64,000 nucleotides of DNA from a virus. The notes under the pieces are model-generated. The model was not told the DNA's origin, did not search any database, and saw nothing but the letters and a program-made list of their open reading frames with translations. The stretch is taken from positions 1 through 64,000 of the IMG/VR virus record IMGVR_UViG_3300009529_000001. One strand, written 5' to 3'. The position numbers and the translations under genes were made by a program. Each line of letters opens with the position of its first letter. Position 1 is the stretch's first letter. Below, in pieces: positions 1 through 64,000 of the stretch.

Positions 1-2
1 AG

Positions 3-527
3 AATGATGAGCGTTGGACTATTGTTCATGAATTTAATCAATACCTTGAAGAAATTAAAAAATCGCCAGATGAATATCCTCATATGTGCTTGATAGATGT
101 GCCTTTGCATGAAAGTGTTATGCCACATCTTCTTGCAAGATTTGATTGTCTCGTAGGATTTTCCATGGGGGAATCTACTTGGCTTCCAGGACTTCAAGCC
201 ATGGGAATGGGAATTCCTATAATCCAGTTGAACGCTGATTTGACAAATGGATTTCTTGAATATTTACATGATGTTGGATTTTTGTGTATGGAAAAGGAAT
301 ATATTTACGCCGATGAAGAACTTTATAAAGGAACTTCAGAATATTATGAAGGTCAGAAGTTTGCGGAAGGAAATGTTGATGAATTAGCTGGAAAGATGGA
401 AGAAGTATATGAGGATTATGACAATAAAGAAATGCGTGATAAAATTGAATTAGGGCTTAAGAAAGCAAAAGATTGGACTTGGGATAAAGCAATTGAAGAA
501 GTGGACATAAGACTTGGGATTTTTTAG
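3..527 (+). CDS. Glycosyltransferase, C-terminal part (5' end outside window)
   Basis: The reading frame is open from the first bases of the window, so this is the end of a longer gene. The visible 174 residues include a Gly-rich segment of the form ESTWLPGLQAMGMGIPII followed by an acidic helix-rich tail. That Glu plus small-residue pattern is typical of the nucleotide-sugar binding lobe of GT-B glycosyltransferases. It lies just upstream of the tail module, and a second glycosyltransferase sits inside that module, so a role in modifying virion proteins is plausible but inferred. The acceptor and sugar cannot be told from the fragment. Confidence 0.55.
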   Translation, partial: NDERWTIVHEFNQYLEEIKKSPDEYPHMCLIDVPLHESVMPHLLARFDCLVGFSMGESTWLPGLQAMGMGIPIIQLNADLTNGFLEYLHDVGFLCMEKEYIYADEELYKGTSEYYEGQKFAEGNVDELAGKMEEVYEDYDNKEMRDKIELGLKKAKDWTWDKAIEEVDIRLGIF

Positions 528-540
528 TGTTCAAATTTAA

Positions 541-639
541 AAGAATCTATGTAGGATTGCTGATGAATTAGGTCGCTCAAGACAGACAGTTGCAAATAGA
601 GCTGAATGGTTTAAACAAAGATCAAGAAAGGAGTGTTAA
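541..639 (+). pseudogene. Possible helix-turn-helix remnant
   Basis: An open stretch of 32 codons follows a TAA stop and has no ATG or GTG start. It encodes IADELGRSRQTVANRAEWFK, which reads as a complete helix-turn-helix of the type found at the C-terminus of phage HNH homing endonucleases. Its stop lies three bases before the tail tube start codon and its end overlaps that gene's AGGAG ribosome site. It may be the last trace of an endonuclease once linked to the adjacent group I intron. A chance open frame is the alternative. Confidence 0.3.
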
Positions 640-641
640 AC

Positions 642-1316
642 ATGGCCTTCCAGTTGAGGCCTTCAAAAATTAGCTGGCTCTTTTGGTGACAAAAGATGAA
701 AAATCGGGTGAATTCAGGGAACCCTGAGATGGGAATCCTGAGCCAAGCCAGGAAGGGTATAAGTTTCCTGGAAGGTGCAGAGACTAGGAAGGTGAGTCCC
801 AACAATAATCCTTCCCACGAGTGCCCGACAAGTCAAGAGACTTGAAGATATAGTCCGAGCTATAGGGAATTCAACCTATAGAAGTTAAGGATAAAGAGCC
901 TTAGCGATAACAAAACTGACCAATTTAGTGTAGGAACAATTAGTGTAGGTAGTAATGATCTTGGAATTGCTACTGAAGTTACTGTTTCGTATGATGGTGA
1001 TCCGCAGAGTTTCTATGGAGGTGACTATCGTCTGCCTCTTGCTGTAGAACTTGGAAACAGGACTGGTGAAATTACTGTCTCTACTGCAAGGTTTGATACT
1101 GCGGATGATCCGCTTGATAATGCATATGTAACTGTAACTCTTGCAACGGGGAAGAACAGTGGTGGTCTTACTGGAACAATTAACTATTGCAAAGTAACAA
1201 GTTATAATGTGAATTCTACGCAGAATGACTTTGTGACTTCAGATATGACATTGGCGATTAGTAGTCAGGATGCTGAAGGGGCTTCCAAGGGAGGTTCTTG
1301 GCCAAGTTGGGTATAG
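642..1316 (+). CDS. Major tail tube protein, interrupted by a group I intron
   Basis: Two exons, 642-649 and 905-1316, join in frame after removal of bases 650-904. The product is 139 residues starting MAFDNKTDQFSVGTISVG and ending at TAG 1314-1316. AGGAG at 629-633 gives a good ribosome site for the ATG at 642. The sequence is beta-rich with many Gly, Ser and Thr and no membrane segment. The gene directly precedes the overlapping tail chaperone pair and the tape measure gene, the usual place for a tail tube protein. The functional call rests on size, composition and gene order. A terminator-like hairpin follows the stop, as expected for a highly expressed structural gene. Confidence 0.6.
650..904 (+). 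ncRNA. Group I self-splicing intron
   Basis: The 255-nt element has the full group I core. P1 pairs exon GGCCTT (644-649) with GAGGCC (656-661), placing the conserved U.G pair at the 5' splice site. A P2 hairpin spans 679-696 with a GTGA tetraloop. P3 pairs TCGGG (704-708) with CCCGA (824-828). P7 pairs GACTA (782-786) with TAGTC (851-855). P8 is GGAAGG (787-792) with CCTTCC (810-815), and P9 is CTATAGG (860-866) with CCTATAG (875-881). The last intron base is G904, and the 3' exon CGAT can pair with GTTG (653-656) as P10. No endonuclease gene lies inside it. It interrupts the second codon group of the tail tube gene. Confidence 0.9.
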
Positions 1317-1355
1317 TAAACGACTTACAGGTTTTTAGAATATTTTTAAATTTTT

Positions 1356-1390
1356 AATAACGGTTGATTTTTATCAACCGTTATTTTATT
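1356..1390 (+). terminator. Rho-independent terminator after tail tube gene
   Basis: A perfect 13-bp stem pairs 1356-1368 with 1373-1385 around a TTTT loop and is followed by a T-rich tail. It lies 40 bases after the tail tube stop codon and before the chaperone gene. It probably sets the tail tube message apart from the less abundant downstream tail proteins. Confidence 0.75.
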
Positions 1391-1428
1391 GAATAGATTA
1401 GAACGTTTATAAAACAAAGGAGGATAGT

Positions 1429-1944
1429 ATGAAATTTCTCAAATTATCATTATCTGATGAAAAAGTTTACACTTTTTCAACTCTTACGATTAAACAGAGA
1501 TTGGCGTTGAAAGATGTTTATAAGAAAGCATTAGATCTTCAGAAAGAAATAAATAGAATTCAATTTGATGTTGATGAGAAAGGAAAACCGAAGAAAGATG
1601 AAGAGGGTGCAATTACTGTTAAAGAATTAAGTCCAGATGATCAAAATGAATTAATTGGTATTCAGGATCAAATGGTAGCAATTCTTATCGACATTGTTAG
1701 AATGTCTATCGCCAGAAAACATCCAGAATTTAAGAGAGACAAAAAGAATGAAAAGGAAGATATAGAAATCAAAGATAAGATGTTAGAATTATTTGATTTT
1801 GATGATGCTACAGATGTAAGTAGATTTGCAATGAATGGAGAGATTCCTTATAGAGAAGCCACTGAATATGATTTTAGTGAATTGAAAACTGTAACTAGTA
1901 TGACTTTTAGTGATGATGAAAAATCAGAAGAGAAGTCTGAATGA
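1429..1944 (+). CDS. Tail assembly chaperone, upstream frame (gpG-like)
   Basis: A 171-residue, charged, helix-rich protein with an acidic C-terminus. AAGGAGG at 1418-1424 precedes the ATG. It lies between the tail tube and tape measure genes and overlaps the following frame by 35 bases. That is the standard arrangement of tailed-phage chaperones that coat the tape measure protein during tail assembly. Family assignment is from position and architecture, since the sequence itself is not diagnostic. The frame ends in TGA at 1942-1944, inside the window in which the next frame is already open, so a slippage product is possible. Confidence 0.6.
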   Translation: MKFLKLSLSDEKVYTFSTLTIKQRLALKDVYKKALDLQKEINRIQFDVDEKGKPKKDEEGAITVKELSPDDQNELIGIQDQMVAILIDIVRMSIARKHPEFKRDKKNEKEDIEIKDKMLELFDFDDATDVSRFAMNGEIPYREATEYDFSELKTVTSMTFSDDEKSEEKSE

Positions 1945-2593
1945 ACAATTAGAAGATTTGAAAAAATCTATATTGGGAAGTTCAGACGCAGCAAATTATT
2001 TTGAAGAAATAGAATTCCCGGATGGAACTGTTATAAAAGCAGACGTCCGGGATTTTTATGATATAGTTGATATGTTTGCAAGCAATTATGGATTAGGAGG
2101 ATGTAAGACATTAAAGGAATTTATAGAACATATTGATGAAATTGATTTAAATATATTAATTGGATTACAAGGATCTATTATAAGACGCATAGAAGCAATG
2201 TATGGTAAAAAATCTTCTTGGAAAGATCATCAAATAGAAGGACGGAAGGAAATGAAAGTACCAGAACAATTTAGACCTAAACAAAAGAACAGAATTGTTG
2301 CTGGACCTCAAGAAAAAATATTTATAGGCAAAGAATCTTCAAAGGCCGAATTACAAAAAATGGGAATGTTTTTGAAATCATGGGGTGCTCCTTATGATAA
2401 AGTCAATGAGGCTATTAATCAGATAAAGAAAGGAAAGATAGCTATACCAGACGAAGATTTTAGTTGGATAACGCCTGAAGTACTATTACATCCGAATTTT
2501 GATACTAGGCTTGTTTTAAAAGCTATGAGAAAATCAAGAGAAAAATCAATTAATTTCAATGTGGGACGCGATACTTTGAATGCGAGAAGATAA
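1910..2593 (+). CDS. Tail assembly chaperone, downstream frame (gpT-like)
   Basis: The second chaperone frame is open from 1904 and is +1 (equivalently -2) relative to the preceding gene. The first possible start is GTG at 1910, followed by ATG at 1913, but neither has a clear ribosome site. Production as an extension of the upstream chaperone by programmed frameshifting between 1904 and 1944 is therefore the likelier route. The 227-residue product is helical and basic and includes a stretch resembling tail chaperone C-terminal domains. It ends by overlapping the tape measure start codon (TAATG). Independent initiation by coupling cannot be excluded. Confidence 0.55.
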   Translation: MMMKNQKRSLNEQLEDLKKSILGSSDAANYFEEIEFPDGTVIKADVRDFYDIVDMFASNYGLGGCKTLKEFIEHIDEIDLNILIGLQGSIIRRIEAMYGKKSSWKDHQIEGRKEMKVPEQFRPKQKNRIVAGPQEKIFIGKESSKAELQKMGMFLKSWGAPYDKVNEAINQIKKGKIAIPDEDFSWITPEVLLHPNFDTRLVLKAMRKSREKSINFNVGRDTLNARR

Positions 2594-5500
2594 TGCCTGA
2601 CCAAGTAATCGCTCTTACTCTAAAATTAAAAGATCGTGGGATTGCTGGCACCACTTCTAAGATGGTAAAATTGAAGGGGACTGTCAAGCAATTAGATAAA
2701 GCTTTAGCATCTGCCGCAGGATCAGGATTGAAGGGCGCTACATGGATGCGCTCTGGATATAAGAAAGCACGAGAAGAATTAAAGAATGCGGCAAAGAATG
2801 CTAAAAATTTAGAAACTGGTCTTAAAGCTGTTAATGTAGAGCTTACTAATATAGGGCGTGGAAGAGCAGGATCAACGATAGGTAAGATATTAGGAGGAAA
2901 AGATTTTGCGGCTGAACGTCGTGCAAAACTTAATGCTATAAGACGTGCTATGCGTGAAGAAGAAAGATTACGTGAACGTATGCAGCGTCAGCAAATGCAA
3001 AGGATGGCAAAACAAAGAGCAAGATTTTCAAAAATGATGATCGGTACGATTCAAACTACAGGCTTTGTAGGAATTGCTGCTGCTAGTGCATTAAAAACCT
3101 TATTTGATCCTACTAAAATTCAAGGTATATTTGGTCCTGCTCTTGGACAATTGGGTTCAGTTATTGGAAATTTGTTTGGAGAAACCATTGGTTCAATTTT
3201 AGGAGATTTAGGAAAAGCTGGTGGTGAAATTGCTGAAGCTTTATTAAATGGAATAACTGCTACTCTAAGACTTGGCGCAAGATTTTTAGGTAGTTTTTTT
3301 GAAACGTTCTTTATTGGTGTGATTGCAGCACACGGAACGATGATGGTTTCTATTCTGGTAGGCATAGTTGCAGGACTTGTAAGAGCGGTAATGGAAACTT
3401 TTACAGCTTTTGTTAAAGAAATTGTAGATTTATTTAGGTCTTTAGTCAAAGCGATTGTGGCCATTATTTCAGCATTTGTTAAGACAGTAGTAGCAATTTT
3501 TAGAGGAATAGGAAAAATAATAGTAGGAGTCTGGAAAGGAGTTTGGGCAACTCTTAAGGCTATAACAAAATTATCTGTTCAAGCTATTCTTGGTATTGTG
3601 AAAAAACTTGTAGATCAAATTGCTGTTGGTTTTAAAGAATTTGTGGCAATTCAGGTAGAAGCTGCAAAAACATTTGGCCTTGTAACAGATGTTGCAGGAC
3701 AATCGACGAGGAAGTTTGCTACTCTTGCGATGAGATTAGCAAGTGAATTTGGATTTGCAATGGGGGATATTCAAAAGACTCTATTTGATGTTACTTCGGC
3801 AGGATTTAGAACTGCTGCTAAAGGTGCAAAAATTTTAGAAAAATCTTCTATATTAGCTGTAGCTGGTGCTGCAAGTCTTTCAGGAGCTACTAAGGCTGTT
3901 GTTTCAGTTCTTAGAGCATATAGTAAAGATGCTAGTGAAGCAGATCTGGTAACAAGACAATTATTTGCAGGACAGGTATTTGCAAGAGCAACGGTTGATG
4001 AATTTGCTTCTGCATTAACAAATATTATTCCTATTGCTTCTTCTGCTGGCGTGAGTTTTGAAGATGTAACGAAAGCACTTGCAACTATTACATTGTCAGG
4101 ATTTTCTGCAAGTAGAGCCTCACGTGGATTAAGTTTGTTATTGACAGGATTGATTGCTCCTAGCGGCCAAATTCGTAAGAAGTTTGAAGGTATTGGTATG
4201 AGTTTTACAGAAATGGGGAAAAATGGGCAAATTGTTCTTAAGCCTTTGGGAGATATTATCAAACAATTGCAGAAAGTTTCCATTGCTGAGATTAGGACTG
4301 TTGCATCTCGTATTCAGTCAAGAAATGCTGTATTAGCATTAAAATCAGGTTATGAAAAATATCTTGAAATTTCACGCGATTTTGTTAAGGTAACTAAACA
4401 GCTTGATGCAGCACACAAGGGCGTAACAAAAGAATTTGATAGACAGTTTAAAATTCTTTATGGGAATATTACTGTATTACGTTCTTTACTTGTTGGGGGA
4501 TTTGCAAGAGCAATTCAGGGTCCATTTAAAGATCTTGTAGATATGATTAAAGAGATTACACAATGGTTATTAAAATCAGAAGCCGTTGAAAGATTTTTTA
4601 AGGCTTTCCAAAAATTTGCACAGCCTGTGATTGATACAATAATTGAGCCTATGAAAAAAGGACTTGATGGTATTTTAACTGTATTAAAGACTGAAGATTT
4701 TGCTAAGATTTTTGAGACAGAAACGGCGGAAAAATTTAGAGAAGCTTTATTAAAGATTGTTGAACATATTAAAAATATTCCGACCTTTTTAGTAAAGATT
4801 TTTGATACTGTATTGGATACCATTGAAATAATAAAGATTGAAGCAAAATTTATTGCGGATGTAATCTCAGGAATGTTTAAAAAATTAGCTGATCCAGAAA
4901 CTTTTGTTAAATCTTTTGATGCGTTTGCTAATGCATTTATGGATGTAATTAGTATTATAGGAAAATTTTTGTATCAAACTTTGAAAGATGTATTTCTTAT
5001 GTTGGTTGATTTTTTCAATGCTACAATTGGACCAAAAATAGTAGATTTTATAGATAAGATGGTTGATAAAGTAATTGTTGAATTGGGAACATCTTTTATA
5101 GGGAATTTACCTTTTATTGGGATGGAAGATAAAACTTTTAAGGATGCTTTGCGTAGAAAAGGTGTAAGAGAACAGGTTGGTACTCTTGAAGAAGAAATAA
5201 GAACAGGGGGTAAAGAAAAAACTAGAGAGAGATTAGAAAAAGAATTAGGAGAAACAAGAAGAGCTTTAGTAAAACTTGAAAGATCAGTCTTAAAAGGAGG
5301 CTGGAGTGGTTTACAAGCACATAAAGAACGTAAAGAACGTGAAGCTGCTATTGAAGCTGCTAAATTAAGTGTTGAAGTAGCTGAAGATCAGCTTAAAGCT
5401 TTTGCGATAGCTCTTAAAAACGTAACTGATCCTTTAGGAAGAGAGACTGCTGCTGCAAAAAGTATGATGGCAAGAATTGCTGCATTAAGAGCAACTTTTG

Positions 5501-6000
5501 GTCCTAGATTTAGAGGAGCGGCTGCTGGAGTTGGAGCGGCTGCTAAGGCTGGCGCTGGTAAAATAGGAAAAATTGTAGGTGCAGGTGAAATAACTGGATC
5601 AGCACAAGCGGCAAGAGCTACTGCATTAGGACAATTAAAGGCTAATCAAGAAAAACGTACCCAAGAAAGACTTCAAGCTGAAGCAGCAAGAAAAGAAGAT
5701 TGGGCAAGACGTAAGGCACAAATTACTACTGCTGATTGGATAGGGGAAATGGGCGTTCCGACTGTTTATGAAAAAGGTTATAAAGAAAAGAAACCATATA
5801 CGACTAGAGGTGGATTAGTTGGTTCTGAAGCTGAAAGAGAGCTTAGAGCTTCAAATAAAGCAGAATTTGATCGTCTTGTTACTATATTTCAAAATATTGA
5901 AAAAAATACAAGACGATCTGCTGAAGGTGCAATAGTTCAAGAACGTGCTGCTGCTAATATGGTGGGAGAGATGGGCGTTCCGACTGTTTATAGTGAATAA
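2593..6000 (+). CDS. Tape measure protein
   Basis: At 1135 residues this is the longest protein in the tail module. It has a basic coiled-coil N-terminal region, several long hydrophobic helices at about residues 150-350, a central Ala/Gly-rich domain typical of tape measure proteins (about 365-630), and a charged coiled-coil C-terminal third. It follows the chaperone pair directly with a TAATG overlap. The protein sets tail length and is ejected during infection; by the usual relation of length to residues the tail would be well over 100 nm. The peptide MGVPTVY occurs twice near the C-terminus, at 5752 and 5972, which is unusual. Confidence 0.85.
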   Translation: MPDQVIALTLKLKDRGIAGTTSKMVKLKGTVKQLDKALASAAGSGLKGATWMRSGYKKAREELKNAAKNAKNLETGLKAVNVELTNIGRGRAGSTIGKILGGKDFAAERRAKLNAIRRAMREEERLRERMQRQQMQRMAKQRARFSKMMIGTIQTTGFVGIAAASALKTLFDPTKIQGIFGPALGQLGSVIGNLFGETIGSILGDLGKAGGEIAEALLNGITATLRLGARFLGSFFETFFIGVIAAHGTMMVSILVGIVAGLVRAVMETFTAFVKEIVDLFRSLVKAIVAIISAFVKTVVAIFRGIGKIIVGVWKGVWATLKAITKLSVQAILGIVKKLVDQIAVGFKEFVAIQVEAAKTFGLVTDVAGQSTRKFATLAMRLASEFGFAMGDIQKTLFDVTSAGFRTAAKGAKILEKSSILAVAGAASLSGATKAVVSVLRAYSKDASEADLVTRQLFAGQVFARATVDEFASALTNIIPIASSAGVSFEDVTKALATITLSGFSASRASRGLSLLLTGLIAPSGQIRKKFEGIGMSFTEMGKNGQIVLKPLGDIIKQLQKVSIAEIRTVASRIQSRNAVLALKSGYEKYLEISRDFVKVTKQLDAAHKGVTKEFDRQFKILYGNITVLRSLLVGGFARAIQGPFKDLVDMIKEITQWLLKSEAVERFFKAFQKFAQPVIDTIIEPMKKGLDGILTVLKTEDFAKIFETETAEKFREALLKIVEHIKNIPTFLVKIFDTVLDTIEIIKIEAKFIADVISGMFKKLADPETFVKSFDAFANAFMDVISIIGKFLYQTLKDVFLMLVDFFNATIGPKIVDFIDKMVDKVIVELGTSFIGNLPFIGMEDKTFKDALRRKGVREQVGTLEEEIRTGGKEKTRERLEKELGETRRALVKLERSVLKGGWSGLQAHKERKEREAAIEAAKLSVEVAEDQLKAFAIALKNVTDPLGRETAAAKSMMARIAALRATFGPRFRGAAAGVGAAAKAGAGKIGKIVGAGEITGSAQAARATALGQLKANQEKRTQERLQAEAARKEDWARRKAQITTADWIGEMGVPTVYEKGYKEKKPYTTRGGLVGSEAERELRASNKAEFDRLVTIFQNIEKNTRRSAEGAIVQERAAANMVGEMGVPTVYSE

Positions 6001-6812
6001 TGGTTTATCCTACTTTCGATGGTGATCAAGTTGCAACAGAGGGTTACGGCGTCTTGAGTGGACGTAGTAGTCCGTTTGTTGTATTATATCCTAGAACGGT
6101 TGGCGGAATTCTTCAGGAATCTGGTGTTGTAACAAAAAGATTAAATCTGCGTAGTTATCTTATTCCTCCTTCTACTGCTACTCGAAAAACTATAGAAGAA
6201 TATTGTAATTCTTTAAACGAACAAATAGGAACAAAAGAAGCAAATTTAATTCTTAATGGAAATACTTATTTAAATTGTAATGTAGAAAATATAGATTATG
6301 ATTTAGAAAAAGTAAAGAATTATATAAGATACACAATTGGTTTTATAATAGGAGATCAGAATACAGGAGGGTCAGTAAGACAATTGTCTGTGTCTGACCT
6401 TTTAGGATTTACACGCGGACGTGTAATGACATTTCAATCAACTTTAGATGATTTTACAAATAGAACTTTTACATTTTGGCATAATACCGATAAAGTAAGA
6501 AATTTTGAAACACAGATAACAGTAACTTATACTGACAGTTTTGGAGGAGGAAGCAGAATAATTCGTGTAGGTGGATTTGAAAGAATAAGGTGTGAATGTT
6601 GGATATTGGGATTGGATGAAGGTCAATTAAATAGAAAAAATCTTGAAGCTTATTTCTACAATATGATTAATGGACCATTGGGAAGATTAGGTACATTGGT
6701 TATAAATGGTGAAACACTGAAAAATTGTTTCTTCGAGTCTGCATCTATGTCTGACGAAACTGGAATAGGAATTAATTATAATCTATCATTCCTAAAATCT
6801 TTAGCATGTTGA
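6000..6812 (+). CDS. Distal tail protein (Dit-like)
   Basis: A 270-residue beta-rich protein directly after the tape measure gene, with start and stop codons overlapping. The two halves resemble each other: a motif with LILNGNTYLNC near residue 80 recurs as LVINGETLKNC near residue 235, suggesting an internal duplication. Position right after the tape measure gene and the size fit the distal tail protein that joins the tail tube to the tip complex. The sequence does not give a specific family by eye, so this is an assignment from context. Confidence 0.5.
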   Translation: MVYPTFDGDQVATEGYGVLSGRSSPFVVLYPRTVGGILQESGVVTKRLNLRSYLIPPSTATRKTIEEYCNSLNEQIGTKEANLILNGNTYLNCNVENIDYDLEKVKNYIRYTIGFIIGDQNTGGSVRQLSVSDLLGFTRGRVMTFQSTLDDFTNRTFTFWHNTDKVRNFETQITVTYTDSFGGGSRIIRVGGFERIRCECWILGLDEGQLNRKNLEAYFYNMINGPLGRLGTLVINGETLKNCFFESASMSDETGIGINYNLSFLKSLAC

Positions 6813-6839
6813 GAGCTATGATAAACGTTATTGTTTTAT

Positions 6840-8735
6840 ATGAAAATATTGATATTAGATCCTGGTTTTGAATATTCCACTTTAGCAGTAGCAGAAAGCT
6901 ATTATAATGCGTTTGTGCGTCTTGGGTATGAAGTAGAAGAATATGATACGCACCATGCTTTTAGAGAAGCATCGAGATTAACGAAGTTTCAATGTCCTGC
7001 CTGTAAAGAAAATTTTAATTTTTCAGAAGAATATAATTGGAATAGACTTACTGAAATAGTAACTGCTCCTATTTTGAATATTGTCGTTCAAGATAGATTT
7101 GATGTAGTTATAGCAATTCATGGATACCATATTAATCCTGTTATTATTAATAGCATAAGAAAGATTGGATGCAAAACTGCTTTGGTTCTTACTGATGAAC
7201 CTCAACAAATGGATATAACTAAAGGTTGGAGTCAATTTTATGACTACAATTTTTCAAATGATAAAGGTACTGCTAATTATCATCACAATGGATATTATTT
7301 GCCAATGGCCGCAGACGAAAGAATATTCAAACCGCAAAAAGTATTGACAATGTATGAGTCGGATATTTTAGTTGGAGGAAGTTTTTATCGAGAACGTTTT
7401 AAATTTCTTATGGATCCTGATCTGACACAATGTATGTTCAGGCACAATACAAAATTTATTGGAGCTAGGAAAAGTAATTTTGGAAATAATGATATAAGAA
7501 ATAACTTATTTGTAGGGAATAAAATATCGTATGAAGAAATGGCAAAATATACGGCTGGTACAAAAATTAACGTCGATATACCTAGAGATGAGTTCCGTGA
7601 CGGTATATTCTTGTCTGGGAACACTAAAAAAATAAAAGCAACATGTTTAGCCCCGCGCATTTTTGAATCGCCTCTGGCAGGAGCATTAGTTCTTACGTCT
7701 GGGCAACGTCGAGATATATTTGATCTATTTCCTGAGGGAATGTTTCCAATATATGGAGATCAGAGTCACCTTACTCAATTGATTGAAGAATATCTAGGAG
7801 ATGAGGAAAAACGAAAGAAATTAGTAGAAGAACAAAGAAAATATTGTCTTGAAAATCACACTTATTATGAAAGAGCTAAAGAAATTGCAAAGGTTATGGA
7901 TTTAAGTTTAACAAGAAAAATAAGTAATACATTTGTTTGGAATAGAAAGGCAGTTAAACATTGGGAACTTATATGGCGAAAAAATTATGATTTTATGAAG
8001 AAAAAAGAATATTATAAAAATAGGAGTTTAGAAAGTCTTAAAAATCATTATAATAATGGATCAATAAATATTGTTAGTAATGGTCCTTCTTTAGAAAAAT
8101 ATGTAGAGGATTTAAATGGGAAACAAGTAATTAATATGACAGTTAATGACGCCTTCAGATATATTGATTGTCAATACTATGTAGTTATTCATCCTGACGA
8201 TGATGTATATGAAAGATGCGTAGAAGATCTAGATGATTTAAGGCATAAAGAAACAATGTTGTTAGCTTCTTCTGTAGTAAATTATAAAGTTGTGGAACAT
8301 TGGATAAAGAGAAATTTACCTGTTAAGTTTTTTGGAACATCATTAAATGAAGAAGATAGTATAAAGAGAGTAATACGTTTAGTATATAATTTTCCAATTC
8401 TTGATGCAGGATATTCAGTAGGGTATTCAGCTATAACATGTGCATTGTATATGGGGCTGACTAAGGAAATCAATGTATATGGATTAGATTTTTGTTATAA
8501 AAACATGAAACGTTATGCTTTTGAAGAGCCAATAAAGTTTAAGGATGCACTTGATAGAGAAACTATCCTACTTGAGGATGCCGAAGGAAATCCGGTTTTG
8601 ACTGATAGTGTTTTAATTAAGAGTAGAGACTTAGTTTTAGATTTAATAAGAAAAAATCCGAATACAAGATTTAATATATATGGTGGAGGATTATTGTATT
8701 CGGATAAGATAGAAAATTTAATAGTACATGTCTGA
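6840..8735 (+). CDS. Two-domain protein: CgeB-like glycosyltransferase fused to DUF115/MptE-like domain
   Basis: The ATG at 6840 gives a protein starting MKILILDPGFEYSTLAVAES. Residues 1 to about 360 look like a GT-B glycosyltransferase of the CgeB type, with the Glu-containing APRIFESPLAGALVLTSG motif near residue 275. The last 230 residues start with INIVSNGPSLEKYV and include a Gly-rich YGLDFCYKN motif, typical of the DUF115/MptE-like fold seen in flagellin glycosylation factors. It is inserted between tail genes and ends by overlapping the next one. It probably modifies a tail protein or host surface glycan; the substrate is unknown. No strong ribosome site is seen. Confidence 0.65.
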   Translation: MKILILDPGFEYSTLAVAESYYNAFVRLGYEVEEYDTHHAFREASRLTKFQCPACKENFNFSEEYNWNRLTEIVTAPILNIVVQDRFDVVIAIHGYHINPVIINSIRKIGCKTALVLTDEPQQMDITKGWSQFYDYNFSNDKGTANYHHNGYYLPMAADERIFKPQKVLTMYESDILVGGSFYRERFKFLMDPDLTQCMFRHNTKFIGARKSNFGNNDIRNNLFVGNKISYEEMAKYTAGTKINVDIPRDEFRDGIFLSGNTKKIKATCLAPRIFESPLAGALVLTSGQRRDIFDLFPEGMFPIYGDQSHLTQLIEEYLGDEEKRKKLVEEQRKYCLENHTYYERAKEIAKVMDLSLTRKISNTFVWNRKAVKHWELIWRKNYDFMKKKEYYKNRSLESLKNHYNNGSINIVSNGPSLEKYVEDLNGKQVINMTVNDAFRYIDCQYYVVIHPDDDVYERCVEDLDDLRHKETMLLASSVVNYKVVEHWIKRNLPVKFFGTSLNEEDSIKRVIRLVYNFPILDAGYSVGYSAITCALYMGLTKEINVYGLDFCYKNMKRYAFEEPIKFKDALDRETILLEDAEGNPVLTDSVLIKSRDLVLDLIRKNPNTRFNIYGGGLLYSDKIENLIVHV

Positions 8736-9783
8736 CATCAGTAAATTAATACTTGCTTTAGCCGAATATCATCCGATTGATATGAAAAGAAAAGTTGGAG
8801 GATATCATACTTTAGTACCGATTGACAGTGATGTAGATAGCGTATTTCAACCAGGATTTAAACCACCCTCAGATTTTCCAACTGATACTTTTGATCAATA
8901 TAGGAAAGTATTCTGGCGAAACCAAACAGGTAGATCTTTATCGGGAGTTCAGATATATGGATTCAATGTAAAAAGTTCTAATGTTGTTAAATTTGCTTTG
9001 GAACGTGGACCTGATGGAGTAATAACAAGAGATGGAAGTGATGCAATACGGAATTATCAGATTAGACCAACATTTTTATCCGACGGACATTTTACTGAAG
9101 TAACTACAGATAATGCTTTGTTAATCGGAGGTTCAGGAGTATTAGCACATGGATCAGGTCAAGGAGTATGGTTAAGGCAAAGAATAACAGGAACAACAGC
9201 GGAAGACGCAAGTGATAATTTTGCAATAGGAACAGTTGTTTCAGAAGTAGGATCAACTACCATTAAGGAAGAAAATATTTTCCATACAAGAATTCCTGGT
9301 CTAACTACAATATTACGAATAAGAATTGATCAGTATAATCCTATGACTATAATTGTGGATTTCAGCCATAGTCTTACGACTAACTATTACAAAACTGCGG
9401 CGGAAACACTTTATGCTTTGTATGTAGATAATAAATTTGTAAAGGAATTTACAGGAGAGATCGTAAAAGTTCAGATGCTAAGTATTGATACGATTAGTGA
9501 AGTCGATATTTATGCAATTCCACATTCAGGATTTAGACCTCATCAAGATCCTACTGATCCTGAAGAAGGAACAAGATTAGACCCTACTATTCCTGGAAAC
9601 AAAATAAGAATTAGATTTAGAGCAAAGGATTCTGGTGTATTTGATGTAGAAGCACACCATATACAGTGGGATGAAGGAACAGGAACTTTTGTAACTAAAG
9701 AAATAGGTGTAATAAATGCGGATGATGCTTCTATTAAGAGCGGATATAAGATTAAATCAAGTGAAATGATTGATCCTATTTAA
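8728..9783 (+). CDS. Putative baseplate or tail tip protein
   Basis: A 351-residue beta-rich protein with many aromatic and Thr/Ser residues, no membrane segment and no motif I recognise. Its ATG overlaps the end of the preceding glycosyltransferase gene by 8 bases. The C-terminal part (KIRIRFRAKDSGVFDVEAHH) looks like an immunoglobulin or fibronectin type strand pattern. It lies in the block between distal tail protein and fibre genes, so a structural role in the tail tip is likely. Confidence 0.4.
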   Translation: MSDISKLILALAEYHPIDMKRKVGGYHTLVPIDSDVDSVFQPGFKPPSDFPTDTFDQYRKVFWRNQTGRSLSGVQIYGFNVKSSNVVKFALERGPDGVITRDGSDAIRNYQIRPTFLSDGHFTEVTTDNALLIGGSGVLAHGSGQGVWLRQRITGTTAEDASDNFAIGTVVSEVGSTTIKEENIFHTRIPGLTTILRIRIDQYNPMTIIVDFSHSLTTNYYKTAAETLYALYVDNKFVKEFTGEIVKVQMLSIDTISEVDIYAIPHSGFRPHQDPTDPEEGTRLDPTIPGNKIRIRFRAKDSGVFDVEAHHIQWDEGTGTFVTKEIGVINADDASIKSGYKIKSSEMIDPI

Positions 9784-9831
9784 AAATAGATGGATAAAGT
9801 TAAATATTAAATATTTGTTAGAGGAGACAAA

Positions 9832-11043
9832 ATGACTTTATCTAGAAGAGCTTTTGGCCTTGGGGGAACAGCTTTAGGATATTTAAAAGAAATAGGAGCA
9901 GGAATCGTAGGTAGAGCCGTAACTCACACCTTATATGTTTCACCGGAAGGTAGTGGAGCTGATGGATTGACTTGGGCAACTGCCTATAAGACAATTCAAG
10001 CCGCTTTAGATGCTGCTTCAACTGATGGAGATAATTTAACTTTAATAAATATTTCCCCACATACAACTAATTACGATATAAATACTACTGGCGATCCTAC
10101 ATGGACAGGAAATTATATTTTAAAAGGAAGTCACAGGAATTGGGCGAAAATTAAGAATGCGCATGGTAGTGCTACTTCTATTATGAAGTTCACTGGTAAG
10201 GTTTCATTAAAAGATTTGAATTTTAATTTAGGTTCAGGAAGTGGGAATGGCGTAATAATAACTCACGGCGGATTCAGGGTAAGAGATTGTCAATTTGTTG
10301 GAGAAGATTTAACTGGTGCGGCAACAGCGCTCCATACAGATGGCGCAACAGTATTGAAACATGGAATAATAGAAAATTGCCATTTTCTCGGAGAAGGAAT
10401 AACACATATGACGGCGCTCTTGTTGGATAAAACGGCAAGAAGCTTTATTGAAGGATGTAAAATCCACGAATGTAAAACTGGCATTCAGATAGTTGATGCA
10501 GATAGTGATGAAAATATGTTTCGTTTTATTGATATTGGTGATTCCGGTATCGGATTTGATATAGATGCCGGAAATGCTCAACATATAGAACATGTCTTAT
10601 TTCACAACAATACAACAAATATAGATGATGAAGTTGGAGATCATTTATATGATACCTTATTGGGAGAAAGTTCAGGGACAATATTATTGCCTGACGATTT
10701 TACAGGAGTAGATTTAGATACTCATGCTGATCCAGCTACTTGGGGAACTAATACGGAAATACTGGCCGCTGTGGGCAGAACCAAGCCGTTTCGAGTTATT
10801 GGAATCATAATGGAAGCAGATGCAAATGAAAAATTTAGAGTCAGACTTTCTGCGGATGGTGGGACTTCTCATTTCACAGATATTATGGTTGAAGGTGCAG
10901 CAAATGCAGCTAAAAGAGAATCAGTGCAATTGCCTCCTGGAGTTGAAGTAATTCTTAATCAGGGTATTCAAATATCTGGTTCTTCAAAGTCTGAATCAGG
11001 GAATAATACAGCTACAGTCTGGTTGGAAATACAAGAAATATAA
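9832..11043 (+). CDS. Tail fibre or tailspike with right-handed beta-helix
   Basis: The 403-residue product has an N-terminal linker, then from about residue 35 a pectate-lyase-like pattern starting TLYVSPEGSGADGLTWATAY, the signature opening of parallel beta-helix proteins. Repeating short strands with aligned Asn, His and Gly follow to about residue 270, and a beta-sandwich C-terminal domain ends the protein. AGAGGAGA at 9821-9828 is a strong ribosome site. Such proteins bind or cut surface polysaccharide. No catalytic residues can be assigned by eye, so enzymatic activity is open. Confidence 0.6.
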   Translation: MTLSRRAFGLGGTALGYLKEIGAGIVGRAVTHTLYVSPEGSGADGLTWATAYKTIQAALDAASTDGDNLTLINISPHTTNYDINTTGDPTWTGNYILKGSHRNWAKIKNAHGSATSIMKFTGKVSLKDLNFNLGSGSGNGVIITHGGFRVRDCQFVGEDLTGAATALHTDGATVLKHGIIENCHFLGEGITHMTALLLDKTARSFIEGCKIHECKTGIQIVDADSDENMFRFIDIGDSGIGFDIDAGNAQHIEHVLFHNNTTNIDDEVGDHLYDTLLGESSGTILLPDDFTGVDLDTHADPATWGTNTEILAAVGRTKPFRVIGIIMEADANEKFRVRLSADGGTSHFTDIMVEGAANAAKRESVQLPPGVEVILNQGIQISGSSKSESGNNTATVWLEIQEI

Positions 11044-11073
11044 GATTAAAGGAAAAACTTTGTAGGAGCAATA

Positions 11074-11634
11074 ATGGCTACTTTTACAGTCTATTTCAGT
11101 GATAGTGGTGTTGCTGCAACTGGTTTGACAGTGGCATTTGAATATCTTAAAAAGGCTAGCGATAATACCAATGTTTCAACGGCAGGAGCCACTATTGTCG
11201 AAATAGGAGGAGGTTGGTATAAAATCACAGGTTTAAATCCTGATGAGTTATGGGTAGGAGTAATGGATGGAAGTAATACTTTAGCTAATGCCGATAGATA
11301 TGTTCCAATTGCAATGGAACCTGAAGATTATAATTATGAAGCACATGGTATTCCTGTTTATAATGAAACTTCAGATCAATTGAAAATCGCAGCGTTTCTT
11401 TCAAAGAATGGACAAAGAGTTACAACAAATCTTACGAATTGTTCTATAATAGTTTACGATGAGAATCATGCAGCATTATTCACTATAACTTCTGCTTCTG
11501 CAACAAATGGCGTATTTTTTGTGACTAAGACGACTCCTAGGTTTGTCAAAAACAAGTTGTATTATGCAGCTATTACGATTACCCATGATGGCGTAGGTTA
11601 TGTTTCAACGGATGCGATTATTGCGATAGAATAA
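11074..11634 (+). CDS. Putative tail fibre associated protein
   Basis: A 186-residue beta-rich protein opening MATFTVYFSDSGVAATGLTV. It appears to contain two similar immunoglobulin-like halves of about 90 residues, the first ending near the YVPIAMEPEDYNYEAHG segment. TAGGAG at 11063-11068 serves as ribosome site. It sits between the beta-helix protein and further beta-rich genes and ends in a TAATG overlap with the next. The function is inferred from location only. Confidence 0.4.
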   Translation: MATFTVYFSDSGVAATGLTVAFEYLKKASDNTNVSTAGATIVEIGGGWYKITGLNPDELWVGVMDGSNTLANADRYVPIAMEPEDYNYEAHGIPVYNETSDQLKIAAFLSKNGQRVTTNLTNCSIIVYDENHAALFTITSASATNGVFFVTKTTPRFVKNKLYYAAITITHDGVGYVSTDAIIAIE

Positions 11635-12290
11635 TGAGTTTAAAGGTTTTCAATCCAAGAAAGAGGCAAGTATCTTTCTTCAGAATTAATTCAGATTATC
11701 CTTTTCGGGATAATTTGTTTGTTTCTGGAGGAAGAAGTGGAAGCATTGTTTTTTTAAATTCTGCATTAAATAATCCATATAGACATTACAAAGTAATTAC
11801 ACTTCCAGTAGCCAATGGAAGTTATAAAGTAAGAGTAGCTTCAGAAGATGCTTATGGTAATACTAATGTTCCTGGAACTGATCCTGAAGCCTATGGAGTA
11901 ATAGTTGTAGGAGTTTTTGTATTACCTCCTATAGATATAAAATTTACAGTATCTGGAAACAATGTTACATTTACGTGGGAACATCCTTCAAGTGGTGCTC
12001 CTGATGCTTATATTTTTTATGGTGGAAGAGATGGAGCAGCAATTGATAGAACTACGCCTATAGGAACCGCTGCTGGATCAGCAAAAACAAAGACTTTAAC
12101 GTTAGCAAGCGGAGTTTGGAAGATAGTTATAGAAGCTAAGATCAATTGTGATCAATGGGATATAGCACTTGGCGCTCCAAGTGCTATGAATAGAGTGGAT
12201 GTAGGAGATTCAAATCTTACAGGAGCACAAGCTACTGTAACAGATGGTGTTGATCGAGGAAATAACTCAGCTTTATGGGTATTTAGTTAA
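11634..12290 (+). CDS. Putative tail protein with fibronectin-like domain
   Basis: The 218-residue product has a fibronectin type III-like stretch at about residues 100-175 (IDIKFTVSGNNVTFTWEHPS and a following KTLTLASGVWKIVIEA strand). The rest is beta-rich without recognised motifs. It overlaps both neighbours by one base at start and stop codons, so it is translated together with the other fibre genes. A role in adhesion or fibre attachment is likely but unproven. Confidence 0.4.
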   Translation: MSLKVFNPRKRQVSFFRINSDYPFRDNLFVSGGRSGSIVFLNSALNNPYRHYKVITLPVANGSYKVRVASEDAYGNTNVPGTDPEAYGVIVVGVFVLPPIDIKFTVSGNNVTFTWEHPSSGAPDAYIFYGGRDGAAIDRTTPIGTAAGSAKTKTLTLASGVWKIVIEAKINCDQWDIALGAPSAMNRVDVGDSNLTGAQATVTDGVDRGNNSALWVFS

Positions 12291-14341
12291 TGGCTAACAA
12301 TACTTGGACAAATGGAAACGGTACTAACGTTTGGAATGATGCCCTTAATTGGTCTTTAGGGCATGTTCCATTGGCTACAGAAGATGTGATATTTGATGGA
12401 ACAGATGTTGGTAACTGCACTATAGATACTTATCCAAATAATGTAGTTTCAATCGCCGTCGATGTTTTGTATACTGGACAGATCACTCAGACATGCGCGG
12501 TAGTGGTAAATGGTCCCTTCGCTTCAGCAGGCAAATGGGACTGCAACGCCAATTTTGATTGCACCAACTATACCCTAACAGCTGGCACTTTCCAAGCAGG
12601 AGCTGGAAATATCACGACAGCCGGTAATGTGGCAATGGCTACTGGTACGTTTAGTCGCCAAACTTCCACTTTTATTTTATCTGCTACTGGGACCATTAAT
12701 GCTGCGGGCATTATATTTCATAGCTTTACTCAAAATAACGGTGTAATAACAGATATATTAAGTAATGTAGTTTTTGCTACTGGCGGCATACTCACAACTG
12801 GTAATAATACTTCCACAATAAGAGCTTCTGGAGCTACTAGAACTCTTTACATTTATTCAACATTAATAAACAATGGATGTACTTGGGGCGGTGGTGGACA
12901 ATTAATGATTCTTTATATTCTTCGCCAAGACATGCCAGGTGGCAATTATGGCGATTGTCGTATTTGGTTTAGAGATACTCTAGGTGTTCCAAGAAATCTA
13001 CTTGGTAATCTTACCACTACAGAACGATTTTACATTGATAACTGGGTAGTAGGAACAGCTCAATTATCTTCAGCCGGATTTAATATTACCTGTGCGTGGT
13101 TGCGTCTTGGTCAGACCACCAATAATCTTTGTGGTAAATTAATTCTTAATCCTGGAACCACACTCCAAGTCAACGGTGATCTTACGATCTATGCCGATGA
13201 CGGAAGCTCTGAAAACGCTCTAGTCGTAGACACGGACGGCGCTAATTTGATTTATGTATCAGGCAACTGGGACATCCAAGATCCTAGTGCGGAATTTGAT
13301 GCCCAACAGTCCACTGTGATTTTCAATGGCGTAGGTGCTCAGACTATTAAGTCGAGTGGGAATGCTTTTTATGATATTCAATTAAATGATGGCGGTGCTG
13401 GTGGTTCATGGACGCTTCAAGATGCTTTAACATGTCATGATCTTACACAAACAGATGGAATACTTGATACCAAAAATGGAGTAAATAATCCTATAACTGC
13501 AAGTGGAGATATTGCATTTGATGGAGGGACACTTATTGCACGTGGAGCGACTATAACATGTCCTGGGAGTATAACTTTCGATGCGAGCTTTACATTTACT
13601 TACGGAACTTCAAAAATTTTATTGAATGGAACATCAACTCAAACCATTATGTCTAACGGAATTGCAGTTTATGATATGGAAGTAACTAATACTGAAGGAA
13701 AAATAGTTTTTGATGATGCTGTGGATATTGATAATCAATTAATAGCAAATGCTGCAACGGCTGATATTCTGATCGAATTTGATGAAAATGGCGGACATAC
13801 CATTGAAGATCTCAGTGGATTAACTGGAACAAGTCCTCACTATGTTAAACTGAGAAGTCAAGTAACTGGTGATGAAAGTGAAAATTTTGATGTTCAGGAT
13901 GTGACTTTACCTTCTACTTCAGTAAAACCTCCTCAACCTGGATTACCAGCTACTTCTGATCCTAATAATACACTTGATGCAGATAATCCGTTTGTAGAAA
14001 CTGGACTTGAATTAACAAGGGTATCGGTTGGAAAAGCAAGGATTCGTTTTTATTGGTTATGGGGAAATTTAGCCACAAAATTTAGAATTTATCACAATAA
14101 TGGATCAGGAGATGTTGATTGGGTTACACATGCTTATGAATTTAATAGAGTAGATGGTATTATTCAATCCTATACGACTCTTCAGTTGAATGTAACAAGT
14201 GTAGTTCAAACATGGAAATTTGGAGTACGTGCGGTAAATTCTAATAACCAGACAGATACTAATACAGATGAGTATGAAATAGATATAGAGGGTCTTCCGC
14301 CAGATTTAATTGAAGATATTGTTTTGGATACGGTGTTATAA
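12290..14341 (+). CDS. Large beta-rich adhesin or tail fibre
   Basis: The 683-residue protein starts MANNTWTNGNGTNVWNDALN, a pattern common at the start of repeat-rich phage and bacterial surface proteins. Residues about 30-540 form repeating short beta strands with Gly/Asn/Thr turns, as in a beta-helix. The last 120 residues (from RVSVGKARIRFYWLW) look like a fibronectin-type domain similar in style to the preceding gene. The middle, roughly 12440-13350, is clearly richer in G and C and uses different codons from its flanks, which suggests a swapped receptor-binding domain. Confidence 0.5.
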   Translation: MANNTWTNGNGTNVWNDALNWSLGHVPLATEDVIFDGTDVGNCTIDTYPNNVVSIAVDVLYTGQITQTCAVVVNGPFASAGKWDCNANFDCTNYTLTAGTFQAGAGNITTAGNVAMATGTFSRQTSTFILSATGTINAAGIIFHSFTQNNGVITDILSNVVFATGGILTTGNNTSTIRASGATRTLYIYSTLINNGCTWGGGGQLMILYILRQDMPGGNYGDCRIWFRDTLGVPRNLLGNLTTTERFYIDNWVVGTAQLSSAGFNITCAWLRLGQTTNNLCGKLILNPGTTLQVNGDLTIYADDGSSENALVVDTDGANLIYVSGNWDIQDPSAEFDAQQSTVIFNGVGAQTIKSSGNAFYDIQLNDGGAGGSWTLQDALTCHDLTQTDGILDTKNGVNNPITASGDIAFDGGTLIARGATITCPGSITFDASFTFTYGTSKILLNGTSTQTIMSNGIAVYDMEVTNTEGKIVFDDAVDIDNQLIANAATADILIEFDENGGHTIEDLSGLTGTSPHYVKLRSQVTGDESENFDVQDVTLPSTSVKPPQPGLPATSDPNNTLDADNPFVETGLELTRVSVGKARIRFYWLWGNLATKFRIYHNNGSGDVDWVTHAYEFNRVDGIIQSYTTLQLNVTSVVQTWKFGVRAVNSNNQTDTNTDEYEIDIEGLPPDLIEDIVLDTVL

Positions 14342-16854
14342 TGGTTCAAGCTGGTATACAATCTGGACAAAATGTGACTTCTTTCAGGAAGCATAAGGTT
14401 TTTCTATTAAGAAATAATACATTCAGTAATCTTACCAAAAGAACATCATTTCTAATGGATGGCAAAGTAAGAGAAATTAATAAAGGGATTAATGAACATA
14501 TAGACACATGTGAAATAGAATTTCCTGCGAAAGCTTTTGGAAATCACATAGGATTTAATACTCCTGTGATTGTAGCTATTGATAATGCAAGCAATATTGT
14601 GTTTAGAGGAAATCTCGTAATAGAAAAAGGAATTCTTTCAAGAACGAGCGACACACTGACTACAACTGCTTATGGATTAAAATGGTATCTTAATAAAATG
14701 TCTAAAATACGAGGGAAAATTTATACAGTTGATAATACTATTAAACCCATTTTAGGATATGACACAAATACGACGAATAGATTATTTGAAAAATTTAGAA
14801 ATCCTCCTCCAGGAGCAAATACAGCTTATGGATATTTGGGAAGTGAACGTACTGTATTTAATGTTGATGGAAAAGAAGATTCAGCAACATCTGGAGATAA
14901 TAAAGATCTTGCTATAGCGTTTAAATTTGATCCTACACAACAATATATAGAAGCTGCTGGTGCAGTAGCAATGGATGTGAAATATTTCTGGAATTATGCT
15001 ACAATTCTTATGTATATCGAAGAATGGTATATTAAACCATTTCTTAATACTTTTCTTTCTGGCGTAAAAGTGCGCATAAGTCAAAGATCTTTTGAAAAAA
15101 TATTTCGTTGGGGTGAAAAGATTGGGTTAGAAAAAATAAGACCAATCAATTTTGACATTAACGGTTTGGGTCCAGTTGAAGCAATTGATAAAGTTGTAAA
15201 AGCCATTCCTGGTCCTTGGTATTGGTATCTTAAACATAGTAAGAATGTAAGTGAAGTTGAACTTATAAACCATCTTATGAAAGACGATGTTCCAAAAGCT
15301 GTATATATTGGAAGAGATGGTAAAATATTAGATACCGATAGTGGAACAAATATAGCTGGAGCTGATGTAGAAAGAAGTATAGCCGATGCTATTGTTCATG
15401 CGGTTGTGGTAGGCGCTCCATTAAAACTTGAAACTACGCTCGAATTAATACCACGTTGGACTAGATATCTTAGACCTACTTCGGATCAAAATAAACAACC
15501 TTCTGATACTGATAATAATTATACAGAATATGAAGCTGGAGAAGTAACGAGTAGAAGATATATTTCACATTTTAAAAATCCTATTGATTATAAAAAATAT
15601 GTTGCCATGAATAAAGCTGGAGCTACTCCAGAAGTTTGGAATACTACTCAAACTGAAGATAAAGCTAAAATAACTGCTAGTGATGTTCAAAGATATGCTA
15701 GAATATTTAGAGAATTTACAGTTCCTGGATCTAAAGAAGAAATAACTAAAAATCTTGTAGATGATTTAGGATTGCATGATGATATTAGTGATGTATTTTC
15801 TGGATTTGCATCAGAAATAGAACAATTTATATTTGATAATGCTGAACGTATAAGAAAGATAGAACCTCCTGTAACTAAATACGAAACAAGTAAAGTTAAT
15901 AAGAATCTTGAACCTTCTAGACCTTTTATATTTTTATATGATGAATCTAAAACTATAGAAGCAGAAGATGAGAAACCTGCTGCCGCTGTAGGTGGTGCGG
16001 ATAAAAAAGAAGATATACTGAAAAAAATTCCTTTTATTATACCTGATGGAAGAGATAAAGACGCTTTTAAAGGTACTTATTCTTTTGAAAATGATTTTCA
16101 AGTTGTAAAATTTTCAAAACCACAATATTCAAGTGATTTACCTGATGTATTAAATGCTGATTTAGAAGGTTGGAAAAAATTTGCTAATGCAAAAACAAAA
16201 CGAGCGTTTATGACTTGTCGGATATCGTTAGATGTTCCTTTAATTGATGATTTGTTGAATGAAGAAAGAGAATTATTGTATGGCAATGGAAGATTTATAG
16301 CTTATTATATTGATGAAAAATTAGAATTTGTTTTAAGATCTTCTGCTATTTATCCTAAACCGAAAGCTTTAACTACAGGAGTTCCAGCAATAACTTATAC
16401 ATTGCCTTCAGGAACATCACAAATAGGAAGTCTTGTTATACCAACAAAAAATAGAAATTTGAATGATAAGTTTCCATTACTTGATTGGAATATGCTTAAT
16501 AGCACAGAAGATGGATTATTAGGCGAATTATTTTCACAGCAAGTTGTTAAGAGTGATCTAAAACAATTGAAACAAGCTTTGGAAGATATGCTTACAAGTG
16601 CTCCTGATTTTATAGAAAACATTTCTTTAGATCATGGAAGAGTCGATTTAAGTTTAGAAATAGGAGATCAGGTTGATAGGATTATAGGAAGTGAATTGTC
16701 AGATGGAGCGGATGGATATTATGGATTAGATTCAGTTGTAACAGGAATTAATATAACTTCTCGTGGCGATACGGAAGCATGGAAAACGCTTTCAGTATTA
16801 CGTAATCGAAGAGGATTTACTTTAGGTGATCTTAAAATAAAGGCTAGAGCATGA
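14341..16854 (+). CDS. Tail tip or baseplate protein
   Basis: An 837-residue protein near the end of the structural block, beginning MVQAGIQSGQNVTSFRKHKV. The N-terminal 120 residues look like a baseplate hub beta domain (VREINKGINEHIDTCEIEFP then FGNHIGFNTPVIVAID). Central and C-terminal parts are mixed alpha/beta with an acidic linker near residue 540. No lysozyme or peptidase motif could be seen. It overlaps the genes on both sides. A central hub or host-contact role is inferred from size and order. Confidence 0.45.
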   Translation: MVQAGIQSGQNVTSFRKHKVFLLRNNTFSNLTKRTSFLMDGKVREINKGINEHIDTCEIEFPAKAFGNHIGFNTPVIVAIDNASNIVFRGNLVIEKGILSRTSDTLTTTAYGLKWYLNKMSKIRGKIYTVDNTIKPILGYDTNTTNRLFEKFRNPPPGANTAYGYLGSERTVFNVDGKEDSATSGDNKDLAIAFKFDPTQQYIEAAGAVAMDVKYFWNYATILMYIEEWYIKPFLNTFLSGVKVRISQRSFEKIFRWGEKIGLEKIRPINFDINGLGPVEAIDKVVKAIPGPWYWYLKHSKNVSEVELINHLMKDDVPKAVYIGRDGKILDTDSGTNIAGADVERSIADAIVHAVVVGAPLKLETTLELIPRWTRYLRPTSDQNKQPSDTDNNYTEYEAGEVTSRRYISHFKNPIDYKKYVAMNKAGATPEVWNTTQTEDKAKITASDVQRYARIFREFTVPGSKEEITKNLVDDLGLHDDISDVFSGFASEIEQFIFDNAERIRKIEPPVTKYETSKVNKNLEPSRPFIFLYDESKTIEAEDEKPAAAVGGADKKEDILKKIPFIIPDGRDKDAFKGTYSFENDFQVVKFSKPQYSSDLPDVLNADLEGWKKFANAKTKRAFMTCRISLDVPLIDDLLNEERELLYGNGRFIAYYIDEKLEFVLRSSAIYPKPKALTTGVPAITYTLPSGTSQIGSLVIPTKNRNLNDKFPLLDWNMLNSTEDGLLGELFSQQVVKSDLKQLKQALEDMLTSAPDFIENISLDHGRVDLSLEIGDQVDRIIGSELSDGADGYYGLDSVVTGINITSRGDTEAWKTLSVLRNRRGFTLGDLKIKARA

Positions 16855-18125
16855 GTGCTATAACAGCTAGACAACTTAGATCATTTCAAGAACGTATAGA
16901 TAGATTAGAAACTGCTTTATCTACAGGTTTTGGTGTAGCTTCTTTGGATGAATTATCTGCCCCCAAAGAAGGCAAAATAAAAATGGCGAAATGGACTGGA
17001 ACTGGAGTTCTTCCACGATATTCTCCAATGAAATTTGATTTAATCGCACATGATGGAGATGTATTAGTGGCGCAAAGAGTAGCAAAACTTCCTCTTCTTG
17101 AATATCCAGAAAAAGACGATGACGATAAATTAATTTGTGTAACACAAATGGAAGCAGAACAAGGAGATATTGTTCCTGTAATGATTGAAGGGGAAACACT
17201 GGTAAGATTTAAAAGTAGATCTGATTTAACTGACATTAATGATGATCCCAATCAAGTAGTAAAATTTGGTGATGCGTTATATATATATTATAAAGATGAT
17301 ACAGATGCAGGAAAATTGATTAATAAAACTACTGATCCTGATGATGCAAGTATATTACAATATATTTCAGATGGATCAGTGGCATTTGCTCTTGAAACTC
17401 AACAATCTAATGCCACATTGGTAAGGAGTTTACTTCGGCCCCGTGGTGTAACGGGATTGAATTATTTTGATAATGGAGTGATGGTAAAGTCCGATGATGC
17501 TGCATCAAACTTTTATCATGCAGTAAATTGGGATGTTGATCTTAAAGTAGATAATGGAACTAGATGGGAAGTTTATCTCAAATTTGCATCTCCGATTACT
17601 TCTTTCGATAGATTATTTATATGTCTTGAACATATACGTTCTTTTATTAATGAACCTTTTTATACAGAATCTTCTTTCTTTGGTATAGAACATCGTTTTG
17701 ATTATGATTTAATTAGGGTTGATTTAACTCCCGGTGAAACATGGGGATTGGATGCACTTACTTGGAATAATGCGAATAGAGCTACAGGGACATTATTTGA
17801 TACACCAGCTAATTTTCTTTCTGGAGCACAGATAAATTTTGTTCATGAATATTATGAAACTGTATTAAATTGGGAACCTTGTGAACCTCCTGGTATGCCA
17901 GCAACACAAGAAACAGAAGTAGGAGGAGCTGACGGTGAGTGTGATGGTATAGCTTTAGAAGCTCTTGCTCCAGAAACTTTAGCTGGCATATTTTTTGGAA
18001 TAATTCTTTATTTAGGAGCTGACAATAGTGCTGGTGATCATAGTCCGGATACAGTTCAATCTATTCTTCCAATACGAAATACTCGAACAGGTCAGTCTCA
18101 TAGAAGTTTTGCTGTTTCTGAATAA
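16851..18125 (+). CDS. Putative tail protein with N-terminal coiled coil
   Basis: The 424-residue protein starts with a short coiled coil (residues about 5-27, RQLRSFQERIDRLETALS) followed by beta-rich sequence. The coil followed by a globular beta region suggests a trimeric fibre or tip component. Its ATG overlaps the previous stop (ATGA). It is the last gene of the tail module; 32 bases later the helicase gene starts. No specific family is recognised. Confidence 0.4.
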   Translation: MSAITARQLRSFQERIDRLETALSTGFGVASLDELSAPKEGKIKMAKWTGTGVLPRYSPMKFDLIAHDGDVLVAQRVAKLPLLEYPEKDDDDKLICVTQMEAEQGDIVPVMIEGETLVRFKSRSDLTDINDDPNQVVKFGDALYIYYKDDTDAGKLINKTTDPDDASILQYISDGSVAFALETQQSNATLVRSLLRPRGVTGLNYFDNGVMVKSDDAASNFYHAVNWDVDLKVDNGTRWEVYLKFASPITSFDRLFICLEHIRSFINEPFYTESSFFGIEHRFDYDLIRVDLTPGETWGLDALTWNNANRATGTLFDTPANFLSGAQINFVHEYYETVLNWEPCEPPGMPATQETEVGGADGECDGIALEALAPETLAGIFFGIILYLGADNSAGDHSPDTVQSILPIRNTRTGQSHRSFAVSE

Positions 18126-18157
18126 TTATAAAGATATCTCAATACGTTATTAAGTAA

Positions 18158-19987
18158 ATGGCTAACGTTGGAATTTATACTGGATTACTTAAAGGTGGAA
18201 GATTACAAATATATGTAAGGTCTGAATCTAGAAAATTATTTGGACGAGCAGTAAGAACTCTTTCCCGTATTCCTGTTATTTCCTATAATAAAAAAAGAAA
18301 ATATCACGAATCAACAATTTATTACTATGACTTTATCAAAGAACTTGTTATAAATAATGGATGGAATTTCTTTTTTACTAAGAAACTTAAGAGATATTAT
18401 CGGAAATTTAAGGAGAAATTAGAACGTGTAAAAGAAGCAAGGAAGGATAAAACTTTTCAATCAAAATATTGGACAAAAGACCCTGAAAATCAGATACTTT
18501 CTTTTCAAGCACAAGCTGTAAACGTATGTTATGAAGCTAAGAAATATCTTATTGGTGATGATATGGGTTTGGGTAAAACTCCTGAAGCTTTAGGAGTAAT
18601 GTGTAAAGCTTTTGAAGATGGGTATAAAAGGACATTAATAGTTGTTCTAAATAGATTAAAATTCCAGTGGCGGAATGAAATAGAAAAGTTTACAACATTC
18701 AGAGAAAGCAATGGAGATATATCAATTGTAGATTCTACGGTTGGAATAAAATGTGAAAAAGGCATTAAACTTAATTTAAGAAGTAGAGAATGTAAAAATT
18801 GTAAATCAAAAAAGAAATGTAAACGATTAAGGGATGACCCTCGCAGAAGACGTAAGTACCAATTTAGTAAAGGGAAAATTGTAATATGTAATTATGAAAT
18901 TCTTGATAGATCGTTGGAAATTATTAAAAAAAGTGGATTTGATATTTTTATTTTAGATGAAGCATCTAAGATGAAAAATCGAAGTACAAAATTGACAAAG
19001 GCTTTATTGAAAATAAGGAGAGAATTAAGACATAACGCAATTTGTATACCTATGTCTGGGACTTTTATTGAAAATAGATTGGAAGAATTATGGGCACCTT
19101 TTTATTTTACTGATCCAAGAATATTAGGAGAATTTTATAATTTTAAAAACCATTATTTGATATTTGATTATTGGGGAAATACAGTAGGATATAAGAATGA
19201 AAAAAAATTGAAAAAAATAATAAAAGATCACATAATCAGAAGACCTATTGAAAAAGTTTGGAAAGATAGACCGCCGTTGATTTCTGTTGTGCGGACTTGT
19301 GAGATGACAATGATGCAAAGATCTATCTATGATGATGCAAGGGAAGGAATATTAAAACAGCTTAATGATTTAGCTTCTCAAAAGAAAATAAATAGAGCTG
19401 ATATATTACCATTGATGAATTATCTTATTCAGATTTGTGATACGACTGAAACACAGGATCCAAGTATTAGAGAAAGTGGGAAAATTGATGTGTTAAAAGA
19501 TATTATTGAAAATGAAATTCATCCAAGACACAAGGTTGTTATTTTCAGTTTTTATGCAAACAAAGTTATTCCTATATTGAAGCGAGAATTAAAATCTTTT
19601 GGAAAATCAGTGACAGTAGTCGGAGGCTTGAAGCCAAAAATATTTGAAAAAAGAAAAAGTAAATTTATTGAAAATGAAAATATACGTTTTGCTATCTGTT
19701 CAGATTCAATGGCGTATGGTCAGAATATGCAGGTTGCAAGCTATGTGATTAATTTTGATTTGTTATGGAATCCTGCCAAAATGGAACAAAGACTTAGGCG
19801 CGTTTATAGGATAGGACAAAAGAAACCTGTTACTGTTATTGATCTTGTAACAACTAATACTCTGGAAGATAAAATGTTAGAAGTGTTAGGAGAACGTAGG
19901 GAACTTTTTGATAAGATTTTAGGAGCTAAAGCTAAAAAGACCAAAAAACCTAGTGTAGACCAGCTTTTAGGTATTTTGCGCAATTAG
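18158..19987 (+). CDS. SNF2/RapA-family DNA helicase-like ATPase
   Basis: This 609-residue protein has the superfamily 2 SNF2 motifs in order: Walker A in GDDMGLGKTPEAL near residue 130, motif II in ILDEASKMKN near residue 268, motif III SGTF, and the C-terminal lobe with VVIFSFYANKV and the arginine-rich QRLRRVYRIGQKKPV near residue 545. Four Cys near residues 208-223 (CEKGIK...CKNCKSKKKC) form a likely zinc site inserted in the first lobe. It opens the replication module. Phage SNF2 proteins remodel protein-DNA complexes in replication or transcription; the exact role is unknown. Confidence 0.85.
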   Translation: MANVGIYTGLLKGGRLQIYVRSESRKLFGRAVRTLSRIPVISYNKKRKYHESTIYYYDFIKELVINNGWNFFFTKKLKRYYRKFKEKLERVKEARKDKTFQSKYWTKDPENQILSFQAQAVNVCYEAKKYLIGDDMGLGKTPEALGVMCKAFEDGYKRTLIVVLNRLKFQWRNEIEKFTTFRESNGDISIVDSTVGIKCEKGIKLNLRSRECKNCKSKKKCKRLRDDPRRRRKYQFSKGKIVICNYEILDRSLEIIKKSGFDIFILDEASKMKNRSTKLTKALLKIRRELRHNAICIPMSGTFIENRLEELWAPFYFTDPRILGEFYNFKNHYLIFDYWGNTVGYKNEKKLKKIIKDHIIRRPIEKVWKDRPPLISVVRTCEMTMMQRSIYDDAREGILKQLNDLASQKKINRADILPLMNYLIQICDTTETQDPSIRESGKIDVLKDIIENEIHPRHKVVIFSFYANKVIPILKRELKSFGKSVTVVGGLKPKIFEKRKSKFIENENIRFAICSDSMAYGQNMQVASYVINFDLLWNPAKMEQRLRRVYRIGQKKPVTVIDLVTTNTLEDKMLEVLGERRELFDKILGAKAKKTKKPSVDQLLGILRN

Positions 19988-19994
19988 GCCAAAA

Positions 19995-20061
19995 TTTGGA
20001 TCGTTGTAATGGCTTGAGGACAATCAGTTTAGGTGAGGGTAGGTGTAAGGTAGGGGCTAAA
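19995..20061 (+). promoter_or_regulatory. Conserved leader, copy 1
   Basis: The 67 bases before the ATG at 20062 match those before the ATG at 53760. The first 33 positions share about 24 identities, with invariant CGTTGTA, AGGAC and ATCAG blocks. After a variable middle both end in AAGG(G)TAGGGG and TAAAATGGC. GTTGT can pair with ACAAT here and with ACGAT in the other copy, a compatible U-A to U.G change. It may be an RNA leader element. No known riboswitch class was recognised. Confidence 0.45.
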
Positions 20062-20991
20062 ATGGCGAATAACGAATCTTATTTCCAGTTGTTTACTTTC
20101 GACGAAAAGATTTTGAATAAATTGCAGACAATTGATAGCGTGAAATGTTTACGATTTGTGATTGCATTGATAAGAAATGGAATTACAGAAGAATCGAAAA
20201 TTATGGAGTTGTTGAAATGTTCAAAAGCTGATCTTTTCAGAGTTGTTAAAAAACTTATTGCAGCGGATATAATTATTAGATGGCGTGATAAAAATACCAG
20301 TGTTCCTTCTTATACTCTGAATTTTGAATTTTTTGATATTACTGAATCTTGTAAACAATGTAGATATAGAAAAACGGAAGTTAAAGATATTGGATCTTTA
20401 AAATTTAGATATTTGAATTGTTCTTTGAATGGAACTGTAAAGTGTATTCACAATTATCAAAGAGAAAATTATAATATTTGTAAACTTTTATCCGTAACAC
20501 ATGATAAAGTAAGTGCAGAAGTTTTGGATAGAAAAAATAGATATAAATATAATGAAGATAAAGATATAGAAGAATGGAATATAAGAGATTTTGTGGAATT
20601 TTATAGAGAAGAGTGTATCGAAAATTTTCCCACAATGATTATGGATAATAATAATATTATACGATCACATATGCGGAGTATCGTTGAGAGTTTTAAAAAG
20701 CATTTTAAAGGTAAGTGGCAGAGGTTTTTGAAGTTATATATGAATAAACAGATAGATGAAGCTAAGAAAGAAAGAAGGTATTTACCTTCTATTCAATTAG
20801 CAAGAGGAGTTGTAATAGCAAATTTTCTTAGAAGTGTAAAGAAAAAGGGATATACAGAAGTTGGATTTTGTAAACAGAAAAATTTGTATTGTTCCTATTG
20901 TGACACTGATAGCAATATTTGTAAATTGAAAAAAGATAAATTAAAATGCACAAGAAACATTAGAAAAAAGATGAAAAAGTTGTATAACTAA
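20062..20991 (+). CDS. Winged-helix, zinc-binding protein; putative helicase loader or replication initiator
   Basis: The ATG at 20062 is preferred because GGTAGGGG lies just before it; a TTG 66 bases upstream would run through the conserved leader. The 309-residue product has an N-terminal winged-helix-like region (residues about 20-85, with LKCSKADLFRVVKKLIAADI). Two Cys clusters follow, CKQCRYRKTE with CSLNGTVKC, and a C-terminal FCKQKNLYCSYC with CKLKKDKLKC. It sits between an SNF2 helicase and the DnaB-type helicase, and ends in a TAATG overlap with the latter, so helicase loading or origin recognition is a reasonable guess. Confidence 0.4.
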   Translation: MANNESYFQLFTFDEKILNKLQTIDSVKCLRFVIALIRNGITEESKIMELLKCSKADLFRVVKKLIAADIIIRWRDKNTSVPSYTLNFEFFDITESCKQCRYRKTEVKDIGSLKFRYLNCSLNGTVKCIHNYQRENYNICKLLSVTHDKVSAEVLDRKNRYKYNEDKDIEEWNIRDFVEFYREECIENFPTMIMDNNNIIRSHMRSIVESFKKHFKGKWQRFLKLYMNKQIDEAKKERRYLPSIQLARGVVIANFLRSVKKKGYTEVGFCKQKNLYCSYCDTDSNICKLKKDKLKCTRNIRKKMKKLYN

Positions 20992-22415
20992 TGGCGAAGA
21001 AAAAATCTTTTAAAGATTCATACAAGCGTAAAAGGGCTTCAATGCGTGATAGTCCTTTTTCACGTATTTTAGATGAGAAGAAGTTCTTAGGTGGTCTTAT
21101 AAAATTTCCAAAAGTTGTGGGAGTTATAGTAAATCAATTTGATAGTAGATGTTTAAGTAGCGACAAATTGAAATGGCTTTATGAAGAAATAGAAGAATTT
21201 TTTAATAAGACGGGATATGTTTTAGATGATAAAGGCTTTAATGAATATGTCGGTTCTTTAAAAGTAAAGAAAAGAAAGATATATAAAAGACTTTGGAAGT
21301 CAATTAAGAAAATTTCTAAGAAAATTTCCGAAGCTTCTACATTGGTTATAAAAGATAATTTAGAAAAATTATATGATGCGCGATTAATGATTTATAATGC
21401 TAATCATGTTGCAGATATTTTAGATAAGGCTGATGTTGATGGAATAGATGTCGTTGAAAAAGCAAAGAAACAATATGAAAAAATAAACGATGAATTAAGT
21501 AGAGGTAGAACAGTTATAAAAGTTGTAGATGCCATTAATTCTTATGATGATTTTAAAGAGTATCATCAAAAGGCTCAAGCTAATCCTAAACGTTATAAAG
21601 GCGTTCCAACAGGGATGCGACCACTTGATAAAAAGATAGGTGGGTTAAGAGATTCAGAATCTGGCATGGTATTGACAAGAACAGGGGTAGGTAAATCAAT
21701 ACTATTAATGGAATTTGCTGCATATTGTTATCAATTTTATGGAGATGTTATATATGTTACGATAGAAATGCCTGAAATTCAGCTTAGACAGAGATTGTAT
21801 TGTCATCTTTCTAGAATAAAATATAAATATTTTAGGAATTTTGATTTAAATAAAAAGCATTGGAGAAGACTTAATAAGAAAATTAAATCAAGATTTGAAA
21901 ATCATCCTTTTAAATTTAATATCATTGACATTCCTGGTTCAGGGACAGTTGCCGATATTAAAAATAGGATTGAAACAATATTAAATCATAATCCTGGCGT
22001 AAGATTGATTTGTGTTGATTATTTAAATATCATGCGTTGTAGTACAGGAGCTATAGCTGTTGAATGGCCTAGACAGATTGAAATAGCTATTGATCTTAAA
22101 CAGATGTATAGATATTTCGATAAGCCTGGATGGTCTGCTGCACAGTTAAAAGCCGATACTGAGGGGAAGGAAACTAAAATACGTATAAGTGATATGGCTT
22201 TATCAAAAAATATTCCTGACCATATAGATATAGGTGTGACAGCACAAGATACTCCTGAAGAAAATATATTTAGAATAGGATTTATTAAAGCTAGAGATTT
22301 TAAGGGGGAAGAATTTTATGTTAAAGGTGATAGAGATAGGATGACTTTTAATACCGTTAGTAAAAAAGAATCCGAAAAATATTATGAACAAGAACAAGGA
22401 GGATTAAAGGTATGA
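20991..22415 (+). CDS. DnaB-type replicative helicase
   Basis: The 474-residue protein has a helical N-terminal region matching DnaB N-domains (RILDEKKFLGGLIKFPKVVG), then a RecA-like core. VPTGMRPLDKKIGGL leads to a Walker A of the form TRTGVGKS near residue 229, then VIYVTIEMPEIQLRQRL, and a Walker B in LICVDYLNIMR. The fifth-residue Glu and the EMP motif match the DnaB/gp41 helicase core. It would unwind DNA at the fork with the downstream primase and polymerase. AAGGAGG close to its end serves the next gene. Confidence 0.85.
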   Translation: MAKKKSFKDSYKRKRASMRDSPFSRILDEKKFLGGLIKFPKVVGVIVNQFDSRCLSSDKLKWLYEEIEEFFNKTGYVLDDKGFNEYVGSLKVKKRKIYKRLWKSIKKISKKISEASTLVIKDNLEKLYDARLMIYNANHVADILDKADVDGIDVVEKAKKQYEKINDELSRGRTVIKVVDAINSYDDFKEYHQKAQANPKRYKGVPTGMRPLDKKIGGLRDSESGMVLTRTGVGKSILLMEFAAYCYQFYGDVIYVTIEMPEIQLRQRLYCHLSRIKYKYFRNFDLNKKHWRRLNKKIKSRFENHPFKFNIIDIPGSGTVADIKNRIETILNHNPGVRLICVDYLNIMRCSTGAIAVEWPRQIEIAIDLKQMYRYFDKPGWSAAQLKADTEGKETKIRISDMALSKNIPDHIDIGVTAQDTPEENIFRIGFIKARDFKGEEFYVKGDRDRMTFNTVSKKESEKYYEQEQGGLKV

Positions 22416-23530
22416 TATCTAATGTTACTATTTTAAAACCAACTGAAATGTTTGATATGGAAGTTATATATGATATTAAAAAATCTAATACTTTATTAAT
22501 TTCCAAAACAAATCCTAATTTTTATTGTCCCGTTATTTCTAAATATACAAATGTGGGATTTAGATATGCTTATTTTCTTTGGATAATGCGTGGTGCGAAT
22601 TTACTTGATCAATTAATGTATTATAGTGATCATTTGGAAGGAAATACTGACGATGGTATGATTTTAAGAGGAGCATATGGGACTAGATTAAAATTTTGGG
22701 TAGGCGTAGACCAAATAGCGGAAGCCAATAAATATAACGCAAATATTGATGATGGAGCATATGGAGATGAATTTATAAAACCTCAAGGTATTGATCAATT
22801 ATTTAATGTGTATAGAGATTTGAAAGAAGGAATGGATATATCTGTAGCGAATATATTTGATCCCGCTTTGGATTTTGATGAAACAAATGATATTCCTAAT
22901 TTACTTTCGATGGTTTTTAAATATAATTATGAAAGATTAGATTTATTTGCCACTTTTTCTGAAGTAGCAATCAATAGTCACTTTATTAATGATTATTTCT
23001 TTTTAAGTCTTTTACAGGTATGCATGGCGGGATGGTTAGAATGTGATATAGGAGAATTAAATGTATTGATTAATAAACCAATTTCTGAAGAAGAAAATTT
23101 AGAAGTTTGCAAGTTAGATATTTTTGAAAAAGAAAAATTTATACCAAGAACTGACGATATTACTTTTTGGGAAGATATTTGGGAATTATCAAATATAGAA
23201 CGACATTTAAGGATGATGATAAACGAGAAGACGATTGCAGATGAAAAAGTGTCTGTGACAATATTAAGTGAAACTATTATTAATGGAATTTCTCGAAGAA
23301 TAATTACAGCTTTTTGGCAAGAAGTAGGATATACTTTGACAATATATTCCATTATAAAACATGGAGGATTGATTGACGAATCTTTACAAGATTTTGTCAT
23401 AGAAGTATTAGAAACAAAATTTACAATTACTTCTGTGCTGATTGAACTTTGTTGGTGGATAACAATGTTTTGTTCTGAATATAATAATGTTGTTAAAAAA
23501 GCTGAGGAAATTATAAATGGCTCTTTATAA
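22412..23530 (+). CDS. Thymidylate-synthase-like protein lacking the catalytic cysteine
   Basis: The 372-residue sequence follows the ThyA fold pattern: FLWIMRGANLLDQLMYYSD, then RGAYGTRLKFWVGVDQI, then an FDPALDFDETNDIPNLLSM stretch and LLQVCMAGWLECDIGELNV. In ThyA the aligned active-site segment reads D-x-P-C; here it is DIPN, so the nucleophilic Cys is replaced by Asn. The RSxD phosphate-binding motif is also altered (FSEVAINSHF). It is therefore unlikely to methylate dUMP. It lies between helicase and HU genes. A true TS is encoded at 46562. The role may be regulatory, structural or a changed base-modification activity. Confidence 0.55.
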   Translation: MISNVTILKPTEMFDMEVIYDIKKSNTLLISKTNPNFYCPVISKYTNVGFRYAYFLWIMRGANLLDQLMYYSDHLEGNTDDGMILRGAYGTRLKFWVGVDQIAEANKYNANIDDGAYGDEFIKPQGIDQLFNVYRDLKEGMDISVANIFDPALDFDETNDIPNLLSMVFKYNYERLDLFATFSEVAINSHFINDYFFLSLLQVCMAGWLECDIGELNVLINKPISEEENLEVCKLDIFEKEKFIPRTDDITFWEDIWELSNIERHLRMMINEKTIADEKVSVTILSETIINGISRRIITAFWQEVGYTLTIYSIIKHGGLIDESLQDFVIEVLETKFTITSVLIELCWWITMFCSEYNNVVKKAEEIINGSL

Positions 23531-23837
23531 TACTGATTCAGAATTTATTAGTGAACTTGCTAGAGAAATGAAAGTAAGTTTACCAAAAGCAAAAAGGTTC
23601 ATTAAAATATTTTCTGAATGCATTAAACGAGTGCTTGTTGTAAATGGTACATTAAATATTAGGAAACTAGGTTTATTTTATTTAAAGAAAAGAAAAAATA
23701 GTATTGCTAGAAATATAAGAACAGGCGAAGTTTTTAAGATTCCGTTGACAATGAGAATAATTTTTAAACCTGCTCTTTCTTTGAAACGTTCCGCTAATGA
23801 AAGAGTTAGAAAAATTCGTGATGAAAAACTTATTTAA
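23517..23837 (+). CDS. HU/IHF-family DNA-binding protein
   Basis: The 106-residue protein matches the HU fold: N-terminal helices (FISELAREMKVSLPKAKRFI), then the beta-arm region ARNIRTGEVFKIPLTMRIIF followed by the C-terminal KPALSLKRS helix. Those are the usual DNA-bending arm and closing helix. It bends or packages DNA in replication and recombination. It overlaps the preceding gene by 14 bases and the polymerase gene by 17. Confidence 0.85.
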   Translation: MALYNTDSEFISELAREMKVSLPKAKRFIKIFSECIKRVLVVNGTLNIRKLGLFYLKKRKNSIARNIRTGEVFKIPLTMRIIFKPALSLKRSANERVRKIRDEKLI

Positions 23838-26418
23838 TAATCTTCACGCACATAGTCACTATAGTATAGGAGATGCTACTCTTCACATTGATAAATATAT
23901 AGAAAAATGTAAAAAATTAGGAAGTAATGCTGTAGCTTTGACAGAGCATGGAAATTTAGCTTCTGCGTATGAATTACACAAAGAATGTAAAAAAAGAGAA
24001 ATAAAACCTATTCTTGGTATAGAAGTATATATGGTAGATAAATATGGTACAGAAGCTGCTGAAACTCCTTATAGTTATTATCATGTTGTTTTACTTTGTA
24101 AAAATGAAACAGGTTGGAAGAATCTAAAGAAACTTCACAGCGCATCGTGGCAACACGGTTACTTACGTCGGCCTAGAATAAGTCAGGGAACGCTACAGTC
24201 GTTCTCGGACGGCTTAATAGTGCTTACTGCATGTTTGGGCGGGGTTGTAGGCAAACTATTGTTAGGGATCGATCCTTACTACAAAGAATTATCTACAAAG
24301 AAGTGTTTAAAAGTATTAAAAAAAAGATTGAAATTTTTTATAAATACATTTGGAGATGATTTTTATTATGAAATGCAATTAAATGATCTTGATGGACAAA
24401 ATATTGTCAATAAATATATTTTGGGACAAAAAGGAAAGAAAGTAATAACGAATGATATACATTATCTTAGGAAGATGGACTGGGAAATACATGACATTGT
24501 TAGATGCCGTGCGTGGAGGAAAACTCTTAAAGATGAGAATAATGGTATTTACCCGACACATCAATTGTATGTTAAGGGAATTAAATCTCTCCGAAGAGCG
24601 AAAGAAAAATGGCATGATTATATATCGGACAAAGAATTTTTAAAAGCTATGAAAGCGACTGAAGAAATAGCAGAAAAAGTTGAAGAATATCCTTTAGTTC
24701 CTAAGAAAAGCACACTTCCAAAATACGGTAAGGGTGACAGCATGGAAACCCTTACTAAACTTTGCAAAAAGGGATATAAAAAAAGGTTGACCGTTGACCA
24801 ACAAAAATCTATTGTTTATAAAAAAAGATTGAAACGTGAATTAAAAGTTATTAAGAAGATTGGGTTTCCTGATTATTTTTTGTTTGTATGGAATGTAGTT
24901 AGAAAATGTAAGAAAAAAAATATAATAGTTGGACCTGGACGTGGATCAGTTTGTGGAAGTTTGGCGGCTTATCTTCTGAATATTACACAAATAGATCCTA
25001 TTAGATTTAATTTAATGTTTGAAAGATTTTTGAATGAAGACAGACTTTCTATGCCTGATATTGATATGGATTTTAGTAAGGCTAGACGTGACGATGTTAA
25101 GAAGATTATGGAACAAATGTATGGGGCAGATAAATTAGCTCACATAGCTGCATATGCAAAGTGGAAACCAAGGGGAGTTATAACAGATGTAGGACGAGTA
25201 TTGGGATATGATTATTTTAGTGTGCTTAAGAAACAAACCAAGTTGGTAGATAGTAAAGTAGAAAAATGGAAAGAATTACCTGATGAAATAAAACCTTTTT
25301 TGAAAAAGAATAAAACTTTAACGGATAGAGCTAAACGATTAATGGAAACTGTAAATCAACAAGGAGTTCATGCAAGTGGAATTATTGTAACACCATCTGA
25401 GTTAGAAGAATGGTTGCCTACTGCCTATACTGTTGATAAAAATGATGAAGAAAGACGAAGAGTAAAGGTATCAGAATGGGACATGTATGCTTTGGAAGAT
25501 TTGGATCTATTAAAATTTGATAGATTAGGGTTGACAACTCTTGATGTTATCCAACGGACTGTAGAATTAGTTAATAGAGATGGAGAGAAAATAAAAGATA
25601 TTGATGAAGTCTGTTTGAATGATTTAGAAAATAAAAAAGTGTATGAACTTATTAGAACTCAGGAGTTACAAGGATTATTTCAGATAGAGACTTCGCAGGG
25701 AATGGCAAGACTTATAAGCGACATGAAACCGAAGCGATTCAATGATATTGTGTTGATTATTAGTTTATTTAGAACTGCTGTGTTGAAAGCAGGGATGCAT
25801 ACGGAATACGTAAAACGGAGAAATTGGGTTAAGAAAAAAGAAGAGTTTAAAATTAAAATGATTCATCCTATGTTAAAGGATATATTGAAGGAAACATATG
25901 GTGTATTAATATTTCAAGAACAAGTGATGGCAATTGCAAATAAAATGGGAAATATGACGTTACGAGAAGCTGATAATTTTAGAAAAGCTATTAAGTTGAA
26001 AGATTCTGAAAAATTTGGTGTATGGAAAGAAAAGTTCTTAGAAGGTGCAAAGAAGAATAATGTAAAGGATAAAATAGCCAAAAAGGTTTGGGATTGGATG
26101 TATAAGTTTTCGGGCTACGGATTCAATGTGTGTTTAGCTCCCGACAATACTGTGTTAAAGGATTCTGGTGAGTATATGTTATTATCAGAAGTTAAAATAG
26201 GTGATAGAATTAAGGCATATAATGTTGATTCTGATTCTTTCTATTATGATGAAGTTATAGATGTAATAGATCAAGGAAAACAAGAAGTTTATGAAGTACA
26301 ATTGAATAATGGGAGTACAATTAAATGTACTATGGACCATAGGTTTTTATGTAAAGATAAACTGAAGCATCCGTTATGGGAAATTTTGAAAAAGAAACTA
26401 GACATTATTTGTGAATGA
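23821..26418 (+). CDS. dnaE: DNA polymerase III alpha subunit, N-terminal part fused to split-intein N-half
   Basis: The ATG at 23821 puts the PHP motif HAHSH at residues 9-13, the normal distance for DnaE; an ATG at 23797 would add 8 residues. PHP residues are followed by RPRIS and ACLGG segments, GPGRGS near residue 372, and the catalytic PDIDMDF near 411. Polymerase sequence continues to GYGFNV at residue 770. An intein then starts at Cys (26131) and runs 95 residues to the stop. The chain therefore ends inside the intein and must be joined to the next gene product by trans-splicing to give an active enzyme. A GC-richer patch covers 24121-24300. Confidence 0.85.
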   Translation: MKNLFNNLHAHSHYSIGDATLHIDKYIEKCKKLGSNAVALTEHGNLASAYELHKECKKREIKPILGIEVYMVDKYGTEAAETPYSYYHVVLLCKNETGWKNLKKLHSASWQHGYLRRPRISQGTLQSFSDGLIVLTACLGGVVGKLLLGIDPYYKELSTKKCLKVLKKRLKFFINTFGDDFYYEMQLNDLDGQNIVNKYILGQKGKKVITNDIHYLRKMDWEIHDIVRCRAWRKTLKDENNGIYPTHQLYVKGIKSLRRAKEKWHDYISDKEFLKAMKATEEIAEKVEEYPLVPKKSTLPKYGKGDSMETLTKLCKKGYKKRLTVDQQKSIVYKKRLKRELKVIKKIGFPDYFLFVWNVVRKCKKKNIIVGPGRGSVCGSLAAYLLNITQIDPIRFNLMFERFLNEDRLSMPDIDMDFSKARRDDVKKIMEQMYGADKLAHIAAYAKWKPRGVITDVGRVLGYDYFSVLKKQTKLVDSKVEKWKELPDEIKPFLKKNKTLTDRAKRLMETVNQQGVHASGIIVTPSELEEWLPTAYTVDKNDEERRRVKVSEWDMYALEDLDLLKFDRLGLTTLDVIQRTVELVNRDGEKIKDIDEVCLNDLENKKVYELIRTQELQGLFQIETSQGMARLISDMKPKRFNDIVLIISLFRTAVLKAGMHTEYVKRRNWVKKKEEFKIKMIHPMLKDILKETYGVLIFQEQVMAIANKMGNMTLREADNFRKAIKLKDSEKFGVWKEKFLEGAKKNNVKDKIAKKVWDWMYKFSGYGFNVCLAPDNTVLKDSGEYMLLSEVKIGDRIKAYNVDSDSFYYDEVIDVIDQGKQEVYEVQLNNGSTIKCTMDHRFLCKDKLKHPLWEILKKKLDIICE
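26131..26415 (+). mobile_element. Split DnaE intein, N-terminal half (IntN)
   Basis: The half begins CLAPDNTVLKDSGEYML directly after GYGFNV of the polymerase. It shows intein block A with Cys1, KIGDRIKAYNVDSDSF, and block B as CTMDHRFLC (the Thr-x-x-His pattern). The length of 95 residues and the order of features match cyanobacterial DnaE IntN. It stops where natural split inteins break. Confidence 0.9.
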
Positions 26419-26585
26419 TTACTTTATGGGAAGATAAAAATTTTAGATGGGAAATTTGGGAGACAGTTTTGGTTAAAACTGCAAAAATTGTTGGATTAAG
26501 AAGAATTGGTAAAGTAAAATGTTTGGATTTGAAAATGAAATCCAAGCATCACAATTTTATATGCGAAGGATTAGTAACTTCTAAT
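26415..26585 (+). mobile_element. Split DnaE intein, C-terminal half (IntC)
   Basis: The 57-residue half contains KTAKIVGLRRIGKVKCLDL, then HHNFICEGLVTSN, matching intein blocks F and G with terminal Asn and a Ser as first C-extein residue. The usual penultimate His is Ser, as in cyanobacterial DnaE inteins. It is about 20 residues longer at its N-terminus than the typical 36-residue IntC. No endonuclease lies between the halves. Confidence 0.9.
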
Positions 26586-27584
26586 TCCCATGCCGTATCT
26601 TATGCATTTATTTGTTATCAAACAGCTTGGCTCAAATGTTTTTATCGACAAGAATTCATGTCATGTGTAATGTCCGAATGTCAAAAGGGAGATAAGGCAA
26701 AAATTAAACTTCCTAAATGTATCCATGAATGTAAAAAATATTTTGAAATAGAAACACCCGATGTAAATTATTCCACAGATAGATTTGAACTTCTTGACAA
26801 GAAGATAATATTTCCTTTTACTACAATTAAAGGAGTAGGAGATAAAGCTGTTGATATAATTTTATTTGAAAGAAAAAAGAAATTTAAATCGTTTGAAAAT
26901 TTTTTTGAAAGAATCAATAAACGAGTGGTGAATGTAGGAATTTTAAGTAATATTATTTTAGCTGACGCATTTAGAAAGTTTGGAAAGAGGGAAGAGATAT
27001 TCGATCAGTTTATGGAACTTCGTGGTAAAGATAAGGTAGCAAGACAATTGTACTGTAATGAATGTAATTACAGATATCCTTGTGTTGTTAAAGAAGATGA
27101 AACACCGTCTTGTCCGTCTTGCGGAAGTGCAAGTGTAACTATAGATATTGATGATTGTCAGGGACAAAAATTTAATCATACATTTTGTGAAAATAATTTT
27201 GTATTTGGATTTAATGTGAAAGAAAATCCGCTTAAAAAATATTTACCTTATATGTTGAAACATAATTATCTTTCTTTGGAAGATATATTAGAAGAATTAG
27301 TGGGGAATATTGTAAAGACAATTGTAATGATTAAAGAAATAAGAAAGCATGTTGATAAAAATAATAGGGAAATGGCTTTTATTAAAGTCGGTGATTTACA
27401 TGATGATGAAGCTGATCTAGTTATATTCGGAACAGATTGGGAATATTTGAAACACAAAGTACAAAAGGATGGCCACTATAAGATAAAAATAGTCAAAGAC
27501 CAGTCGAGATGGAACGAAAATATAAATAATTTGAAATTTGATGCTAGAAGGGGTTGTAGAATTAAAAAACTAAAAGTTAAGTGA
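26415..27584 (+). CDS. dnaE: DNA polymerase III alpha subunit, C-terminal part preceded by split-intein C-half
   Basis: Its ATG overlaps the previous TGA (ATGA), suggesting coupled translation. After the 57-residue intein half, the polymerase resumes with SHAVSYAFICYQTAWLK, the standard continuation of GYGFNKSH in DnaE. A helix-hairpin-helix follows (IKGVGDKAVDII), then an unusual zinc ribbon with Cys pairs at CNECNYRYPC and CPSCG (27052-27130), and an OB-like C-terminus. The C-extein is 332 residues, so the spliced enzyme would be about 1102 residues, close to normal DnaE length. Confidence 0.85.
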   Translation: MITLWEDKNFRWEIWETVLVKTAKIVGLRRIGKVKCLDLKMKSKHHNFICEGLVTSNSHAVSYAFICYQTAWLKCFYRQEFMSCVMSECQKGDKAKIKLPKCIHECKKYFEIETPDVNYSTDRFELLDKKIIFPFTTIKGVGDKAVDIILFERKKKFKSFENFFERINKRVVNVGILSNIILADAFRKFGKREEIFDQFMELRGKDKVARQLYCNECNYRYPCVVKEDETPSCPSCGSASVTIDIDDCQGQKFNHTFCENNFVFGFNVKENPLKKYLPYMLKHNYLSLEDILEELVGNIVKTIVMIKEIRKHVDKNNREMAFIKVGDLHDDEADLVIFGTDWEYLKHKVQKDGHYKIKIVKDQSRWNENINNLKFDARRGCRIKKLKVK

Positions 27585-27638
27585 TAATTCTTCAACACTA
27601 TTACTTTTAAGACATTAACAATTTTTAAGGAGGAAGTT

Positions 27639-28235
27639 ATGGCTAAAGATGATTGTTTAGAAGTTGCATATGGGCTGAATTTTAAGACAGGAGAAAAGGG
27701 CGTTTACAGTATTAATCTTCGGAGAATAGCAAGTGGCACAAAGAAAGGGTTTTCTAAACTAGCTGATGAAGCTGAAGAAATTTGGAAAACTCTTGAAGAA
27801 GAAGGTAAAACCATAAGTAAACCGGGCGAAAATGATAATGACGACGACGATGATGACGAGGATGATGACGAGGAAGAGAGTGAAGAAGAAAAGTCTGACG
27901 ATGAAGATGGCGATGGCGATGACGATGACGACGATGATGACGAAGATGAAGAAGATGAAGATGGCGATGACGACGATGACGACGATGATGACGAAGATGA
28001 AGAAGATGAAGATGGCGATGACGACGATGACGACGATGACGACGATGATGACGAAGATGAAGATGACGAAGAGGACGAAGAAAAGAATTACGATAAAATG
28101 GATGAAGATGAATTGCGTAAGCTTTGTAAAGAGAAGAAGATTAAAAAGACTCCAAATGGTAAGACCATTAAGAAAGCTAAAAAGGGTCAGTTGATTGCTG
28201 CATTAGAGGAAAAGGATGAAAAAGACGAAGATTAA
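27639..28235 (+). CDS. Acidic low-complexity protein with C-terminal SAP/HeH-like domain
   Basis: Residues 1-60 form a small ordered domain, residues about 65-150 are almost only Asp, Glu and Gly, and residues about 152-190 (MDEDELRKLCKEKKIKK and following KAKKGQLIAALEE) look like a SAP or HeH helix-extension-helix DNA-binding motif. The DNA of the acidic part is a tandem repeat with a 51-bp unit. AAGGAGG precedes the ATG. Position before the recombination proteins suggests DNA binding or a histone-like or DNA-mimic role, but this is inference. Confidence 0.5.
   Translation: MAKDDCLEVAYGLNFKTGEKGVYSINLRRIASGTKKGFSKLADEAEEIWKTLEEEGKTISKPGENDNDDDDDDEDDDEEESEEEKSDDEDGDGDDDDDDDDEDEEDEDGDDDDDDDDDEDEEDEDGDDDDDDDDDDDDEDEDDEEDEEKNYDKMDEDELRKLCKEKKIKKTPNGKTIKKAKKGQLIAALEEKDEKDED
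27898..28072 (+). repeat. 51-bp tandem repeat coding for acidic residues
   Basis: The unit starting GATGGCGATGACGACGATGA begins at 27960 and again at 28011; imperfect copies flank these. Each full unit codes for 17 residues, nearly all Asp or Glu. Such repeats change copy number easily, so the length of the acidic stretch may vary between isolates. Confidence 0.8.
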
Positions 28236-28821
28236 TTTACCCGAAAAAGAAAAAGTTGCTAAAAGGCAACTTAAATCTATGAAGGTAAAAGTTTGGGAAG
28301 ATAAAGGCAACTTTGTCTTTGAATTTAGACCAGAGATTATATCAGAAATAAGACAATTAGGATTTATTCTGGAAGTTCTGGAAGTGGGCGGGGGGGAACT
28401 TCCTTTACCAGCGTTAGCTGACCATATAGATAAACAAGCCGCATTAGAAGCTTATTGGTCAGCAGCAGCGGAACGAGCGAGATATAAATTACAGCTTCAA
28501 CAGGATAAATGGGATAGGTGGTATAATAAAGCTTACATGTGGGCTTTTGATGAATTGAAGCTTGTAGATGGTGTTCCTAAGCCTACTGCGAGGGAAATCG
28601 AAGCGAAGATATATAAAACTTTTAGTAAAAAATATGACAAGAAAAAAGAAAAATTAAGAGAATTTGAATATAATTATCGTTTATTATGTAATGTATGCCA
28701 TGCTTCTATTGTGACAAAAGGAAAAATGTTACAATCTTTAAGGAATATATTACAAGGAAGTAATGCTGATGGTATCGAAGTTAAGAGAACAGAAATTACA
28801 GATGTTGGAATTAAAGTTTAG
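28216..28821 (+). CDS. Unknown helical protein, possible recombination mediator
   Basis: The 201-residue protein has an N-terminal beta segment and from residue 70 long charged helices with YWSAAAERARYKLQLQQDKW and a C-terminal LLCNVCHASIVTKGKMLQS. Helical proteins of this size next to RecA and a single-strand binding protein are often UvsY-type mediators that load recombinase, and the overall pattern is compatible, but no family signature is certain. GAGGAAAAG precedes the ATG, which overlaps the upstream gene. Confidence 0.35.
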   Translation: MKKTKINLPEKEKVAKRQLKSMKVKVWEDKGNFVFEFRPEIISEIRQLGFILEVLEVGGGELPLPALADHIDKQAALEAYWSAAAERARYKLQLQQDKWDRWYNKAYMWAFDELKLVDGVPKPTAREIEAKIYKTFSKKYDKKKEKLREFEYNYRLLCNVCHASIVTKGKMLQSLRNILQGSNADGIEVKRTEITDVGIKV

Positions 28822-28830
28822 GAGATGATT

Positions 28831-29277
28831 ATGGGAAAGAAAAAGAAGGGTAAGGTAAAAGTTTCTGCTATTCCTGTATCTGATAAAGCGGACGATATTG
28901 TACGAGTGGAACCTGATGAATGGTACAAAGTAGAATTTTTAGAAGCAACTTTAGGTGAAGGTTCATACGGTCCTTATATTATAATGAATTTTAAGTTACG
29001 GAGTGGACATTTTGAAAATTCAGAAAAATCGGCCAAAGGATGGAAGGTAAATAGATTAGTTAATGCTAAGATTCACGAAGATAGTGATCTTTATAAGAAT
29101 TTTGTAAAAATAATGATGGGTAAAAAACCTTTGAAAAAAGGTAAAAAAATTGATCTTACCGCATACTATGGTAATCGTTATTTAGGATTGGTACGTGATA
29201 GAAAACAAAAGAAAGGTGAGACTGGTCCTGTTCGACAGCATCTTGAAAAAATTAAATTACTTAAGAAAAAGAAGTAA
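28831..29277 (+). CDS. Putative single-strand DNA-binding protein
   Basis: The ATG at 28831 is preferred over 28825 because AGGAG (28820-28824) is seven bases upstream of it. The 148-residue product has a basic N-terminus, a beta-rich centre consistent with an OB fold (WYKVEFLEATLGEGSYGPYI, then KKIDLTAYYGNRYLGLV), and a Lys-rich tail. It lies immediately before recA with a TAATG overlap. An OB-fold ssDNA-binding role is inferred from pattern and neighbours. Confidence 0.4.
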   Translation: MGKKKKGKVKVSAIPVSDKADDIVRVEPDEWYKVEFLEATLGEGSYGPYIIMNFKLRSGHFENSEKSAKGWKVNRLVNAKIHEDSDLYKNFVKIMMGKKPLKKGKKIDLTAYYGNRYLGLVRDRKQKKGETGPVRQHLEKIKLLKKKK

Positions 29278-30392
29278 TGTCTATAATCCAGGATATTGTT
29301 GATACTGTTGAGAAGAGTTTTGGCAAAGGATCAGCAATGATCCTTAGTTCAAAACCAAGGAAAGTTCCTATACTTTCTACAGGAGTTCCACAAGTAGATA
29401 AAGCATTAGGTGTAGGTGGACTTCCAAAGGGTAGGATAATAGAAATATATGGCCCTGAATCTTCTGGTAAAACCACATTAGCTCTTCACATCATAGCTCA
29501 AGCACAAAAGGAAGGCGGTATTGCTGCATTTGTGGATGTTGAACATGCTTTAGATCCAAAGTATGCAAAGGCATTAGGAGTTGATATAAATAGTTTGATA
29601 CTTAGTCAACCTGATAGTGGAGAAGAGGCTTTAGGAATTACACAGACTTATATTCAAACAGGAGAGTGTGCTGTAGTTGTGGTAGATACTGTTGCTGCGC
29701 TTGTTCCCTTGGCAGAAATAAAAGGCAACATAGGAGATGCTCATATAGGTCTTCAGGCTCGGCTAATGGGACAAGCTTTAAGAAAATTGACTGGTGTAGT
29801 TTCAAATACCCAGACAATTCTTATATTTATTAATCAAATTCGTGAAAAAATAGGTGTAAAATTTGGATCTCCTGAGACTACTCCTGGAGGACGTGCATTA
29901 AAATTTTATGCAAGTGTAAGAATTGATGTTAGACGAATAGGTAGTGAAAAAGAAGGATCAGATGATAATGCAGAAATTGTTGGAAACAAAACAAAAATTA
30001 CAATTAGAAAAAATAAGGTTGCTCCTCCTTTCAAAATTGCTGAAGCTGTGTTGATTTTTGGAAAAGGGTTTAGTGTTCCACATAATTTTTTCCCTGCCGC
30101 TTTGGCAGTAGGATTAATAACGAAAAAGAAAAATACTTTTTCTCTTAATGGGGAAAAATTAGCTGTTGGGAAAAGGAAAGTTGTCGAAGTTTTGGAATCT
30201 AGATATGAGAAAGATGAGTTAACAGAAATGCTGAAAACTTACATGACTAACAGTTCAAGAATCAATAAACTTAAAAGAAAAGTGGAAAAGTTTTCTGCAA
30301 AACTTGAAAAACTAGACGAAGAGTCTGATGAATATTCAAGGATAGAAAAAAAGCTTAATAAGGCTAAGAAGCAATTGGAGGAATTAGAATGA
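29277..30392 (+). CDS. recA: RecA recombinase
   Basis: The 371-residue protein carries Walker A GPESSGKT at residues 59-66, the DVEHALDPKYAKALGVD segment, Walker B VVVVDTVAALVP, the L2 region with FINQIREKIGVKFGSPETTP followed by GGRALKFYASVR. It matches bacterial RecA throughout the core. The last 50 residues form a Lys/Glu-rich coiled coil instead of the usual short acidic tail. It catalyses strand exchange in phage recombination and replication restart. Confidence 0.95.
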   Translation: MSIIQDIVDTVEKSFGKGSAMILSSKPRKVPILSTGVPQVDKALGVGGLPKGRIIEIYGPESSGKTTLALHIIAQAQKEGGIAAFVDVEHALDPKYAKALGVDINSLILSQPDSGEEALGITQTYIQTGECAVVVVDTVAALVPLAEIKGNIGDAHIGLQARLMGQALRKLTGVVSNTQTILIFINQIREKIGVKFGSPETTPGGRALKFYASVRIDVRRIGSEKEGSDDNAEIVGNKTKITIRKNKVAPPFKIAEAVLIFGKGFSVPHNFFPAALAVGLITKKKNTFSLNGEKLAVGKRKVVEVLESRYEKDELTEMLKTYMTNSSRINKLKRKVEKFSAKLEKLDEESDEYSRIEKKLNKAKKQLEELE

Positions 30393-30565
30393 ATATTGCT
30401 ATTCCAGAATGGTTAGCAATTTTTCTTTGTGTTAGTGGAGTTTTATTTTGGTTTGTAATTTTTATATTAGGATGTTCTGTTGTTTATAAATTTAAACCAA
30501 AGAAACCGTTTCCCGATCGTGTAGTTGATGCTTTAACAGGAGAATCTAAACATGGGAACAATTAA
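30389..30565 (+). CDS. Small single-pass membrane protein
   Basis: A 58-residue frame starts in ATGA overlap with the recA stop and overlaps the dUTPase start by 14 bases. Residues 8-33 (WLAIFLCVSGVLFWFVIFIL and on) form one strong transmembrane helix, followed by a basic Pro-rich tail. The function is unknown; close overlaps on both sides argue that it is a real gene. Confidence 0.6.
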   Translation: MNIAIPEWLAIFLCVSGVLFWFVIFILGCSVVYKFKPKKPFPDRVVDALTGESKHGNN

Positions 30566-30986
30566 GATTTATTGTGCTCCACATTATAAAGGCGATCCAC
30601 CTTCTATAAAGTCTGGAGATGCAGGAATTGATCTGAGATCTGCATATCCTGTTAGAATGTTTAGTAAGGAAGATGGACAAATTTCAGTTCCAACAGGAAT
30701 ACATGTAGAAATTCCTTCAGGAATGTGTGGTTTGATATGGGGGCGTAGCGGTAAGGCTAAAGATACTGGTCTGCACATACATGCAGGTGTCATTGATGAG
30801 ACATATAGAGGTGAGATACAATGCATTGTATCTGCTATTCATCCTATGTCGCTAGAGGAGGGTGAACGTTTTGCACAGATGGTAGTTGTTCCTTACTTTA
30901 ATGTAATTGAAATAGTTAGAGATCTTAATGATCTTTCGGAAACAGGTCGTGGAGAAAAAGGATTTGGAGCAAGTGGTAAACAATGA
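30552..30986 (+). CDS. dut: dUTPase
   Basis: The 144-residue protein has the five dUTPase motifs in order: GDAGIDLRS, a GRSGKAKDTGLHIH stretch (motif 2), GVIDETYRGEIQ (motif 3), RFAQMVVVP (motif 4) and TGRGEKGFGASG (motif 5). It hydrolyses dUTP to dUMP, feeding thymidylate synthase and keeping uracil out of DNA. AGGAG at 30539-30543 precedes the ATG. Confidence 0.95.
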   Translation: MGTIKIYCAPHYKGDPPSIKSGDAGIDLRSAYPVRMFSKEDGQISVPTGIHVEIPSGMCGLIWGRSGKAKDTGLHIHAGVIDETYRGEIQCIVSAIHPMSLEEGERFAQMVVVPYFNVIEIVRDLNDLSETGRGEKGFGASGKQ

Positions 30987-31357
30987 AGCGCAAGATATCA
31001 AAAAAACGTGGTGGCAAAAGATTCCTTAAAAAGAAAAAGGTTAAAGGAAGTTATAGATTATTTCCTGTAATGTTTTGTCTTAGGGAAAAATTAGTAATTG
31101 GTTTATCAAAACTTCCCATGAAATTTAAGGCAAGTAAGTATGGGAAGATCACACCAAAATATAAAGTGAATTTCAAACATTGGCGTCCTTCAGTTTGTCA
31201 ATTTAGAAGTAAAGAATATATAGTTGATTTAAGTCAGTATGATGAGAATAGTTCTAAAATTAGATGTTCTAAATGTAATGGATATATAGATTTTAGGTTA
31301 TTTCCTTCAGCTAAAATCCCTCAATTGGTTGAAGTTTATGAAAAAACTGATTCTTAA
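30983..31357 (+). CDS. Unknown basic protein with a CxxC site
   Basis: The 124-residue protein has a very basic N-terminus (MKRKISKKRGGKRFLKKKKV) and one CSKCNGYIDFRLF motif near residue 93. It overlaps dUTPase at the start and the SbcC-like gene at the end. A nucleic-acid-binding role is plausible. I do not recognise a family. Confidence 0.5.
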   Translation: MKRKISKKRGGKRFLKKKKVKGSYRLFPVMFCLREKLVIGLSKLPMKFKASKYGKITPKYKVNFKHWRPSVCQFRSKEYIVDLSQYDENSSKIRCSKCNGYIDFRLFPSAKIPQLVEVYEKTDS

Positions 31358-32252
31358 AAATTTTCAAATCCATAAGAAATTAATCATAGATTTTGATGAA
31401 GGATTCAATGTAATTTTAGGTGATAATGATCGGGGTAAATCTTCCATAATCAGAGCTTTAAATTGGATTTTTTATAATACTCCTGCCGGTGATTGGATGC
31501 GGCGGTATGATGGGAAGAAATACCATACTACAACAGCAAAAATAATTTTTAAGAACGGAAATATAATTAAGAGAATTAAAGGAGAAAACGAAAATAAATA
31601 TGTTGTTAATGGTGAGGAATATGAAAATTTTGGTTTTGATGTTCCTGATCCTGTAAAAAAGATATTAAATATAAAGAAGATGAAGATAGGATCTGTCCAA
31701 ATTTTGCCACATATAGCAATGCAGGACGATCCTTTATTTTTGCTATATGAATCATCGACTGTAAAAGCCTCTGTTATAAATATGCTGACTGGAGCAGAAA
31801 TTTTACAAAAAGCAATCAAAGAATTTAATAAGGACAAAAGAAACAATGACAAAAGAATGAGATTAAACGAAGAAGATATTAAGAATTTTGAAAAAGAGAT
31901 AGAAAAACTTAAATTTTTAGATATTCTGGGTGAAAAAACTCAAAAAATTAAGAAAAAATTTGAAAAATTTCAAAAATTATCAAAGAAATATGATTTTTTA
32001 GTTATTTCTCTATCTTTATTGCAAGCACATCAAAAAACTATTGATAGAACAATACCAGATATTAAAAAAATCGAGAAAATTATATTGAATTTAATAGAAA
32101 AACGAGATTTAAAGCAAAATTTATTGAGAAATTTACAGATTTTAATAGAAAATGAAAAGATTGTAATGCAATCTAAAAAAGAAATAAAAAAACTTCAGGA
32201 TGAATTACAGAAATTTCCTGATATTTGTTCTGAATGTGGAAGACCAATATGA
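31338..32252 (+). CDS. SbcC/Rad50-like ATPase, N-terminal half ending at the zinc hook
   Basis: The ATG at 31338 gives MKKLILKNFQIHKKLIIDF, a normal Rad50 start. Walker A GDNDRGKSS is at residues 28-36. From about residue 165 the protein is coiled coil. It ends with CSECGRPI as its last eight residues, the CxxC zinc-hook motif that normally lies in the middle of Rad50. No signature motif or Walker B is present; these are encoded by the gene at 33382. The nuclease gene lies between the two halves. Known Rad50/gp46 proteins are one chain, so the halves presumably associate through the coils and ATPase lobes. Confidence 0.8.
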   Translation: MKKLILKNFQIHKKLIIDFDEGFNVILGDNDRGKSSIIRALNWIFYNTPAGDWMRRYDGKKYHTTTAKIIFKNGNIIKRIKGENENKYVVNGEEYENFGFDVPDPVKKILNIKKMKIGSVQILPHIAMQDDPLFLLYESSTVKASVINMLTGAEILQKAIKEFNKDKRNNDKRMRLNEEDIKNFEKEIEKLKFLDILGEKTQKIKKKFEKFQKLSKKYDFLVISLSLLQAHQKTIDRTIPDIKKIEKIILNLIEKRDLKQNLLRNLQILIENEKIVMQSKKEIKKLQDELQKFPDICSECGRPI

Positions 32253-33181
32253 AAATGATTTTTATGACAGATTCTCATTTTAGAGCAAAGACTCCCGTAA
32301 GTCGGACTGATAATTTTTTTGAATCTTTATTAAAAAAGTTTAAATGGGTATTGAAATTTGCTAAGAAGCAGAAAGCTTTTATTGTCCACGGTGGTGATTT
32401 TTTTGATAGTCCACGAGTAGCAGATTATGTAGCTGTAGCTGTGGCAGATTTGATCTATAAATATAAGGTCCATATCTATTGCATTTTAGGACAACATGAT
32501 TTGATTGGGAAAAATATTGATTCTTATGAGCAGACTAAGATGGGAATATTTAAACGATTAAAATATTTTCATCTTATAGGTAATAAAGTAGTCATAAAAG
32601 GAAGTATAGCTATACATGGATTAGACTTCGATAAGGAAAATCCAGTTCCCAATACAATTCATGTAGATAGGGTGAAAAAAAAGTTCAACATTGTGGTTGT
32701 TCATGGATTGATTGCGGATAGAGATTTGAATGTCAGAGGAAAAGATAAATTAATAGAATGGAACAGAGTTGTAACCAATGCCGATCTTCTATTGTCCGGG
32801 GATTATCATCCTGGATATGGATATCAGTTTCATACGTTGATCGGAGCATTTTGTAACCCCGGATCCTTTGCGCGTCTTAGTACATCAGACGGCAAGGAAG
32901 ATCGTAAGCCTTGTTTGGGTATATTTGAGTTTAGTAAGTCGTCTATGACAGACTGGAGCGTTCAAGAGATACCTTGTATAGAACAACCCTTTAACTTAAA
33001 AGCTTTAGCGAAGGAAGTAACTGCTCAAGAAGAAAAAGATAAATTTTTGAAAGCTTTGAATGAACTATCAAGAGTTGAAGTTGCTGGTGAAAACGTATTA
33101 AAAATGTTGGACACTGTGGATAAGTATCCTAAGGATATTGTGAAAAAATGTAAAGAAAAAGTGGAGAGTTTGAATGTCTGA
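32249..33181 (+). CDS. SbcD/Mre11-like nuclease
   Basis: The ATG at 32249 overlaps the previous stop and starts MKMIFMTDSHFRAK, with the first metal motif. HGGDFFD, LGQHDL, VVVHG and SGDYHPG follow in the order of the calcineurin-like phosphoesterase fold. Two positions differ from the common pattern: GNHD reads GQHD, and GHxH reads GDYH. In T4 the homologue gp47 works with gp46 in end processing and recombination-dependent replication. Its gene is enclosed by the two SbcC half genes. A GC-richer patch covers 32790-32990. Confidence 0.85.
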   Translation: MKMIFMTDSHFRAKTPVSRTDNFFESLLKKFKWVLKFAKKQKAFIVHGGDFFDSPRVADYVAVAVADLIYKYKVHIYCILGQHDLIGKNIDSYEQTKMGIFKRLKYFHLIGNKVVIKGSIAIHGLDFDKENPVPNTIHVDRVKKKFNIVVVHGLIADRDLNVRGKDKLIEWNRVVTNADLLLSGDYHPGYGYQFHTLIGAFCNPGSFARLSTSDGKEDRKPCLGIFEFSKSSMTDWSVQEIPCIEQPFNLKALAKEVTAQEEKDKFLKALNELSRVEVAGENVLKMLDTVDKYPKDIVKKCKEKVESLNV

Positions 33182-33413
33182 CATTATTAAAAAAGTCAAG
33201 CGACTTAAAGATAAAATATCAGAGTTGGAAACTGGTAAGAAAATTGCTGAGCACGAGATTGAGAAAATCCATAAAGAATTAGAAGAGGCAGATATAAAGC
33301 CTGAAAATCTTAAGGAAGAAATAGAAAAATTTAGTAAAGATATTAAAAAAATATCTAAGAAATTAGAGAAAGCTGTTAAGAATGCTGAACAAATTATTGA
33401 ACAGAATAAATAG
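33174..33413 (+). CDS. Coiled-coil protein, likely middle segment of split SbcC
   Basis: The 79-residue product is one continuous coiled coil (MSDIIKKVKRLKDKISELET to the end). It overlaps the nuclease stop and the following C-terminal SbcC half by 32 bases, in the frame one base behind. It may act as a free coil, or be joined to the next frame by frameshift near 33382-33413 to give a longer descending arm of the Rad50 coil. Confidence 0.6.
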   Translation: MSDIIKKVKRLKDKISELETGKKIAEHEIEKIHKELEEADIKPENLKEEIEKFSKDIKKISKKLEKAVKNAEQIIEQNK

Positions 33414-33978
33414 TATAGATAAATTTTATATTGCTGAGAACGGAAGACGTGATGAACTGTATCGTCAATTAAAATCAAAGAAGAAAACAAATAAAAAATT
33501 AAAAAAGGAAAATAAGGACATTGAAAAATGTATTATGTTGTTGGATTATATTACGGCGAATACCGAAGGAAAAATTATAGAATTGTTTCAATCAACAATC
33601 AGTGCAGCATTAAAAGATATTTTTGACGATAGTTATGATTTTAGATTTAATTTTAAGAAAAGAGGCAATGTATCTTCTTGTGATTATGAAATACGAAGTA
33701 GTGAATTTCCTGAATGGCATAATATTAAAATGTGTAATGGGAAATCTGTTCATCAAATTATTGCATTAGCATTGAGGACAATTATTGTGAAGCTTGATAA
33801 ATCTAGTCCGGATATTATAGGATTCGATGAACCTTTAGATGGTCTTAGACCTGAAAGGCAAAGAATAGCCGGGGAATTTATAAACAATCTTTGCAAAACT
33901 TATGGAATGCAATTTATAACGGTGACTCATTCAGACGAATTAGCTGATCAAGCTGATAAAAGAATGGAAGTGAAATAA
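33382..33978 (+). CDS. SbcC/Rad50-like ATPase, C-terminal half
   Basis: The 198-residue product begins with coiled coil and then forms the second ATPase lobe. CNGKSVHQIIALALRTIIV takes the place of the ABC signature region, followed by Walker B IIGFDEPLDGL and the ITVTHSDEL switch His. These are the motifs missing from the gene at 31338. The ATG overlaps the preceding coil gene and has only a weak ribosome site. Together the parts should rebuild one Rad50-type head. Confidence 0.8.
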   Translation: MLNKLLNRINSIDKFYIAENGRRDELYRQLKSKKKTNKKLKKENKDIEKCIMLLDYITANTEGKIIELFQSTISAALKDIFDDSYDFRFNFKKRGNVSSCDYEIRSSEFPEWHNIKMCNGKSVHQIIALALRTIIVKLDKSSPDIIGFDEPLDGLRPERQRIAGEFINNLCKTYGMQFITVTHSDELADQADKRMEVK

Positions 33979-34712
33979 TGTTAAAAGATATCCTTGCTTG
34001 TATAGTTTGTGGAATGGAACATAGTGGCACAACAATTATGATGAGATTGTTGTGTCAGGATAAAAGGTTAGGAGGTGGGTTAGAGTGCCATGCATTAAGA
34101 CCTAATAAGTTTACAGATTTCAAATACAAAAAATATGCGAAGATATTTAAACAATGTTGGCAGGTAAGCGGAATAGATTTTAGACGATTGACAGATTCTA
34201 ATTCTAAATCTTATGAAGATTTTTTTCGAGATTTACGAGTATGTTCAGGGATTATTAAGGATAAAAGTGTAAGACTGGTAGACAAAACACCATTTTATTT
34301 TTATGATCTTGATAAGCTTTTTGATAGGGTAGGCGATGTTCCTGTAATTGTAATGAGAAAAGATCCACGAAATATGATATCGTCTTTGACAAGAAGAAGA
34401 GTTATGTTGAAAAGAGCTATCAAACTTTATAAAGAATATTATGAAGAAAAATTACCATCATTGATTGAAAAGTATAAAGGAAGATTACAGGTAATCCAGT
34501 GGGAATGGTTGCTTAAAAATCCTGAAAAAGTTTTAAGAAAAGTGTTTAAATTTATTGGATTAAAATTTGATTCTGAAACTTATAAAGAAGTATTATCTTG
34601 TGGAATGATAAAAACATTTTTGATCGACGTTTATAAAACAAGAATGTCTCCTGATAATTTAGAAAAAGTAATTGAACAGATTGATCCAAAATGTTTTTTG
34701 AAAGGTATTTAG
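33978..34712 (+). CDS. Sulfotransferase-like protein
   Basis: The 244-residue protein begins with a PAPS-type P-loop, VCGMEHSGTTIMMRLL, at about residues 9-24, and has the 3'-phosphate binding segment VIVMRKDPRNMISSL near residue 125 and a terminal domain of the sulfotransferase fold. Such enzymes move sulfate from PAPS to sugars or proteins. It lies near glycan genes but is in a run of recombination genes. The acceptor is unknown. It overlaps both neighbours closely. Confidence 0.7.
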   Translation: MLKDILACIVCGMEHSGTTIMMRLLCQDKRLGGGLECHALRPNKFTDFKYKKYAKIFKQCWQVSGIDFRRLTDSNSKSYEDFFRDLRVCSGIIKDKSVRLVDKTPFYFYDLDKLFDRVGDVPVIVMRKDPRNMISSLTRRRVMLKRAIKLYKEYYEEKLPSLIEKYKGRLQVIQWEWLLKNPEKVLRKVFKFIGLKFDSETYKEVLSCGMIKTFLIDVYKTRMSPDNLEKVIEQIDPKCFLKGI

Positions 34713-35174
34713 ATGAAGGAAGCTGTATTATCAAAACAATTGCGTGACGACATTAAAGAATACTTTGACGATGATGTGCATATAAATCTCTTACATGACA
34801 TGAAAAGAACAGGGAAAAAGTTTTATGATTTTTATTTCCTCAAAAATGAAATATTTGTAGCGATTGAATTGAAGGTAGAAGCCGGAATAAGTTTTACTAT
34901 AAATAAAGTTAAACCACATCAACCAGGATTTTTAGATGAGGTAATGTGCCAGGGTGGATTTGCATTTTTTATGATATGTTTCTTCAATAAGAAAAGAATT
35001 TTTATAGTTCCTCCAGGGATGTGGGATTTTTTAGTGATAAAGTCTTTCGGAAGAAAAAGTATTGAATACGGAATGTTCAAACATAATTGTAGGTCGATTA
35101 AACGGAAGAAGATAGATGGTAAAACAAAATGGGACATTAAAAAACTTTGGAAAATGGTGAAAAAATGGCCTTAA
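34713..35174 (+). CDS. RecU-like Holliday junction resolvase (PD-(D/E)XK nuclease)
   Basis: The 153-residue protein has YDFYFLKNEIFVAIELKVEA followed by SFTINKVKPHQPGFLDEV, matching the D...ExK core and the conserved KPHQ of the RecU/PBP-related factor A family, and then GGFAFFMICF. RecU cuts Holliday junctions. Placement after RecA and SbcCD-like genes fits. Confidence 0.65.
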   Translation: MKEAVLSKQLRDDIKEYFDDDVHINLLHDMKRTGKKFYDFYFLKNEIFVAIELKVEAGISFTINKVKPHQPGFLDEVMCQGGFAFFMICFFNKKRIFIVPPGMWDFLVIKSFGRKSIEYGMFKHNCRSIKRKKIDGKTKWDIKKLWKMVKKWP

Positions 35175-35458
35175 TAGATATTGATCCCAATTTTAATTAC
35201 CCTAAAATTACGGAAGAAATATGGCATTATGTATTCGGTAGAGACTGTGGAATATGTCAAAGGTGTGGCGGGAAAGGAGAGGAAGTTCATCACATTATCT
35301 TTAGAAGTCACGGCGTGAACAATGCGCCTAATAATTTAATACTTTTATGTGAAAGATGTCACAAAGTTAGAATACATAGAGATTATGAAATAGACCAAAA
35401 TACTTTAATGGTCAGAACAATAGCAAATGAAAAAGCGTTTAGGGAGGCGTTGTTGTGA
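35165..35458 (+). CDS. HNH endonuclease
   Basis: ATG at 35165 is taken as start because a TTG upstream has no advantage. The 97-residue product has CGICQRCGGKGEEVHHIIF, NNAPNNLILLC and CHKVRIH, the complete HNH pattern with two CxxC pairs for zinc. It may be a free-standing homing endonuclease or a packaging or recombination nuclease. It is embedded between RecU-like and zinc-finger genes with overlaps on both sides. Confidence 0.8.
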   Translation: MALIDIDPNFNYPKITEEIWHYVFGRDCGICQRCGGKGEEVHHIIFRSHGVNNAPNNLILLCERCHKVRIHRDYEIDQNTLMVRTIANEKAFREALL

Positions 35459-35565
35459 AAAATTACACTAATAAAGATTTTAAAAAAATTGATAAGAAAC
35501 GTCAAAAGGCAGTAACCAAAAAACGAAAGAAAAATCGTTTAGAAAAAAAGATTATTAAGAAATAA
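35455..35565 (+). CDS. Very small basic protein
   Basis: A 36-residue frame starts at GTG 35455, overlapping the HNH stop (GTGA), and ends just before the next ATG. Fifteen or more residues are Lys or Arg and there is no hydrophobic segment. It fills an otherwise empty interval with the AGGGAGG at 35441-35447 upstream. Function unknown; real coding is likely but not certain. Confidence 0.4.
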   Translation: MKNYTNKDFKKIDKKRQKAVTKKRKKNRLEKKIIKK

Positions 35566-35566
35566 T

Positions 35567-35857
35567 ATGCCTACTAAAAATTGTTATTTTTGTAATGTAG
35601 AATTTAATTCATCTGAAGGAGATGAATTAGTTACATGTGATATCTGTGCGGGAATAATTTGTAGAATTGTCAATAGAAGCAAAAAGGTTAGAAAAAAGAT
35701 TATAAAGTCTTTGATTACTGATAACGATTTTATAAAAGAAATAGGTAAAAAACTATTTGAAACACCAATTGTTGATATCGGATTAGGAGGACCGGGCACT
35801 CTTGCCCAATGGTTTTGCGAGAAAAGGAAGAAAAAAGTTAAAAAAGGAACTTCGTAA
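35567..35857 (+). CDS. Small zinc-finger protein
   Basis: The 96-residue protein has CYFCNVEF and CDICAGIIC near its N-terminus, two Cys pairs for one zinc, then a basic helical tail. It overlaps the next frame by 55 bases. Family not recognised. A DNA- or RNA-binding or transcription-linked role is possible given the sigma-like gene that follows. Confidence 0.5.
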   Translation: MPTKNCYFCNVEFNSSEGDELVTCDICAGIICRIVNRSKKVRKKIIKSLITDNDFIKEIGKKLFETPIVDIGLGGPGTLAQWFCEKRKKKVKKGTS

Positions 35858-36470
35858 ATATATTGAAAAACATTTACCTTATATCCATTTTACAAATAAT
35901 AAAAGAGATGAATTAAATAATTATAGAGAAGATGCTGCTCAACATATAGTCCAAGAATTAATAAAATTATATCCTAAAAAATATAAATATACAGATTTTG
36001 ATTGGGTTACTCGTTCTGCAATCCGCCGTAAATCCATTGATATTACAAATAAATTCGGCAAAAAAGATAAAAGAGAAGTTAGCGAAAATACCAGATTTAA
36101 AATTAGAGATAAAAATACGGATAATTATGACGATAGTTTAGAATTACAAGATGATCTTTATTGTCATCGCGTTAATGAATCTATGAAAGATTGGGAAGAG
36201 AAAACAGTTAGAAAAAGAAAAATAGAATACATAGAAGATCTTGTTTACAAAATTACATATGGATTTTTAAAAGAGGAATTTAATGATTGGGATAGAGAAT
36301 ACCTTGATTCTTTGATATTTCTTTATAATTTAGGATATTCAAATTTTAGTAAAGATGACATATATGAATGTATGGGTTATGATGTTCAAGACAGGCTAAC
36401 ACTTAATAGTAAATTGGTTTTATTTAGGAATAGATTGAAGAAATGCTGGCCTGATAGGATTGTAATATGA
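35802..36470 (+). CDS. Sigma-factor-like protein 1
   Basis: The frame has no early ATG; TTG at 35802 is preceded by AGGAGG at 35785-35790, 11 bases away. The 222-residue product has a region resembling sigma region 2 (DFDWVTRSAIRRKSIDITNK) and a C-terminal helix-turn-helix-like portion with LIFLYNLGYSNFSKDDIYEC. The layout resembles the second candidate at 40847. It might direct the phage promoters found later in the window. Assignment is by pattern only. Confidence 0.4.
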   Translation: MPNGFARKGRKKLKKELRKYIEKHLPYIHFTNNKRDELNNYREDAAQHIVQELIKLYPKKYKYTDFDWVTRSAIRRKSIDITNKFGKKDKREVSENTRFKIRDKNTDNYDDSLELQDDLYCHRVNESMKDWEEKTVRKRKIEYIEDLVYKITYGFLKEEFNDWDREYLDSLIFLYNLGYSNFSKDDIYECMGYDVQDRLTLNSKLVLFRNRLKKCWPDRIVI

Positions 36471-37570
36471 ATATAGATTTTGATCCTGCCAAGATTTTAA
36501 TTTACAAAGAACAATTGGATAATATATACAAGGGAGATATTCCTTTACCTATTATGCTTGAAATAGATCCATGTAATTTTTGTAATTTTGGATGTGAATG
36601 GTGTAGTAGCGGACATTATGTTAGAAATGAAAAAGAAATTAAAAGCAAGATGATGATTGATGAAATTAGTTTTAGACACATTCTTGATTTTATGGATGCT
36701 ATAGATACAGTACAAGGAATTTATTGGTGTGGTGGTGGTGAACCTACATTAAATATTTACCTTAAAGAATTGATGACAATAACAAAGAAATTAGGGATTA
36801 AAAATTATATTACGACAAACGGATCTACATTGAAAGTGAAATATAAATATCTTGTCGATTTATGTGATTGGATTGCAGTAAGTGTAAATTCTGGATCAGA
36901 AGAACAATGGAAAAGAATTACAAAAACTAAAATAGAATATGGAAAATATTTGAATGGTCTTTATAATATGTGTCAATATAGAAAACATGGTGCTTTAAGA
37001 GATATGGAGATTAATTTTAAATTCTTTTTTGATCCTTTGTCGTATGTTGATATTGAAAATGCTTATGAACAAGCTATAGATCTTGGATTTACACATGTAA
37101 CTATTAAACCTGTAGATATGTTTGTTTATGAACGTGGAAAAGATAGAAAAAGGTTTGATGAAATTTGGCCTAATCACATTGTAGATAGTGTTAATGCGGC
37201 AATTAATAGAATCAAGGAAAGAAATAAAAGTAGTCCTAAAATCAAATTAGAATGTGGAAGTTTTTATGGAATGTTCAATGTAGATAAAAAAGAACATTTA
37301 AATTTTGATAAGTGTTGGACATCAATGATGGCTCCTGTATTTGGAGCGGATGGTTGGGTTCATCTTTGTTGTGTTAGAAGAGGAGAAAAAAAGTTAGTGA
37401 GATGGGATAATGGTGATCTTTTAGATTTTTGGAATTCAGATGAACATAAAAAAATGGTTTGGGGATTTGATCCTAAAGAAGAATGTCCTGTGCGTTGTAA
37501 GATGGGCATGTATAATCAGCTTTTCCAACAGATTTGGCTTGATAAAAAATTCAATGTAGGACATATCTAA
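36467..37570 (+). CDS. Radical SAM enzyme with SPASM-like C-terminus
   Basis: The 367-residue protein has the radical SAM motif CNFGCEWC near residue 41, then the WCGGGEPTL segment that binds SAM. Near the C-terminus, Cys residues in KCWTSMMAPVFGADGW, HLCCVRR and EECPVRCKMG match a SPASM-type auxiliary cluster. Members modify peptides, sugars or cofactors. It begins the sugar gene cluster, so glycan or nucleotide-sugar modification is likely. Confidence 0.8.
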   Translation: MNIDFDPAKILIYKEQLDNIYKGDIPLPIMLEIDPCNFCNFGCEWCSSGHYVRNEKEIKSKMMIDEISFRHILDFMDAIDTVQGIYWCGGGEPTLNIYLKELMTITKKLGIKNYITTNGSTLKVKYKYLVDLCDWIAVSVNSGSEEQWKRITKTKIEYGKYLNGLYNMCQYRKHGALRDMEINFKFFFDPLSYVDIENAYEQAIDLGFTHVTIKPVDMFVYERGKDRKRFDEIWPNHIVDSVNAAINRIKERNKSSPKIKLECGSFYGMFNVDKKEHLNFDKCWTSMMAPVFGADGWVHLCCVRRGEKKLVRWDNGDLLDFWNSDEHKKMVWGFDPKEECPVRCKMGMYNQLFQQIWLDKKFNVGHI

Positions 37571-38793
37571 TGAAAATTGGTTGGGTAAGATTAACGATGG
37601 CAACCGAATTGGATTATAATATTTCCAAGAACGGGCTAGGTGAAGAACGTCCTATGTTGTTTAAAGGATTTCTTGACAGAGGACACAAGGTTAAGCTTCT
37701 TACTCCAGTAAAGAAGAAAGATCAAAAAACATTACAAGCTGCAAAAAATGGAGATAGTTTTGAAAATTGTATTGTGGATAATTCTTGGTTAAAAAAATTA
37801 GAATATGATCCAAAGGGATTTGCAGATAATTGCGATGTATTAGTCATAGAAAATGGTCCTTTGAACTTTACCTTCATTGATCCTTTCTTTAAAATACCGC
37901 AAATTAGACGGGCGATTGAAATAATTAATAGATTTGAAGGATTAGTAATATTTTATCAGACTGATCCTTTATTACCGTTTCCATTTTGGCGGATGACAAT
38001 GGCGAAATATCCATGGAGTCATCCCAAAAATACTCCAAGAAAAACAGGAAAGGGATTAGAAACACACGGATGGGGTGATTTTGATGAGATATTTAAGAAT
38101 AAGAAAATTCTTGTAATAGGAAAGTCACCTAAACCTAACGAATTTGCTCGGGCAAATAATGGACCTAGATTTAGTTACAATCGTTTTCGTAAGAAAGGAT
38201 TAATGAAGTTTGATTATCTTCATACAGGATACAATAAATATTTTATGCCACATATCAAACCTGTATTTGAAAAAAAGAAAAAGGATTTAATATATGTAGG
38301 TTTTCCGAGAAGTAGAACTAATGCTTTTAAGAGATATTATGGAAATTATTTAGATAGAACACATGTTTATGGTCCTTGGGATTTAACATCAAGAATTGAT
38401 TTTCTTGAAAGATGTAGATTAGAGGGGATGAAATGGTATGGATTTATAGATGGTTTTCCAAATATAACCAAGGCTTATAGTAGATCAAAAATTAGTATAA
38501 ATCTCATGCCTGAAAAAGCACAAGAATTGGGATGGATCACAAGTAGAGTTTATGAAAGCGTATTTTCAGGATGTATAACATTAGGGGAAGAGAGAACATT
38601 TGGGATAGAAAAATGTGAACCAGCAGAGTTAATGATTGATACATTTAATTCTGATGTAATAATAGGAAAAATTTTAGATTATAGTAAACAAGAATATACT
38701 GATAAAATTAGTGAACAATATGGTATGGTTAGACATTTAAATTATAATTATATTGTCAAGAAATTTGAAAAATTGGTGAAAAAATATGGCTGA
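37570..38793 (+). CDS. Glycosyltransferase (GT-B type)
   Basis: The 407-residue protein starts MKIGWVRLTMATELDY and has a Gly-rich N-terminal domain and a C-terminal segment with KISINLMPEKAQELGWITSR followed by YESVFSGCITLGEE, the donor-binding Glu and small-residue motif of CgeB/GT4-like transferases. It follows the radical SAM gene with a TAATG overlap and precedes a GT9 gene, so the three likely act on the same glycan. Confidence 0.6.
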   Translation: MKIGWVRLTMATELDYNISKNGLGEERPMLFKGFLDRGHKVKLLTPVKKKDQKTLQAAKNGDSFENCIVDNSWLKKLEYDPKGFADNCDVLVIENGPLNFTFIDPFFKIPQIRRAIEIINRFEGLVIFYQTDPLLPFPFWRMTMAKYPWSHPKNTPRKTGKGLETHGWGDFDEIFKNKKILVIGKSPKPNEFARANNGPRFSYNRFRKKGLMKFDYLHTGYNKYFMPHIKPVFEKKKKDLIYVGFPRSRTNAFKRYYGNYLDRTHVYGPWDLTSRIDFLERCRLEGMKWYGFIDGFPNITKAYSRSKISINLMPEKAQELGWITSRVYESVFSGCITLGEERTFGIEKCEPAELMIDTFNSDVIIGKILDYSKQEYTDKISEQYGMVRHLNYNYIVKKFEKLVKKYG

Positions 38794-39706
38794 GAAAAAG
38801 ATTCTTTGTATAGCGGATGGCGGCATAGGCAATGTTGTACTAGCTACGCCGCTTGTAATAGCAATCAAAGAACTTTTTAAACGATCCCAGATTACTTTTG
38901 GTACTCGTCCCCCATGTTTACCTATTGTGAGTGGTTTAGTTGATCATATACTTGATGTGACAAAAGATGAATTTGAAAAATATTACGATATGGTTCTTTG
39001 TACTATATGGCATAGTTATTTTTTGAAAAGAAAAGATGAGATCAAATTTGATTATTTTGACAGTATAGAATATAAAGCTCCTCCTGTTACTCATGAAGTT
39101 GATTTAAATATGAGATTATTGGATTCTTTTGGATTTAAAAATAGACGTAATCCTAAACCATACTGTAATGAAAAATATTGTGATATGTATATTAATAAAA
39201 ATATTATCAATATTGGAATAGCAAATGGAAAAGCTGATGATGATAATTGGGAAAGAAAAAAATGGCCTCATTTGTATGAGTTTTTAAAATATTTAAGGAA
39301 GAATTTCAAAAAAGAATATTGTGTTTATTTGTTTGGCGGAGAGAGAGAAAAGAAAATTTTTAAGAAATTAGATCTAGAATACAATGAATATAATATAGCA
39401 GGAAAACTAGAGATTGATGAAATTGCATATCTCATGAAACAAATGGATATTAATATAGTCAATGATACAGGATTAGGACATGTTGCTGGAGCAGTAGGAG
39501 CAAAGACTTTAGTTCTTTGGGGTCCAACAAGTTTTAAAAAGAATAGGCACATTGGAGATGAAGTATATACTGTTGTTAGTGATGCGAATTGTATAGAGTG
39601 TCAAGGATCGGATAGATGGCATAAATGTAAAGAGTGGAGATGTATGGATAGATTTGTTCCTGAATTTGTATTCAAAAAAATGTATGAGTTAGTAGATATT
39701 CAATAA
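38786..39706 (+). CDS. Glycosyltransferase family 9 (heptosyltransferase-like)
   Basis: The 306-residue protein begins MAEKKILCIADGGIGNVVLA, the GT9 Gly-rich start, and carries NDTGLGHVAGAVGAKTLVLW then GPTSFKKNRH, the family motif with the nucleotide-binding Asp/Thr-Gly. GT9 enzymes add heptose or related sugars to lipopolysaccharide core in Gram-negative bacteria. Two extra Cys pairs near the end (CIECQG, CKEWRC) are common in this family. The acceptor here is unknown. Confidence 0.75.
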   Translation: MAEKKILCIADGGIGNVVLATPLVIAIKELFKRSQITFGTRPPCLPIVSGLVDHILDVTKDEFEKYYDMVLCTIWHSYFLKRKDEIKFDYFDSIEYKAPPVTHEVDLNMRLLDSFGFKNRRNPKPYCNEKYCDMYINKNIINIGIANGKADDDNWERKKWPHLYEFLKYLRKNFKKEYCVYLFGGEREKKIFKKLDLEYNEYNIAGKLEIDEIAYLMKQMDINIVNDTGLGHVAGAVGAKTLVLWGPTSFKKNRHIGDEVYTVVSDANCIECQGSDRWHKCKEWRCMDRFVPEFVFKKMYELVDIQ

Positions 39707-39731
39707 ACTTTTTAAAGATAATCAATTATAC

Positions 39732-39760
39732 TTGCAAAATGATTTTCCTACCTTTATATT
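39732..39760 (+). promoter_or_regulatory. Promoter upstream of 39809 gene
   Basis: TTGCAA (39732-39737) and TATATT (39755-39760) are 17 bases apart. The spacer begins AATGATTTTCC, shared with the promoters at 57106 and 59046. The gene start is 49 bases further on. The recurring spacer sequence makes this more than a chance AT-rich match. Confidence 0.65.
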
Positions 39761-39808
39761 ATAACTATGGATTAAGTTATGTAATAACAAATTAGAAGGG
39801 AGATAGGA

Positions 39809-40054
39809 ATGGCGAAACGCAAAAAAGATTCTAAAAAAATAGCTAGAAAAAAAGCTATAGAAAAAGCTTTATCTGACGGGCGCGAAACGGTAATTATCAA
39901 TGAAAGACCGTGCAGCGTGGAAATTATTAAAAACAGCAAGGGGTATACGTATGCGATGAAAGTTTATGTAGAAGATATTGCGGAGATGAAGAAGAGTGTT
40001 AAAGATCTTAATAGTCTCGATAAATCCATAAGGAAAACATTTGCAATTGACTAA
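39809..40054 (+). CDS. Small basic protein of unknown function
   Basis: The 81-residue protein has a Lys/Arg-rich N-terminus and a mixed C-terminal domain ending with KDLNSLDKSIRKTFAID. AGAAGGGAGA precedes the ATG. It is the first gene behind a promoter of the TTGCAA class, as often seen for early regulatory or DNA-binding proteins. No family recognised. Confidence 0.5.
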   Translation: MAKRKKDSKKIARKKAIEKALSDGRETVIINERPCSVEIIKNSKGYTYAMKVYVEDIAEMKKSVKDLNSLDKSIRKTFAID

Positions 40055-40103
40055 TTGTTAGTCAGTTTTTTAATGTATCGTTTTTTTAAAAGAGGAGGAA
40101 TTT

Positions 40104-40691
40104 ATGTCGAAGAAGAGTAAGAAGGAAAAGAAAGAAGCAAAGGAAAAGGAAAAAGAAGAGAAGACAAAGAAGAAGACAAAGAAGGAGCCAGAAGAGCGCA
40201 AGGAAGTCATTGTTAAGTGTACAAAAGCTGAACCGATTAGAAAACAGAATCTTGTTCCTCATACTGGTACAAGATTTAAGAAGGGTTCTGCTCGTCAGCT
40301 TGCGTTCGATATTATTGCAAAGGGCGCAAGAAAAGGGAAGGCTATTAGTGCAATTCGTGAGGAATTGAAGAATACACGTAAACCAGATGCTAAGTTCAAT
40401 CTTGATGCTGCTTATCTAAATTTTATAGTTGCATCACATCCGGAATTTTTTAAGGCTTATAACGATGATACGCTTGAGCTAGTAAAAGAGCCTCAAATTG
40501 ATGAGGAAGCTGCAAAGAAGGCTGATGAGGCTGCAAAGGAAAAGAAGAAGAAGGCTGCCGAAGCACGTGAAAAGCGTGAAAAAGCCGTTAAGGGTGAAAA
40601 GAAGAAGAAGGCCGCAAAGCCTGATAACGATGAAGATGAAGACGACGAAGACGACGAAGACGACGAAGACGACGAAGATGAAGATGATTAA
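40104..40691 (+). CDS. Lys-rich protein with acidic tail
   Basis: The 195-residue protein has a Lys/Glu repeat N-terminus (residues 1-35), a folded central region of about 70 residues (FKKGSARQLAFDIIAKGARK through NFIVASHPEFF), and a C-terminal run of Asp and Glu (last 22 residues). The central part resembles a winged-helix or small DNA-binding domain. AGAGGAGG is a strong ribosome site, and a terminator follows. The charge pattern mirrors the 27639 gene. Confidence 0.45.
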   Translation: MSKKSKKEKKEAKEKEKEEKTKKKTKKEPEERKEVIVKCTKAEPIRKQNLVPHTGTRFKKGSARQLAFDIIAKGARKGKAISAIREELKNTRKPDAKFNLDAAYLNFIVASHPEFFKAYNDDTLELVKEPQIDEEAAKKADEAAKEKKKKAAEAREKREKAVKGEKKKKAAKPDNDEDEDDEDDEDDEDDEDEDD

Positions 40692-40720
40692 TGCAGCATA
40701 AAAATTGGTTAAGTTGTTTT

Positions 40721-40753
40721 AAATAAGGGGATTAAAAATCCCCTTATTTTTTT
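40721..40753 (+). terminator. Rho-independent terminator
   Basis: A 13-bp perfect stem (40721-40733 with 40737-40749) around an AAA loop is followed by seven T. It closes the operon of the 39809 and 40104 genes. The left arm sequence AAATAAGGGGAT occurs again inside the next promoter spacer. Confidence 0.85.
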
Positions 40754-40764
40754 ATAAAAAGGTG

Positions 40765-40793
40765 TTGCAAAAAAATAAGGGGATGTTATTATT
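40765..40793 (+). promoter_or_regulatory. Promoter upstream of sigma-like gene 2
   Basis: TTGCAA (40765-40770) is followed by TATTAT at 40787-40792 (16-base spacing; another TATTAT lies 3 bases later). The spacer repeats the terminator arm just upstream. The gene start at 40847 has GAAGGGAAAAG before it. Confidence 0.5.
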
Positions 40794-40846
40794 ATAAGCC
40801 GTTAAAATTCAAAGGTTTATGGATTATTTTTTTTGAAGGGAAAAGT

Positions 40847-41515
40847 ATGTCACCCCTCTCGAAAGAACTTCGAGAAACAAAGAAGACGTGGTACAAAGTA
40901 TGGATCAGAAATAAACAAAAGATATTGAATATAGTAAGAAAATTGAAAAATAAGTATAAATTCTATATAATGTCTGAAGAAGAAATATTAACGACTGTAG
41001 AATTTAAATTTTTTGAATTATTTTATAAAACATATGAAAATGATAATCAATATCTTCGATTCATGTTTATAATCACTAAGAATATTATAAATGATTTACA
41101 AAGACGTGAATATCGTTTTGTGAACAAACACAGATATGATGCTGCTAAAATATGTGCTCGATTTAGGATAGTAACAAACGATATAATTGATGATAATTAC
41201 GTAAGAATAACAAATGAGATGGCCGTCGATAATAAGTTTGAAAATAATTGTGAAGAAAAATATATTTATCAAGAACTTTTAAAACAAGTTGAAAATATAT
41301 TAGAAAGACCAGTTTATATAGAAATTTTCCATTTAATTTTAAATGATTATAAAGCTAAAGAAATTAGTAAAATTGTAGGAATGTCAACAGGATTCATAGG
41401 ACAAGTAAAACGACAAGTAATTTTTCCTGCCATCAAAGAAGTTCTCAATATTCCAGATAAAAGGTATGAATGGTTATCTGCAAGCGGACGTATTTATAGC
41501 CCAAGGAGGAAATAG
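40847..41515 (+). CDS. Sigma-factor-like protein 2
   Basis: The 222-residue protein has a region 2-like helix with FMFIITKNIINDLQRREYRF near residue 75 and a clear C-terminal helix-turn-helix, LNDYKAKEISKIVGMSTGFI near residue 165, as in ECF sigma region 4. It begins right behind its own promoter and terminator boundary. It could redirect host RNA polymerase to phage promoters. Its length is typical of ECF-type sigma factors. Confidence 0.6.
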   Translation: MSPLSKELRETKKTWYKVWIRNKQKILNIVRKLKNKYKFYIMSEEEILTTVEFKFFELFYKTYENDNQYLRFMFIITKNIINDLQRREYRFVNKHRYDAAKICARFRIVTNDIIDDNYVRITNEMAVDNKFENNCEEKYIYQELLKQVENILERPVYIEIFHLILNDYKAKEISKIVGMSTGFIGQVKRQVIFPAIKEVLNIPDKRYEWLSASGRIYSPRRK

Positions 41516-41516
41516 T

Positions 41517-41924
41517 ATGGAAGAGAAATTTGGATGTTATGCAAAGGAATTGTTGAGTGATGTAGATGATGAAGAAGGTGGAGGTGAGATTCCAACATTA
41601 AGATTCCACGATATATTAGCATTAGCAGTAGAACTTCAAAAAGCTAAGAACAAAACTTATAAAGATTCATGGAAAAAGAATGGAGAATTCTTGTCGGCAT
41701 TTGAAAATGTTTCTAGAAAATATGATAGAATACATAACGTTGTTATAGATTATGTAGAAAATAGTGCACCTTTACCAAAGGGTGACGCTTCTATAGCTCA
41801 AGGATTAATGGATCTTCTTGTATATGCTGGTTTATGGCTTACATTAGTTGCAGAAAAAAGACCGAATGAATTTATAGAACTTTTGGAAAGTATTGTTAAA
41901 AGTATTGAAGAAACATCAAAGTAA
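41517..41924 (+). CDS. DUF1599/MazG-like protein
   Basis: The ATG at 41517 follows AAGGAGG by seven bases, favouring it over upstream alternatives. The 135-residue helical protein includes LALAVELQKAKNKTYKDSWK and SRKYDRIHNVV, similar to the Nmad1/DUF1599 family that lies near base-modification genes and to the all-helical MazG fold. It may act on nucleotides. The match is by pattern and not certain. Confidence 0.4.
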   Translation: MEEKFGCYAKELLSDVDDEEGGGEIPTLRFHDILALAVELQKAKNKTYKDSWKKNGEFLSAFENVSRKYDRIHNVVIDYVENSAPLPKGDASIAQGLMDLLVYAGLWLTLVAEKRPNEFIELLESIVKSIEETSK

Positions 41925-41937
41925 TTTATAATTGATT

Positions 41938-41952
41938 TTACATTTGATGTAA
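41938..41952. promoter_or_regulatory. 15-bp palindrome upstream of 42004
   Basis: TTACAT-TTG-ATGTAA is a perfect inverted repeat in a 79-base gap. A weak -10-like ATTATA lies downstream at about 41970. It has the size and symmetry of a dimeric operator, but no repressor can be named. Confidence 0.3.
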
Positions 41953-42003
41953 CACAAGGCATTATAAAGGGTAGTAAATGTTTAACTTTTTAGGAGGAAT
42001 TTA

Positions 42004-42288
42004 ATGGCTTTTCTAAGAAAACCTTGTATTATTAAGTATAGACCTGATCCAGCTAAAACGATTGAAGATAATTTGAAAACTGTATTTGGTTCTATAGCTG
42101 GCTGTGTTGATGATAATGATTTTGAGATAACTTTAGAAATGACGAATGTTGAAGAATTTGATGCTGAAGAAATAGAAAATCTTATAAATGATTCAATGGA
42201 ACTTGCCGAACAAGTAGAAAAATTAGATCTCAAAACGCCTCATAGTGTTACTCCTGACGGTAAACCACTTTTTACAGAAAAGGGATAA
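42004..42288 (+). CDS. Unknown acidic protein
   Basis: The 94-residue protein begins MAFLRKPCIIKYRPDPAKTI and is otherwise acidic with an amphipathic helix region. TAGGAGG lies just before the ATG. No motif recognised. It is transcribed with the zinc-ribbon protein and exonuclease genes that follow. Confidence 0.45.
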   Translation: MAFLRKPCIIKYRPDPAKTIEDNLKTVFGSIAGCVDDNDFEITLEMTNVEEFDAEEIENLINDSMELAEQVEKLDLKTPHSVTPDGKPLFTEKG

Positions 42289-42291
42289 ATC

Positions 42292-42462
42292 ATGGCCGAC
42301 AAAAAGGAAGTTGTTAAAGGTTTCTGCATGAAATGCAAGCAGAAGAGGAAGATGGTCGAAACAGAAGAAGTGACCATGAAAAATGGTCGTCCTGCTCTTA
42401 AAGGTAAGTGCAAGTTTTGTGGAACAAAGATGTTCAAGATACTTTCGATTAAGAAGGACTAA
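42292..42462 (+). CDS. Zinc-ribbon protein (DUF5679-like)
   Basis: The 56-residue protein has CMKCKQKRKM and CKFCGTKMFKIL flanking a basic GRPALKG segment, the pattern of small DUF5679 zinc ribbons common in phages. It starts just after the previous gene and ends three bases before the exonuclease ATG. Probably nucleic-acid binding. Confidence 0.6.
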   Translation: MADKKEVVKGFCMKCKQKRKMVETEEVTMKNGRPALKGKCKFCGTKMFKILSIKKD

Positions 42463-42464
42463 TA

Positions 42465-43412
42465 ATGAAGGTAGCGATCATTGACGGAAATGGTTTGTCA
42501 TTCCGCATTTTCGCTCAATTTAAAGACTCCCCGACAGGTTTGTTAAAAAACAATGTTGGACTTCCGACTACAGTAATTTTTGGATTTTTAAGGTCACTTT
42601 TAAAACTTGCAGAACGTATAAAATTTGATAGTTCTATTGTTACTTGGGATGTGACAGGAAGTAAGTTTAGAAAGAAAGTATATCCTAAATACAAAGCACA
42701 TCGCAAACATAAAGACATGAAAGATTATTATGAGGAGCTTGATGCTTGTCGAGACTATATGAAAGTGTTTGGTTTCAACCAAGCTGTAGCAAGAGGAATA
42801 GAAGCGGATGACGTTATAGCTTGGTTATCTAGGAAATTAAAGAAAGATGGACATAGTCCCATAATTGTTTCGGACGATAAGGATTTTTATCAATGCGCAC
42901 GTGGTGTAAGAATTTTTAGACCGATTAAAAACGAATTTGTAAATACAGAATGGGTTAAAAATGAATTTGGAATCCATCCTAAACATATGGCATTACTTCA
43001 AGCTTTAACAGGTGATAAGGTCGATAATATACCAGGGATCAGAGGGATTGGTCCTAAAACTGCGTCAAAACTTATTAACGAATTCGGAACAACAGTTGAT
43101 AAGTTGGTTGATAATTGTAATCATAAGCGTTGGGGTTCGATTTTAAAAGAAGAACGTGAAAATTTAAAAACTTATCTTCAACTCACTACACTAAGAAGAC
43201 AGTTGAAGGAATATAAAAAATGGGAAAGGAAAAGATTAAGGAAATGTTTGAAGGAAGCTTTTGTAAGAAAACATCCGAAGTTGAAGAAAGTTATTCAGTT
43301 GAAGGAAGATTTGGAACTGGAAACTATTGATATAGTTTTTTTGCTTAGGAGAATAGGTATCCAGGTTTTAGGCAAAAATGGAAAACAAAAAAGACCGGAG
43401 ATAATAGTATGA
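42465..43412 (+). CDS. 5'-3' exonuclease, FEN family
   Basis: The 315-residue protein matches phage and Pol I type 5' nucleases: IDGNGLSFRIF near residue 5, GIEADDVIAWLS near residue 110, VSDDKDFYQ and GDKVDNIPGIRGIGPKTASK, the last being the helix-hairpin-helix. All acidic metal residues are visible. It removes RNA primers and flaps during replication. It overlaps the next gene by four bases. Confidence 0.9.
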   Translation: MKVAIIDGNGLSFRIFAQFKDSPTGLLKNNVGLPTTVIFGFLRSLLKLAERIKFDSSIVTWDVTGSKFRKKVYPKYKAHRKHKDMKDYYEELDACRDYMKVFGFNQAVARGIEADDVIAWLSRKLKKDGHSPIIVSDDKDFYQCARGVRIFRPIKNEFVNTEWVKNEFGIHPKHMALLQALTGDKVDNIPGIRGIGPKTASKLINEFGTTVDKLVDNCNHKRWGSILKEERENLKTYLQLTTLRRQLKEYKKWERKRLRKCLKEAFVRKHPKLKKVIQLKEDLELETIDIVFLLRRIGIQVLGKNGKQKRPEIIV

Positions 43413-44134
43413 GTATTGATCTATATGATACAAAAATTCTTGTGACGGGTGGAACAGGTACTTTAGGAAATGAGCTCAAGAACTATATTCCTAATGCTAT
43501 GTATCCTTCAAGAGAAGAGTTTGATATTCTATGGCCTACAATGAGATTAAGAGATTTTTTATGGAAAGAAAAAGTTGCAATGATTATTCATTGCGCTGCG
43601 ATAATTAATGACAAAATTGATAAAGAAGATCCTGAGAGTATGACTCTTGCTTTTAATACAAATGCAGGAGCAGTAGCCAGTCTATGTCATGCTTGTCGTA
43701 AAACGGATACACATTTATTCTATATCTCGACAGACTATGTATTTGATGGGAAGGGATCGAAGTATAAAGAAACTGATTGTCCTAATCCTCAGAATTTTTA
43801 TGCAATGACAAAATTACTTGGAGAAGCATATGTGAGATTTGTAGGCGGTCATGTGATAAGAACATCGTTTTGCCATAAAGACAAATGGCTATTCGATGGA
43901 GCATATACAAACGTATATTCCAGTAGAGATACGGTAGATGTGATCGCTCCGTTAATTGCAAAGGTAATAGCAAGAACTGATAAATGGGGACAAATCCATG
44001 TAGGAACAGAACGTAAAAGTTTTTATGATCTTGCTGTTAAAATTAAACCAGACGTAAAACGTATTAGAAATAAAGCAAATAAGGATACTTCTTTTGATTT
44101 ATCGTTGATGTACAAAGTATTGGAGGAAGAATAA
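43409..44134 (+). CDS. RmlD-like dTDP-sugar reductase
   Basis: The 241-residue protein starts with a Rossmann motif VTGGTGTLGNELKNY and has FYISTDYVFDGKGS and the catalytic YxxxK as YAMTKLLGE near residue 134. This matches RmlD and related short-chain reductases acting on nucleotide sugars. The gene is shorter than host RmlD (about 290 residues), and its substrate may differ. It is paired with an RmlC-like gene. Confidence 0.7.
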   Translation: MSIDLYDTKILVTGGTGTLGNELKNYIPNAMYPSREEFDILWPTMRLRDFLWKEKVAMIIHCAAIINDKIDKEDPESMTLAFNTNAGAVASLCHACRKTDTHLFYISTDYVFDGKGSKYKETDCPNPQNFYAMTKLLGEAYVRFVGGHVIRTSFCHKDKWLFDGAYTNVYSSRDTVDVIAPLIAKVIARTDKWGQIHVGTERKSFYDLAVKIKPDVKRIRNKANKDTSFDLSLMYKVLEEE

Positions 44135-44745
44135 TGGAATTTGAGTATTTAAAGCACTTGAAAGAACGGGGAGAAGATCCCAAAGGATATGGTAAAACAA
44201 ATTATGAAGATTTTTTAAAGCAGGGTAACTATGTATTTAAAGGAAAAATTGAAGGTGTAGAAATAAGAAAACTTGAAAAGTTTGTTGATGATCGTGGATT
44301 TCTTAGCGAAATTTGTAGATCAGATTGGGAAGAAATAATTAAACTTGCTCCTGGAGGAAGAGATGATATTTTAGGTAACCTTAATCAAGTTTACATCGTA
44401 GGTAATTGGAGCAAAGGAACTGTAAGAGCATTTCATAAACATGAAAAACTTGTAGACTTTTTTGTGATTGTTAGAGGAGTAGCAAAATTTATATTATTTG
44501 ATGATCGTCCTGATTCCCCAACATTTGGGATATTACAACAAATTATTTCAGAAGCAGGTGATCTTAAAATGATTACCGTTCCTTCTGGAGTTTTTCATGG
44601 TTGGCAAAGTCTTTGTGTTGAAACTCTTTTAGTCAGCGTAGCAAATGATCTTTATATGGGATATAATAAAAAAGAATACCTTGATGAACATCGTATTCCG
44701 TATGATATATTTGGGAAAAATATTTGGGAAGTGGAATATAAATGA
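44134..44745 (+). CDS. RmlC-like dTDP-sugar epimerase
   Basis: The 203-residue protein has cupin sequence typical of RmlC: FVDDRGFLSEI, VRAFHKHEKLVDFFVIVRG, DDRPDSPTFG and VPSGVFHGWQSL, with the catalytic His in the FHKH segment. It follows the RmlD-like gene with a TAATG overlap. The pair suggests synthesis of a 6-deoxy sugar for a glycan. Confidence 0.7.
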   Translation: MEFEYLKHLKERGEDPKGYGKTNYEDFLKQGNYVFKGKIEGVEIRKLEKFVDDRGFLSEICRSDWEEIIKLAPGGRDDILGNLNQVYIVGNWSKGTVRAFHKHEKLVDFFVIVRGVAKFILFDDRPDSPTFGILQQIISEAGDLKMITVPSGVFHGWQSLCVETLLVSVANDLYMGYNKKEYLDEHRIPYDIFGKNIWEVEYK

Positions 44746-44909
44746 AAATGACTTTATTAAATTTTGTGATTTTGATAGTTGTTCTATTTTTATGGTGGGC
44801 TAGTTTCAATGCAGCTAATTGGATAGCAGGACGTTTAGGAGTATATATAACTTTTGGACTTTGGATAGTTGGCGGCATTCTTATTGTTGTATATAAAAAG
44901 GATGAATAA
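44742..44909 (+). CDS. Small membrane protein with two helices
   Basis: A 55-residue frame starts by overlapping the preceding stop (ATGA) and ends just before the next ATG. Two hydrophobic stretches (about 4-20 and 34-50) separated by a WIAGRLG turn predict a hairpin membrane protein. Function unknown. Confidence 0.55.
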   Translation: MKMTLLNFVILIVVLFLWWASFNAANWIAGRLGVYITFGLWIVGGILIVVYKKDE

Positions 44910-44910
44910 A

Positions 44911-45234
44911 ATGAGTAAATTGACGGCATTTATGCTTATTCTTTTTGTATCTGGATTGCTTCTGTTTTTTGTTGGTCTTGGCGTTTCTCGTCCAACAGCT
45001 AAATTTAAACGTGGGGATTTAGTAAGAATAAAAATAAGTGAAGACCAAAAAATTGGGATGATAATAGCACCTGCTTGGTATTTTTCTTCTGGTGTGATTT
45101 ATGATGTAAGAATAACTGTTAAAAGAACAGAAATTCCTTATAATGAATTAGGTAGTGGTGGACCATTAAATGAAACAGAATATCAGATAGTACAATTTGT
45201 AGAATACGAATTAGAAAAGGTAGAATACAAATGA
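44911..45234 (+). CDS. Single-pass membrane protein
   Basis: ATG at 44911 gives 107 residues. Residues 4-26 form one membrane helix (LTAFMLILFVSGLLLFFVGL), followed by a soluble beta-rich domain with KRGDLVRIKISEDQKIGMII, an SH3-like pattern. It is placed between two sugar genes and overlaps the next by four bases. Function unknown. Confidence 0.5.
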   Translation: MSKLTAFMLILFVSGLLLFFVGLGVSRPTAKFKRGDLVRIKISEDQKIGMIIAPAWYFSSGVIYDVRITVKRTEIPYNELGSGGPLNETEYQIVQFVEYELEKVEYK

Positions 45235-46268
45235 ATTGGCTATTAATTTCCGGAGGAGCAGGATATGTGGGGACTTTGCTCCTAAAACGTATTGTTAATA
45301 AATACGATAGAGTCGCTGTATTGGATCCTTGCATATTTGGAACAAATGGCATAGAAAAATATACCAATGTTGTGATATTCAAACGTGGATTTAAGGATTT
45401 TCAAAAAAGAATAAGTGGTTCAAAAACTTGTGCAGGCATAATTCACTTAGGTGGGTTAAGCAATGACCCTATGGTAGACAATAATCCTGAAGCCAATATG
45501 CGAATCAATGTAGAGCTAACTAAGCTGCTTACAAAATGGGCCGTTAAAAATAAAATAAAGAAGTTTTTGTATGCAAGTAGTGCTTCTGTATATGGATTCA
45601 ATGATACTAAAGTTTTGACAGAAGAAGATGAACTTAATCCACAAAGTGCATATGGTAGAAGTAAAGTTGAATGCGAAAAATTTTTAGAAGATTGGGAAGA
45701 AATCAATCCTGTTATGGTTCGTAAAGGAACTTTGATGGGCGTAAGTGATAGAATGCGTTTTGATCTTGTAGTAAATACCTTATGTTGGTACGCTTATTTT
45801 GAAGGGAAAATTAGTTTATTTTCAGGAGGAGAAACATGGCGTCCCATGGTAAATGTTAAAGACGCTGCAAAATTATATGATTGGCTATTTCATCATAAAG
45901 AATATGAAAAATTTTCTGGACAAAAAATAAATTTAGTTCATAAAAATTATAGAGTAAGTGAATTAGGTTTATTTATGAAATCTTTAATAGAAAATGACAA
46001 TAAGTATCCAAAACAAATAGAAATTCATTCTGCTTATGCTATTGAAGAACCACGGAGTTATCAGATCAGTAAGGATAAACTCACTAAATTAGGATTTTTG
46101 ACTTATTTTGGTTTAAGAGAAACTGTAAAAGAAATATGGCATAATCTCAATGATGGAAAGTATAAGATTAATGATCCAATCTATTGGAGTGCAAGGTGGT
46201 TGGATCATTGTAAAAAAGTTTGTAATATTATTGGAAGGAAGTTTGATCCATTAGAAACTTATGTTTAA
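45231..46268 (+). CDS. NAD-dependent nucleotide-sugar epimerase/dehydratase
   Basis: The 345-residue protein starts with the Rossmann motif ISGGAGYVGTLLLK, has LYASSASVYGF and catalytic YGRSKVECEKF near residue 143, and RPMVNVKDAAKLY, all typical of extended short-chain reductases such as UDP-glucose epimerase. It should supply an activated sugar for the transferases in the cluster. Confidence 0.8.
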   Translation: MNWLLISGGAGYVGTLLLKRIVNKYDRVAVLDPCIFGTNGIEKYTNVVIFKRGFKDFQKRISGSKTCAGIIHLGGLSNDPMVDNNPEANMRINVELTKLLTKWAVKNKIKKFLYASSASVYGFNDTKVLTEEDELNPQSAYGRSKVECEKFLEDWEEINPVMVRKGTLMGVSDRMRFDLVVNTLCWYAYFEGKISLFSGGETWRPMVNVKDAAKLYDWLFHHKEYEKFSGQKINLVHKNYRVSELGLFMKSLIENDNKYPKQIEIHSAYAIEEPRSYQISKDKLTKLGFLTYFGLRETVKEIWHNLNDGKYKINDPIYWSARWLDHCKKVCNIIGRKFDPLETYV

Positions 46269-46584
46269 AACAAAGACAAGATTAATTAATACTCTTGGAA
46301 GAGTTTATTACGCTTTTTATTTGAAAGGTGGTAGAAAAAATCCTAAAAGAAAAGATATAGAAGAAAATATATATAAAACAAAATATCCTGATTCTTTGAA
46401 ATCATATCAAAAACTTTTTTCTCGATTATTTATACATATTAATGAAAAATTGACACAAAAATCTTATAAGAAAATAATAAAAATATTAAAAGAAGAAGAT
46501 AAATTAACCGAGAAAAAAAGGCGCGGTTATATTAAGTGCTGGCGTTTAATGGAGAAATATTATGGAGGTTATTCAAGCGAATAG
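46261..46584 (+). CDS. Unknown basic helical protein
   Basis: The 107-residue protein is Lys/Arg/Tyr-rich and mostly helical with no recognised motif. It starts within the end of the epimerase gene and overlaps the thymidylate synthase start by 23 bases. Its place directly before nucleotide-metabolism genes gives no clear hint. Confidence 0.4.
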   Translation: MFKTKTRLINTLGRVYYAFYLKGGRKNPKRKDIEENIYKTKYPDSLKSYQKLFSRLFIHINEKLTQKSYKKIIKILKEEDKLTEKKRRGYIKCWRLMEKYYGGYSSE

Positions 46585-48847
46585 TATTAATGATGGATTA
46601 GCAAAAGTTCTTGAAGGTATAGTAGGTAGAGGGAATAAAGTTGATATAAAAGGTAAAGAAACTCTAGAACTTCATCCTTGTTTAATAGAATTTGATAAAC
46701 CTCTTAAACGTACATTGCTTTATCCAGGAAGGGGTAATAATCCTTTCGCTAGTCTTGCTGAAACTTTATGGATTTTAGCAGGACGAAATGACGTTGATTG
46801 GCTAAAATTCTTTTTGCCAAGAGCGCCTGATTGGAGCGATGATGGTGAAGTTTGGAGAGCAGGTTATGGACCTCGATTGAGGCAATGGAAAGCAGAGGGT
46901 GAATGTTCTAGTGAATGGACGTTCATTGATCAAATTAAATATGTCTACGATACACTTAAAAATGATCTAATGAGCAGACAAGCAATAATATCTTTATGGG
47001 ATCCTGGTGAAGAATGTACTGTGGGAAAAACATTAGATTGTCCTTGTTCCAATTGGCTACATTTTATGGTAAGGAGAAAATATAGGCCAGAATTAGCAGA
47101 TATAAAAGACAAACCTGAAACTTGGACTTTCCATCTAGATTGTGAATTTGTGATCAGATCAAATGATGCAATTTGGGGATTCTGTCTTTCCGGTGCTACT
47201 AAAATAAAATTATTGGATGGAACTGTTAAACCTATAAAAGATCTTGTTGATAAACAGTTTTGGGTTTATTCAAAAAATAATGATAAAGAAATAGTACCCG
47301 GAAAAGTTATAAAATGTAAAAAAACAGGAAAGAAAAAAATATTAAAAATAACTTTTAGTGATGGAAGCTTCGTAAGATGTTCTAAAAACCATAAGTTTTT
47401 ATTAAGAGATTGGAAATATAGAAAAGCAAAAAATCTAAAAGTAGGTGATTCAATTGATAGTGTATATTTTAGATTGAATAAAAAAGGTTATGAACAATAT
47501 AACAACGGTGATGGCTGGTTTAATACGCATATAATGGCAAATATTCTGTCGGAAAAGGGAGAATTAGATAGTAATAATAATTTTCATATAACTCACCATA
47601 AAGATTTTGTTAAACGAAATAATAATCCTGAAAATCTTTTATGGCTGGGGAATTATGATCATCATAGTTTTCATGCTGAATTATTGCGTAAAATGTGGCG
47701 GGATCCTAAATATAGAAAATCAAGAAAGAAAGTTATAAAAAAACTTTTAGCTTTTAATAGAAAACAATGGAAAAATCCTGAATATAGAAGAGAAAGACGT
47801 AAAATCTTAAGTGAAAGAATGATCCAATGGTGGGAAGAAGAAAGATTTGATACTGAATTACATAAAGAAGCTGCTAAAAATAATTTAATCAATTACAATA
47901 AATCTTTTAAAGGGCGTAATAAATCTAGAGAGATTGGACAAACATTTGGAACAGATAATTTTAAGAAATATCACAAAACGGGCGGACATTTAAAAACTTT
48001 AGCAAAAATTCATAGAGAAAAATTAAACAATACTCCAAAAATTAAATTTAAACGCACTAGAACTAGAATCCTTAATGTTTTTAATGAATTGAAAAAAAGA
48101 TTCTTAGAATTTAATGAAGAAAATTATTTTAATTATAAACCAATGGGTAATCCTGGATGGAAAAAAGTTTTTGAATATTTTAAAGATTTGGATGAAATAA
48201 ATGAATGCTTAGAAAATTATAATCACATAGTTACTTCTATAAAATCTGACGGTTATGAAGATACTTATGATTTGGAAGTAGAAGATTATCACAATTTTGT
48301 ATTGGAAAATGGTGTTATCGTTCACAATTCTAATATTAATTTTTATGAATGGAGTGTATTACAAGAAATATTAGCAAGTGTATTAGGTATAGAAATTGGG
48401 ACATTTTATTATTATGTATCAAGTATACATGTTTACAAACATCATTGGAAACGTGTTAAAAAATTATTGGAAAATAAAGAAAAATTTGTAGACAATCTTC
48501 CTGAATTTAGATTTTGTAGAGGGCAAATTAATCTTGATAAATATTTGGAAGACTGTGAAATGTTATGTAAATATGTAGAAGAAATAATAATAAATGATAA
48601 GAAAAAACTTAAATATTTTATACCTTTTCATGGGGAGAGAGGATCTACTTTAAACGATATTGCTTGTTTATTGTCAGTTTTTGTAAAAATGAAACAAAAC
48701 GATAATGCTTGGAGAAAAACTTTGCATTGTATTCCATTTTCTGATTTAAAAGTATCTTGTTATTACTATGCAATGAAAAATATTTTTAAATACAAAGATT
48801 ATACAATTCAAGAAGCAATAGAAAAGGTGCAAAAAAATGAGTATTAA
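46562..48847 (+). CDS. Thymidylate synthase family protein with an inserted intein
   Basis: The exteins match ThyA: LAETLWILAGRNDVDWL, then GYGPRLRQW, the active-site Cys in LDCPCSNWLHF near residue 160, RSNDAIWGF and, after the intein, SNINFYEWSVLQEILAS and SIHVYKHHW. Extein length is about 379 residues. The intein (382 residues) interrupts the conserved RSND...N active-site region. Removal by protein splicing is needed for activity. The enzyme makes dTMP or a hydroxymethyl pyrimidine; the sequence alone does not decide. The RNR gene follows with overlap. Confidence 0.8.
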   Translation: MEVIQANSINDGLAKVLEGIVGRGNKVDIKGKETLELHPCLIEFDKPLKRTLLYPGRGNNPFASLAETLWILAGRNDVDWLKFFLPRAPDWSDDGEVWRAGYGPRLRQWKAEGECSSEWTFIDQIKYVYDTLKNDLMSRQAIISLWDPGEECTVGKTLDCPCSNWLHFMVRRKYRPELADIKDKPETWTFHLDCEFVIRSNDAIWGFCLSGATKIKLLDGTVKPIKDLVDKQFWVYSKNNDKEIVPGKVIKCKKTGKKKILKITFSDGSFVRCSKNHKFLLRDWKYRKAKNLKVGDSIDSVYFRLNKKGYEQYNNGDGWFNTHIMANILSEKGELDSNNNFHITHHKDFVKRNNNPENLLWLGNYDHHSFHAELLRKMWRDPKYRKSRKKVIKKLLAFNRKQWKNPEYRRERRKILSERMIQWWEEERFDTELHKEAAKNNLINYNKSFKGRNKSREIGQTFGTDNFKKYHKTGGHLKTLAKIHREKLNNTPKIKFKRTRTRILNVFNELKKRFLEFNEENYFNYKPMGNPGWKKVFEYFKDLDEINECLENYNHIVTSIKSDGYEDTYDLEVEDYHNFVLENGVIVHNSNINFYEWSVLQEILASVLGIEIGTFYYYVSSIHVYKHHWKRVKKLLENKEKFVDNLPEFRFCRGQINLDKYLEDCEMLCKYVEEIIINDKKKLKYFIPFHGERGSTLNDIACLLSVFVKMKQNDNAWRKTLHCIPFSDLKVSCYYYAMKNIFKYKDYTIQEAIEKVQKNEY
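47183..48328 (+). mobile_element. Intein with HNH homing endonuclease domain
   Basis: The intein runs from Cys1 (CLSGATKIKLLDGTVKPI) through block B (CSKNHKFLLRDW) and an HNH endonuclease with ITHHKDFVKRNNNPENLLWL and HHSFH, then helix-rich repeats of the WKNPEYRRE type, to block F/G YHNFVLENGVIVHN, followed by extein Ser. It is 382 residues long. All splicing residues are present, and the HNH motif looks intact, so the element may be active in homing. Confidence 0.9.
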
Positions 48848-50891
48848 TATTGATCATGGAAAAGATGTTAGAGATACATGGACGCATACTGCTCCTCCTG
48901 TAAAAAGAAACCATGTTGAAGAGCGATTTTGTCTTAATGCTGATATTAAAAAACTTCTGTATTCTAATCCTCAAGAATTTGGGTATGATTATTTTGGAGA
49001 ATTTATTTTCTATAGAACTTATAGTAGGTCGAAAGAAGATGGAACAAATGAATCTTGGGCTGATGTTGTAATCAGAGTGACAGAAGGTACATTTTCTATT
49101 AGAAAAGACTGGTATAAGAAATGCGGTATAAGATGGAATGAAAACGCGGCTCAAAGTTATGCTCGGAAATTTGCACTATCACTTTTCAATATAAAATGGA
49201 CTCCACCTGGACGTGGTCTTTGGGCAATGGGCACAGATTATGTATACAAACGTGGATCCGCTGCTTTGTATAATTGCGCCTACGTAACAATTAAAGACCT
49301 TCCTGGAGATGCTCATTGGTTAATGGATATGTTGATGAATGGAGTAGGTGTAGGATTTGGAATCGGTGATAATTTTAATCAATGCTTACAATTTCCTAAT
49401 CCTGATAAACATTTGGAAGTAGTTATTGGAGATGACAGAGAAGGATGGTGTGAATCTGTTAGATTATTATTACAATCTTATATTATACCTGGATTTTCTA
49501 CAGTAAAATTTAATTATAGTAAAATAAGAAAAGCTGGTCTTCTTATAAAAGGATTTGGTGGATTAAGTTCTGGACCTGAACCTTTAATACAATTACATGA
49601 GAGAATAAGAAAATATTGTTCAGATTATATTGGAATGAAAAATAGCGAAACAAGATTGATCACAGATATTATAAATGCAATAGGATGCTGTGTTGTTGCA
49701 GGAAATGTCAGACGATCAGCGGAAATTGCTGTAGGTTCTATATATGATGAAGTATTTTTAAATCTTAAAAATTATGATAAATATCCCGAAAGAAAAGATA
49801 TTGGATGGATGTCAAATAATTCTGTATGGTTAAAGAAAACAGAGGATTTTGCGTATCTTCCTCAGATAGCAAAACGCATTATTGAAAATGGAGAACCTGG
49901 ATTTGTGAATGGAATCAACGTAAAAGAATATGGAAGAGTTGGTAAAAAAGATGTTGTGCGAGAAGATGAAGCAGAAGGAATAAATCCTTGTGGTGAAGTT
50001 CCGTTGGAAAGCTGTGAGGTATGTAACCTTTCGGAGACCTATCCAACAAGATGTAATAGTTGGGAAGATTGGTTAGATGCTTGTGAACATGCAACGTTTT
50101 ATTGTTCTACTGTAGCTTTACTTCCTACACATAGATCAGAAACAAATGCTGTGGTAGCAAGAAATAGAAGGATTGGTGTAGGATTAGTTGATTTTAGTGG
50201 ATGGAAAGAACAAACAAATCTTACTGAGATTACTACGCTGCTGCGTAAGGGCTACAAACATATAAGGTCGGTTAATAAGCGTCTAGCGGCCGAAGCTGGC
50301 GTCCCAGAAAGCATTAGAGTAACGGTTGTAAAACCGGGCGGTACTGTGCCAAAGCTTGCAGGCAGAACAAGCGGTATAGGACATCCTACATTTATTTATA
50401 CTATTAGAAGGGTGAGAATTCAAAACAATAGTCCTATAGCAAAATTTCTTGCAGACCATAATGTGCCTTATGAAAAAGATAAATATAGTGATAATACTTT
50501 GGTGTTTGAATTTCCTATTAAACAGGGTCCAGCAAAACCTGCGAGTGAAGTAAGATTATGGGAACAGGCAATGAACGTTGTACTAATACAGAGGGAGTGG
50601 GCTGATAATGCTGTATCAAATACCATTATGTTCAATCCTGAAACAGAGGCAAAAGAAGTAGAATCTGTAATTGCATGTATAGCTCCTTTGGTCAAGTCAA
50701 TTTCAATGTGTCCACACAGTACAAGAGGAGCCTATGAACAGATGCCCGAGGAAGGATGTAGTAAAGAAGAATACGAAAAAAGGTTAAGCGATATTAAAAA
50801 GATGGATTGGTCCAAATATTCTGGAACAGATGGAATGGATACAAAATTTTGTGATGGGGAGGCTTGTGAATTAGATGTTCAAAATTCTTAA
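48837..50891 (+). CDS. nrdJ: Class II (adenosylcobalamin-dependent) ribonucleotide reductase
   Basis: The 684-residue protein has WTPPGRGLWAMGTDYV, LYNCAYVTIKD with the first redox Cys, MNGVGVGFGIG, VAGNVRRSAEIAVG, NPCGEVPLESCEVCNLSE with the catalytic Cys, and KPGGTVPKLAGRTSG. The order and length fit the monomeric triphosphate reductase type (as in Lactobacillus). It ends with two Cys near the C-terminus. It makes deoxynucleotides without oxygen dependence, given cobalamin. Bases about 50221-50400 are GC-richer than the rest of the gene. Confidence 0.9.
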   Translation: MSINIDHGKDVRDTWTHTAPPVKRNHVEERFCLNADIKKLLYSNPQEFGYDYFGEFIFYRTYSRSKEDGTNESWADVVIRVTEGTFSIRKDWYKKCGIRWNENAAQSYARKFALSLFNIKWTPPGRGLWAMGTDYVYKRGSAALYNCAYVTIKDLPGDAHWLMDMLMNGVGVGFGIGDNFNQCLQFPNPDKHLEVVIGDDREGWCESVRLLLQSYIIPGFSTVKFNYSKIRKAGLLIKGFGGLSSGPEPLIQLHERIRKYCSDYIGMKNSETRLITDIINAIGCCVVAGNVRRSAEIAVGSIYDEVFLNLKNYDKYPERKDIGWMSNNSVWLKKTEDFAYLPQIAKRIIENGEPGFVNGINVKEYGRVGKKDVVREDEAEGINPCGEVPLESCEVCNLSETYPTRCNSWEDWLDACEHATFYCSTVALLPTHRSETNAVVARNRRIGVGLVDFSGWKEQTNLTEITTLLRKGYKHIRSVNKRLAAEAGVPESIRVTVVKPGGTVPKLAGRTSGIGHPTFIYTIRRVRIQNNSPIAKFLADHNVPYEKDKYSDNTLVFEFPIKQGPAKPASEVRLWEQAMNVVLIQREWADNAVSNTIMFNPETEAKEVESVIACIAPLVKSISMCPHSTRGAYEQMPEEGCSKEEYEKRLSDIKKMDWSKYSGTDGMDTKFCDGEACELDVQNS

Positions 50892-50902
50892 AGGAGAAGA
50901 TC

Positions 50903-51142
50903 ATGGCTGATGAAGAGAAAGTTGAAAAAAAGAAGAAGAGTTGGAAGACTACGATTTGTGGTATTGTGGTAGGATTGGGACTCATTATTAAAGCATTTAC
51001 GCCAATGTTGGATGGAATTGAAGAGACTGTGTTTTCTTTGAAAGAAGCATGGCCGATCATTATTACTGGACTCGGAGCAATGGGAATCGGTTGGTTTGCG
51101 CGTGATAACAAGGTAAGTTCTGAAGATGCAGGAGTTAAGTAA
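50903..51142 (+). CDS. Putative holin or membrane protein
   Basis: The 79-residue protein has a basic N-terminus and two hydrophobic helices (about 17-37 and 49-66) with a short acidic loop, followed by a charged tail. Size, topology and its place before spanin-like genes fit a holin. AAGGAG is well placed before the ATG. Membrane topology alone cannot prove lysis function. Confidence 0.5.
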   Translation: MADEEKVEKKKKSWKTTICGIVVGLGLIIKAFTPMLDGIEETVFSLKEAWPIIITGLGAMGIGWFARDNKVSSEDAGVK

Positions 51143-51324
51143 TGGGTTGGATCAGCGAAATTATAAAAGGCATTGCCCATCTACTGAAAGTCTTTTTTGG
51201 TATGGATAAACCTGAAGAAAAGGAAATAAAAGATGCTCCTACGCCGGATGCTCTTAAGCCTACTGATGATGAGCTTGATGCTGGTCTCGGGATGCATAAC
51301 AATCGGTCCGAGAATAAAAACTGA
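51142..51324 (+). CDS. Small protein with amphipathic N-terminus, overlapping a lipoprotein gene
   Basis: The 60-residue protein has a short hydrophobic or amphipathic helix (MGWISEIIKGIAHLLKVFFG) and an acidic Pro-rich tail. Its last 92 bases also encode the lipoprotein that starts at 51233 in the +1 frame. It may be part of the lysis module, possibly an inner spanin partner, although the usual long coiled coil is absent. Confidence 0.4.
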   Translation: MGWISEIIKGIAHLLKVFFGMDKPEEKEIKDAPTPDALKPTDDELDAGLGMHNNRSENKN

Positions 51325-51538
51325 ATTCGTCATTGTTCGTCTTGGCAATCCAGTTCAAGTTCTTGATAATAAAGTTGTAAGATGCAGACGAGTAGGTGAT
51401 AAGTCCATAGGTGAACAAGACATAGGCGGTTGGTATGCGATGCCTGAAGATTCCTTTAATAGAATGATGAAGTTAGCTACGATAGGGAAAAAATATGAAA
51501 AAGAAGAAAAGCGAGAAAAAGAAGAGGGTAATCCGTAG
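51233..51538 (+). CDS. Lipoprotein, o-spanin-like, nested start
   Basis: The 101-residue product begins MLLRRMLLSLLMMSLMLVSG, a signal peptide ending in lipobox V-S-G-C with Cys at residue 21. A gene for a lipoprotein that starts inside another small gene in the +1 frame resembles the Rz/Rz1 arrangement, whose outer partner is an outer membrane lipoprotein. The mature part is longer than Rz1 and not Pro-rich, so a superinfection or surface lipoprotein is the alternative. AAGGA lies upstream of the ATG. Confidence 0.55.
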   Translation: MLLRRMLLSLLMMSLMLVSGCITIGPRIKTEFVIVRLGNPVQVLDNKVVRCRRVGDKSIGEQDIGGWYAMPEDSFNRMMKLATIGKKYEKEEKREKEEGNP

Positions 51539-51878
51539 AATTCAAAGATATGTTGATGAAGCGAATGGAACAGAAGTTAGATGTTATACCCGTGTTGGAG
51601 CAAAAAAAGATATCTTTTTTACAACTCCTGTTAAAGCTATAACAGGACAAATAGTAGAAGTGAAAATTGAGGATGCGCATACTGTAGATGGCGCATACGA
51701 TAAATTAGAAGCTAGTGTGGAAAAGTTTGGAAAAGAAATGGAAGAAAAATTTAAGAAAAAACTTCAAGAAAAACAGAAGAAAATAATTAAAGCTGGTATG
51801 TCTCCTGATGAACTTATGGATATTGTCCAAAAACAAGGCATGGATGAAGAAGATATTAAAGGTATTATAATCCCATGA
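51495..51878 (+). CDS. Unknown basic coiled-coil protein
   Basis: The 127-residue protein has a Lys-rich N-terminus, a middle beta part, and a long coiled coil (KFGKEMEEKFKKKLQEKQKK) before a short acidic tail. Its ATG overlaps the previous gene by 44 bases and its stop overlaps the next ATG. No family recognised. Confidence 0.45.
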   Translation: MKKKKSEKKKRVIRRIQRYVDEANGTEVRCYTRVGAKKDIFFTTPVKAITGQIVEVKIEDAHTVDGAYDKLEASVEKFGKEMEEKFKKKLQEKQKKIIKAGMSPDELMDIVQKQGMDEEDIKGIIIP

Positions 51879-52414
51879 ATAGAAATATTGATTTAGACGG
51901 AAATATTGGTCATAGAATAGCTATACTTATAGATGTAGAAAATGTTTATAAGATAGCAAAAAGGTTCCGAGATTCACGACTTAATTATGAAAAATTTTTG
52001 AAATGGGTTGCTGGAGAATATAGTGTCACTATTGCTACAGCTTATGTGTTAATGGATCCTGGTAATATAGAAAATGAAAAAAAGTTTTTAAGCGCATTAA
52101 GATTATCAGGTTATGATATCAGAACAAAACCTGCTTGGTTTAAAAAATCTAATTTAGATGAAGAGAAGGTTCCTAGGAATGATTGGGTTTTAGGAATTTC
52201 TTTGGACGCTATAACATTATCTCATAAGGTAGATACTATAGCTATAGTCAGTAGTAATAGAAACTTTGTTGAAACTTGTTATTATTTGAAAAATAAAGTA
52301 AGAATAGAAATAATATCTATTAAAGACGCTATAGATCCAGTTTTGTTAAAAGCGTGTACTGAGTTTAATGAAATCAACGAAGAATGTTTTGATCCTTTTA
52401 ATAGAGAAGATTAA
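51875..52414 (+). CDS. NYN-domain protein (putative RNase)
   Basis: The 179-residue protein matches the LabA/DUF88 NYN fold: RIAILIDVENVYKIAK with the first Asp, NDWVLGISLDAI with the second, and VDTIAIVSSNRNFVET with the third acidic or Asn position, followed by a beta strand VRIEIISI. NYN proteins are PIN-like, metal-dependent nucleases, often acting on RNA. The usual SxDxDF motif near the third strand reads SSNRNF, so activity may be reduced. It lies near the primase gene. Confidence 0.7.
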   Translation: MNRNIDLDGNIGHRIAILIDVENVYKIAKRFRDSRLNYEKFLKWVAGEYSVTIATAYVLMDPGNIENEKKFLSALRLSGYDIRTKPAWFKKSNLDEEKVPRNDWVLGISLDAITLSHKVDTIAIVSSNRNFVETCYYLKNKVRIEIISIKDAIDPVLLKACTEFNEINEECFDPFNRED

Positions 52415-52698
52415 TGATTACAGTAAAATATCAATGCCAAAACTGTGAATATATTGAAAAGCATTATCTTAAAAATAAAAATTGGGATGATGCTGCAAAA
52501 TTTATAGATTGTCCAAAGTGTGGATTTTTATCCGAAAAACTATTTCCATGTCCACGGCATGAAATAAAAGAAACCAATGAACCTTTCAGTGCAAAGCCCG
52601 GAAGTTATTGGAGGAATGCAGAAAAAAATCGTCAAAAAGTTGCAAGAAAAAAAGCTGAAGCCGAAGCAGAAAAGAAACGTTATGGCAAAAAAGATTGA
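52414..52698 (+). CDS. Zinc-ribbon protein
   Basis: The 94-residue protein has CQNCEYIEK and CPKCGFLSEKLFPC, a zinc ribbon of FmdB-like style, then a Lys/Ala/Glu-rich helix tail. It overlaps the primase ATG by 17 bases, suggesting coupled expression. It may assist primase or transcription. Confidence 0.55.
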   Translation: MITVKYQCQNCEYIEKHYLKNKNWDDAAKFIDCPKCGFLSEKLFPCPRHEIKETNEPFSAKPGSYWRNAEKNRQKVARKKAEAEAEKKRYGKKD

Positions 52699-53686
52699 TG
52701 CGAAGGAATTTATTTTACAACTTTTAGAAGAAGCAAATTGTCGTGGAATTCATCCAGTAGGTAAAGAAAATTTTAATTGTCAATGTCCATTTCATAGACC
52801 TAAGAAAAATACAACAGCTTTTGGAATATCTTTTGTTAATGAAGAATTTGGTTATCCTTTCAGATGTTTTAGTTGTGGAATAACTGGAACAATAATATCT
52901 TTAATTGTTTTTTTGAAAAAATGCTCTTATAAGCAAGCTGAAAATATATTTTATAAAAGAGTTTTAATAACTCCTGCTGATACGAAAACACTTAAAAGAA
53001 AATTGAAAAATATTAAATATAGAATGGATGAATCTATAGATCATAAACTTAAACTTGAATTACCGAAAAGATCTAATAAAAATAAAAAAATGTGGAATTA
53101 TCTAAAGGAACGCAATGAAGAAAAACACCATACTTTGTTGTTTCCTGAGTATCTGGTGGGTAAGTACCTTCTCTATTACTGCAATACTGGATTCTATTCT
53201 CGTCGGATCATTATGCCTATCCGTGACATGGATGGGACTGTTATATACCTTACCAACAGAGCTATTGACGACAACGAGACAAGAAAAACTTTGCATCCAC
53301 CAGGATTTAACAATGAAGAATATGTCCATGGATTGTATGAAGCAAGAGAAAAGAAAAAGGTAATAGTAGTTGAAGGTCCATTTGATATGTTCCAATTAGT
53401 TTGCGGATCATTAAGAATAAAAAGGAAGGATATTGGTATAATATCTATTTTAGGCACAGAGATGAATGAAGAACGTGCAAGCATTATTTCTGATACATTT
53501 GAAGAAGCTTATTTATTATTTGATCAGGATGAAGCGGGTTGGATAGCTGATAAAAAAGGTAAAAATATTCTTGGTGACTATATGAAGGTAACATCTTTGC
53601 ATGGATCAATAAATCGTGGAAAAGACCCCGGTTCATGCAATATGAGGCTGTTAAGACGAGTTTTTAATCAAATAGCCGAAAACTAA
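52682..53686 (+). CDS. DnaG-type primase
   Basis: The ATG at 52682 is used because it puts the zinc finger at a normal distance; upstream codons belong to the previous gene in another frame. The 334-residue product has a CHC2 zinc finger (CQCPFHRP...FRCFSCGITG), a catalytic region with RRIIMPIRDMDGTVIYL, and a TOPRIM fold with VIVVEGPFDMFQLV and LLFDQDEAGW. It makes RNA primers for the replisome. It is short compared with bacterial DnaG (about 600), lacking the helicase-binding end. Confidence 0.85.
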   Translation: MAKKIDAKEFILQLLEEANCRGIHPVGKENFNCQCPFHRPKKNTTAFGISFVNEEFGYPFRCFSCGITGTIISLIVFLKKCSYKQAENIFYKRVLITPADTKTLKRKLKNIKYRMDESIDHKLKLELPKRSNKNKKMWNYLKERNEEKHHTLLFPEYLVGKYLLYYCNTGFYSRRIIMPIRDMDGTVIYLTNRAIDDNETRKTLHPPGFNNEEYVHGLYEAREKKKVIVVEGPFDMFQLVCGSLRIKRKDIGIISILGTEMNEERASIISDTFEEAYLLFDQDEAGWIADKKGKNILGDYMKVTSLHGSINRGKDPGSCNMRLLRRVFNQIAEN

Positions 53687-53691
53687 GCAAA

Positions 53692-53759
53692 ACTGGAACG
53701 TTGTAGTGCCCATAGGACGATCAGAAATAAGTAAGGTATACCAAGGGTAGGGGGTTAAA
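53692..53759 (+). promoter_or_regulatory. Conserved leader, copy 2
   Basis: The 68 bases match the leader at 19995-20061: ACGTTGTA, AGGAC, GATCAG and the closing AGGGTAGGGGG with TTAAAATGGC. A GGTATACC palindrome lies in the variable middle. It precedes a tiny gene whose true start is uncertain. The presence of two copies far apart argues for a functional RNA or protein-binding element. Confidence 0.45.
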
Positions 53760-53766
53760 ATGGCCT

Positions 53767-53886
53767 ATGAACAACGACGAATCAAGAGATATCTTCTTAG
53801 GGATTTTGATTATAACGGTGATATTATCTGTCTTCATAGGGTTGACATGTATAGTAGTATATGGATTAAAATGGTTATTTTTTTAG
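53767..53886 (+). CDS. Small single-pass membrane protein (start uncertain)
   Basis: The frame from ATG 53767 gives 39 residues with one strong membrane helix (IFLGILIITVILSVFIGLTC). Another frame from ATG 53760, better spaced from GGGGG, would give a 51-residue basic peptide. The N-terminal MNNDES resembles MANNES of the protein behind the first leader copy. The membrane helix makes the 53767 frame more convincing. Confidence 0.4.
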   Translation: MNNDESRDIFLGILIITVILSVFIGLTCIVVYGLKWLFF

Positions 53887-53895
53887 GATTATATT

Positions 53896-54118
53896 ATGGC
53901 AAAAGAAGATTTTGAAAAAGAAGAATTTATAAGGAAGTTGGCAAAGAAAAAAAGGATTTAATGTACATAAAGAAGTTGTGCATACTTATCATCTTCATGA
54001 AGATGTTAAGCGTAATGGAGAATTTTCTGTAATAGCTAATCAAGATAGGAAAAAAGCTCAAAAATCAGTAATAAGATTTTTAAGGACAAAAGAAGATAAG
54101 GGGGAATTAAATGATTAG
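53896..54118 (+). pseudogene. Small gene broken by a one-base shift at an A7 run
   Basis: ATG 53896 starts MAKEDFEKEEFIRKLAKKKR, then stops at TAA after 21 codons. A different frame immediately continues with FNVHKEVVHTYHLHEDVKRN and runs to TAG at 54116-54118, overlapping the next ATG. Joining the two needs one A fewer in the run AAAAAAA at about 53946-53952. This could be a sequencing error, real decay or programmed slippage. The combined product would be about 73 residues. Confidence 0.45.
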
Positions 54119-54389
54119 AAAAACTCTTCAGGATGATTTAAATAATATAGCTGGAGATCTTAAGACCCTTATCAAAAGACAAAAGAAGAAAAAGCCTAAG
54201 AAAAAACCCAAAAAGAAACCTAAGAAAAAACCCAAAAAGAAACCTAAGAAAAAACCAGCACAAGACGGAAGTGGTGGTGGTGAAGGTCAACCCGGAGGAG
54301 GGAGAAGAAATCGTAATCCTAAACCTTGTCCAACTGATGGACCTGGACAAGGACGTGGTGGTGGAAGAGGAGGAGGGAGAAATAGATAA
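54111..54389 (+). CDS. KKP-repeat and Gly-rich protein
   Basis: The 92-residue protein has an ordinary N-terminal helix, then seven KKP/KKKP repeats (about residues 24-49), and a Gly/Arg-rich C-terminal tail. The repeated DNA has a 24-bp unit. The strong positive charge suggests nucleic acid or cell wall contact. Low-complexity composition prevents family assignment. Confidence 0.5.
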   Translation: MIRKTLQDDLNNIAGDLKTLIKRQKKKKPKKKPKKKPKKKPKKKPKKKPAQDGSGGGEGQPGGGRRNRNPKPCPTDGPGQGRGGGRGGGRNR

Positions 54390-54610
54390 TGCCATTTTCT
54401 ATTAGAAAACAACGTTGTAAAAAAGCTGATGGTTCTAAAGGGAATTATGTAGTATATCGGACAGACACTGGGAAAAAAGTATCTTGTCATTCAACAAGAG
54501 CGAAAGCTGAAGCTGCCATGCGAGCAAGAATAGCAGGATCTGAAGATCTTAGTTTAGATATTCGGGAAGAAATTAAAAAAGATATGGACAATATTGAGGA
54601 GAAATTATGA
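54389..54610 (+). CDS. Small phage protein of a widespread conserved type
   Basis: The 73-residue protein starts MPFSIRKQRCKKADGSKGNY and continues VVYRTDTGKKVSCHSTRAKA, the pattern of small phage proteins often annotated as hypothetical near head or capsid genes (a strand-rich core then RAKAEAAMRARI helix). It overlaps genes on both sides. Function unknown. Confidence 0.5.
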   Translation: MPFSIRKQRCKKADGSKGNYVVYRTDTGKKVSCHSTRAKAEAAMRARIAGSEDLSLDIREEIKKDMDNIEEKL

Positions 54611-55044
54611 AAAAAGAAAAAAAGTCTGGTAAAAAGAAGAAACGTGTTAATTTTCCTTGGTTGAAAAAAAAACAAACGAAAACTTTGAAGTATTTCCTTG
54701 CTTATTATCTTGACAAAATAGGTTTTGCTAAGGTCATAAGAGGAAAACTAAGTTTCGGAAGTTATGTGCAAAAAAAAGTTATTCCTGTTGTGCGTCGAAA
54801 ATTTCCTTCAGCTTACAGGATTGTCAAGAAACATTATAAGGAACATGGAAGGAAATTGAGTCGGAAGGAATTTAATAACTTGATTTTCCTTAGAATCTCT
54901 GCTATGTTTAAGTATCGGAAGGGAGATAAAAAAATCGAGAAAACTTCCGAACATCCTTTGAAATCTAAGAAAAAAAATATGAAGTGTTCTGGACTTGCCA
55001 AGTTATTAATAGAAATGGATAAAACTTATGAAGAAGTTAAGTAA
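54607..55044 (+). CDS. Unknown basic protein
   Basis: The 145-residue protein is very Lys/Arg-rich with a hydrophobic centre (LKYFLAYYLDKIGFAKVI). It starts in ATGA overlap with the previous gene and overlaps the HAD gene by 17 bases. No family recognised; a DNA- or RNA-binding role is possible given the charge. Confidence 0.4.
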   Translation: MKKEKKSGKKKKRVNFPWLKKKQTKTLKYFLAYYLDKIGFAKVIRGKLSFGSYVQKKVIPVVRRKFPSAYRIVKKHYKEHGRKLSRKEFNNLIFLRISAMFKYRKGDKKIEKTSEHPLKSKKKNMKCSGLAKLLIEMDKTYEEVK

Positions 55045-55555
55045 GATATTGATAGACCTTGACGGTGTGCTTGCTGAAAACGGAGCGTTTCCTGAAGTTG
55101 GTGAACCGACTAAAGGAATGCGTGATTTTGTTGAAAAATGTATAACGAAAGGAATTAAAGTAATATTATGGTCAGCGCGGTTTAATGGTGGTGAAGAAGG
55201 ACATAATCAATTTGGAACAACTTGTAGAGATCAACTTTTAAAAGTTAATGATTGGATTTTTAATGAATTTAAGTCTGCGGTTAATGATTTTTGTGTTCAC
55301 GAAAAAGCTTGGAGTGAAGCAGATCATCATGCTGATGTATTAATTGATGATAGATGTATAGAATTTTTAAATGCTGATTATTTAGAAAAAAGATTGTTTG
55401 AAAGCAGAGATGAAATATTAGCTAAAGCTATGTATGAAGAAACAAAAGATGAAGATTTTAATATCGTGTGTGACGTTGAAGTAGCAGATGGTGAAGGCTT
55501 TGATAAAGAATACATTTTAATGCGTGTTTTGGAAATGAGAGCAAAGGATAAATAA
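55028..55555 (+). CDS. HAD-superfamily phosphatase
   Basis: The 175-residue protein starts with motif I ILIDLDGVLAENG (nucleophile and acid/base Asp), then VILWSARFNGG with the motif II Ser, and ADVLIDDRCIEF with motif III/IV Asp pair. The pattern is typical of small HAD phosphatases and 5'-nucleotidases in phages. Possible roles are nucleotide or sugar-phosphate turnover. Confidence 0.75.
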   Translation: MKKLSKILIDLDGVLAENGAFPEVGEPTKGMRDFVEKCITKGIKVILWSARFNGGEEGHNQFGTTCRDQLLKVNDWIFNEFKSAVNDFCVHEKAWSEADHHADVLIDDRCIEFLNADYLEKRLFESRDEILAKAMYEETKDEDFNIVCDVEVADGEGFDKEYILMRVLEMRAKDK

Positions 55556-55896
55556 TGTCAATATATTTTACAGATTTTAAAGTTCAAATTAAGAAAGAAA
55601 ATCTTCCCGATGGATGGGATGTACAAAAAAAATATAAAGTTCTTGCAATTGAAGAAGAAGAGACCACTGTTACCATAGATAAAAATGCGAGTATTAGAAA
55701 AAGAATAAAAAATCTTAAACCTTCTGAAATTGATGAAGACGATGAAGATGCCATTGAAGAAAGGTTTGAAGTACCTATGAATGAAAGCAATGAAAGAAAA
55801 GAAGTACAAACAATTCTTTATTTTTTACTTGGTAATCTAAAAACTGGAGAGTTAAGATTTTTTGCGGATGAAGAAGTAAAGTATGCTGAAGACTAA
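55555..55896 (+). CDS. Unknown acidic protein
   Basis: The 113-residue protein has an N-terminal beta segment and an acidic middle (EIDEDDEDAIEERFEVPMNE). It starts at a TAATG overlap. No recognised domain. It ends 48 bases before the next gene's start. Confidence 0.4.
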   Translation: MSIYFTDFKVQIKKENLPDGWDVQKKYKVLAIEEEETTVTIDKNASIRKRIKNLKPSEIDEDDEDAIEERFEVPMNESNERKEVQTILYFLLGNLKTGELRFFADEEVKYAED

Positions 55897-55944
55897 AGAA
55901 TGATATTAACATATAGACTTTAAGACTTATAAGAGGAGAAGTAA

Positions 55945-56322
55945 ATGCCGTTGGCAGAAATGATAAATGTAACTGATATTCCACTTGACCCTTATGGATT
56001 AAAATATGTTGTAATCGCAGTAGTTGTCATTTTGACTTTAGTATTTGGATTTGTTCTAAAACTTCGGAATGGGAAAAATAAATCAAATTCTACTTCAAAT
56101 CCAACAGACAAAGAAACTTGTGCCAGTGCCCGGACAAGATTAGAACTTGCAGAAAAAACACAGCAAGATCAATGGAAAACTATTAATGATACTAAAGACA
56201 CTGTTATAAGGACTGAAGAAAAAGTAAAGAATATAGAAGGAAAAATAAACGTTGTAGAACAAAAAGTAAGTGGAATGGAACAGGACGTAACTCGTATAGC
56301 ACAAAAAATTCTTGAGGAGTAG
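55945..56322 (+). CDS. Membrane-anchored coiled-coil protein
   Basis: The 125-residue protein has one membrane helix at residues 19-39 (LKYVVIAVVVILTLVFGFVL), a linker with Ser and Asn, and a C-terminal coiled coil (about 70-125). The architecture resembles inner spanins or tail-anchored proteins. AGAGGAG is a strong ribosome site. Its distance from the lysis genes (5 kb) leaves function open. Confidence 0.5.
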   Translation: MPLAEMINVTDIPLDPYGLKYVVIAVVVILTLVFGFVLKLRNGKNKSNSTSNPTDKETCASARTRLELAEKTQQDQWKTINDTKDTVIRTEEKVKNIEGKINVVEQKVSGMEQDVTRIAQKILEE

Positions 56323-56325
56323 AAA

Positions 56326-56658
56326 ATGGCTTCTTATACTTTACGTGAAAACAAATGTAGATTAATGTCAATTGCCACTACAACAATTGACGAATTATTA
56401 TTTAGAAAAAACGGTCTTTTAAGAAATTTAGATAGTACAAATTCTCTTGTTCTTGTAGATGAATCTGTTGGAAATGCTGCCGATGATGCAGATGTAATAA
56501 CTGCTTTAAATGATGCTACAACTCCATTAGAGAGTAAAATTGTTATTCCAGCCGGAAATGATTTACCTGTGAGACATTTTAGAAGAATGTTTGTAAAAGC
56601 TATTGGCGGTGATATTCTTCTTCAGTGGATTCCGTTAAGGCCAGTTTCTGGTGCTTAA
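56326..56658 (+). CDS. Unknown protein, possibly structural
   Basis: The 110-residue protein is balanced in composition, with segments such as ESVGNAADDADVITALNDAT and a basic end region VRHFRRMFVKAI. It ends seven bases before the inverted repeat that closes this transcription unit. No family recognised; phage head decoration proteins have this size. Confidence 0.4.
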   Translation: MASYTLRENKCRLMSIATTTIDELLFRKNGLLRNLDSTNSLVLVDESVGNAADDADVITALNDATTPLESKIVIPAGNDLPVRHFRRMFVKAIGGDILLQWIPLRPVSGA

Positions 56659-56664
56659 AAACAG

Positions 56665-56754
56665 AATATTAGCTCTCTTTTCCTCTCTTTGTTTGCCAAA
56701 TTTCATTCAAATCTTCTTTAATCTATCTTCAAATCCTCAAAGAGAGCTAATATT
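56665..56754. terminator. Bidirectional terminator-like inverted repeat
   Basis: A perfect 16-bp inverted repeat (56665-56680 with 56739-56754) flanks a 58-base loop. It sits exactly between the stop codons of a plus-strand gene (56658) and a minus-strand gene (56757). It could halt transcription from either side or pair convergent messages. Confidence 0.55.
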
Positions 56755-56756
56755 GT

Positions 56757-56969
56757 CTAATCTTTAAATCCCCAAAATTTATTAGGGAGAGGTGGTAAGT
56801 TCATTGGTGAATCGTTATCGTCAGAATTCCACCATACAATGATTGTTAATATCATTGTAAAAATTATACTGAAAACAATACATCCTAATATTAGTAAAAT
56901 CAAAGGCCAAAGCCAAGACAATATCCACATTATTATACAGAAAAAAAGTTTTCCAAGTGCATCTAACAT
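56757..56969 (-). CDS. Small membrane protein, the only minus-strand gene
   Basis: On the minus strand, ATG at 56967-56969 is preceded by CTGGAG at a normal distance. The 70-residue product has two hydrophobic stretches (residues about 5-25 and 26-46, KLFFCIIMWILSWLWPLILL and on) and a Pro-rich C-terminus. Its own promoter lies upstream, and a hairpin follows its stop, so this looks like a genuine separate unit. Function unknown; phage genes set apart like this often alter the host. Confidence 0.6.
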   Translation of the reverse strand: MLDALGKLFFCIIMWILSWLWPLILLILGCIVFSIIFTMILTIIVWWNSDDNDSPMNLPPLPNKFWGFKD

Positions 56970-57005
56970 TATAATCTCCAGATAACTGCCCTAACCTTTG
57001 TGCAT

Positions 57006-57034
57006 ATAATAACTACTGGAATTTCTCATTACAA
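57006..57034 (-). promoter_or_regulatory. Promoter for minus-strand gene
   Basis: Read on the minus strand, TTGTAA (57034-57029) and TATTAT (57011-57006) are 17 bases apart. The start codon is about 37 bases beyond. It is divergent from the promoter at 57106. Confidence 0.6.
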
Positions 57035-57105
57035 CTCTTTTTTGTAAATCCTCTGATTAGGTTTTACGAAATCAAACAATTTTATTCTTTAATATTAAAA
57101 ACTAC

Positions 57106-57134
57106 TTGTAAAATGATTTTCAAAGTGTTATACC
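57106..57134 (+). promoter_or_regulatory. Promoter upstream of 57176
   Basis: TTGTAA (57106-57111) and TATACC (57129-57134) are 17 bases apart. The spacer starts AATGATTTTC, identical to that of the promoter at 39732 over ten bases, and the bases upstream (AATATTAAAAAC) match those at 59030. Confidence 0.65.
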
Positions 57135-57175
57135 ATTAATAAGGCAACACAAACACTTTTGAAAGGAAAAATGTT

Positions 57176-57532
57176 ATGGCAAAGCGAAAGAGAAAAGTCA
57201 ACAAGTTGAGTAAATGGCAGTTTGGAAGATTGAAGGGTTGGTTGAACAAGTTGGATTTTGATAGACGAACTGATATTGATACGGCAAAGGGAGCAAAAAA
57301 GGCTTTAGGCTTTAAAGTAACAAAAAATAATGTTAAAGGGGCGAGAGAAAAGATTGGTGTTTTCCGAAACAAAGGTGGTAGAATTATTGAAGACAAAAGA
57401 GATTCTGATTCTAAAGCTGCTGCTGTGCCAAAATCTCCTGTAAAAGGTATTGCGTCTCGCCTTCGGAACCTTGAAGAAAAGATTAACATTCTCGATGGGA
57501 AAATAGATAAACTTTTTGCAGTTTGGAGTTAA
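57176..57532 (+). CDS. Small basic protein, putative DNA-binding
   Basis: The 118-residue protein has a basic helical N-terminal domain (LSKWQFGRLKGWLNKLDFDR followed by TAKGAKKALGFKVTKNNVKG), a pattern like a winged helix or small HTH, and a C-terminal coiled coil (ASRLRNLEEKINILDGKIDK). It is the first gene after a promoter. Regulatory DNA binding is plausible. Confidence 0.45.
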   Translation: MAKRKRKVNKLSKWQFGRLKGWLNKLDFDRRTDIDTAKGAKKALGFKVTKNNVKGAREKIGVFRNKGGRIIEDKRDSDSKAAAVPKSPVKGIASRLRNLEEKINILDGKIDKLFAVWS

Positions 57533-57534
57533 AA

Positions 57535-57870
57535 ATGGCAAGACCAAAGTCAATAATCCCATACGTTTGTATTAGCATAAAAATTCATAGCTATTTTAAT
57601 TCAACTGCTATTACAAAATGTAAGATTGGAAAGAATACTTCTGTAATCATTAAGATTAATAAGAAGAAGACTAGGCTTTATTTTAAGTTCAACAAAAAAG
57701 GAAAAGGAATAAATGTTGGTGCTCCCACAAAAGTTAATCAAGCTATATTTGGCTTAAGAAGAGTTTTCGAGAAATTTGGTTGTAAAATTGAAGGGAAGTT
57801 TCGATTGAAGCGAGATAAAAAGAAGAAAATATGGTTTGCAAAGTTGAACAAACCTATGGGAGAAAAATAA
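57535..57870 (+). CDS. Unknown basic protein
   Basis: ATG at 57535, two bases after the previous stop, is chosen as start. The 111-residue product is strongly basic with alternating short strands. It overlaps the next gene by one base (TAATG). No recognised family. Confidence 0.4.
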   Translation: MARPKSIIPYVCISIKIHSYFNSTAITKCKIGKNTSVIIKINKKKTRLYFKFNKKGKGINVGAPTKVNQAIFGLRRVFEKFGCKIEGKFRLKRDKKKKIWFAKLNKPMGEK

Positions 57871-58061
57871 TGGATAACTACTGTATTTATCACTTTACAA
57901 ATTCTAGCGGAAGTAAAGAGTTTGTTGTAATTTCGGCAGAAAGAATAGATCTTATTGAAAAAGAATATGAAGAAAATGACATTTTATTAGATTCGCATTG
58001 TGAAATTGATGGAGATGCTATAACTTTTCCTTGTGATCGACCTTTAAGAACAGGATTTTAA
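57870..58061 (+). CDS. Unknown small protein
   Basis: ATG at 57870 shares a base with the preceding stop. The 63-residue product is acidic, starting MDNYCIYHFTNSSGSKEFVV, with a single small alpha/beta pattern. Function unknown. Confidence 0.45.
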   Translation: MDNYCIYHFTNSSGSKEFVVISAERIDLIEKEYEENDILLDSHCEIDGDAITFPCDRPLRTGF

Positions 58062-58079
58062 CATGTCAAGGATTAAGTA

Positions 58080-58802
58080 ATGGATAGAAATCGCGCTATT
58101 GATTTAATTGGAAAAATCCAACGTCTGTTGGAACCCGGTAGTGGTGCTACTGAAGGAGAAATGCAAGCTGCTGCTAGTGCAGTTCAACGATTGTTAAAAA
58201 ATCACAATTTGTCTATGATCGATGTAGAAGATTCCAAAACGAAAGAAAAAGCTGGTAAAAAAGGTCATGATATTGGACAACGTGAAGGGATGGTCAGAAA
58301 AAGAAGCAGTTTGCCAAAGTTTGAAAAGATTTTGATTAATATAGTTGCAAAAGCTTGTGAATGTCAATGTTATTTGCAGCAAGAATGGTCTGGTAAAGGA
58401 CATGGAAAAGTTTGGCGAATATTCTTTATTGGAGATCAATTTGATATAATTGTTGCAGGAGAATTATATACTTACTTGAACAAAGCCATCAATAAAATGG
58501 CCAGTAAAAGTTATCCTAAACAATACTCAAAACAAAATTCATTCTGGTATGGATGTATTGACAGATTAGGAAAGCGTTTTGAAAAAGAAGCTGAAAAATT
58601 TGAAGAAGAACATGGCGAATACGCTATGGTTCTTTTTGATAAAAAAGGCGTTATTGAAAAATGGGTTGATGATAATTTGAAATTAGTTAGTGGCAAAAGT
58701 AAAAAAGGCGGAACAAACGATTTTGATCCTCTTGCCTATGCACATGGACATCATTACGGAAGTAAGCTTGATATATCAAGCGGAAAACATTTGGAGAATT
58801 AG
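58080..58802 (+). CDS. DUF2786-domain protein
   Basis: The 240-residue protein begins with the DUF2786 pattern, AIDLIGKIQRLLEPGSGATE followed by MQAAASAVQRLLKNHNLSMI. The rest (WRIFFIGDQFDIIVAGELYT, then WYGCIDRLGKRFEKEAEKFE) matches the companion domain often joined to it. The family is common in phages and plasmids; its function is not established. Confidence 0.7.
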   Translation: MDRNRAIDLIGKIQRLLEPGSGATEGEMQAAASAVQRLLKNHNLSMIDVEDSKTKEKAGKKGHDIGQREGMVRKRSSLPKFEKILINIVAKACECQCYLQQEWSGKGHGKVWRIFFIGDQFDIIVAGELYTYLNKAINKMASKSYPKQYSKQNSFWYGCIDRLGKRFEKEAEKFEEEHGEYAMVLFDKKGVIEKWVDDNLKLVSGKSKKGGTNDFDPLAYAHGHHYGSKLDISSGKHLEN

Positions 58803-58804
58803 TC

Positions 58805-59023
58805 ATGGCGAGTACAATAGATGAAGATTTAAAAGAACAGGTGGAATTTTTTGCTAAAGCTTCGAGGATTCCTTTGATTCTAAACCATGCCTATGGAAAA
58901 GTCAGAATATATTGTAAAAAAGAAAAAGGAATGATGGAAGTTTCACCGCGTCTTTCCAAAGGAAACTTGCGTATGTGGCTTGATGGATTTGAAAAAGCTT
59001 TGGAACTAACATCAAACGATTAA
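58805..59023 (+). CDS. Unknown small protein
   Basis: The 72-residue protein has an N-terminal helix and a beta stretch (GKVRIYCKKEKGMMEVSPRL), then a C-terminal helix. It starts two bases after the DUF2786 gene. It is the last gene before a promoter. No family recognised. Confidence 0.4.
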   Translation: MASTIDEDLKEQVEFFAKASRIPLILNHAYGKVRIYCKKEKGMMEVSPRLSKGNLRMWLDGFEKALELTSND

Positions 59024-59045
59024 TTCAAACAATATTAAAAACCAT

Positions 59046-59074
59046 TTGCAAATTGATTTTCCTGCGTTTACTAT
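59046..59074 (+). promoter_or_regulatory. Promoter upstream of 59104
   Basis: TTGCAA (59046-59051) and TACTAT (59069-59074) are 17 bases apart; a TATAAT at 59072 would give 20. The spacer ATTGATTTTCCTGCG matches the one at 39738 except for a few bases. AAAGGAGA before the 59104 ATG is a good ribosome site. Confidence 0.7.
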
Positions 59075-59103
59075 AATATAAGGTAAAGCGAAAGGAGACT
59101 ACT

Positions 59104-59400
59104 ATGGATATTAACACACGTGTCAGTATTAGTTTGTCACCCGGTATTCTAAAAGAAGAAATAGCAAGGGAAGTAGGTAGAGGGATTCAGGTTGTTGCTA
59201 AGGATATCCTTAGCAATATGGATACTGCTGAAATTATCCATGAAGTTATTTCGGAAGAGGAAGGGCTTAACCAATTCATCGAAAATGAGATAAGGGGACA
59301 GGTAGGTCCAATTGTAAAACGTATCCTAAACAAGGTTATCGAATCCGAGATAGGTGCTCACATTCATGCTAAGGCTAGGGAGGTTGACAATGCGAGATGA
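59104..59400 (+). CDS. Unknown helical protein
   Basis: The 98-residue protein begins MDINTRVSISLSPGILKEEI and is mostly amphipathic helix with acidic and hydrophobic residues. It heads an operon behind a strong promoter. No recognised motif; it could be a regulator or inhibitor. Confidence 0.45.
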   Translation: MDINTRVSISLSPGILKEEIAREVGRGIQVVAKDILSNMDTAEIIHEVISEEEGLNQFIENEIRGQVGPIVKRILNKVIESEIGAHIHAKAREVDNAR

Positions 59401-59716
59401 AATGTATATTGGTTCTTCGCCTATTGACGAAAAATGTGCGCAGTTAGGAACAGATGGGTATTGGGAAAAAGCACAAAAGGAATGCAGAGCTTTTATCAAT
59501 CAATTAAGACGAGTGTTTGGTAAAGAACCCGGAAGTGCTCGGTTGATAATTAAACGGAATCCTCACGATTTTGGTACGTATTTATCTGTCAATTGTTATT
59601 ATAACGATGGAGACGAGGAAGCATTGGATTATGCTTTAAGATGTGAAGGCGAAACACCTGAAAACTGGGATGACGAAGCAAGGGAAGAACTCGGTTTGGA
59701 AAAGGAGAAAGTATAA
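59390..59716 (+). CDS. Unknown acidic protein
   Basis: ATG at 59390 has GGGAGG eight bases upstream, favouring it over a start 36 bases earlier. The 108-residue product begins MRDEMYIGSSPIDEKCAQLG and is acidic at its end. It overlaps the next ATG by one base. No family recognised. Confidence 0.45.
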   Translation: MRDEMYIGSSPIDEKCAQLGTDGYWEKAQKECRAFINQLRRVFGKEPGSARLIIKRNPHDFGTYLSVNCYYNDGDEEALDYALRCEGETPENWDDEAREELGLEKEKV

Positions 59717-59802
59717 TGGTAGATTTATCTCAAAGTATTGCTATTTGTTTGATAGGAATTGCACATATTCTTCATTGTTTGTCCCATCTTCGAAAACAAT
59801 AG
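59716..59802 (+). CDS. Tiny membrane peptide
   Basis: A 28-residue frame overlaps the previous stop (TAATG), with AAAGGAGA placed before the ATG. Residues 7-22 are hydrophobic (IAICLIGIAHILHCLS). Short membrane peptides are common in phage operons. Its small size leaves coding uncertain. Confidence 0.4.
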   Translation: MVDLSQSIAICLIGIAHILHCLSHLRKQ

Positions 59803-59831
59803 GAAACTTAAGACTAACGGAGGGCTTAACA

Positions 59832-60155
59832 ATGCGTATGAATCAACACATGGGCTTTACCGCTGAAGCCGATGTGTTTCTTGAAGAATACGCTAAGAAA
59901 GTTGGAACGCATCCATGTCCGCATTGTGGTGAAATGACTGATAAAACATTTGAAAAATTGTCGTATAGTTCATACACGGGAATGTTTCAACAGGAATATC
60001 CTCTTCACATATATCTTTTAAAAGACGGATCAACTGTAAAAGAAATTGTGCAGGCTGAACCTTGGTCTTCGGGACCATGTTTCTTTATGTGTCTTGAAAG
60101 GGATAATGGTAAAAGAATTGGTAAATGGTCACAAGAAGAAATTAACAATGCTTAG
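59832..60155 (+). CDS. Unknown protein with CxxC
   Basis: ATG at 59832 lies eight bases after GGAGGG, so earlier starts are unlikely. The 107-residue product has CPHCGEMTDKTF near residue 29 and two more Cys near 82-86 (GPCFFMC), a possible zinc site. Function unknown. Confidence 0.45.
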   Translation: MRMNQHMGFTAEADVFLEEYAKKVGTHPCPHCGEMTDKTFEKLSYSSYTGMFQQEYPLHIYLLKDGSTVKEIVQAEPWSSGPCFFMCLERDNGKRIGKWSQEEINNA

Positions 60156-60164
60156 AACATAATC

Positions 60165-60515
60165 ATGAACTGTATACCTCCAGCACAAGCAAATTTTCCA
60201 AACAACATAAGTATCATTGTTTTGAATGGACATTGGTTTCGTGTCACAAAATTTTTCACACTTGAAGTTGCGCGAAAGATTTATGAAAAACTATTTGAAA
60301 ATCAGCCAATCACAATTAAATCTCGAACAAACGTTAAAGTCTACAAAGTCAAAAGCAGTAAGGGGGACAAATATTATAAGATTGTCAATAACGGTAATAA
60401 TAATTGGACCTGTAACTGTTTAGGCTTTACGTATAGACGAAGATGCCGTCACATTGAAGAATGTAAACAACAGGAAAAAGGATACAAGGAGTTTAAGAGA
60501 AAATGCAAGGAATAA
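60165..60515 (+). CDS. SWIM zinc-finger protein
   Basis: The 116-residue protein has near its end CNCLGFTYRRRCRHIEECK, matching the SWIM pattern C-x-C-xn-C-x-H. SWIM domains bind DNA or protein. It overlaps the next gene by 13 bases. Confidence 0.6.
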   Translation: MNCIPPAQANFPNNISIIVLNGHWFRVTKFFTLEVARKIYEKLFENQPITIKSRTNVKVYKVKSSKGDKYYKIVNNGNNNWTCNCLGFTYRRRCRHIEECKQQEKGYKEFKRKCKE

Positions 60516-60901
60516 AAATACTTTGTTCTGATTGTAGGAAACGTCCTCCTTCAAAAGGAATGAAAACTTGTGCAAAATGCAGGAAACGAAAACGTGATTA
60601 TCACATCAGACAAAGAGACAAAAAAATATGTCCTTGTGGAAAACCTATCACGAAATATACATGGCATTGTAATGATTGTATGTTGAAGATTAAAGAAAAT
60701 ATGCGTAAACTTCATCAAGAAAGACGCGATAATGGATTTTGTCCTCGATGTGGTAAAGAACTTAACTTGGAAGAAGAAATAACTATTCTTCATTTATCTG
60801 TATTTACTTGTTTAAAATGTAGAACGAAAAACAAAAAGGCCCGTTTAAAAAGACTGGAGACAAGCAATGTCCAAAAGAACTTGCAGGAGAACACAAATTG
60901 A
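60503..60901 (+). CDS. Multi-zinc-finger protein
   Basis: The 132-residue basic protein has several Cys pairs: CSDCRKRPP, CAKCRKRKR, CPCGKPI, CNDCML, CPRCGKEL and CLKCRTK. It likely binds two or three zinc ions and nucleic acid. No exact family is recognised. Confidence 0.55.
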   Translation: MQGIKILCSDCRKRPPSKGMKTCAKCRKRKRDYHIRQRDKKICPCGKPITKYTWHCNDCMLKIKENMRKLHQERRDNGFCPRCGKELNLEEEITILHLSVFTCLKCRTKNKKARLKRLETSNVQKNLQENTN

Positions 60902-61055
60902 AAACATAATCTGTGAACCATTTATGGATTCACGAGATTCTTTTGGACATTGGGCTTATTGGTGTGGTTCTAAACAGGATGGATGGAGAGCTACTCCTTG
61001 CGAACACATTAAAGAAGGAAATTATAGTAAAACCAAAAGGAGAAAATTAAAATAG
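60867..61055 (+). CDS. Unknown small Cys-containing protein
   Basis: The 62-residue protein starts MSKRTCRRTQIENIICEPFM and has four Cys with Trp and Gly residues around DSFGHWAYWCGSKQDGW. It overlaps the preceding gene by 35 bases. No family recognised. Confidence 0.45.
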   Translation: MSKRTCRRTQIENIICEPFMDSRDSFGHWAYWCGSKQDGWRATPCEHIKEGNYSKTKRRKLK

Positions 61056-61079
61056 GATTCAATAAACATTAAAAAGGAG

Positions 61080-61108
61080 TTGCAATAGGAAGTTCATGCT
61101 GTTATAAA
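61080..61108 (+). promoter_or_regulatory. Promoter upstream of UvrD-like helicase
   Basis: TTGCAA (61080-61085) and TATAAA (61103-61108) are 17 bases apart. The spacer differs from the AATGATTTTCC type. The helicase gene starts 37 bases downstream. Confidence 0.6.
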
Positions 61109-61144
61109 CAGTGTATAAGGCCAGTAGGCTAAAAGGAAATTGTT

Positions 61145-62746
61145 ATGCCCATCCCGAATTGTCCTCAATGCGAAGCACCTATGAAAAAACGTATTCGGAA
61201 GAGTGATAATTCATTCTTCTGGGGATGTCCCAATTATTTTGATAAGGGATGCAAGGGTTTTCGTCTCTACAGAGATGAAGATAGAGCCGAAAGAAAAAAG
61301 ATCATACCTTCTAAATACCAGGAAGCTATTTTTGATTGGATTAAGGAAAGTAAAGGTCATGCTTTTGTAGAAGCTGTTGCTGGTTCGGGGAAGACCAGCA
61401 CTATCGAAATGTCCTTAGATTACCTATCGAAGAAGGATCAACGACAGACGATCTTCTGTGCTTTTAATAGGCACATAGCCAATGAGCTACAATCACGTGT
61501 CCCTGCGGGAGTGAGAGCGTCAACAATACATTCCCTAGGCTTTAACGCCATAAATAAATCATTCGACGAAAAACCTATGGTAGATAGTAAAAAGTTAATC
61601 AATATCATTAACGAAGTACTTGAACCCATACAATTTGATAAGTTGCAGACGAGAAAAGTTGTATTTGATATTCTTCAAAGATTGATTCCATTAGTCAAAG
61701 CTACACTGAAAAATCCTTCTAAAAGAAAAACAATGGAAAAGTTGTGTGAGCGTTATAGTATTGAGACTAACGGCGGATTCAATATAGCTTTTCCGCTAAT
61801 CGAAGAAGTATTAACAAAATGCAGAGAATACAAGTCTGTCATTGACTTCGATGATATGATTTGGTTGCCAGTGATTGAAAAAATTCCTGTTGAAAAATTC
61901 AAATGGATATTTGTCGATGAAGCGCAAGACTTAAATGCTTGCCAAATGGAATTTATCATGAAAATGCGCAAACGAGGAACGAGAATTGTTTGCGTAGGGG
62001 ATCGTCATCAGTCCATCTACGGCTTTAGAGGGGCTGACTTCCAAGCTGTACCAAAACTCATAAAGAAGTTAAAAGCCAAATGTCTACCTCTTAGTATTTG
62101 CTATCGTTGTGGAAAAACGATAGTTGAATATGCGAAGAGGATTGTTCCGCATATTGAAGCGTGGGATGAACAGGAAGACGGTGTTGTAGAAAGTTTACCA
62201 TCAATGCAAACTACTCAAGAAATGGAATATGGAAATATGGTTATGTGTAGAATCAACGCACCATTGATTCCGCTGGCTTATAGATTGATCAAAATGGATA
62301 AGAAGGTCGTAATTCGTGGAAGAGATATCGGTAAAGGATTAATAAATTTAATAGAAAAACTTGGCGGAACAACAGTTGAAGAATTGATTGTGCGTATCCA
62401 GGAATACCGAGCAAAGGAAATGAGAAAATTAGCATTAGCAAAGAAAGAAAACCAGCTTCAGACTCTTGAAGATAAATGTGATACGCTTATTGCTTTAACA
62501 GAAGGTATGAATAGTATTGCGGAGATCAAAAGCCGTATCGAATCAATCTTTAGCGATGATGTAACTGGCATTATTTTGAGCTCAATCCACAGAGCAAAAG
62601 GATTGGAAGCTGATACTACATTTATTCTTGAGCCCGGATTGTTACCGTTTCCAAAAGCTAAGGGCGAGAATCAAATGCAGCAAGAAAAAAACCTTGAGTA
62701 TGTCTGCTACACTAGGGCGAAAAAAAGAATGGTATTTATAAGATAG
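61145..62746 (+). CDS. UvrD/Rep-type helicase with N-terminal zinc ribbon
   Basis: The 533-residue protein has a topoisomerase-like zinc ribbon (CPQC...CPNYFDKGCKGF, residues 6-37), then Walker A AVAGSGKTSTIE at 77-84, ASTIHSLGFNAI, the DEAQDLN Walker B, QSIYGFRGAD, and terminal SIHRAKGLEAD and VCYTRAKKRM motifs of superfamily 1A. It lacks the large 2B insertion of UvrD. It probably unwinds duplex DNA in replication or recombination. Bases 61381-61560 are GC-richer than the rest. Confidence 0.85.
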   Translation: MPIPNCPQCEAPMKKRIRKSDNSFFWGCPNYFDKGCKGFRLYRDEDRAERKKIIPSKYQEAIFDWIKESKGHAFVEAVAGSGKTSTIEMSLDYLSKKDQRQTIFCAFNRHIANELQSRVPAGVRASTIHSLGFNAINKSFDEKPMVDSKKLINIINEVLEPIQFDKLQTRKVVFDILQRLIPLVKATLKNPSKRKTMEKLCERYSIETNGGFNIAFPLIEEVLTKCREYKSVIDFDDMIWLPVIEKIPVEKFKWIFVDEAQDLNACQMEFIMKMRKRGTRIVCVGDRHQSIYGFRGADFQAVPKLIKKLKAKCLPLSICYRCGKTIVEYAKRIVPHIEAWDEQEDGVVESLPSMQTTQEMEYGNMVMCRINAPLIPLAYRLIKMDKKVVIRGRDIGKGLINLIEKLGGTTVEELIVRIQEYRAKEMRKLALAKKENQLQTLEDKCDTLIALTEGMNSIAEIKSRIESIFSDDVTGIILSSIHRAKGLEADTTFILEPGLLPFPKAKGENQMQQEKNLEYVCYTRAKKRMVFIR

Positions 62747-62755
62747 GAGATTGTT

Positions 62756-63313
62756 ATGATTGAATGGGAAAATATTATAGATGGAGACGACTACTCTGCA
62801 TTTGGACCCGAAGAAGATACGGGCGAAATGAAGTTTAGAGTCCAAATTAAAGTAGATAATCTTGATTCTGCTGCTGGTGAATTAGCATGGTATGGACAAG
62901 TTAATGTTGTAAAAAATCCTTTTCAAATACCAAAAGAAGAATTTGAAAAAGCATTAAGATTAATGGGTTTTGATTCTGAAGGGCCAGAGATTACTGGTTT
63001 AAATGAACTAGCACTATATGAAATATTATCGTCATACGGAATACATGCTACGGTCTTTCAGTGTCTTGCATGGTATGGGAAGCCAAAAGATCTTAGTTGG
63101 GGTCAAGGAATGATTACTATGGATTTTATCAACGAAGACGAGGATTGGGAACCCGCTTTTGAGTGGGTAAAGAAAAAAGTAGAAGAAGAAGCACAAGGTG
63201 TTTATATCATGTTAGGTATGTATCTTGATCGTGTTTTGAATAAAATAGGTTCCACAGGTTGGGACTTTATCAACGGCGATGTTCTTAGGCCGATAAGGGA
63301 GATGAAAAAATGA
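62756..63313 (+). CDS. Unknown acidic protein
   Basis: The 185-residue protein begins MIEWENIIDGDDYSAFGPEE and is acidic with many aromatic residues; no known motif. AGGAG lies just before the ATG. It follows the helicase by nine bases and overlaps the next gene by four. Confidence 0.45.
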   Translation: MIEWENIIDGDDYSAFGPEEDTGEMKFRVQIKVDNLDSAAGELAWYGQVNVVKNPFQIPKEEFEKALRLMGFDSEGPEITGLNELALYEILSSYGIHATVFQCLAWYGKPKDLSWGQGMITMDFINEDEDWEPAFEWVKKKVEEEAQGVYIMLGMYLDRVLNKIGSTGWDFINGDVLRPIREMKK

Positions 63314-63645
63314 AAGATGATGAAGTGAAGCGGCCGGAAGATCCGTTTACTCAAATAACTAAAGAGGCAGAAATACAACCGTATCCGATTCAGAGAGAAG
63401 GGAATAAGCTTGTTTGTACCGCTTGTGGTGAAAGAATGTGGATGGGAGTTTTTCCAGGATATCGTCCTATCGTTTGGAGTTTTCAATCTGAGGATGGTAC
63501 CACTACCCTAAAGTGCATTTGCGGGAATGTAAGTTCCATCGAAGGACCTCCGAAACAGTTTCTTCTCTTGTTAAAAATTGGAGAAAAGATTTTATTCACA
63601 AATGTAACAAAAATCATTGGTGTATTACTAACCCAGAATTTTTAA
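63310..63645 (+). CDS. Unknown protein with zinc-like Cys pairs
   Basis: The 111-residue protein has CTACGERMW and CICGN, enough for one zinc site, with a hydrophobic C-terminus (FLLLLKIGEKILF). It starts by ATGA overlap. Family not recognised. Confidence 0.4.
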   Translation: MKDDEVKRPEDPFTQITKEAEIQPYPIQREGNKLVCTACGERMWMGVFPGYRPIVWSFQSEDGTTTLKCICGNVSSIEGPPKQFLLLLKIGEKILFTNVTKIIGVLLTQNF

Positions 63646-63655
63646 AGGATTAATT

Positions 63656-63847
63656 ATGTCTAATTTTAAAAAGGAAAAAAAAATGGTTAAATTCAGTAGA
63701 TGGTGGTATCGTTTTCGTGGAAATTTTTACGCTTATGGTCCTACTACTAAAAAATTTAGTTCTGAAAGAAAAGTACGAGCACATCTACGTGAAGTTTGGG
63801 AATGCAAACGTCTCCCTTATGGTACGGAAATTTGGAGAGCTGATTAA
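63656..63847 (+). CDS. Small basic protein
   Basis: The 63-residue protein has many Arg, Lys and aromatic residues, including KFSRWWYRFRGNFYAYG, which resembles short phage nucleic-acid-binding proteins. Its stop overlaps the next ATG. Function unknown. Confidence 0.4.
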   Translation: MSNFKKEKKMVKFSRWWYRFRGNFYAYGPTTKKFSSERKVRAHLREVWECKRLPYGTEIWRAD

Positions 63848-64000
63848 TGGTTAAAAGAACAAAAACTCAGGCTATGAGGGAAGAACGACTACATAAACTT
63901 CCTATGGATGAAAGAATGAAAAGAGTATTGGAAACTATTTGGCAAATAATTGCTTGTGATTGTTTACAGTCGACAGATAACGGTATAATGTCACAAGATG
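63847..64000 (+). CDS. Partial gene at window end
   Basis: An ATG overlapping the previous stop opens a frame that runs past the window edge. The visible 51 residues begin MVKRTKTQAMREERLHKLPM and are basic and helical. Too short to assign. Confidence 0.4.
   Translation, partial: MVKRTKTQAMREERLHKLPMDERMKRVLETIWQIIACDCLQSTDNGIMSQD

What the first reader, a model, noticed from the sequence alone, without database searches (positions are those of the whole stretch)
26131..26585. DnaE split intein with halves in adjacent ATGA-overlapping genes
The polymerase is broken at GYGFNV|SHAV by IntN (95 residues) and IntC (57). The stop of the first frame and the ATG of the second overlap. The second frame also has a TGA just before this ATG, so neither read-through nor an upstream frameshift would fuse them. 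Cyanobacterial DnaE inteins sit four residues earlier and their halves are far apart. This may be a newly split or cis-coupled split intein; the longer IntC is unusual.
Basis: partly seen in the sequence, partly recalled or inferred. Interest (0 to 1): 0.85.

Follow-up and report, generated by a model that had tools for sequence, protein, structure and literature searches.

The report
Phage polymerase split by endonuclease-less intein
A phage DNA polymerase is made as two proteins from two abutting genes, each carrying half of a self-splicing intein; relatives have a homing-endonuclease gene between the halves, and here that gene seems to have been lost while the split stayed, which shows one way endonuclease-free split inteins can arise.

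Summary
DnaE is broken at GYGFNV|SHAV by a 95-residue IntN and an IntC, the ORFs overlap by ATGA, and no plausible frameshift fuses them. A second viral record carries the same junction.

"Newly split" is not supported. I collected 53 distinct phage inteins at this DnaE site or within a few residues of it: 38 split, 15 contiguous. Most split ones carry a homing-endonuclease (HEN) gene between the halves, the "fractured gene" arrangement. A tree puts the window inside the split, HEN-bearing group; grouping it with contiguous inteins is rejected (AU p=0.0013).

The window is best read as a fractured gene that lost its HEN. Relatives show decay stages, and the 57-nt spacer resembles a frameshifted 3' end of one HEN subclass (p about 0.001-0.003, subclass chosen afterwards).

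The "long IntC" is probably a start-codon effect: TTG 26469, six bases after GGGAG, lines up with other IntC starts and gives a normal 39-residue IntC. Overlaps of 1 or 4 bases are routine in this phage.

Verdict: a probably functional, HEN-less split intein in abutting genes, a new variant of a known kind. Trans-splicing itself is untested.

The parts
23797..26418 (+). DnaE-N gene: N-extein (PHP, polymerase, finger domains; 23797-26130) plus IntN plus TGA stop
   Evidence: PF02811, PF07733, PF17657, PF14890
26131..26415 (+). IntN, 95 aa, Cys1; block B TMDH; ends LDIICE at the usual HEN-insertion point
   Evidence: nearest solved structures are cyanobacterial DnaE split inteins
26415..26418 (+). 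ATGA overlap: stop of DnaE-N and first ATG of the DnaE-C frame; no Shine-Dalgarno match at this ATG
26415..26471 (+). Spacer: candidate scar of a deleted homing endonuclease (frame 0 ITLWEDK, then frame 1 ILDGKFGRQF, one 1-nt shift)
   Evidence: resembles 3' ends of class-II HEN genes in register with the IntC start
26458..26462 (+). GGGAG, Shine-Dalgarno-like, 6 nt before TTG 26469
26469..26585 (+). IntC by the better-supported TTG start (39 aa); block F HHNF; ends TSN
   Evidence: TTG aligns with the start codons of most other split IntCs at this site
26415..26585 (+). IntC as the longest ORF (57 aa) if the ATG is used
26586..27584 (+). C-extein of DnaE (Ser+1, HHH motif, C-terminal part) and stop

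Best explanation
This is a naturally split class-1 intein in a phage DnaE. The two abutting genes are probably co-transcribed and translated as two proteins. IntN and IntC associate and splice the halves in trans at GYGFNV|SHAV, giving one DnaE. It descends from a 'fractured gene' in which a free-standing homing endonuclease lay between the halves; that gene was deleted, leaving a spacer of under 60 nt, and the split was kept. IntC is most likely started at TTG 26469 rather than ATG 26415. Shown: anatomy, catalytic residues, no joinable frame, placement among split HEN-bearing relatives. Inferred: HEN loss, start codon, co-transcription, splicing.
For: Conserved splicing residues (Cys1, TxxH, block F His, Asn, Ser+1) and relatives with the same split point. 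38 of 53 distinct phage DnaE inteins at or near this site are split, most with HEN genes of Vsr-like, LAGLIDADG or other type between the halves. Tree: window is sister to 31 rows that are nearly all split with HEN (98/94 for those 31; 91/91 with the window); grouping with contiguous rows rejected, AU p 0.0013. Other HEN-less or HEN-decayed cases: L100 and L169 (spacer 31 nt), L174 (196 nt, remnant IIRFWESDIINN), L213 (636 nt, degraded LAGLIDADG), L218 (remnant LELWEKEINN). Spacer resembles class-II HEN 3' ends in register, p 0.0008-0.0033. TTG aligns with other IntC starts and has GGAG at spacing 6. Net charges of opposite sign, IntN -5 and IntC +6, as expected for capture between split fragments (model described in PMC11766414).
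Against: No splicing or expression data. The HEN-scar match is short, weaker than in L174 or L218, and the HEN subclass was picked after seeing several. The charge split is weak on the IntN side (-5; other split mean -9.5, contiguous -1.9). The window's branch is long (0.97) and the nearest identity only 41%. The window intein lacks close relatives apart from one near-identical contig.
Confidence: 0.72

Rival explanations
1. A contiguous mini-intein recently broken by an indel in its linker; MITLWEDKNFRWEIWET is the old linker and the halves still associate.
For: A single-base change near 26412-26418 would give one open frame of about 152 aa, a plausible mini-intein size. Contiguous minis exist at the same site, some very close to split ones (L155 next to L188; L103).
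Against: Tree placement inside split HEN-bearing inteins; AU test rejects grouping with contiguous ones. The spacer has a Shine-Dalgarno-like site and start at the position used by other split IntCs. Contiguous relatives of the split clade such as L155 and L103 have almost no linker.
Confidence: 0.15
2. A sequencing or assembly error: the gene is really one contiguous DnaE with a cis-splicing intein.
For: Only one base would be needed; the only other copy is a near-identical contig that may share samples.
Against: Two records with 1 mismatch in 14 kb agree on the junction; no homopolymer there; split inteins are the rule in this clade.
Confidence: 0.05
3. A decaying, non-splicing relic: the DnaE halves work unspliced as a two-subunit enzyme, or the polymerase is dead.
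For: No activity data; HEN lost.
Against: All splicing residues and both DnaE halves are intact, in a replication gene cluster with DnaB-like helicase and RecA/UvsX-like genes.
Confidence: 0.08

Closest known systems
Fractured genes (Dassa et al. 2009, NAR 37:2560; paper not held here, content from memory and citing papers)
   Same: Conserved phage replication enzyme broken by a split intein at the canonical point; two neighbouring genes; relatives at the same site carry Vsr-like HEN genes between the halves.
   Different: No endonuclease gene between the halves; spacer under 60 nt and reading frames touching.
Cyanobacterial split DnaE inteins (Npu, Ssp)
   Same: Same host protein, same IntN/IntC break point in the intein; best solved-structure matches (E 7e-11); no HEN.
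   Different: Inserted four residues earlier; the two genes lie far apart in cyanobacteria (general knowledge).
Contiguous phage DnaE inteins at the same site (L155, L103, L160, L044, L045 and others)
   Same: Same insertion site; L155 and L103 nest among split ones.
   Different: One open frame; cis-splicing expected.
Aeromonas phage Aeh1 nrdA split by mobE (as cited in PMC3653736)
   Same: Phage enzyme gene cut in two by an endonuclease-gene insertion.
   Different: In Aeh1 the two genes are separated by the endonuclease gene; here an intein pair is present and no endonuclease gene remains.

Membership tests
Class 1 intein (HINT domain) | Nucleophile at position 1, TxxH in block B, His in block F, terminal Asn, Cys/Ser/Thr +1 | tested here: met
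   C26131; TMDH; HHNF; TSN|S; PF14890 and TIGR01445 above cut-offs
Naturally split intein | Two ORFs, each with one intein half and one extein, no joinable frame | tested here: met
Naturally split intein | Trans-splicing activity | not testable with these tools
   needs co-expression
Fractured gene | Conserved enzyme gene broken by a split intein in neighbouring genes | tested here: met
Fractured gene | Free-standing endonuclease gene between the halves | tested here: not met
   Only 57 nt between IntN end and IntC core; a possible HEN scar there
Cyanobacterial split DnaE intein | Insertion between Y and C/G of GY|xFNKSH | tested here: not met
   Window site is GYGFNV|SHAV
Cyanobacterial split DnaE intein | Sequence kinship of IntN | tested here: met
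   Best PDB hits are cyanobacterial-type DnaE inteins, E 7e-11 to 1e-7; a shared origin at this level is not proven
Cis-splicing mini-intein | One open reading frame | tested here: not met

The most novel reading that the evidence does not exclude
After HEN loss, fractured DnaE genes reach a stable HEN-free split state (window, L100, L169, L218) or are re-fused into contiguous inteins (L155, L103). The split is thus kept without the parasite that caused it, and this is the route by which HEN-free split inteins such as the cyanobacterial DnaE pair arose.
Probability: 0.4. Interest if true: 0.72.

Novelty: new variant of a known kind. Interest (0 to 1): 0.55.

Why it matters
Split inteins are major tools, and where HEN-free natural ones come from is not settled. 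The usual homing-cycle model (PMC8966425) describes HEN degeneration and loss in contiguous inteins. Here one insertion site in one protein shows intact fractured genes, decayed HENs, HEN-less splits and probable re-fusions side by side, so the order of events becomes testable. The window also supplies a compact new DnaE split pair with a Ser+1 site for splicing tests.

Tried and rejected
Recoding to fuse the frames: the second frame is closed by TGA 26412-26414 and the first by TGA 26416-26418, with no slippery run between, so -1 slippage and transcript slippage are not credible. Tandem duplication as the source of the extension: only short repeats such as ATGGGAAATTT, not pursued. HEN scar of class I (RFWESDI) in the spacer: not significant with DNA alignment, p about 0.24 by shuffles and 0.12 against genome segments. 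A first amino-acid profile test cut the motif and was uninformative; a shorter block gave about p 0.003-0.09 depending on columns. LAGLIDADG remnant in frame 1: considered, replaced by the class-II reading. RNA motif at the junction: no Rfam match; a hairpin over the GGGAG site has z about -2, left open. First bacterial genome scan with IntN found nothing; the second with IntC gave three contigs.

Full report
1. Observation. The window is part of a 109,578-base virus record. DnaE is encoded by two ORFs, 23797-26418 and 26415-27584, on the + strand. The first carries PHP, polymerase and finger domains followed by an intein N-terminal half; the second carries an intein C-terminal half and the rest of DnaE. 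The junction reads GAATGATTAC, so the TGA stop and an ATG overlap, and TGA also closes the second frame at 26412-26414. A second viral record has the same junction, with one mismatch in 14.3 kb; it may not be an independent sample.

2. Intein features. IntN has Cys1 and TMDH, IntC has HHNF and ends TSN before Ser+1. The nearest solved structures to IntN are DnaE inteins of the Npu/Ssp type. IntN ends at the usual endonuclease-insertion point, as in the relatives.

3. Relatives. Scans of viral contigs and a profile classification gave 53 distinct inteins at this DnaE site or within a few residues of it: 38 split and 15 contiguous. Five of them (one truncated, four with a slightly different junction) were left out of the tree. 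Most split ones have an endonuclease gene between the halves: Vsr-like with a C-terminal RFWESDI or ELWESDIN motif, LAGLIDADG, or others. This is the fractured-gene arrangement named by Dassa et al. 2009, which I could not read here; citing papers describe the EDxHD/Vsr family (PMC12350094) and the idea that endonuclease invasion of contiguous inteins made split ones (PMC11766414).

4. Place of the window. In a maximum-likelihood tree of IntN plus IntC plus short extein flanks the window is sister to 31 rows, nearly all split with HEN; that group of 31 has support 98/94 and the group with the window 91/91. The next group out includes L007, also split with HEN. Holding the window with the contiguous inteins is rejected (AU p 0.0013); holding it with the clade that has class-II HENs is not (p 0.36). 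By parsimony the ancestor was split with HEN, so the window lost the HEN. Root placement is by midpoint only.

5. Stages of HEN loss. L174 has 196 nt between the halves, including IIRFWESDIINN, a HEN C-terminus. L213 has 636 nt of degraded LAGLIDADG gene. L218, a contig in a Verrucomicrobiales MAG, has a HEN tail, LELWEKEINNKQFEEILTCKLQKL, overlapping the IntN tail. L100 and L169 have 31 nt with a short match to HEN tails. L155 and L103 are contiguous and nest among split ones; L155 is next to the split L188, so re-fusion is likely.

6. The spacer of the window. Bases 26421-26471 align with class-II HEN 3' ends in register with the IntC start: TTATGGGAA at -45 (class II: -44), then a 1-nt shift, then ILDGKFGRQF against EINDGRFREQL in L108. 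An anchored alignment beats 99.7% or more of shuffles and genome segments (p 0.0008-0.0033). The HEN subclass was chosen after others had been tried (class I p about 0.24 by shuffles, 0.12 against genome segments), so I treat this as moderate evidence.

7. Start of IntC. ATG 26415 has no Shine-Dalgarno match and would add 18 residues that the other split IntCs lack. TTG 26469 has GGAG at spacing 6, and it lies at the position where most of the others start. Typical IntC length is 35-40 aa (PMC12707363), which fits 39. Both starts may be used. In this phage 9 junctions overlap by 4 bases and 11 by 1 base, of 68, so an ATGA overlap is not evidence of something special.

8. Mechanism. The halves should meet by charge-driven capture and fold together, then splice. 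Split inteins of the set have more acidic IntN than contiguous ones (mean -9.5 against -1.9, not corrected for kinship); the window has -5 and +6. Splicing is inferred, not shown.

9. Novelty. Split inteins, fractured genes and mini-inteins are known. I found no paper in the held library on HEN loss from a fractured gene or on abutting split-intein genes, but most subscription papers are not held. I rate it a new variant of a known kind.

Noticed in passing
window 46562-48847: Thymidylate synthase gene with a second, contiguous intein that contains an HNH endonuclease.
   Followed up: no
L155 3665-4228 and L188 2772-4231: Very close DnaE inteins, one contiguous without HEN, the other split with a Vsr-like HEN: a natural before/after pair for HEN loss with re-fusion.
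   Followed up: partly
L157 and L161, around 3100-4030: IntN runs in frame into an HNH/NUMOD-like endonuclease while IntC is a separate gene, overlapping or close behind (TGATG in L157): an IntN-HEN fusion.
   Followed up: no
L012 8300-9600, L019 8250-9600, L028 8300-9350: DnaE inteins at a neighbouring site (FFG|SYGFNKSH) whose HNH-like ORF lies in a different frame overlapping the intein frame.
   Followed up: no
L081, L092 and L091: Clamp-loader-like genes with inteins, split with an endonuclease gene in L081 and L092 and contiguous in L091.
   Followed up: no
window 26441-26461: Predicted RNA hairpin covering the GGGAG before TTG 26469, z about -2; might gate IntC translation.
   Followed up: no
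window 27639-28235: Highly acidic Asp/Glu-repeat protein just downstream of DnaE-C.
   Followed up: no
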